A stretch of 25,667 nt of DNA from a virus. Positions 1 to 25,667 of the stretch are shown piece after piece. The stretch is from IMG/VR virus record IMGVR_UViG_3300046535_000051, positions 1 through 25,667 of that record; one strand, 5' to 3'. How positions within the stretch are numbered: the stretch's first letter is position 1; the number at the start of each line of letters is the position of its first letter. A program made the translations under genes and the position numbers. Under the pieces are notes generated by a model that was given only the letters and a program-made list of their open reading frames with translations, was not told the origin of the DNA and ran no database searches.

Positions 1-270
1 AAGAAGCTCGGAGGCGACGCTGTAAGGGCGGCGATTCCTCTAGCAGAACTCGCACTGGCTAATAAAATGGCCAATGGGGATCAGAAGAGTATCGAATACG
101 GCTTCCAACTAACCGGTCACTTCGATCCGGCAAAGAACAAGCAGATTGACGCTCAGAAATTGTTTGGTATTCTACTAGAGATTATCGATGAAACCGTGAA
201 AGACCCGAACGAAAGAATGGCTATCGGCCAGCAGCTTTCGCTTAGGGGAAATCGGGCTATCGAAATGTAA
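1..270 (+). CDS. Probable terminase small subunit, C-terminal part (5' partial)
   Basis: The reading frame is open from base 1, so the start lies outside the window; 89 residues and the stop TAA at 268-270 are visible. The visible part is mostly helical and charged: a helix rich in Ala and Leu, then a GHFDPAKNKQIDA turn, then a second helix (LFGILLEIIDETVKDPNERMAIGQQL). That pattern, together with its place upstream of the large terminase, fits the C-terminal half of a phage small terminase, which binds the packaging site and loads the motor. This is inference: the N-terminal DNA-binding part is not visible and no diagnostic motif is present. An internal ATG at 67 exists, but the frame extends upstream without interruption, so it is unlikely to be the true start. 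It could also be an unrelated helical protein. Confidence 0.5.
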   Translation, partial: KKLGGDAVRAAIPLAELALANKMANGDQKSIEYGFQLTGHFDPAKNKQIDAQKLFGILLEIIDETVKDPNERMAIGQQLSLRGNRAIEM

Positions 271-289
271 TTTCTAATAGGAGATATCC

Positions 290-841
290 ATGAGTACTGC
301 TCTCGGTATTGGAAGTAGCGTACTTCAACTTCCTGACGACGGTGAAAACTATTCGCTTCCGCTTTTGGTCGCTGACCTTACCGCTATTGCTACCGAAGTA
401 AACGCGGAGATAGCGGCACGTAAGAAGATCAAGCACGGTGAACTTACCGGCGTCACTATTGGCTACCCTAACAGTTCCGCTAACTGGGGAGTAGGCACTC
501 TTACTCTCGACACGGACGTAAAGGTAAACTTTAACTCCGGCTTTGTAACGCCGAGCGCTCAAGACACTGCGAAACTTACAGAAGCAGGTCTGTATCAGTT
601 TGAATGGACCATCAATGGGTCCGCTATACCTCCAGACGGTATTATGGCGATGAAGACTACTGTGGGAACCGACCATATCTTTGCCGAAGGCGATATGAAG
701 CGTACTAAGACGTGGAATCCAGTGCTTAGTGCGGTTCAGTATTGTGCGGCTAACGAAATCGTTATGTTCTACACCTACAACCGCTCCGGCACCTTTAGCG
801 GAGACAGCCGAATTAAAGTAACGAAGCTGCAAGGTACGTAA
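290..841 (+). CDS. Putative C1q-like fibre or decoration protein
   Basis: A 183-residue protein with a good ribosome site (TAGGAG) ahead of its ATG. Residues 1-50 form a helical N-terminal segment. From about residue 85 onward the pattern is beta-rich: an entry strand (LTEAGLYQFEWTING), a central part, then AANEIVMFYTYNRSG and a final strand ending in KVTKLQ. This order resembles C1q/TNF-like jelly-roll heads found on phage fibres and capsid decorations, where the first strand reads roughly 'aGlYqf' and a late strand reads 'nei.mf'. The resemblance was judged by eye. There are no membrane segments. Its stop overlaps the next start (TAATG at 839-843), so the two genes are probably translationally coupled. 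Its location between the two terminase genes is unusual for a surface protein. An alternative is a minor head protein of unrelated fold. Confidence 0.45.
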   Translation: MSTALGIGSSVLQLPDDGENYSLPLLVADLTAIATEVNAEIAARKKIKHGELTGVTIGYPNSSANWGVGTLTLDTDVKVNFNSGFVTPSAQDTAKLTEAGLYQFEWTINGSAIPPDGIMAMKTTVGTDHIFAEGDMKRTKTWNPVLSAVQYCAANEIVMFYTYNRSGTFSGDSRIKVTKLQGT

Positions 842-1116
842 TGGCTCTTGATCCTAATAATCCTAGTCCGGGACCTATGGACGTAAAGCTATTCCATCTT
901 TACGACGATACCGACGCTGAAGCAACATCACATCATCATACTTTGGGGCCGGGAAATAATCAGGCCGCGGCGGGGAGTCACGTTCATAACGGAAGTGACT
1001 CCCCGCTTTTGTTTGACGGCATAGTTATAGCCGGTTCTAGAGGCGGCAATGCCGCTTTGCAAAGTGTTATCGCTCTACTAACCCAGCAAGGCGCCGTGGA
1101 TCAAACCACAGCCTAA
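841..1116 (+). CDS. Small His-motif virion protein
   Basis: A 91-residue protein coupled to the gene before it by a TAATG overlap. Residues 31-51 contain a histidine motif: HHHTLG at 31-36, then QAAAG and HVHNG at 41-51. Similar HHHTLG...QA..G.H.H stretches occur in minor tail and fibre proteins of actinobacteriophages, where they usually join domains and may bind a metal. Here the motif stands in a mini-protein of its own. The C-terminal part (residues 56-91) is a short Ala/Gly/Leu-rich helix. The histidine region of the gene is also an unusually perfect DNA hairpin (970-1006) followed by a T-run. Exact function unknown; it may be a small attachment or trimerisation piece for the preceding C1q-like protein. 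Confidence 0.6.
   Translation: MALDPNNPSPGPMDVKLFHLYDDTDAEATSHHHTLGPGNNQAAAGSHVHNGSDSPLLFDGIVIAGSRGGNAALQSVIALLTQQGAVDQTTA
970..1010 (+). terminator. Terminator-shaped hairpin inside a coding region
   Basis: Perfect 12-bp inverted repeat: GCGGGGAGTCAC at 970-981 and GTGACTCCCCGC at 995-1006, with a 13-nt loop, immediately followed by TTTT at 1007-1010. This is the shape of an intrinsic terminator, but it lies within the open frame of the His-motif protein, about 110 bp before its stop. It could attenuate transcription toward the large terminase, stabilise an mRNA 3' end, or be a chance product of the His-Gly-Ser-Asp codons. Activity is unproven. Confidence 0.45.
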
Positions 1117-1142
1117 CCTAGTACAAGTAGATAGGCACGACG

Positions 1143-1334
1143 ATGTGTTCTCAGAACAAGAGAGATTACTTCTACAGCGTTTACACTAACAAGAGAATAT
1201 GTAAATACTGTTGGAAACCTGAACCGAAAGAATGGTATGCCCCCGAGGAAACAACTCACAGTGTCAGATATGCTGGCGAATCTCGGGGAAAGTCTGACCA
1301 AAACGGCCTTTCTTCCGAACCTCTCCCGTTATGA
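1143..1334 (+). CDS. Doubtful small Cys-containing protein overlapping the terminase start
   Basis: A 63-codon frame with a weak ribosome site (GATAGG, 7 bases before ATG). It would fill the otherwise empty 1117-1236 gap. Residues 2, 20 and 23 are cysteines, with KRICKYC in the middle, resembling half of a zinc knuckle. Only the first 31 or so codons are free of overlap. The rest lies in a different frame over the beginning of the large terminase, where the protein looks like a frame shadow (Ser/Gly/Pro mixture). It may be a real small protein that overruns the next gene, or merely an untranslated leader of the terminase. I do not recognise the product. Confidence 0.3.
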   Translation: MCSQNKRDYFYSVYTNKRICKYCWKPEPKEWYAPEETTHSVRYAGESRGKSDQNGLSSEPLPL

Positions 1335-2805
1335 GCCACATAAGAAACAACTCAAATTCCATAAGTCCACTAAAAAGGGACGCCTCTATATCGGTGGAAA
1401 CCGAGCAGGAAAGACAATCGCCGATGTTACGGAATGCCTCTGGTGGCTCACAAAGACTCACCCTTATCGGACTATGCCGAAAGAACCCACTAGGGGTCGC
1501 TTGGTTTGTGTTGACTTTCCTAACGGGTTGGAAAAGATCATTCTACCCCTCTTCCAGCAGTGGCTACCAGCCAAATACCTCATCAACGGTAAATGGGACG
1601 ATTCCTATGACCGGTATCTTAAGACTCTTACTCTTAGTAATGGCTCTTTTATTGAGTTTATGTCTTATGACCAAGATTTGGATAAGTTTGCTGGAACTTC
1701 TCGACACTTTATCGCTTTTGACGAAGAACCCCCTAAGCATATTTTTAACGAGTGTCGTGCCCGTCTAATTGATACCGGCGGGTCGTGGTGGATTTCCATG
1801 ACTCCGCTGGACGGTCTTACTTGGGTTTACGAGGATATCTATAGTCCTGTGGTGGAGGACAGAACGAATACCATCTTTGATGTTATTCAGGCGGATATGC
1901 TCGATAACCCTCACATCGGTAAAGAAGAGGCTGAGGAATATCTATCAGGGCTTGATCCACAAGAAAGGTCGGCACGCGAGAAGGGGCAATTCGTCCAACT
2001 TGGTGGCCGTGTCTTTAAGAATTTTAATCCAGAAGTTCACCGAACTGGATATGACTTTAAGCTCACCCGCAACATGCGAGTTTACACATCTATTGATATT
2101 GGTTGGGCTCACCCTACTGCTTGGCTTTGGCACGCTGTTGAGCCTAATGGTCATATTACTACATTTCATGAGATGGTAGAGAGCTTTACTACTATCGAAG
2201 ATTGGGCCAAAAAGGTAAAGGAGTACGAAGATGCTTTCCTTAAGCCGCTTGGTATCACCGTTTACCTGCGGACAGGCGATCCTGCTATGCGACAGACTCG
2301 CTCTAATACAGGCACTTCCGATATACAAGAGTATGCGCGCCACGGGATATACCTCGCGGTTGAAGGCGTACCGACTGGACCGGCGTCAGTTAACATCGGT
2401 CTTATCAAGATAGAGCAATATATGAAGCCGGATACCGATCCTCGCGAAAAGGGTCGGCCTTTCTGGCAGTACACGGAAGATTGCACCACTCTGGAACACC
2501 AGATGATGCGTCTCAGGTGGGCTACATATGCATCTAAGAAGCTGGCATTTGAGAATGCCCCCAAGGGAACTATCCATAAGAAGGATGATGATGCTCCCGA
2601 CTCTCTTAGGTACTTTATGACTCTTCAGCCCGATTTGGCCTTTGATGAGAAGGGCAATGTCCGTAGCGCTAATATGCAGACAATAGACGCAGTGCTTGAT
2701 ATGCAGGTACCATTAAGAGACACAGGAACTCCGGGCTTTCCGAGAGAGTCCGTATATCAAATCTATGATTCTCCCGACGCTTGGGAGTTTGAAGGAGTCG
2801 GGTAA
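1237..2805 (+). CDS. terL: Terminase large subunit (packaging ATPase and nuclease)
   Basis: A 522-residue motor protein that pumps DNA through the portal and cuts the concatemer. ATPase domain: Walker A GGNRAGKT at residues 53-60, and Walker B HFIAFDEEP with Asp162/Glu163. RNase H-like nuclease domain: first acidic residue in SIDIG (Asp286), a second in RTGDPAM (Asp347) and a third in the DDDAPDSLRYF cluster (449-459). All three carboxylates expected of the family are present, and the length is normal. The ATG at 1237 has only a weak ribosome site (GAAAG); in-frame GTG at 1261 and ATG at 1270 are alternatives. The frame is open upstream to a TAG at 1132 but has no better start there. The stop overlaps the next start (TAATG). 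Very secure as a terminase; the exact start is less certain. Confidence 0.95.
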   Translation: MPPRKQLTVSDMLANLGESLTKTAFLPNLSRYEPHKKQLKFHKSTKKGRLYIGGNRAGKTIADVTECLWWLTKTHPYRTMPKEPTRGRLVCVDFPNGLEKIILPLFQQWLPAKYLINGKWDDSYDRYLKTLTLSNGSFIEFMSYDQDLDKFAGTSRHFIAFDEEPPKHIFNECRARLIDTGGSWWISMTPLDGLTWVYEDIYSPVVEDRTNTIFDVIQADMLDNPHIGKEEAEEYLSGLDPQERSAREKGQFVQLGGRVFKNFNPEVHRTGYDFKLTRNMRVYTSIDIGWAHPTAWLWHAVEPNGHITTFHEMVESFTTIEDWAKKVKEYEDAFLKPLGITVYLRTGDPAMRQTRSNTGTSDIQEYARHGIYLAVEGVPTGPASVNIGLIKIEQYMKPDTDPREKGRPFWQYTEDCTTLEHQMMRLRWATYASKKLAFENAPKGTIHKKDDDAPDSLRYFMTLQPDLAFDEKGNVRSANMQTIDAVLDMQVPLRDTGTPGFPRESVYQIYDSPDAWEFEGVG

Positions 2806-3200
2806 TGCTTACTGTAGACACCGCCAGCGGCGGCCCCTACACCTATGAAATTGACGCTATTCGTGATGAGCGATACCGAGCTAATGTTATGGGTGAAGAG
2901 CCTAACTTTAACTCGGTATTCCCCGGAATGATTTCGCAGGGTGCTTATGCAGTAATTCAGGATATCAATAAGCCGATCGTCCTTCCTGTGGGCGAATTCA
3001 TTGAGAATGTGGTGTTCAATGACGAAGAAACTGCCTCCGAAGAAGCTCCGGCAGAAGAAACGACTTCAGGAGATACGCAGACTTCGGAAAGCGTTTCACA
3101 GGAAGTACCCGGAACAGAGTCGGGGAATGCCACGAGTGATACGGCCCCTGTAACTGATACGCCTATCTTTAACGAGGTATCCAGTGACGCTCCCGCATAA
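2805..3200 (+). CDS. Unknown protein with acidic Thr/Ser/Glu-rich tail
   Basis: 131 residues, coupled to the large terminase by TAATG and with a clear AAGGAG ribosome site. The first 70 residues could fold (aromatic and hydrophobic residues, ending in a PIVLPVGEFIENVVF strand). The remainder is low-complexity, acidic and rich in Glu, Thr, Ser and Ala, so probably disordered. There is no membrane segment or cysteine. It sits between terminase and portal, where phages often keep small head-assembly helpers, but nothing in it shows a specific function. A structural role for the disordered tail, such as contact with a basic partner, is conceivable but unsupported. Confidence 0.7.
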   Translation: MLTVDTASGGPYTYEIDAIRDERYRANVMGEEPNFNSVFPGMISQGAYAVIQDINKPIVLPVGEFIENVVFNDEETASEEAPAEETTSGDTQTSESVSQEVPGTESGNATSDTAPVTDTPIFNEVSSDAPA

Positions 3201-3684
3201 CTACCATCCACATTCACGCTATGGACTTCTTGAAAAGCCGTGGGGCCACATGGCTTCGGACGTTATTCATAACTCTGGTGACGGTCCAGTATTTGACCTT
3301 GGAGTTGATCTTGATGACCGTCACGGCATCGCCTATATCCGGGTAACCGACGTAGAGGAAATGGCACGAGTTCTTGGTATGGCTACTAAGGATGAAGTAC
3401 AGGTTCTTAAGCGTCGTATTGAAGAACTGAATGCTGAAGTCACTAACGTACCCCGAGAGGTAGAAAAGCTTAAAGATGGACTCTCTGATCTGGTGTCTGA
3501 TTTCCTTGATCGTGTTGTGCCTCGGGGCGACAGTATTCCTAGCCTTGAAAAGCCTGAAGATGATGAGTCAGACGGTAATTCCGTTGACGACTCTTCTGGA
3601 CAAGACGGTAGCGATGCTATCGACAAAGGACCCGATGAGCTTTCAGGCCGTACAGGCGATGAGTTCGGGTTCGGCAAGCTCTGA
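3184..3684 (+). CDS. Unknown coiled-coil protein with acidic tail
   Basis: 166 residues from a GTG start at 3184; GAGG six bases upstream supports this start, giving a 17-bp overlap with the gene before. An ATG at 3250 is the alternative. Residues 1-60 are His/Gly/Asp-rich and may form a small domain. Residues 68-112 are heptad-like (EVQVLKRRIEELNAEV..VEKLKDGLSDLVSDFLDRV), a likely coiled coil. Residues 120-166 are very acidic and low-complexity. It has no recognisable enzyme motif. An oligomerising coiled coil plus an acidic tail next to the portal suggests an assembly accessory; that is inference only. Confidence 0.7.
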   Translation: MTLPHNYHPHSRYGLLEKPWGHMASDVIHNSGDGPVFDLGVDLDDRHGIAYIRVTDVEEMARVLGMATKDEVQVLKRRIEELNAEVTNVPREVEKLKDGLSDLVSDFLDRVVPRGDSIPSLEKPEDDESDGNSVDDSSGQDGSDAIDKGPDELSGRTGDEFGFGKL

Positions 3685-3799
3685 GTTTAAAGACACGTCC
3701 GATGCACAGGATGAAATAGATGCTATTATCGCCGCGAGGGGAGGATTAACACCAGATGAGCGAGACTATTACAGCGAAGAGCACGGCATCACCTTCTAA
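3635..3799 (+). CDS. Small acidic protein bridging to the portal gene
   Basis: A 54-residue frame (MSFQAVQAMSS...DYYSEEHGITF) beginning at ATG 3635, preceded by AAAGGA four bases upstream. It overlaps the end of the coiled-coil gene by 50 bp and the portal start by 44 bp. The stretch that overlaps neither neighbour encodes an acidic, plausibly helical peptide (DAQDEIDAIIAARGG) using codons similar to the surrounding genes. The same frame stays open upstream to 3476 and would then add a hydrophobic segment, but that part is most simply a shadow of the acidic gene. Start at 3659 is also possible. Function unknown; existence uncertain because of the heavy overlaps. Confidence 0.4.
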   Translation: MSFQAVQAMSSGSASSEFKDTSDAQDEIDAIIAARGGLTPDERDYYSEEHGITF

Positions 3800-5960
3800 G
3801 AAAACGACTGCCGGAGAGGTTCACGGATATATCGATAAAGACGATCCGGCTCCCGAAGCGCTGGCGGCTATGGGTCAGGCCATTCTTGATAAGAAACGTG
3901 CCGAATGGATTAAGTCGCGGTACGATAAGTGCAAGAATGACGTGGCTCCTATTAGAAACCAGTGGTATATCAACCTTGCTTTCTTTAAGGGTGACCAGTA
4001 TGTTGCTCTGCTCAAAGGTAAGTTGATCCGTGCTCCACAGGTTCCCGGTAGAGTTCGACTGGTTATTAACCGGGTTCGACCTACCGTTAGAACCGAAATC
4101 AATAAAATGACTTCTCAGAAGCCTATGGCGACGGTTAAACCTGCCTCCGCCGAGGACGAAGATATCATTGCCGCTGAAGCTGGCGAGGCTATTTGGGAGT
4201 ATATTAGCGAGGAAAAGGGTTTTGACGCCGCTTTTAAGCAGGCGGCTTTCTGGACCTCTACCTGCGGTGTTGGATACGTCAAAGTTGCATGGGATAGCGA
4301 AGCTGAAGATAAGCAGATGGATAGCACCCTTGATGGTGATTTCTGCTTCTCTGCTCCGACGCCATTCCATATCTTTGTGCCTGACCTTCTGGAACAGGAT
4401 ATTCAGCGTCAGCCTTTCGTCCTTCACGCCTATACAATGTCTGTGGAAGACGTAAAGGATCGTTTCGGGGATAAGCTCGATCCTGATATGAAGCCGACCG
4501 TAGTAGGGACCAATGAAATCTTTGAGACTCGTTATCTCAATCTTGTGGGTACTGAGTCTAATGCTAAGCCTGACTCTTCTCTCGTTATCGAGGCGTGGAT
4601 TAAGCCAGGTGCTACGAACCTGTTTCCAAACGGAGGAATGGCAATCATCGTTGATAAAACGATTGTCTATTGCTCAGAGGAAGGTATCCCTTACTCTCAT
4701 GGAAAGTTCCCGTTCGTAAAGATCGAGAACGTCCAGTCGGGTTCTTACTATTCAACCAGTACAATCGAAGACCTTATTCCTATCCAAAAGGAAATCAATA
4801 GGTCCCGTTCTCAGACTGTGGAGAATCGGAATGCTACCGCTAAAGCTGGATACTTTGTTCAAGAAGGCTCTATCGATCTCAATCGTTGGACTTCTAAGCC
4901 GGGTCAGCTTATTCCAATTAAACCGGGCTTTAAAGAGCCGGTTCCGATTCCTGTCCCGCCTATGCCACAGTATATTAGCGAAGAGCGTCAAGAGATGCTA
5001 CGCGACTGGGAGGATATGTCGGGTCAGCATCAAGTCTCCAAGGGTTCCGCTCCTAGTGGAGTTACAGCGGCTACCGCTATTAACTTCCTTCAGGAACGTG
5101 ACGATAGCTTTATGTCGTCGGTTTATGCTTCTATTGAAGCCGCGACAGAAGAGGCCGCTTCTCAGTCTCTTCAGCTTGCTGTGCAGTATTGGGACCAGCC
5201 GCGCATGATTAAGGCTACCGGAATGGACCAGTCCTTCTCGGTTCTTATGTTGAGTGGCGCTGATATCAAATCCGGTACAGATATTCGTATCGATCAAGGT
5301 ACAGCACTGCCTACCTCTCAGGCGGCAATGCGGGCGTTTGTTACTGACCTTATGAACCGAGGTATGATTCCCGCTGATAAGGGTCTGGAAATGCTTGACC
5401 TGCCTAATATGCGTTCTTACTACCAGCTTGTTAAGGTAGATGAGAATCAGGCAAAGCGCGAGAACATGAAAATGGCCAATCTTCCTGTGGAAGAAGTTCA
5501 AATGGCTATGCAACAGGCTGACGCTATGAAACAGCAGTATCTTATGACGCATGGCATGGATGAAAATACCGCACGTCAGGACCCTGTAGTTTCTCAGCTT
5601 CTCGATAAGTTCGATAGGCCGCTATTTCCACGCAACGACTTCGATAACGATGATGTTCATATCTTTATCCACCAGAACTTTATGAAGTCTCAGCGCTTTG
5701 AGAACTTGGACCAGTCTATTAAGGACCAGTTCGCTAAGCATGTTCAGGCGCATAAAGACGCACAGGCTACGGCACAGCTTACTCAGCTTATGCAGGGCGG
5801 TAGCGCCGGTGGTGGTGCTCCGGGAATGGCCCCTCCGGGTGGTGGGGGAATGCCGGGAGCCGATAGCGGTCCTCCGGCAAAGGGTCCTAACGGTGGGCCT
5901 AATGTTAGCGGTAATAACCAGTTTAGCAATGAAAGTGCTCCGGCCGGAGCACCCAGTTGA
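3756..5960 (+). CDS. Portal protein (P22-type, large)
   Basis: 734 residues, close to the length of the P22 portal. It would form the dodecameric ring at the capsid vertex through which DNA is packaged and ejected. The start at 3756 follows GGGAGGA. Typical elements: an N-terminal helical region with KCKNDVAPIRNQWYINLAFFKGDQYV (residues 58-83), the wing with paired beta strands (EAWIKPG...GGMAIIVDKTIVY), the run EDLIPIQKEINRSRSQTVENRN that fits the clip/stem helix of portals, and SGVTAATAINFLQERDDS. The last 55 residues are Gly/Pro/Ala-rich and probably disordered. Position between terminase and scaffold agrees. The final codons coincide with an 18-bp palindrome (5935-5952), and the stop lies inside a promoter-like -35 hexamer. 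Confidence 0.88.
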   Translation: MSETITAKSTASPSKKTTAGEVHGYIDKDDPAPEALAAMGQAILDKKRAEWIKSRYDKCKNDVAPIRNQWYINLAFFKGDQYVALLKGKLIRAPQVPGRVRLVINRVRPTVRTEINKMTSQKPMATVKPASAEDEDIIAAEAGEAIWEYISEEKGFDAAFKQAAFWTSTCGVGYVKVAWDSEAEDKQMDSTLDGDFCFSAPTPFHIFVPDLLEQDIQRQPFVLHAYTMSVEDVKDRFGDKLDPDMKPTVVGTNEIFETRYLNLVGTESNAKPDSSLVIEAWIKPGATNLFPNGGMAIIVDKTIVYCSEEGIPYSHGKFPFVKIENVQSGSYYSTSTIEDLIPIQKEINRSRSQTVENRNATAKAGYFVQEGSIDLNRWTSKPGQLIPIKPGFKEPVPIPVPPMPQYISEERQEMLRDWEDMSGQHQVSKGSAPSGVTAATAINFLQERDDSFMSSVYASIEAATEEAASQSLQLAVQYWDQPRMIKATGMDQSFSVLMLSGADIKSGTDIRIDQGTALPTSQAAMRAFVTDLMNRGMIPADKGLEMLDLPNMRSYYQLVKVDENQAKRENMKMANLPVEEVQMAMQQADAMKQQYLMTHGMDENTARQDPVVSQLLDKFDRPLFPRNDFDNDDVHIFIHQNFMKSQRFENLDQSIKDQFAKHVQAHKDAQATAQLTQLMQGGSAGGGAPGMAPPGGGGMPGADSGPPAKGPNGGPNVSGNNQFSNESAPAGAPS
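5935..5952. repeat. 18-bp perfect palindrome
   Basis: GTGCTCCGGCCGGAGCAC reads the same on both strands. It sits in the last codons of the portal gene, four bases before the -35-like TTGACG. It could be a dimeric regulator site or a short hairpin (7-bp stem, GGCC loop). No T-run follows, so it is not an ordinary terminator. Confidence 0.6.
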
Positions 5961-5985
5961 CGCACGATAATAGCTTTAATACACT
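5957..5985 (+). promoter_or_regulatory. Promoter candidate for scaffold and capsid genes
   Basis: TTGACG (5957-5962, five of six bases matching TTGACA), a 17-bp spacer, then TACACT (5980-5985, four of six matching TATAAT). Predicted start is near 5992, about 42 bases before the scaffold ATG at 6034. The portal stop TGA lies inside the -35. Spacing is ideal for a housekeeping-type sigma factor; use in the infected cell is not shown. Confidence 0.4.
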
Positions 5986-6033
5986 AAATAAAGAGTCAAG
6001 ACCTTCTGTGGCACAACTCGGAAATGAGAAGTA

Positions 6034-6918
6034 ATGGCAATTCGTAAACCTTTCTTTGTTCGATTCTTTGAAGGCGACGAGAATGGTGGCGGTGGAGAAG
6101 GCACCGTAGTAGAACCTACTACGGATAACACTCCCGATACTTCTCAGGACATTAGCGATAACCCGGCTTGGAATGACATTCTCTCTCCGGTTCCGCAGGA
6201 ATTTCACGGACACCTGAAAGAGCACCTTTCCAAGAAGGACAAATACACGCAAGAGGTACAGCAGACATATGCTCCTTTCAAGGAGTTTGTTGAGCTTGGA
6301 GTAGGGCGAGACGATATTGATCAGTCTCTCCAGCTGGCGCATTTGTTCCAGACTAACCCGCGGGGAGTATTCGATTTCCTGAATACCCAGTATAACTACA
6401 TTCCCTTGAACGCGGCTCCTACTCAGCAGGCTCCCGTAGGTCAGAATAGCCAAGGCCAACCGCAGAGTGAATTCGATCTCAGTAATCTGGAACAGACTCC
6501 TGAATTCGATATTAGTAAAGACCCTCGCTTTCAGCAGGTAGCACAGCAGGCACAGCTTGCTAACCAGCTTGCAGTTCAGATGCAAAATCAGCAGATTGAA
6601 CAGCAGGTTAATACCCAGCTGAATACCGAGATTACCCAGCTTCAAACTAACTATCCCCATATCCCCCATCAGGAAATCATTAAGCGAGCAATCGCTAATG
6701 CCTCTGTTAGTGGTGGCCGCGAAGATTTGGTTGCCGCCGCTAAAGAGCTTGATGGAATGGGATGGTTTAAAAAGCCGGGTACACCTGCCCCGCCCAATCT
6801 CTCTGGTGGAGGGAATAGGGCACTCCCTAGTTCTCAGGAAAACATCGGGACTATGTCTGCTAAAGATCGCACGGCACGAGTCGCTGAGATGCTGAGAATT
6901 GCTAATGAAGGCTCATAA
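6034..6918 (+). CDS. Capsid scaffolding / assembly protein
   Basis: 294 residues, directly upstream of the major capsid gene. It reads as an extended helical protein: an acidic Gly/Asp/Thr-rich N-terminus, then NPAWNDILSPVPQEFHGHLKEHLSKKDKYTQEVQQTYAPFKEFVELGV (residues about 43-90, quoted from parts), a pattern frequent in scaffolds of actinobacteriophages. A Gln-rich helical stretch (about 130-215) is followed by a basic C-terminus containing GWFKKPG and a final helix (KDRTARVAEMLRIANEGS) suited to binding the coat protein. The family guides procapsid assembly and leaves before or during packaging. No protease domain is visible, so it is probably a simple scaffold. The stop codon begins the run TAACTAAATAA, which carries stops in all three frames. 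Confidence 0.75.
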   Translation: MAIRKPFFVRFFEGDENGGGGEGTVVEPTTDNTPDTSQDISDNPAWNDILSPVPQEFHGHLKEHLSKKDKYTQEVQQTYAPFKEFVELGVGRDDIDQSLQLAHLFQTNPRGVFDFLNTQYNYIPLNAAPTQQAPVGQNSQGQPQSEFDLSNLEQTPEFDISKDPRFQQVAQQAQLANQLAVQMQNQQIEQQVNTQLNTEITQLQTNYPHIPHQEIIKRAIANASVSGGREDLVAAAKELDGMGWFKKPGTPAPPNLSGGGNRALPSSQENIGTMSAKDRTARVAEMLRIANEGS

Positions 6919-6941
6919 CTAAATAATACGAGCCTTCTTTC
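6907..6941 (+). terminator. Weak terminator or attenuator before the capsid gene
   Basis: GAAGGCTC (6907-6914) pairs with GAGCCTTC (6930-6937) across a 15-nt loop, followed by TTT and a broken T-rich tract. The left arm lies in the last scaffold codons. Short stem and long loop suggest partial termination at best. Confidence 0.3.
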
Positions 6942-6964
6942 TGACTTTTGAAAGGATAATCGTT

Positions 6965-8176
6965 ATGCCACAGACTATGGCTAACCTTGACCCCATTCTT
7001 AAGGAAGTGTACTCGGGCTCTCTTAACGAACAGCTTAATAACGATACCCTTTCTTATAACCGAATCGGGTCCTCTTCGGACGGTACGGGTACTCTGCCTT
7101 ATGGCGGTAAGTACGTCGTATTCCCGCTCCACACTTCTCGTAACTCGGGTGTTGGTGCCCGTAACGAAGGCGAAGTTCTTCCCAATGCGGGCAAGCAGGG
7201 TACGGCTCGTGCTCAGCTTAACCTGAAGTATCAGTACGGTGGTATTGAACTTAACGGCCAGACTTTCGAGTTGGCCACTAAGGATTACCAGACCTTTGCC
7301 GATGCTATGGAAATGGAAGTTTCCGGTATCAAGGAGGACCTTGCTAAAGACCGTAACCGCCAGTATTTCGGCAATGGTAACGGCAAGATTGCAACTGTGG
7401 TATCTGTCGCTGGTCAGGTTATTACTCTTGATACTGTTCAGCACGTTCAGGACGACGAGCTTGTTGATATTCAGGTAGCCGCTACTTCCGCTGTTCGTGC
7501 GGCGGCTATCCGTATTACTACGGCAAACACCACTAACGTTACTGTTACGGTAGTTGGTACTCTTACCGGTGTTATCGCCGGTGATATCCTTGTTCGTCAG
7601 GGTTCTTTTGGTCGTGAGTGGACTGGCCTTTCGGCTATCATCGACGATACCTCTACCCTTTACGGTATCGCTCCTGCTACTCAGCGAGTATGGGCGGCTG
7701 AAAAGAACACTCAGGGCGGTACTTCTACTGCTCTTAGTGAAGCAACCTTTATGCGTATGGCGGACCGTATTCGCCGTAACGGTGCTAAGCCCACCGCTAT
7801 TCTGACTACTCTCGGTGTTCAGCGCGCTTACTGGATGCTTCTTACTCAGCAGAGGCGCTTTACGGATACCAAGGAATTCAAGGGCGGTTACACCGGTCTG
7901 GAATTCAATGCTGGTTCTTCCGGCTCGCTTCCGATGATTGCAGATATCGATGCTCCGGCTTCGACTGCCTACTTCGTTAACGAAAAGCAGATTCAGCTTT
8001 ATCGCCCCCATGAATTCAAGTTCATGGACCGCGATGGGTCTATGTGGAAGCAGAAGGTCGATGCTTCTGGTCGATATGATGCCTATGTCGCTACTCTTTA
8101 CGAGTACAGCGAACTGGGTACTCGCCGTCGTAACTCTCACGGTGTTGTTACTAACATCACCGAAGATATCTCCTAG
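6965..8176 (+). CDS. Major capsid protein (HK97 fold)
   Basis: 403 residues, ribosome site GAAAGGA. The N-terminal LDPILKEVYSGSLNEQLNNDTLSYNRI segment is typical of capsid proteins of this group. It is followed by the glycine-rich E-loop region (residues about 35-85) and the long spine helix region (TKDYQTFADAMEMEVSGIKEDLAKDRNRQYFGNGNG). Residues about 143-215 form a beta-rich, Thr/Val-rich insertion (KIATVVSV...GDILVRQGSF), consistent with an insertion domain as in P22-like coats. The C-terminal part supplies the P-domain and A-domain strands, ending RYDAYVATLYEYSELGTRRRNSHGVV. No N-terminal cleavage domain is needed because a separate scaffold precedes it. Codons are strongly biased to T-ending forms (CTT, GGT, CGT, GTT), as expected for a highly expressed protein. 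A strong terminator follows. Confidence 0.9.
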   Translation: MPQTMANLDPILKEVYSGSLNEQLNNDTLSYNRIGSSSDGTGTLPYGGKYVVFPLHTSRNSGVGARNEGEVLPNAGKQGTARAQLNLKYQYGGIELNGQTFELATKDYQTFADAMEMEVSGIKEDLAKDRNRQYFGNGNGKIATVVSVAGQVITLDTVQHVQDDELVDIQVAATSAVRAAAIRITTANTTNVTVTVVGTLTGVIAGDILVRQGSFGREWTGLSAIIDDTSTLYGIAPATQRVWAAEKNTQGGTSTALSEATFMRMADRIRRNGAKPTAILTTLGVQRAYWMLLTQQRRFTDTKEFKGGYTGLEFNAGSSGSLPMIADIDAPASTAYFVNEKQIQLYRPHEFKFMDRDGSMWKQKVDASGRYDAYVATLYEYSELGTRRRNSHGVVTNITEDIS

Positions 8177-8189
8177 TAGATAACTAAAC

Positions 8190-8228
8190 AAATAGGGAGG
8201 TAGGGTTAATCCCTACCTCCCTATTTTT
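8190..8228 (+). terminator. Strong intrinsic terminator after the capsid gene
   Basis: A 16-bp perfect stem (8190-8205 with 8211-8226; core GGGAGGTAGGG), a TTAAT loop, and TTTTT at 8224-8228. Only 20 bases separate it from the next ATG, so there is no room for a promoter in between; downstream genes must depend on read-through or on a promoter inside upstream coding sequence. Confidence 0.88.
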
Positions 8229-8248
8229 ATGCCTGAAAGGATTTATTA

Positions 8249-9361
8249 ATGGCAACTACTGACTATTCAAATGCTAATTCCCTAGGTGCCGTGGAAGGTA
8301 AGCATCGCGCATGGCGCCGAAACTTCAACGGCACCGCCCTCGACACGTCTATCTGGTCAGCTACTATTAGTGCCGGTATGACGGCTACTGTATCTGGCGG
8401 CTCTCTTAGCGTTAACATGGGCACCGGTATTAACGAAGAAACAATCATTCAGTCTCTTCAGAGCTTTACTATACCCTTTCGGGTTCAGTGGAGTCACAGC
8501 CTTAACCAGCGCGTCGCTAACCAAGAAATCTATCTTGAAGTAGTTAACGCCGCAGGCACTACTTATGCTGGCTGGATGTTTGACGGCGTTACTAACACGC
8601 TGGCTAAGACTACTCACATGAATGGCGGAAACTCCAACCCTGCGTCCCCTACGGGAACTGTTACGGTGGCAACTTCCGGTACCTCTGTTATTCGTGAAAT
8701 TGATGCTCGCATTGATGTTGTTGACTTTACGGACCGCGCTGTTGATAGCACAGGTCAGGGTACAAGCCGGGTCACTAAGACCCGCACTACTCTTGATCCT
8801 GAAGAAAAGTATTTCGTTCGGATGCGGTTTAAGAACCTCGGCACTGCTCCTACCGCCGGTACTATTAACCTCTTCGATACTGTCATTGTTCAGGATACCA
8901 ATGACGTATTGGTAGAAGTTGGCGCCGGTCGAGGCAACGCTGTAACAGGCCGTGCTATCCCTATAACCATTGTTGCAGGTAACGTCGGTCTTTCTAACCA
9001 AACTATTGGTCTTGCTGCTTCCGCTACTTTGGGCACTACTGCTACGGCTACTCGTCTTATCGGTGTGACTAACGCATCTCAGTCTATTAAGGCGACGGCA
9101 GGCAGGCTTTACGGTTGGGTTATTACAAACCCCGGTGCATCGGCTGTTTACTGTAACTTCTATAACGCCACCGCACCGACCATCGGCACTACAGAGCCTT
9201 TTGTTCAGATTCTTATTCCGGCAGGCTCTAGTGCTACATATGAGATGATCTATGCAATTAACATGACTACGGCTATTACGGTTGCGGCTACGGATACTTC
9301 TATTCCGCGATCCGCTGTAGCACCCGCCTCAACGCTTTCTGTTACCGCGTTCTGGATCTAA
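8249..9361 (+). CDS. Putative capsid decoration or fibre protein
   Basis: 370 residues, almost entirely beta-rich with many Thr, Ala, Gly and Ser residues. Residues about 25-140 (FNGTALDTSIW...SLSVNMGTG...FRVQWSHSL...YLEVVNAAG) resemble a concanavalin/LamG-like jelly roll, in which a 'F.g..ld...W' opening is common. Residues about 272-350 (QSIKATAGRLYGWVITNPGA.. then FVQILIPAGSS) form a second beta domain of a kind seen in proteins encoded next to phage capsid genes. The gene stands between two strong terminators, right after the capsid gene, so it may be produced in large amounts by read-through. Capsid decoration is the best guess; a tail fibre cannot be excluded. Assignments were made by eye. 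Confidence 0.6.
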   Translation: MATTDYSNANSLGAVEGKHRAWRRNFNGTALDTSIWSATISAGMTATVSGGSLSVNMGTGINEETIIQSLQSFTIPFRVQWSHSLNQRVANQEIYLEVVNAAGTTYAGWMFDGVTNTLAKTTHMNGGNSNPASPTGTVTVATSGTSVIREIDARIDVVDFTDRAVDSTGQGTSRVTKTRTTLDPEEKYFVRMRFKNLGTAPTAGTINLFDTVIVQDTNDVLVEVGAGRGNAVTGRAIPITIVAGNVGLSNQTIGLAASATLGTTATATRLIGVTNASQSIKATAGRLYGWVITNPGASAVYCNFYNATAPTIGTTEPFVQILIPAGSSATYEMIYAINMTTAITVAATDTSIPRSAVAPASTLSVTAFWI

Positions 9362-9367
9362 ATAATT

Positions 9368-9401
9368 AAAGAAGGGTGGCCAATAGGCCACCCTTCTTTT
9401 T
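9368..9401 (+). terminator. Strong intrinsic terminator before the tailspike
   Basis: A 14-bp perfect stem (9368-9381 with 9386-9399; GAAGGGTGGCC core), an AATA loop and TTTTT at 9397-9401. The opposite strand also ends in a T-rich tract, so it could work both ways, though no minus-strand gene is apparent. The tailspike GTG follows after 15 bases, leaving no space for a promoter. Confidence 0.85.
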
Positions 9402-9416
9402 AAGAGAGGATTTCTT

Positions 9417-11366
9417 GTGGTTAACGCACTACCTACTCCCGCTTACGGGGCAGGGTACGTGGAGCAGAGACGAAGTTTTCTTTATAAGAAAATTATCGCT
9501 CAGTTCCCGGCACGAAATGCCGATCCTACTCTGCTCTACGGTGATATCGAAGGCGAGTACCTTCGACTCACGAATGCCGGTTTGCTTCATGAGCCGGAAG
9601 ATGATGACTTTATCTCCTTCCCGGAACCCACCGGAAGCGACGATACTGCTCTTCTGAATAGCTTCTTTGCCGGTAGCACTAATAAAGTCCTTATCGGTAA
9701 GGCAGGAGCACGCTATAAGATTACCAGTGAGCTACAGCTTAAAAGCGGTTGCACTGTTTGGGGTAATGGTATGTCTATCGACGCCACCGGCATCCCCAGT
9801 GCTACCGCTTTGGACCAGAAGTTTGCTATTACGTCCTCCGGCTCTATCGGGGCAACCGTAGCTATCTCCACTCTTATCGTTAAATGGCAGACGGTCATTA
9901 CCGGAATTGCCTCCACAGCAGGTATCTCGGCTGGCGATATCCTTCTTATCGCTAACAATGAAGTACCTGTCCCCGGAATGGTCCGCGCAGGTAATGACCG
10001 CCTTAAAGGTGAAATGGTTATCGTCAAGTCTGTGGACTCTTCTTCACAGATTACACTTCAGTTCGGTACTCAGTTTGGATATTCAACGAGCGGTTTGACT
10101 CTTCAGGAGATTACTCCGGTTGTAGGTGTCGAGATTTACGACATTACTATCGATATGGGTGACGGCGTTACAGGTGCCGGTAAGCGGCACAACGGCATTC
10201 AAATTCGATACGGCCGAGATATCATTCTCGAAAAAGTTAACGTTAATAACGCAGAGGACTGTGCTGTTGGATATAAGTACGTTCTCAACGGTCTTATTGA
10301 AAAGGGAGCCTACCGAGGCTCTACCTCATCGAGCACCGGTTATGGCGTTGTTATTTGGGAAGCCTCTCAACATGTCGTTGTGAGAAACAACTACTTCTAC
10401 AACAACAAACACCATGTTGCAGGAGGCGGCTATTACCCGCCTATCTATGTTGACGTGATTAATAACCACGGTCAGCTTTCTGCAAGTGCGGCTTGGGATT
10501 GTCACGAGAGTTGCTATTACTGGAACTTCAAGGACAACACGTCTCAGGGTAGTACGCACGGTTTCTATCTCCGGGGACAGTACATTACCGCAGATGGAAA
10601 TAGTAGCTCCGACTGTAATGGTGAAGCTTATGCCGTCCACACCTATGACAGCGTTACCGAACAGCGCGGCATTAGAATCCTTAATGGCGTCGCTAACCAC
10701 TGCAACTACGGTATTAGTGTTGGTAAAGCCTCCGGGGAAAACGAGCACACGTCATATGATGTGGAAATCATCAATATGACAATGCGGGACTGTGGGACAA
10801 ACCCTATTCGAGTTCGTGACTTTGACGGCGCTACTATTCTTGATAACAAGATATATGGTGGCTCTGCTTCTGGGATGCTTCTCGAAGGACAGAGTTCTGG
10901 TGTTCCATCCAAAAATCTTACTGTGGGTAATAACAAGGTAAATAATTCTGGAACCCACGGTATTCAGATTCAGTTTGTCGATGATGTTACTTCTGCCAAT
11001 GATACCGCATACACGGCTGGTCAGCACGGAATTTATTTCCTTACCTGCAACCGTATCGATCTGACTAGTCCTAAAGTCAGGGCTTCGGCACAGTATGGAA
11101 TTTTTATTGACGGAGGAACAGGTCATTGCATTAATGGTGGTCACGTTAGCGGCGGGTCAGGGGCTACTTATGACTCTCTGCGGGTTACTAACGTAACCGG
11201 CCTTAGCGTTAACGGCGGATATTACCAGTCTCTTCGGTACGGTATCTTCACGACTACTACTGATAAGGTCATTATCATCGGCACTAACTGCCGAGATACG
11301 ACGCACGCTACCAAGATTAACTGTGACGCAACTACACAGACCATCTCACCTAACCTTATCACGTAA
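9417..11366 (+). CDS. Tailspike with right-handed beta-helix
   Basis: 649 residues from a GTG start with AGAGAGGA six bases upstream. Residues 1-60 form a short helical head-binding segment. Residues 60-120 include a phrase often seen at the start of phage spikes (GSDDTALLNSFFAGS..KVLIGKAGARYKITSELQL), where the solenoid begins. From about 225 to 630, repeated short strands ending in Asn/Gly turns (VVIWEASQHVVVRNNYFYNNKH and similar) indicate a pectate-lyase-like parallel beta-helix. Such proteins bind and often cut surface polysaccharide of the host. Catalytic residues cannot be assigned by eye, so enzyme activity is inferred. There is no obvious chaperone domain at the C-terminus. The N-terminus resembles that of the next protein (11424), suggesting a common anchor on the virion. 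Confidence 0.75.
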   Translation: MVNALPTPAYGAGYVEQRRSFLYKKIIAQFPARNADPTLLYGDIEGEYLRLTNAGLLHEPEDDDFISFPEPTGSDDTALLNSFFAGSTNKVLIGKAGARYKITSELQLKSGCTVWGNGMSIDATGIPSATALDQKFAITSSGSIGATVAISTLIVKWQTVITGIASTAGISAGDILLIANNEVPVPGMVRAGNDRLKGEMVIVKSVDSSSQITLQFGTQFGYSTSGLTLQEITPVVGVEIYDITIDMGDGVTGAGKRHNGIQIRYGRDIILEKVNVNNAEDCAVGYKYVLNGLIEKGAYRGSTSSSTGYGVVIWEASQHVVVRNNYFYNNKHHVAGGGYYPPIYVDVINNHGQLSASAAWDCHESCYYWNFKDNTSQGSTHGFYLRGQYITADGNSSSDCNGEAYAVHTYDSVTEQRGIRILNGVANHCNYGISVGKASGENEHTSYDVEIINMTMRDCGTNPIRVRDFDGATILDNKIYGGSASGMLLEGQSSGVPSKNLTVGNNKVNNSGTHGIQIQFVDDVTSANDTAYTAGQHGIYFLTCNRIDLTSPKVRASAQYGIFIDGGTGHCINGGHVSGGSGATYDSLRVTNVTGLSVNGGYYQSLRYGIFTTTTDKVIIIGTNCRDTTHATKINCDATTQTISPNLIT

Positions 11367-11423
11367 GAGTAGTTCCAAATAGCTTATTTAACTGTTAAGA
11401 TAAAATAGACTTAGGAGGTCACA

Positions 11424-11774
11424 ATGGCTAATTATAATGCCAATGATCCGGCATACAAGCACGCGAATGAATCGTACGCTGTCCGGCTTAGGCGGTTTTT
11501 CCCCGCGAAGGCTCTCGCGGCCCTTCTCTATGATCCGATGGGCGCCGAAGCTGAGTTCTTCCGTCAAAAGAACCTCGGAACTCTCATCGAGTGCTCTGAT
11601 AATAGTTTTGTCGGTTCGGGCGTCCCTTCTCTGGCGACTGTGCCTAACGGCGGTGTAGTAGGTAATTACTACTTCCGAACCGATACCCCGGGAACGGCAA
11701 CTCAGCGTATCTATGTATGCACTGTGGGGACAGGTAACGGCACTCTAGGAACTTGGGTAGCTACGGCGGCTTAG
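11424..11774 (+). CDS. Short fibre protein sharing the tailspike anchor
   Basis: 116 residues with a strong AGGAGG site. Residues 9-56 resemble residues 8-59 of the tailspike: PAY, then FPA, then LLY, then a 15-residue ungapped block with seven identities (E.E..R..N.G.L.E). Residues about 68-116 are a small beta-rich Gly/Thr segment (GNYYFRTDTPGTATQRIYVCTVGTGNGTLGTWVATA) like the repeated end domains of phage fibres. The protein is too short to be a complete spike, so it may be an adaptor, a second fibre tip, or a remnant of a lost receptor-binding protein. The 57-bp gap before it holds an AT-rich imperfect dyad but no clear promoter or terminator. Confidence 0.65.
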   Translation: MANYNANDPAYKHANESYAVRLRRFFPAKALAALLYDPMGAEAEFFRQKNLGTLIECSDNSFVGSGVPSLATVPNGGVVGNYYFRTDTPGTATQRIYVCTVGTGNGTLGTWVATAA

Positions 11775-11789
11775 TCTCCTATCTAACTG

Positions 11790-11796
11790 AAAGAGG
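11790..11796 (+). promoter_or_regulatory. Ribosome site fixing the 11801 start
   Basis: AAAGAGG lies four bases ahead of ATG 11801. An in-frame ATG at 11753 lies inside the previous gene and has no comparable site, so 11801 is preferred. Confidence 0.6.
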
Positions 11797-11800
11797 TCCA

Positions 11801-12097
11801 ATGGAAGCTGGAGATAGCAACACTATTGGGCAAGTTAGAGTAGATATTGGGCGGCTTGAAGGAATGGTTTCTCAGGCTCTTATTGACCAAAGCAGGCGAC
11901 TTCAGGATAATGAAGACGTTGCTAAGAGCCTGAGAACCGACCTTACTGCCGTTAATAATAAGGTCGTGGAAAATACGACTCATATCCAAGAAATACGAGC
12001 TAAGCAAAACGGAAGTTGGACTAAAACAACTTCCGTAGGTAGTCTTGCTGTCGCCGTCGCGGCTCTAATCTGGCCAGCCATTAGTAATCACAATTAA
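11801..12097 (+). CDS. Coiled-coil membrane protein (XhlA-like, lysis-associated)
   Basis: 98 residues from ATG 11801. Residues 7-68 are heptad-rich and hydrophilic (QVRVDIGRLEGMVSQALIDQSRRLQ...LTAVNNKVVENTTHIQEI), a likely coiled coil. One membrane segment near the C-terminus (VGSLAVAVAALIWPAI, about 79-94) precedes a four-residue tail. The layout is that of XhlA-type hemolysin/holin-accessory proteins, which are encoded beside endolysins; here the amidase follows 12 bases later. The likely role is helping the lysin reach the wall or timing lysis. It could instead be a tail or virion membrane-contact protein. A 10-bp perfect hairpin (12009-12036) lies in the sequence just before the membrane segment. 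Confidence 0.55.
   Translation: MEAGDSNTIGQVRVDIGRLEGMVSQALIDQSRRLQDNEDVAKSLRTDLTAVNNKVVENTTHIQEIRAKQNGSWTKTTSVGSLAVAVAALIWPAISNHN
12009..12036. repeat. 10-bp perfect inverted repeat inside a gene
   Basis: ACGGAAGTTG (12009-12018) and CAACTTCCGT (12027-12036) with an 8-nt loop GACTAAAA. No T-run follows. It precedes the codons for the membrane segment of the coiled-coil protein. Confidence 0.6.
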
Positions 12098-12109
12098 ATA
12101 GGAGGCGAA

Positions 12110-12676
12110 ATGCCTACGCTTGATAACGGAATTGTTATCGAAGAGCGGTGGAGTTCCAAGAACTACACCGCTCATGATGATGTTCCCACAGTATTCCTCG
12201 AAAACCGCGTTATTAGCGGCGCTACGATTCATCACTGGGGAAACATGGGTCAGAATATCGCTGATGTAGCCAATTTCCTGTGTAATAACAACACGCCTAC
12301 CTCGGCGCACTTTATTCTTCAGGAAGATCAGGTTCTCTGTATCGTTACCCCGGAAGATGCCGCTTGGCACGCCGGTAATGCTCACGGCAATGCTATTACC
12401 GTCGGTATTGAGTGCCGACCGGAAATGACCCCCGGCGATCTTCTTACTCTTGAATCTCTTCTTCGCTGGCTCGAAGCCACATATGGAGAGATTCTTATCT
12501 ATAAGCACATGGATTGGGTCGCTACCGCGTGCCCCGGCCTTTATGCTTCCAAGATTGACGAGATTGTAGAGCGCGTTAATAACGTCACTCTCGCCCCCGC
12601 CCCTGTGGTTAACCCTCCGGAAGATCACGTTACGTCTGAACAGCATGGCGGCTGTTGCTGCTGTGTTCACTGCTAA
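12110..12676 (+). CDS. Endolysin: zinc N-acetylmuramoyl-L-alanine amidase
   Basis: 188 residues, strong GGAGG site. It belongs to the amidase_2/PGRP family that cuts the bond between N-acetylmuramic acid and L-alanine of peptidoglycan. Expected zinc ligands are visible: His41 (IHHWG), His133 (KHMDW) and Cys141 (ACPG). Supporting motifs are AHFILQED (67-74), AWHAG (85-89) and VGIE with Glu101. The catalytic domain fills nearly the whole protein and no separate wall-binding domain is seen. The C-terminus is odd: after a short acidic linker it ends GG-CCCC-V-H-C (residues 182-188), five cysteines and a histidine in seven residues. No signal peptide, so release depends on a holin. Placement after the coiled-coil membrane protein makes a compact lysis module. 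Confidence 0.9.
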   Translation: MPTLDNGIVIEERWSSKNYTAHDDVPTVFLENRVISGATIHHWGNMGQNIADVANFLCNNNTPTSAHFILQEDQVLCIVTPEDAAWHAGNAHGNAITVGIECRPEMTPGDLLTLESLLRWLEATYGEILIYKHMDWVATACPGLYASKIDEIVERVNNVTLAPAPVVNPPEDHVTSEQHGGCCCCVHC

Positions 12677-12692
12677 TTAGGAGAGATATTTA

Positions 12693-13142
12693 ATGTTTGA
12701 ATTCGTTGGGTCAACCCTTATCCCCTCGGAAGTCTTGGAATGTGACGCTCAGGTAAATGCGGCATATCCCAATCTTCGTGTTGCTTACCAGCCCACGGAA
12801 AACAGGGCAGAGCATAGTGCTGATAAGCCCTTTGCTCTGGTAGATCAGCTTGGCGGATTCGTCATTAAAGAGCTTTCTGAGGAAATGGCGCGTAACACGC
12901 CTTTCCTTATGCGGTGGCTGTGGGAGAATGACTCTGCTCGTCACGGTGAAAAGAAGCTTTACCAGAACATGCTTGATGCTCAGGCAAAGAAAGAGCAGGC
13001 TCGTAAGCAGGAAGAGCGGGACCACCTTATGGAGCGGGCTGAAGTAGCTCACGCTATTGCTTCCAGCCCGCTCCATACCTACCGTATTAACGGTCGTAAA
13101 CTTGGGGCAGACAATGAGTTCCCCTCTATTGGTATCGGATAA
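12693..13142 (+). CDS. Unknown protein with helical charged C-terminal half
   Basis: 149 residues, ribosome site TAGGAGA. The first 60 residues look globular (FEFVGSTLIPSEVLECDAQVN...FALVDQLGGFVIKEL). Residues 60-125 are a long charged helix (AKKEQARKQEERDHLMERAEVAHAIASS). It ends with NGRKLGADNEFPSIGIG. No known family was recognised. It lies between the endolysin and the head-to-tail adaptor, three bases before the latter, so a head-completion or tail-assembly role is plausible. A 14-bp perfect inverted repeat (13028-13077) is embedded in the codons near its C-terminus. Confidence 0.75.
   Translation: MFEFVGSTLIPSEVLECDAQVNAAYPNLRVAYQPTENRAEHSADKPFALVDQLGGFVIKELSEEMARNTPFLMRWLWENDSARHGEKKLYQNMLDAQAKKEQARKQEERDHLMERAEVAHAIASSPLHTYRINGRKLGADNEFPSIGIG
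13028..13077. repeat. 14-bp perfect inverted repeat inside a gene
   Basis: TATGGAGCGGGCTG (13028-13041) and CAGCCCGCTCCATA (13064-13077) with a 22-nt loop. No T-run follows. About 65 bases before the end of its gene and 69 bases before the adaptor start codon. Confidence 0.75.
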
Positions 13143-13145
13143 CAC

Positions 13146-13805
13146 ATGCCTATTGAACGCTATACACGAACCGTTACTGATATCATCACTTCGGTCAAAC
13201 GCCAGTTCGGTGACGAGTCTGGCGTTCAGATCAATGATGCTGATATCATCCGTTGGGTTAATGACGGCCAGCGGGAAATTGTAGATCAGAATACCACTGT
13301 AAATCAGCGGTTGGCTAAGACCGATGTTATTGCTAATCAAAGCAATTACCCTCTCGCCGCTGACCCTAATCTGTCTAATATTTCCCGTATTACGTCTGTT
13401 CGATTCAACGATTCTATGCTCCGGCCTATCACGGTTCAGGAAGCAGAGAACTTTGTTCTCGGGGATGGAAATACCGGTGATCCCGTAGCTTGGTACGAAG
13501 AAGAGGGAAACCTCGTTCTCTACCCTGTACCGTCTACGGGATACCCGCTTGGGCTTACCTTTCGGTTTACCGCTCTGCCTACTAAGGTAGTCGCTAATAC
13601 CGATGCCCTTACTATTCCCGATAGCTACTACTCCGCTCTGGTTCAATACTGTCTTGGACAGGCATATGAACTTGATGAGAACGCGCAAATGGCGCAAATG
13701 AAGCAGACTCAGTTTGAGAAAACGTTGGGAATTCATTCCAACCGAACTGTCACACAAAACTCTGACTTCCCAACTATCCGACTAGACCTAGAGGACTCAT
13801 ATTAA
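13146..13805 (+). CDS. Head-to-tail adaptor (P22 gp4 / T7 gp11-like)
   Basis: 219 residues. Pattern of podovirus adaptor proteins: an N-terminal helical start (RYTRTVTDIITSVKRQFGDE), then INDADIIRWVNDGQREIVDQN (residues about 29-50), a beta-rich middle (YPLAADPNLSNISRITSVRF; WYEEEGNLVLYPVPSTGYPLGLTFRF) and a helical C-terminal region (DSYYSALVQYCLGQAYELDEN). Such proteins form a ring under the portal and join it to the tail. There is no convincing ribosome site at the ATG, but the previous stop is only three bases away, so re-initiation is likely. The stop overlaps the next start (TAATG), pairing it with the nozzle protein, the usual partner. Confidence 0.7.
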   Translation: MPIERYTRTVTDIITSVKRQFGDESGVQINDADIIRWVNDGQREIVDQNTTVNQRLAKTDVIANQSNYPLAADPNLSNISRITSVRFNDSMLRPITVQEAENFVLGDGNTGDPVAWYEEEGNLVLYPVPSTGYPLGLTFRFTALPTKVVANTDALTIPDSYYSALVQYCLGQAYELDENAQMAQMKQTQFEKTLGIHSNRTVTQNSDFPTIRLDLEDSY

Positions 13806-15439
13806 TGTCTGGTAAACCAGTCCTTATCGGCCCCTTTACGGGGGGTCTTAACAATGTCTCCCAAGCCGGTGAGGCTGGGGATAACCAAGTCGTTGATTTG
13901 GTTAACTTCGAGGTTGGCCTCGATAGTGCTCTCACTTCGAGGCCGCCTATGCAGGTAGTGCCCAATAGTACTCTTCCCACAGATAGTTCCGTGGTAGGCT
14001 GGAAGGTTATGGGTATTTACCGCGTATCAACGTCAGAATGGTACGTTATCGCCCAGAAATGGACGGGTACTAACTGGTCCCTCGGCTATATGTTAAGTGG
14101 CGACCCCTCTTCTTTCGTGCAGATTAAACTGCTCTCGGGAGATAATAACAAGGTCACTGGATACGCACAGGTTCAGGATATGGCCTACTTCTCTGTGGGA
14201 ACCGCCGCTACTATCCAAGGCTTCAAATGGCGTAAATCAGATAGTACGCTGGCGGACTTTACGATTACGGGAGCCGGTACTGTAAAGGGCGATATCCTTA
14301 TCGCCTATAAATCACGTCTCTGGATTGCAGGGACGGGAGATGCGGCTACCGGCTCCCGCGTAATGTTCTCCACGATTGATAGCTCGGGTTCGCCTAAGCT
14401 GGATACGTGGACTACAGCAACGGACTTCTTTGACGTTGCTCCGGGTGAAGGTGGCTTTATCACCGCTATGTTGCCCCTTAACAACTCTATCTTGATCTTT
14501 AAGAATGATGGAACGTGGCGGTTCTCTTATCCCGGTAGCCCCTCTAAGGGTCAGCAGGATAAGGTCAGCGGTTATATCGGTGCCGCGAATCAATACTGTG
14601 TCGTGGACTTTGAGAATTACGTCTATGTGTATTCTCAGGGCCGCGTTTATGAACTTATCAACAATATCTATAATCAGATCAACCGAACGGTGAAGTTTAA
14701 TCTTGACCCGAATGGGGTGGATTCAGTTGCACCGGACGTATCTCTCTCTGTCGTTACACGGCGCTTGGTGTTTAGGTACTATAACACCATCTACAGCTAT
14801 TTCATCGATACAAAGTCGTGGTCCCAATGGAGAAGTACAGTTGGAACTCCCGGTCGATTTTACCAGCTTCCAGCCGATACCTCATCTGCTAACCAAAGTA
14901 CCTATATCGCCGCAGGAGCCGGTTCAACGCTAACCGCCGGAGGAAATACGCCGGATATACTTATCACCATCTGTGATAAGTATGAAGCTACCCCTGTGGA
15001 GACTATCACTTGTACGATGAGGACAAAGAGTTATGACTACCAGACTCCTTCATCCTTTAAGCGACTGTTCTGGTGGGGTGCTGATGTCAAAACAACCCGG
15101 AGTGTTGCGGCTAAGGCTATTCCGATCGCTAAACAGCTTCCTATTTCATGGGGCCAGCTGTCTGCGTATACCCATACCCAGCTATCCGCAGGTACGTGGG
15201 GTAGTCCGCTAAGCTTCTTGAACACATCCCTTACTATTCTGGATACCGCAGATGTAACCAATGCTCTCACTGACAATGGCCGCCTCTTTATCAAGATTCT
15301 AAAGTCGCTACGCTTTCGTCAGATCGCCTATGAACTGACATTGACGACTACCGGAGACGTAGCAACAGGACCTTGTAAAGTATTCTCTATCACTTCCTAT
15401 GTTCTGCCCAAGGAAAATGCGGTAGCGAAGGTAAGCTAG
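13805..15439 (+). CDS. Tail nozzle / DNA-stabilisation protein (P22 gp10-like)
   Basis: 544 residues, coupled to the adaptor. The opening GPFTGGLNNVSQAGEAGDNQVVDLVNFEVG..SALTSRPPM is the familiar start of podovirus nozzle/stabilisation proteins (GGLN...d..Vdl.Nfe....l..Rp). The remainder is beta-rich with repeated blade-like units (YRVSTSEWYVIAQKW, DMAYFSVGTAATIQGFKWR, DILIAYKSRLWIAG, VDFENYVYVYSQGRVYEL), fitting a beta-propeller that continues the tail channel below the adaptor. Length is usual for the family. It closes the channel after packaging and carries the spikes or fibres. No enzymatic motif seen. After the stop comes GACTAAAGAATTAGAGG, the ribosome site of the next gene. Confidence 0.75.
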   Translation: MSGKPVLIGPFTGGLNNVSQAGEAGDNQVVDLVNFEVGLDSALTSRPPMQVVPNSTLPTDSSVVGWKVMGIYRVSTSEWYVIAQKWTGTNWSLGYMLSGDPSSFVQIKLLSGDNNKVTGYAQVQDMAYFSVGTAATIQGFKWRKSDSTLADFTITGAGTVKGDILIAYKSRLWIAGTGDAATGSRVMFSTIDSSGSPKLDTWTTATDFFDVAPGEGGFITAMLPLNNSILIFKNDGTWRFSYPGSPSKGQQDKVSGYIGAANQYCVVDFENYVYVYSQGRVYELINNIYNQINRTVKFNLDPNGVDSVAPDVSLSVVTRRLVFRYYNTIYSYFIDTKSWSQWRSTVGTPGRFYQLPADTSSANQSTYIAAGAGSTLTAGGNTPDILITICDKYEATPVETITCTMRTKSYDYQTPSSFKRLFWWGADVKTTRSVAAKAIPIAKQLPISWGQLSAYTHTQLSAGTWGSPLSFLNTSLTILDTADVTNALTDNGRLFIKILKSLRFRQIAYELTLTTTGDVATGPCKVFSITSYVLPKENAVAKVS

Positions 15440-15470
15440 GAATTGACTAAAGAATTAGAGGTAAATTACT

Positions 15471-15755
15471 ATGGGAGTTGGACCTAATAGCTACATTGAT
15501 CGCTATAACCAATCGATCGGTAAACTAGGTACTAACCTCGGGCTTAGCCCTCAGCCGAATGCCAATATGGCGACTAACTATTCGGCTAACAATGACTTTG
15601 CTGTGGGAAGCCGAATCTACAACGGTTCGTCCAATAGCCCGCATGCAGGGTCGGGAGGCATAGACACTTCTGGATATGCTACAAGAGATAACGAAAACAA
15701 CACTCGTAGGCAAATGCTAGTGCAGATGCTCAATAAGCCGAACGGAATGAATTAA
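15471..15755 (+). CDS. Small Asn/Ser/Gly-rich unknown protein
   Basis: 94 residues; ribosome site AGAGG ten bases upstream. Hydrophilic, rich in Asn, Ser and Gly, with no hydrophobic core apart from a short C-terminal helix (TRRQMLVQMLNKPNGMN), so it is probably largely disordered. It opens the run of genes leading into the internal virion proteins and is coupled to the next gene by TAATG. Nothing identifies its function. A minor virion or ejection-complex component would fit the location. Confidence 0.65.
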   Translation: MGVGPNSYIDRYNQSIGKLGTNLGLSPQPNANMATNYSANNDFAVGSRIYNGSSNSPHAGSGGIDTSGYATRDNENNTRRQMLVQMLNKPNGMN

Positions 15756-15952
15756 TGGCTATGAATCCCGGCCTTGCCGCTTTTATCGCAAAGAAAAAGG
15801 GTGGAAAGACTGACCCGAATAACGACGGCGACGGCATGAAAGAGAAGGATGAAACTCCTGCTCAGAAGAAAGCCGAAGCCAAGAACGGGGGCAAGCCCAC
15901 CGCTGATATGGTCCGCAGTGCTAAGCTGAAGCAAATCGCAGGAGGTAAATAG
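15755..15952 (+). CDS. Small Lys-rich unknown protein
   Basis: 65 residues with about one quarter lysine; a very basic, mostly disordered peptide with a short helical C-terminus (ADMVRSAKLKQIAGGK). The lysine clusters (AKKKGGK; QKKAEAK) suggest contact with DNA or an acidic partner. Being encoded between a disordered protein and the first internal virion protein, it may travel in the capsid with the DNA. That is inference. It ends in TAG overlapping the next GTG start by one base. Confidence 0.6.
   Translation: MAMNPGLAAFIAKKKGGKTDPNNDGDGMKEKDETPAQKKAEAKNGGKPTADMVRSAKLKQIAGGK
15940..15945 (+). promoter_or_regulatory. Ribosome site for GTG start at 15952
   Basis: AGGAGG, a consensus site with a six-base spacer, located within the last codons of the Lys-rich gene. 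It decides the GTG start of the following gene. Confidence 0.85.
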
Positions 15953-16707
15953 TGGGACTATTCGATTCACTCGGATCAAGTTTTGGAAGTGCCCCTCAGT
16001 ATAATCCCCCGCCTAAGATTGCGGCTCCTATTCAGGCACCCGCCACCGCACCTGTAAGATATGACTCTCCACAGATATTCTCTACCCCCAGCCCAATATA
16101 TCAGGCCCCCACTTCCAATTATGGCGGTGGGGGGTCTGTGGGAGGGGGTACGGGTCTTTATCAGCCGGGTGACGTTACTTCTTCTCCGGCAGCGCCGCCT
16201 AAGCCGGACTATACCTCCGCTGACTATCTCAATGGTGGGCACGATAGCGAGCTTGATGGGACCTTCCGCGATCAAGCCGCTATGTATGCTTCCAAGCTTA
16301 AGAAGTATGTAGCCGATTATGAAGCTCAGGCCGGTAAGAAAGCATATGGAGTACAGGGTGATGGTCTTAAGTCGGCTAATCTTAGCGATCTTTTGTCGGG
16401 CGGCTCTATGGGCGTTGATTATAATAATGCTCGCGACGGTATTCAGCGCAATAGAGACTTGGGACTTCGAGGCGTTACCGAAGATTTTGCTAATCGCGGT
16501 ATGGTTAACTCTGGCCTTTACAGCCAAGACTTTAACAAGAGCCGTACTCAGTACGATCTTCAGGGGCAGAATCTAGATCAGGGAGTCCGTAATCAGTTGC
16601 AGACTCTCGACTTCAACCGTGGCAATGCTGAGACTGATAATCAGGCTAATATTGCCGCCGCTCGACGGGATGCTCTTAATAGGCTTTCACAGTCTCAAAC
16701 CCTGTAA
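15952..16707 (+). CDS. Internal virion protein, Pro/Gly-rich then helical
   Basis: 251 residues from a GTG start. Residues 1-95 are Pro/Ser/Gly/Tyr-rich and presumably flexible. Residues 100-251 are helical, with QAAMYASKLKKYVADYEAQAG and a segment GLRGVTEDFANRGMVNSGLYSQDFNKSRT (about 177-205, quoted in part) that matches a pattern seen in many phage structural proteins ('fa.RG...SG......'). The C-terminus is a polar helix (GNAETDNQANIAAARRDALNRLSQSQ). No membrane or catalytic motif. Position before two larger proteins suggests one member of the ejection-protein set of short-tailed phages, which form a channel through the envelope. Confidence 0.6.
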   Translation: MGLFDSLGSSFGSAPQYNPPPKIAAPIQAPATAPVRYDSPQIFSTPSPIYQAPTSNYGGGGSVGGGTGLYQPGDVTSSPAAPPKPDYTSADYLNGGHDSELDGTFRDQAAMYASKLKKYVADYEAQAGKKAYGVQGDGLKSANLSDLLSGGSMGVDYNNARDGIQRNRDLGLRGVTEDFANRGMVNSGLYSQDFNKSRTQYDLQGQNLDQGVRNQLQTLDFNRGNAETDNQANIAAARRDALNRLSQSQTL

Positions 16708-16718
16708 GGAGGGATTCA

Positions 16719-18074
16719 ATGACAAACTATAACGACACCCCTGCTTATATGGGTGGCGCTTCTGGCGGCGGAGGTCTTGATATCCCCGGCTGGCTTAATA
16801 GTCTGTTCGGCGGTAAGAAGAATCAGGATCAGGGATTTGCAGGAACCAATAACCCGGCTCCCGCTCAGTATACTACTCCTTCTTATATGAGTGGTGCTAG
16901 TGGTGGAAGTGCCGATATCAAAGCCGCCCCTTCCGGTGGTGGATTTGATCAGGGAGTTAGTGGGACGTTTGACCCTAATCCTGCTTCATCTCTTATGCCG
17001 TCTGCTTCTACCGCCCAAGCTCCACAGCAGCAGGGTAATCGGATGATTGATGGCATTCTCGCGGCGATCAACAATAAGGACCCATACGACTCAGGCCCTT
17101 ATATGGCGAATCTGGATCAGGCTAGGAGTGCTCAGCTTGCCGCTATTGCGGATGCTGAAAATCGGACTAACCAGAACTTCGACCAGTCTGATCAGGCTAT
17201 CGGTAATATCTACGCTAAGGGAAAGCAAGATACTCTTGCTGATAACCAGACGCTAAAGGATAACAACGCTAACCTCGTCGGCGGTCTGAATAACATGTAT
17301 AGCGGTGCTGTGCAGGGACTTCAGGATGATCGGCATAAGGAGATGCAGGACCAGACCGAAATGCTTAAATCTCTCGGGATTCAGCAGGCCGGTATGGGAG
17401 ATGCAGGTCAGACACAGACTAAAGCAATCGCCAATGCTTCTCAGAATCAGCAGGCGGCTGTGGATAAGGCAATGCAGTATGGTGGTGCTGATCTTACCGC
17501 TAATACCGCTAGGGCCGACGGTCTTATCTCTGAAGGTAGTGCACGTCAGGCCGCTCTCCGTTCCCAGCTTTCCGGTGTTCTTGGACAACTTGATAGCAAA
17601 AAGCTGGATATTAACAATCAGTACGAACAGAATGCAATGCAGGCTAGAAATCAGTCCTATCAGGATAACCTGTCTAAAATGTCTGGTCTTTACGGTATGT
17701 ACGATAAAGAACTTACTCGGGCAGACGATAGATATAAAACTGATCAAAACAGCCGTGTTCAGTCTGCCCTTATTGCCGCCCAAGGTAGGCAAGCGGGCAG
17801 TAATAACAATATGGATGATGCTGCTAACTATGTTAATTCCAAGGGAGGTAACGGCACTCAATATGTCAGTGCTTATGCAAAGGCTGTCGCAGGCGCCAGC
17901 ACTCCAGCGGGAATGCAACCTACGGATACGGACATTCTAAGAAGTATGATGCAGGTTGATCCTAAGCTTGACTTGAATCTTGCCTTGGCAACAATCCAAA
18001 ATGCCAAGGCTTCAAGCAAGTATAATTCCCCTAACACTATGTTCTCGGGTATGCTTGGTTCAACACTACAGTAA
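16719..18074 (+). CDS. Internal virion / ejection-like protein with N-terminal repeat
   Basis: 451 residues, AGGAGG site. The N-terminal 120 residues are Gly/Ser/Pro-rich and contain a direct repeat: TPAYMGGASGGGG.LDI (7-22) and TPSYMSGASGG.SADI (53-67). Residues 110-380 form a long, Gln/Asn/Ala-rich helical region (DQARSAQLAAIADAENRTNQ; QAAVDKAMQYGG; RQAALRSQLSGVLGQLDSKK). The rest is Asn/Ser-rich. No cysteine, membrane segment or enzyme motif was noticed. Such helical, low-complexity proteins next to a giant one are typical of ejection or core proteins of podoviruses. Homology to named families is not claimed. Confidence 0.6.
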   Translation: MTNYNDTPAYMGGASGGGGLDIPGWLNSLFGGKKNQDQGFAGTNNPAPAQYTTPSYMSGASGGSADIKAAPSGGGFDQGVSGTFDPNPASSLMPSASTAQAPQQQGNRMIDGILAAINNKDPYDSGPYMANLDQARSAQLAAIADAENRTNQNFDQSDQAIGNIYAKGKQDTLADNQTLKDNNANLVGGLNNMYSGAVQGLQDDRHKEMQDQTEMLKSLGIQQAGMGDAGQTQTKAIANASQNQQAAVDKAMQYGGADLTANTARADGLISEGSARQAALRSQLSGVLGQLDSKKLDINNQYEQNAMQARNQSYQDNLSKMSGLYGMYDKELTRADDRYKTDQNSRVQSALIAAQGRQAGSNNNMDDAANYVNSKGGNGTQYVSAYAKAVAGASTPAGMQPTDTDILRSMMQVDPKLDLNLALATIQNAKASSKYNSPNTMFSGMLGSTLQ

Positions 18075-18100
18075 AAACAAAGAGCCGATAGGAACAGAAA

Positions 18101-21100
18101 ATGGCAGATAACGCCAACAACGCAGTGCCCTCGTGGCGAGAAGCTTACCAAACGGCTATGAATCAGCCGGTAGCTTCTAATGCGTCAGATACGCTATCTA
18201 GCCTTGCTTTCAGAAATATTCTGAATAAAAGCGCTGTCCCTGTCGGCTCTTCTGTGCCCAAAAGCGGATTCGGTGCTTATGTCGACCCACAGGGGGATAC
18301 GACACAGGGAAGAAATGACGCCGCCTTTGATGCCGCAATGCAAAAGGGCGGACTCGACGCCGTTGGCGCTATCGGCGGAAAGATTTACAATACCCCTGTT
18401 ATTAAACAAGTGCTGGATGCTCTCTCAGGGTTTACTTATGCAGGCGCTAACGTAGCCGATGATGCCCTTACAGGTATTGATAAGGTCGGTCAAGGTGATC
18501 TTGGTGGGCTTCTTGATATTGCGGCTTCTCCACTTAGTGGTATCGGTAAGGGCGCTATGGCGGCTACCGGTAACGCTAACGAGGTTAAAACGTGGTCCGA
18601 TGTTATCGCCCACGGTCAGCGGGATATGGGCCTCGACCCTGAAGATGGTCTTAATAAGACTATCGCGGGTATCGGTGGCTTTGTCGGTGACGTTGCTTTG
18701 GACCCCACAACATACCTTACTGTCGGCGGTACGGCTCTTGCTAAGGGTGCCGCTATGGGTCTTAAAGAAGGTGGAAAGGCCGCCGCCGAAGTTGCTACTA
18801 AGGCGGTAAAGGATGCTGGGGAAGTCGGTGGTTCGGTAGCTCCCCGGCTTCAGGAGATTGCTGATAACGCTGATAATGCCGGATTCCTTAATAGGTTTAC
18901 TCAGGCTAAAGGCCAAGCCGCGGCCCGATATGCTGACTATAAAGCCGCCAACGGTGGCAAGGCTGTGGGATTCCAGTTTCCATTCGCAAAGTCCGCTAAT
19001 CCCAAAGATGCAGAAGCTATTGACCCTACCCAGCTTAATACTAACGTAGACGATCAGCTTGCGGGTCTTGTCCCTAAAGAAGCGGCAACTGTGGGAGCAG
19101 ACGGACGAAAGCTCGTTCCTAATGACTTCAAGCCTGACGTTCCTGTAAAGACGCCGGAAGTTCTTGCTGAAGAAAAGACTATTGCGGACGGACTTACCGA
19201 AGCCGCTAAGCCTATCGATAAGCCTATTACCAATGACCCTAAGCCAGTCGATACTGCCGTAAACCCTGATGAGATTCTTGCTCAGGCTAAGCATGAGAAC
19301 ATGACGGATATCCTTAATAACGTCCAGTTCTCTAAGCAGGCGTATGACCCTGAAACTCTGGTCAACCACGCGGCGGCTCACGAAGGGTCTATTGATAAAA
19401 CTCTGGAACGTGACGTAGAGGTTCCTACTCCTTCACCAGAGGGTAAGGGTAAGGTCGATGTTCAGGCAATGATAGCTCGCATTCAACGAGCCTCTAAGTC
19501 TGAAGGTAAAGGCGACGATATTCGTATCGGAACTATTAAGTTCGGAGGAAAGCAGGTCCATCCCCGCGTTATTGCTACGGCTTGGGATAAGGCCGTTACC
19601 AATGAACAAAAGATTGCCGTTCTTAAGCGTATCGACCCTGCCTTTGCTGACGGATTTAGAGCGACTCCTGAAGTCCCTAAACCTGCTACCGAAAAGGTTA
19701 CCGAAACTGTTCCCGGAACGCCTATCGACTTTAACGATCCTAAGCTGTCAGGCATTAAGCCGGAACATCATGGGCTCTCTCCTGAAGAGCTAAAGGGTGT
19801 CAGGTCCGCTACTCGTAACGTCAACGATATGGTTCGCTATATCAATAATGATGCCACGGATAGTGAACTGGTTCACATGGCTGAAAAGCTGGGTCTTTCT
19901 AAGTCTGCCCCTAAGAAGGATATTAGGGACGCTTTCAAGAAGGAGTTCGCTGATTGGAAGAAGCGGAATATCGAGTCTGCTAAGGCCGCAACCGCCGCCA
20001 AAGCAGAAGCCAAGACTGCCTCCAAAGATGCACGACAGGCTGTGGGAGTAGGTAATCAGGAAACGGCTCATCTTATTGATAAGGTTCCTGTGGAACAGAC
20101 TCTTATCCGTAGGGCAACTAGGGCTATCGAAGCTAATCACCAGATGAGTATGCCGCTTACCAAGATCAACTATAAGGTCGGGGATAAGAAGGTAGCCTTT
20201 AAGCCTGAATTGGTTTCCCACAGGGACGTGGAGCTTCTTCCGAAGAATGCGATGGAGGCCGGCCTAAAGCGTCAGGCTTCTGAGGACCTGCCTATTACAA
20301 TGGATAGCGGCGCTAAGTCTGACACGCCTAACCCTCAGACCGGTATCGCTATTCACCCGGATAAGTGGGGAACTCAATCTATCGTCGCTATGCACCAGTC
20401 CGCTATTACCGGTATCACTGATATCGCTAAGCAGTATCTTGAAAAGACCGGAGAACGTATGCCGGTATTCTCTAAGATGGAGCTTTATAAGCGGACCATG
20501 CAGGCTTCTATGGCTAACCTCCGGGCTATGGGTATTGCTCCTTACCTTGATCTTGGTAGGGCCGCTAAGGCCACGCACGGCGTTAACCTCGGTATCGACG
20601 ACTTGACTGACATTCTGTTCAAGGACATGGAAACCCGGTTCTTTGCTGGTAAGACTCAGCACATGCAACCGCAGGCTTTCGCTACCGGTGTAGAGGCTCT
20701 TGTCCGGGCTAAAATAGCCGGTAAGAGTGAGGCCGATATTGTTGCAGATATCATGCACGCCTTTACCGGTGACCGTGCTATCTACCGCGGCCCTTATAAA
20801 GATGCTGATAACGTTATGCGTAACGGTGTCTCCGATAAGATTGTTGGCCGCATTAGGGGTGTATCTCCTGAAGGTGAAATTCACCAGTTCGGTATGGAAG
20901 CCGCTATCCGGGCTGGCGTTAGTAAGGATGTTCCTTACGCTAAAGCCAAGGCCAATTATCTTGCTGGACTAAAGGCTACCGCAGAGCGGTGGACTAAGAG
21001 TGATACCCTTTACCAGAATCTCAATAACCGAATGATCGTGAACGCTAAAGAGCACGGTGCAGAATTGGGAGCTATGGTTGACCGGGTAAGCGAAGAAACT

Positions 21101-23626
21101 CTCGCTAAGATTATGGCTAAGGCCAATAGCGGTATCTCGATGGGTGACTTCATGCAGGAGATGGAGAAGACTATCAAGGACGGAAAGGCCGCCCTCGGGG
21201 AAGAGGATTCCACGAAGTACATGCTGTGGGAAACCGAAATGCATGATCTTCGTGCCAAGGTTATGAAGGAGCCTGAACAGCGGACTGCAAAGACTGCCTC
21301 TAAGGTAGCTAAGCTCGCAGAAGATCCTAAGTCCGAAGAAGCTATTAAGGTGGAGAATACAAAGAATGTCGATGATGCCACAGAAGAAGCTAAGCAAGCC
21401 GGGGCAGAAGAAGCTTCTGTTAACGCCCCCGGTGCGAGTCCTGATATTGTTGCTGACCTATACGATGTACGTAGCGGGGCTATATCGCTGGACGCTTGGC
21501 GGAGAATTCACCCTATCGAATCCTTCTTCAGCACTCGATTTGGTCTTGACGGTTCTGGTATGTCTCGCGCTATGGGTACTGGCCTTCATACGCAGGTAAG
21601 AATGCAGTCTATCTTCCACGGCGGCGTTCTTAATTACCTCGCCAAGAATCCTGATAAGCTTATGGAGGATTGGAAGCTTATTCAGAATGAGGGTCTTGTT
21701 CATGTTAAGGGACTTGGTAAAGATCATGCTAGTTTTGTGCCTTCTACTGATTCTGCTAAACAGCTTTACGATGTAGTGAACTCGGTCTTTGATGTGTCGA
21801 AGAACAATATTATTACTCGTAATGGTATTTTGGCTAAGCACTGGAACTCTGTGGCTGAAGCTAAGGGCCTTAAGCTGACAATGGACCCCGAAAAGTCTAT
21901 CTTGGAAAACTCTCGTGCATGGATGGAGCATGAGGGTCTAAAAGAGACAAAGGATGTTTTGGAGTTCTTGTCTAAGGCGCATGCGGTATCTACTAACATT
22001 ACCAACGATATCGCTATCGCTTCTAACTTCGCACGTACCTTTGGTTCTGCGACTCCCAAGGAAGGTCACGCTCTCTTGGCATGGTCCAAGCGGGGAATCA
22101 ATAAGAATAAGACGATTGCCGCCAACGAGAAGTCGGCTGGATTCTTTGACCTGCTCCCTAAGACGGTATACTACAGCACAGATGCGTCTCGGGATATCGC
22201 TAATATCCACAGGATTCTTAATGAGTCTCGCTCTATTAAGCCTGAAGGTATGATCGGTAGCTTCATGAATAACGTGTTTAATCCGATCACTAATATCATG
22301 AAGGCTTCTCAGACCATCGTGAGGCCCGGTCACTGGGTTAATAACACGCTCGGTGACATCATGCGTAACTACCTTGCCGGTGTTTCCAGTCTAACCCCTT
22401 ATCGCCACTCTATTGCCATGATGAAAGCTAATGGTAAGGAGATGAAAGCCTTTGGAGATAACCCTCTGGAAGCCTACAAATGGCATAAGGCTACTACCAA
22501 TGGAGAGTTTGAAGTTCACGGTAGAGGCGACGGTATTGTTATTCACGTCGGCGGTAAGCCGCAGAAGATCAGCTATGAGTCTATGTACCGGCTTATGCAG
22601 GACGGTCCTATTATGCCAGCCCATCACGGCGGTGGTGTAGCAGAAGACTTTATGCACAATGCTGATCCTTCGTCCCTTAATAGGTTCGGTAATGCTCTGG
22701 AAGGTATTCAGCACAAGGTTCTCGATAACGATACGTTCTCTCTGAATAACCTTGCGGCAACGCGAGATAACTTCAGCCGAACTGCTATGGCTATCGACCA
22801 CGCTATGAAGGGGAAGTTCAAGGACGTCCATGAACTGAAAGCCTCTATGGAGGAACAGGTTCTTAAATGGATTCCTACGTCTACTGACTTCACGGCTAAG
22901 GAAGCTAAGTACGTCCGACCGGCATTCATGTACTATACGTGGCTCCGAGGTATTACGCCTCGTATTGTAGATACGCTAATGAATAAGCCGGGCGTAGCTC
23001 TCGTCCCACAGAAGGCGCTTTATGAAGCTGCTAAGGCTAACGGTATTGATCCCGTTAGCCTTGGTAACCCATTTCCGCCTAATGCACAGATGCCCAGCTA
23101 TTATTACGACAACGTTATCGGCCCTCTTATGCAGGGCGAGGGACAATCCCTGTGGGGTATTAACTTTGCTAACCCGGTCACTGACGTTATGGACCAACTA
23201 GGAGCCGGAGTAACTCCCGGAGGATTGATGAACGGTTCTTCTGAGCTTAATATGGGAAAGACAGTTCTCGGTGCAGTAAGTCCCTTTGCCAAGATACCTG
23301 TTGATCTTGCTACTCAAACTGCTAATGGAGTTCCTATTACCGACCCCGGTCAGTATCTTCAGGATTCCCTAACGGGTTCTTATGGTGGTCTGTTGTCTAA
23401 GATGACCGGTAAGAATATTGATGGAAGCGGACGAACAGATACAGCTAATGGACCTGCTCACGGAGTAGCTCAGTCTGACGTAGCGGCTTTGCAGATTGCT
23501 AACTTCCTTAGCGGTCTAAAGATTACCGACTATAATAGCCCAGCCGCTCAGCGATCCTATGTTGGAGAGCAGAAGGCAAAGTTTAGTACCGCTAAGGCGG
23601 ATTACAGGAGGAATCAGAGTGGCTGA
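18101..23626 (+). CDS. Giant internal virion protein (1841 residues)
   Basis: The largest gene in the window. Residues about 80-260 are Gly/Ala-rich with potential amphipathic helices (KQVLDALSGFTYAGANVADDALTG) and the phrase GFVGDVALDPTTYLTVGG (near 193-210), which recurs in phage internal proteins. Residues 330-670 are Lys/Ala/Pro-rich and probably elongated. The middle (about 790-1050) is folded, helical and basic. Around residue 1408-1427 is RPGHWVNNTLGDIMRNYLAG, similar to 'RPG...N..gD....y.aG' segments of other large phage minor virion proteins. The C-terminus (DPVSLGNPFPP; NFANPVTDVMDQLGAGVTPGG) also looks virion-type. I saw no protease, lysozyme or polymerase motif. The best guess is a DNA-ejection or core protein analogous in role to T7 gp16. 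The next gene overlaps its last 8 bases. Confidence 0.65.
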   Translation: MADNANNAVPSWREAYQTAMNQPVASNASDTLSSLAFRNILNKSAVPVGSSVPKSGFGAYVDPQGDTTQGRNDAAFDAAMQKGGLDAVGAIGGKIYNTPVIKQVLDALSGFTYAGANVADDALTGIDKVGQGDLGGLLDIAASPLSGIGKGAMAATGNANEVKTWSDVIAHGQRDMGLDPEDGLNKTIAGIGGFVGDVALDPTTYLTVGGTALAKGAAMGLKEGGKAAAEVATKAVKDAGEVGGSVAPRLQEIADNADNAGFLNRFTQAKGQAAARYADYKAANGGKAVGFQFPFAKSANPKDAEAIDPTQLNTNVDDQLAGLVPKEAATVGADGRKLVPNDFKPDVPVKTPEVLAEEKTIADGLTEAAKPIDKPITNDPKPVDTAVNPDEILAQAKHENMTDILNNVQFSKQAYDPETLVNHAAAHEGSIDKTLERDVEVPTPSPEGKGKVDVQAMIARIQRASKSEGKGDDIRIGTIKFGGKQVHPRVIATAWDKAVTNEQKIAVLKRIDPAFADGFRATPEVPKPATEKVTETVPGTPIDFNDPKLSGIKPEHHGLSPEELKGVRSATRNVNDMVRYINNDATDSELVHMAEKLGLSKSAPKKDIRDAFKKEFADWKKRNIESAKAATAAKAEAKTASKDARQAVGVGNQETAHLIDKVPVEQTLIRRATRAIEANHQMSMPLTKINYKVGDKKVAFKPELVSHRDVELLPKNAMEAGLKRQASEDLPITMDSGAKSDTPNPQTGIAIHPDKWGTQSIVAMHQSAITGITDIAKQYLEKTGERMPVFSKMELYKRTMQASMANLRAMGIAPYLDLGRAAKATHGVNLGIDDLTDILFKDMETRFFAGKTQHMQPQAFATGVEALVRAKIAGKSEADIVADIMHAFTGDRAIYRGPYKDADNVMRNGVSDKIVGRIRGVSPEGEIHQFGMEAAIRAGVSKDVPYAKAKANYLAGLKATAERWTKSDTLYQNLNNRMIVNAKEHGAELGAMVDRVSEETLAKIMAKANSGISMGDFMQEMEKTIKDGKAALGEEDSTKYMLWETEMHDLRAKVMKEPEQRTAKTASKVAKLAEDPKSEEAIKVENTKNVDDATEEAKQAGAEEASVNAPGASPDIVADLYDVRSGAISLDAWRRIHPIESFFSTRFGLDGSGMSRAMGTGLHTQVRMQSIFHGGVLNYLAKNPDKLMEDWKLIQNEGLVHVKGLGKDHASFVPSTDSAKQLYDVVNSVFDVSKNNIITRNGILAKHWNSVAEAKGLKLTMDPEKSILENSRAWMEHEGLKETKDVLEFLSKAHAVSTNITNDIAIASNFARTFGSATPKEGHALLAWSKRGINKNKTIAANEKSAGFFDLLPKTVYYSTDASRDIANIHRILNESRSIKPEGMIGSFMNNVFNPITNIMKASQTIVRPGHWVNNTLGDIMRNYLAGVSSLTPYRHSIAMMKANGKEMKAFGDNPLEAYKWHKATTNGEFEVHGRGDGIVIHVGGKPQKISYESMYRLMQDGPIMPAHHGGGVAEDFMHNADPSSLNRFGNALEGIQHKVLDNDTFSLNNLAATRDNFSRTAMAIDHAMKGKFKDVHELKASMEEQVLKWIPTSTDFTAKEAKYVRPAFMYYTWLRGITPRIVDTLMNKPGVALVPQKALYEAAKANGIDPVSLGNPFPPNAQMPSYYYDNVIGPLMQGEGQSLWGINFANPVTDVMDQLGAGVTPGGLMNGSSELNMGKTVLGAVSPFAKIPVDLATQTANGVPITDPGQYLQDSLTGSYGGLLSKMTGKNIDGSGRTDTANGPAHGVAQSDVAALQIANFLSGLKITDYNSPAAQRSYVGEQKAKFSTAKADYRRNQSG
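23606..23611 (+). promoter_or_regulatory. Ribosome site deciding the GTG start at 23619
   Basis: AGGAGG with a seven-base spacer before GTG 23619. The frame is open further upstream to ATG 23559, but that start lies deep inside the giant gene and lacks such a site, so 23619 is preferred. Confidence 0.85.
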
Positions 23627-24851
23627 TATAGCTACCCCTATATCGGCTGACCCTTTCGGGACGGCCCCTAAGAGCCCTGCCGTATCTAAATATATGCAAG
23701 GCACTCAGGATCACTTTGATTCTATGCCAGCCCCGCAGGCTAATAACCAGTCTGCGGGGCTGGCTCAGCCTACTGCTCCTTTAGGTATGGCTCAGGCACC
23801 TGATACTAATAGCTCACCCGCTCAGGCTAATGCCGCTAATATGCAGGAGAATGTCGGAGGCACGTCTATTAGACCCGCTAACGCCGACGAGCTTGGCCTT
23901 AATGGCGACCCTATTGCTGATATGGGACGTGCTCAGAATGATATCGTTAACACCCAAGTCCAAAAGGCTAATGGTGCACGCACCGCCGCCTTTAATGGTT
24001 TGGGCGTAGGTAGCTCTTCTGTGGGAGGTATGCCTATTAACGGCCTCGACGGAGAACAATCGGCTAACGTTAACGCTATCATTCAGGCCGGTAAAGCAAG
24101 AGGTTTGGGAGATAGTGATATCCAAATCGGTATTATGACTGCTCTTGCTGAATCCGGTCTAAGGAATGTCAACGGAGGCGACAGAGACAGCCTCGGATTG
24201 TTCCAGCAACGCCCCTCTCAGGGCTGGGGTGCCCCCGGTCAGGTCCTCGATCCCAACTACGCGGCGGGAACATTCTTCGACCATTTGAGCGCCGCACAAG
24301 GCGATACACCGTGGGCTAGGGCTCAGGCAGTTCAGAGAAGCGCTTTTAGTGACGGCTCTAACTATCAAAAGCAATTCGCCCAAGCTCAGGCTATTATGTC
24401 GTCCTATAATGAGGGTGCCCGTAATGCCCCTACTATCGGTAGAAACGGCTCCGCTAATTGGATTGCCTCTAACACCAATAGGTATCTGGATTACGACCAT
24501 GCTTATGGCGCTCAGTGCGTAGACCTCTATGATTTCTATACCACAGGATTCGTAGGTGGTCAGGCCCCTATGGTTGGCTATGCTCAAGAGATTTGGCATA
24601 ACTATGACCAGAAGGCTTACCAGCAGGTGGCTAATAACCAAAAGACCCAAATGGGTGACGTTGCTGTTTGGGGCGCTGGCGGTAATACCCCTATGTCCCA
24701 CGTCGGTATCATCATTCAGGATATGGGAAATGGGTACGTAAAGACCCTTAGCAACAACGCTACTAGTGCTGGCAATAAAGGTTCCAGTGCTGTGGTGACT
24801 CTTTCCAAGGCTTCTTTGCTTGGATATCTTCGACCGAGAAAGCTGATGTAA
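23619..24851 (+). CDS. Virion peptidoglycan hydrolase: lytic transglycosylase-like plus CHAP
   Basis: 410 residues from GTG 23619. Residues 1-140 are Ala/Asn/Gln/Pro-rich and flexible. Residues about 147-265 form a lysozyme/transglycosylase-like domain: TALAESGLRN holds the likely catalytic Glu, followed by the hallmark DRDSLGLFQQRPSQGWG and DPNYAAGTFF. Residues about 283-405 form a CHAP amidase/peptidase domain: catalytic Cys in GAQCVDLYDFY, catalytic His in SHVGIII, and GDVAVWG between them. The two domains would cut glycan strands and peptide bridges respectively. Joining the internal virion gene cluster implies a virion-borne enzyme for DNA entry, but with a holin gene next, it may also act in lysis. 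The N-terminal part contains a 13-bp perfect hairpin (23726-23764). The stop overlaps the holin start (TAATG). Confidence 0.88.
   Translation: MADIATPISADPFGTAPKSPAVSKYMQGTQDHFDSMPAPQANNQSAGLAQPTAPLGMAQAPDTNSSPAQANAANMQENVGGTSIRPANADELGLNGDPIADMGRAQNDIVNTQVQKANGARTAAFNGLGVGSSSVGGMPINGLDGEQSANVNAIIQAGKARGLGDSDIQIGIMTALAESGLRNVNGGDRDSLGLFQQRPSQGWGAPGQVLDPNYAAGTFFDHLSAAQGDTPWARAQAVQRSAFSDGSNYQKQFAQAQAIMSSYNEGARNAPTIGRNGSANWIASNTNRYLDYDHAYGAQCVDLYDFYTTGFVGGQAPMVGYAQEIWHNYDQKAYQQVANNQKTQMGDVAVWGAGGNTPMSHVGIIIQDMGNGYVKTLSNNATSAGNKGSSAVVTLSKASLLGYLRPRKLM
23726..23764. repeat. 13-bp perfect inverted repeat inside a gene
   Basis: GCCAGCCCCGCAG (23726-23738) and CTGCGGGGCTGGC (23752-23764) around a 13-nt loop, GCTAATAACCAGT. 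GC-rich and strong, but not followed by a T-run. It lies in codons for the flexible N-terminus of the hydrolase. Confidence 0.75.
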
Positions 24852-25093
24852 TGGACCACTTTAAGATTAACGCTAAGTCCTACGCCTCCGGCTTTGCCGC
24901 CGCCGTAGGCTCTATCTCTATTATCCTCGCAACTCAGCATATGCCTGAGCAGGGTATTCAGTTCATCACTCAGTATGAGTGGTCTACTGTGGTTCTCGCT
25001 GTGCTTGCCTCTTACGGTATTACGTGGCGAGTACCTAACCAGACTCCGCAGGTGGAAGCACCAGCGAAGCAGGGCGATCACGTAGCGTCCTAA
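24851..25093 (+). CDS. Holin-like small membrane protein
   Basis: 80 residues with two membrane segments, about 12-29 (ASGFAAAVGSISIILATQ) and 45-58 (STVVLAVLASYGIT), joined by a polar turn. A hydrophilic tail begins with WRVPNQTPQ. This size and the 'T.RVPN' ending of the second helix are typical of actinobacteriophage holins that open the membrane to release endolysin. Placement directly after a two-domain hydrolase, with coupled start (TAATG), supports a lysis function. It is the last gene before a terminator. It could alternatively help virion-associated envelope penetration, but holin is the better fit. Confidence 0.7.
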   Translation: MDHFKINAKSYASGFAAAVGSISIILATQHMPEQGIQFITQYEWSTVVLAVLASYGITWRVPNQTPQVEAPAKQGDHVAS

Positions 25094-25122
25094 CTGCCCT
25101 GTAAAGTGCCCTAGACGCCCTG

Positions 25123-25153
25123 AAGGCCGGTAGCTCTCTGAGCTACCGGCCTT
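25123..25153 (+). terminator. Hairpin terminator at end of late block
   Basis: A 14-bp perfect stem (25123-25136 with 25140-25153; GGCCGGTAGCTC core) with a three-base loop TCT. Only a weak T-rich stretch (CCCTTTGATT) follows, so it may be an attenuator or rely on stem strength. It separates the holin from the WhiB-like gene. Confidence 0.65.
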
Positions 25154-25249
25154 ACCCTTTGATTCTATAACTACTTCGGGACAGAGCGCAAGCCCAAAGC
25201 ACTACTTGTTTTTGACCCTTGACACATGCCGGACTACTTGGTTCCCGAC

Positions 25250-25278
25250 TTGCCACTACTCTATGCCACGGTTAAGAT
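25250..25278 (+). promoter_or_regulatory. Promoter candidate for the WhiB-like gene
   Basis: TTGCCA (25250-25255, five of six matching TTGACA), a 17-bp spacer, then TAAGAT (25273-25278, four of six matching TATAAT). The predicted start of transcription falls at or next to the ATG at 25285, which would make the mRNA leaderless. Unproven. Confidence 0.45.
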
Positions 25279-25284
25279 GATGCT

Positions 25285-25667
25285 ATGGGAATAGGGGACG
25301 CTCCAGCGGTGACTGGACGCAAACGGTCTGAATGGTCACAAGAGGGAAGATGCAATGACTTCCCCCGGTTGTTTACCGGAGATGAATCAAAGGGGAGGAT
25401 GGAGCTAACACGGCCTATATGTGCCGCGTGCCCGGTGGCAAATGAATGCCTTAACTATGCCGTAGCACACGATATGTGGGGCATTTGGGCCGGTACAACA
25501 ACTAGAAGTCGAAGAGCGATTCCAAAAGATCAACAGCTTCTAATGATTGCTCAGGTTCCTGAGATTGAACCTTCTTTTCAGAGTTATCTGAAGAAGGAGG
25601 AACCGACTGTTCTAGTGAAGCCAAAGAAGATAAGCTTTCCAGTCGGCGCTCCAAAGGTTCTGGCGAA
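25285..25667 (+). CDS. WhiB-family transcriptional regulator (3' partial)
   Basis: 127 codons plus two bases are visible before the window ends. The [4Fe-4S] ligands are Cys23, Cys46, Cys49 and Cys55, with the usual C-X2-C-X5-C spacing. They are followed by the family turn GIWAG at residues 66-70 and a basic patch (TTTRSRRAIPKD). Trp17 and the NDFPRLFTGDES segment also fit the family. WhiB proteins bind the principal sigma factor and regulate transcription; in mycobacteriophage TM4 a phage WhiB affects host septation genes and superinfection. After residue 80 there is a long tail with basic patches (LKKEEPTVLVKPKKISF) of unknown use, still open at the edge. There is no ribosome site near the ATG, fitting a leaderless message from the promoter candidate just upstream. 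Confidence 0.92.
   Translation, partial: MGIGDAPAVTGRKRSEWSQEGRCNDFPRLFTGDESKGRMELTRPICAACPVANECLNYAVAHDMWGIWAGTTTRSRRAIPKDQQLLMIAQVPEIEPSFQSYLKKEEPTVLVKPKKISFPVGAPKVLA

Follow-up and report, generated by a model that had tools for sequence, protein, structure and literature searches.

A probable old antisense coding overlap at a putatively leaderless whiB gene in a Jasmine-related phage

Genes and features of the whiB locus

The window analyzed here is the entire virus record IMGVR_UViG_3300046535_000051, a linear record of 25,667 bases that is probably incomplete. Its genes include those for a terminase, a P22-type portal, a major head protein, a tail spike, and a lysin (Pfam or PHROG matches), and among the phages of the collection it is closest to Jasmine, Adat/Brad, and Casserole, which infect Arthrobacter; a published description places Jasmine with the podoviruses (PMC5513430). 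As shown in Table 1, the right end of the window holds the last gene of a rightward late block, a terminator-like hairpin, a promoter, and a whiB gene, the frame of which runs for 127 codons and then off the record end. On the other strand, the 3' end of a zinc-finger gene faces the last part of whiB. Neither Pfam nor PHROG matched the product of the late-block gene itself, which is labeled a holin by position only. Further upstream, the lysin gene (23559-24851) encodes a protein with a C-terminal CHAP domain, residues 102-282 of which match a tape-measure-type PHROG (E 6.4e-35); this suggests a virion-associated or fused origin of the lysin. Before it lies a frame of 1841 aa (18101-23626) with no Pfam match, which occupies the place of a 5.4-kb hypothetical gene in Jasmine.

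Table 1. Coordinates of the features at the locus, numbered from the first base of the window
Feature	Position	Strand	Basis or remark
Last rightward late-block gene, 80 aa	24851..25093	+	In the place of the annotated holin in Jasmine, Brad, and Casserole
Terminator-like hairpin (14-bp perfect stem, 3-base loop, weak T tract)	25123..25153	+	RNA fold
-35 box TTGCCA	25250..25255	+	Read in the sequence; 17-base spacer to the -10 box
-10 box TAAGAT	25273..25278	+	Six bases before the ATG at 25285
whiB coding region, cut by the record end	25285..25667	+	Pfam Whib; PHROG 31604, E 1.6e-37
Four cluster cysteines, codons 23, 46, 49, and 55	25351-25353, 25420-25422, 25429-25431, 25447-25449	+	Alignment
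GIWAG turn, codons 66-70	25480..25494	+	One-residue variant of the family motif G[V/I]WGG
Antisense zinc-finger gene, 3' end (stop 25502-25504 and last 54 residues), cut by the record end	25502..25667	-	Sequence

WhiB genes are reported to be common in phages (PMC8612146), and the WhiB of phage TM4 is reported as a repressor of the host whiB2 (PMC8612146, PMC6282962). The protein encoded in the window matches Pfam Whib at E 2.2e-12, with 47.8 bits against a cut-off of 23.6. Cysteines C23, C46, C49, and C55 are invariant in all 20 aligned WhiB proteins, and G66, W68, and G70 of the turn, which in the family reads G[V/I]WGG (PMC6282962), are present in at least 90% of these 20. In a structure model computed for a relative (L031, 19 sequences), the core is confident, residues 122-154 are disordered (pLDDT below 50), and residues 157-178 form a helix (block pLDDT 55-74). 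The top Foldseek matches of the model were WhiB1, WhiB3, and Streptomyces WhiB complexes, and the profile matches agreed. Thus, the protein resembles the WhiB-like (Wbl) regulators in its four cysteines, its G[V/I]W turn, its Pfam match, and its fold, which matches WhiB1 and WhiB3 solved with sigma-A region 4 and Streptomyces WhiB in an RNA polymerase complex. As judged from the cysteines and the family, the core would hold an iron-sulfur cluster, and binding of region 4 of the host principal sigma factor is plausible because the fold matches WhiB proteins solved together with sigma-A region 4.

Unlike the known Wbl regulators, the protein has a tail of ~100 residues that carries a helix at its C-terminus and whose coding DNA is also used, on the opposite strand, by another gene. 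The full sequence of this tail, which the initial annotation had sought, is available from a relative (L002) whose WhiB has 183 aa and is identical over the shared 127 aa. The same annotation had described the tail as extended and basic. The part visible in the window is indeed mildly basic, with a net charge of +2, but the basicity is not conserved: the net charge ranges from -9 to +4 over 20 loci, which rules out basic charge as the key feature of the tail. The recurrent features of the WhiB tails are a linker, a C-terminal hydrophobic or helical segment, and the sharing of their DNA with a second gene in antisense. The tail is, in other words, a flexible linker followed by a C-terminal helix and is not consistently basic.

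Transcription unit and start of whiB

From the sequence of the window alone, whiB had been proposed to form a transcription unit of its own behind the late block, and the proposal is supported by the 14-bp hairpin and by the gene directions in Jasmine. The hairpin, which sits between the lysis gene and the whiB promoter, folds at -27.4 kcal/mol (z -6.5). Perfect stems of at least 12 bp were found upstream of whiB in 8 of the 20 loci examined, the bases of which partly differ yet still pair; among single-base shuffles, stems of at least 9 arose in 7 of 1000. In Jasmine, the annotated genes past whiB, including those for Lsr2, a helicase, a primase/helicase, and a polymerase, all run leftward. 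Together, the hairpin and these gene directions indicate that whiB is a rightward unit where two blocks meet; the hairpin would close the late block, and the whiB promoter would follow just past it. As initially proposed, whiB may be an early gene whose product redirects the host sigma factor.

The DNA between the late block and whiB carries further features. The sequence ACTACTTG is found twice 5' of the whiB promoter, at 25201-25208 and 25233-25240, 32 bases apart; both copies are found in L004 too and are not obvious in Jasmine, and the pair could be a binding site or chance. In L091, the hairpin ends 17 bases before the whiB start and overlaps the -35 region, such that terminator and promoter share DNA.

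Leaderless messages are common in Actinobacteria, and the start of whiB is like theirs in that a -10 box lies 6-7 bases ahead of the ATG and a ribosome site is absent. The promoter read at the outset, TTGCCA and TAAGAT separated by 17 bases and ending six bases before the ATG, was recovered at the positions given in Table 1, and the absence of a ribosome site before the ATG was borne out, the best complement in range being TGAT, 3 bases from the ATG. A consensus promoter scan of positions 23000-25667 returned 2 promoter-like sites compared with 2.7 in shuffles. Because the hexamers alone are not above chance, the argument from the scan was dropped, and only placement and conservation were used for the promoter.

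With respect to placement, whiB is alone among the 24 window genes examined, the starts of which were our choice, in carrying TAnnnT 5-8 bases before its start, and 19 of the 23 others have a ribosome-site complement of at least 4 bases. Unlike the situation in actinobacterial leaderless mRNAs generally, the trait is thus confined to one gene here. Similarly, the compared parts of Brad, Jasmine, and Casserole contain 44 annotated genes that are not cut; only 3 of these have TAnnnT at this distance, and all three are whiB. With respect to conservation, all 11 close sequences (the window and ten others) have an identical -10 box, six bases from the ATG in each, whereas their -35 box varies at constant spacing (TTGCCA, TTGCGC, or TTGCTA). 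We then counted TAnnnT in 26 whiB lineages found by profile, obtained from 50 loci (including Cellulosimicrobium phage DS1) by dropping any locus with a similarity above 90% to one retained before it, and took in every candidate start preceding the conserved tryptophan (44 candidate starts). In 17 of the 26 lineages, TAnnnT lies 6-7 bases before a candidate start; by comparison, it stands at such a distance before 15 of 717 window ATGs, which gives an expectation of ~1 among 44 starts, the lineages being related. The full TTGACA is found 16-19 bases upstream of the -10 box in L072, L081, L085, and L097; the -10 box of L081 reads TACATA, and L081 is therefore outside the 17. Nine of the 26 lineages are without TAnnnT at 5-8 bases, and some of these carry ribosome-site-like bases instead.

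It is unlikely, in our estimation, that the whiB transcript starts further upstream, from the TTGACC/TTGACA sequences near 25212-25224, and has a leader, with TAAGAT being coincidental. TTGAC boxes are present upstream in the window, and the whiB genes of L041, L080, and L088 appear leadered, with ribosome-site-like bases. However, the upstream boxes have no good -10 box by eye in the window, and the scan lists none; moreover, the whiB ATG is not preceded by a ribosome site, and the distance from the -10 box to the ATG is conserved while nearby bases vary. Overall, the leaderless reading put forward in the initial annotation gains from the comparison across lineages, and a leaderless whiB mRNA in its own unit, which we deduce from the conserved spacing and the missing ribosome site, is well supported. 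A host-type promoter at this place would start the transcript at, or a base or two from, the whiB ATG. The leaderless start looks selectively kept while the neighboring genes use ribosome sites.

The antisense overlap and selection on its two frames

In relatives in which both genes are full length, the last ~110 codons of whiB are antisense to the 3' half of the zinc-finger gene, which ends the leftward replication block. The deposited Jasminevirus annotation already shows the overlap: in Brad, Jasmine, and Casserole, whiB is annotated at 7971-8516 on one strand of the fetched locus, and a hypothetical gene is annotated on the opposite strand, at 8182-8859 in Brad and Jasmine and at 8179-8859 in Casserole. 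The present analysis adds the age of the overlap, the single phase in which it occurs, and the finding that both frames are selected. The minus-strand frame is also present in L008 and in L002, where the gene is full length (6218-6889, minus strand) and encodes a protein of 223 aa that belongs to PHROG family 32248, of unknown function.

Four cysteines are invariant in all 19 aligned zinc-finger proteins. The model of the protein has a moderately confident core up to about residue 134, a tail at residues 147-217 with pLDDT under 50, and a short helix at residues 214-221 of low confidence. Matches to MYND (19.7 bits) and NinG (14.8 bits) are below the respective cut-offs of 22.7 and 25.4, and the YacG fold aligns with Z 2.5 over 38 residues (rmsd 3.8). 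Upon rechecking, the best Foldseek match reached Z 2.8, and the profile matches to solved structures were weak, the best at E 0.099. The MYND, NinG, and YacG identities are leads only.

To describe how far the arrangement extends, we give counts from two samples. Among the best 80 of 185 polymerase loci, many of them on contigs that are fragments, whiB was found in 36, the second gene in 29, and both in 27; in all 27 contigs with both, the two genes are on opposite strands. Among the 26 whiB lineages, the second gene was detected in 21 and undetected in 5 (L054, L056, L099, L100, and L102). In 20 of these 21, the genes overlap, by 104-401 nt, and all 20 overlaps are in one phase, in which codon position 1 faces position 1 and the third position faces the second. 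We describe the phase in this way and not by a published frame label because papers disagree in their use of such labels (PMC8903798). That the 20 overlaps have one phase is due to common descent and does not amount to 20 independent events. In the remaining lineage, L097, both genes are present with a gap of 183 nt, and this may show a state without the overlap. As far as comparison of sequences can tell, the overlap is an old tail-to-tail antisense coding overlap.

Two groups of relatives offer observations of their own. Cellulosimicrobium phage DS1 (MW590223.1, in L030) has an unannotated whiB at 13798-14226 that overlaps an annotated hypothetical gene on the other strand (14033-14641) in the same phase as the other pairs; the second ATG of this whiB (13807) has TACCAT seven bases upstream, and the DS1 antisense protein as sole query returned no relatives among viral contigs. 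L047, L048, L056, and L093 are mutual close relatives in which whiB is present and no match to the zinc-finger gene was found; in L047, a RuvC-like frame (7372-7893 in the reversed locus, minus strand) lies directly past the end of whiB.

We compared the substitutions between L002 and L004 inside and outside the overlap. In the part that codes for whiB only, the changes at codon positions 1, 2, and 3 number 1, 3, and 28 (28 of 32 at the third position), and in the part belonging to the second gene only, 41 of 68 changes are at the third positions of that gene. Within the overlap, the 40 changes are distributed as 8, 17, and 15 on whiB positions 1, 2, and 3. The dS falls from 0.718 outside to 0.154 inside the overlap for the whiB frame and from 0.624 to 0.214 for the second-gene frame. 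In a single-frame null, the overlap was simulated under selection on one frame alone, the strength of which was taken from the parts beyond the overlap, and with an assumed transition bias of 2; for this pair, 0 of 3000 runs of either null reached the observed amino-acid conservation. The comparison of L003 with L004 agrees, these pairs not being independent. In three Jasminevirus pairs, P was 0.0003 or less in all three for the whiB frame and <1/3000, 0.013, and 0.056 for the second-gene frame, the last from Brad versus Jasmine. Over five pairs from two phage groups, 9 of the 10 one-sided P values are thus 0.013 or lower, and one is marginal at 0.056. Taken together, the substitution patterns show, on the evidence of these aligned genes, that both frames are under purifying selection.

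The open frames were also examined by recoding one gene with random synonymous codons and scoring the length of the other open frame. Start codons were our choice in this test, and the 20 loci include the near relatives L031/L032, L038/L039, and L041/L046. The open run was longer than in the recoded controls (P <0.05) at 15 of 20 loci for whiB and at 13 of 20 for the second gene; P 0.05 was missed at 5 and 7 loci, respectively, and L088 clearly fails both.

These results bear on whether only one of the genes codes in the overlap. It is very improbable that the zinc-finger gene alone does so, with the WhiB tail a passive read-through to a chance stop and its conservation borrowed: solved WhiB chains are short (76-126 aa), the tail being unneeded for the family function, and the whiB open run missed significance at the five loci mentioned, but in simulations with only the second frame selected, P for the whiB frame did not exceed 0.0003 in any of the 5 pairs. 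Further, the ending of the WhiB tail is common to L091, in which the overlap is present, and L047, although no zinc-finger match was found in the latter. The reverse, that whiB alone codes and the C-terminal tail of the zinc-finger protein is passive, we hold to be just as improbable. It could draw on the predicted disorder of that tail, on the seven loci at which the second-gene run was not above the controls, and on the one marginal pair; against this, P for the second-gene frame was <1/3000 in three of the five pairs (0.013 and 0.056 in the others), and a conserved helix of the zinc-finger protein (residues 116-133) falls within the overlap. Very improbable, too, is that an RNA or DNA element, such as an antisense RNA or a binding site, and not a pair of proteins, is what preserves the overlap. 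Such an element could likewise suppress synonymous change in both frames; against it, both frames are open and in one phase despite overlap lengths of 104-401 nt, and for the number of substitutions each frame shows a specific shortage of amino-acid changes.

Expression and significance of the overlapping genes

The explanation that we favor, and regard as likely to hold as a whole, is that the rightward late block of a Jasmine-related phage here meets its leftward replication block, that a leaderless whiB unit overlaps the last gene of the replication block in antisense, with selection on both frames, and that the two genes probably restrain one another. The host sigma-A polymerase would transcribe whiB, and WhiB, as expected from its family, would bind region 4 of the principal sigma factor of the host. 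The overlapping part of each protein would be mostly flexible linker plus a short C-terminal helix or motif, and since such linkers and end segments occupy most of the DNA used twice, the double use is probably tolerable. The whiB message and the leftward message would share ~330 complementary bases, and the polymerases would converge; expression of whiB and expression of the last part of the replication operon would therefore probably hold each other down.

A stronger version, which is possible but which we consider doubtful, is that the overlap is an old cis-antisense switch through which the leftward replication operon and the leaderless whiB unit exclude each other's transcription; switches of this kind are discussed in PMC12720443 and PMC4519249. 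If so, the phage would alternate between replication and a state directed by WhiB, and the same 100-400 bases would be preserved across a whole group of actinobacterial phages by selection that acts both on two proteins and on two complementary messages.

Like olg1 and olg2 opposite gene 10 of Pseudomonas phage Fc02 (PMC9936078) and E. coli pop, described as wholly embedded antisense to ompA (PMC7103648), the whiB pair has two frames on opposite strands of one DNA stretch, an arrangement surveyed in PMC7017920. Unlike those, it is a partial, tail-to-tail overlap between a regulator and a second conserved gene, found in 20 lineages in one phase and with evidence of selection on both frames. Antisense overlaps of at least 50 nt are reported for 21 of 347 Podoviridae reference genomes (PMC7017920), antisense frames are given as 6.6% of viral overlaps (PMC8903798), and the antisense proteins reported so far are described as typically rather young and little studied even in viruses (PMC7457138). 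No open-access paper found by our searches describes the whiB overlap in its title or abstract opening, nor is it mentioned in the portions of PMC8612146 and PMC5513430 consulted, which is weak evidence of its absence from the literature. The present overlap pairs a recognized regulator with a conserved second gene and includes the cultured phages Jasmine, Brad, and Casserole; it makes old, doubly selected antisense overlaps, and the expression of two converging genes on one DNA, open to experiment.

The ends of the proteins encoded at the junction share a feature. Hydrophobic-acidic tips (LLESLFDF, LEDLFADL, LDDFLEMF, and LDDFLNL) are found in the zinc-finger protein and in the product of the second gene upstream of it (L002, 6218-6889 and 7257-7697; L010, 8182-8859 and 8870-9259; all on the minus strand), and WhiB ends near LDQLLL. 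These tips are reminiscent of short C-terminal docking peptides, such as SSB tips or clamp-binding motifs.
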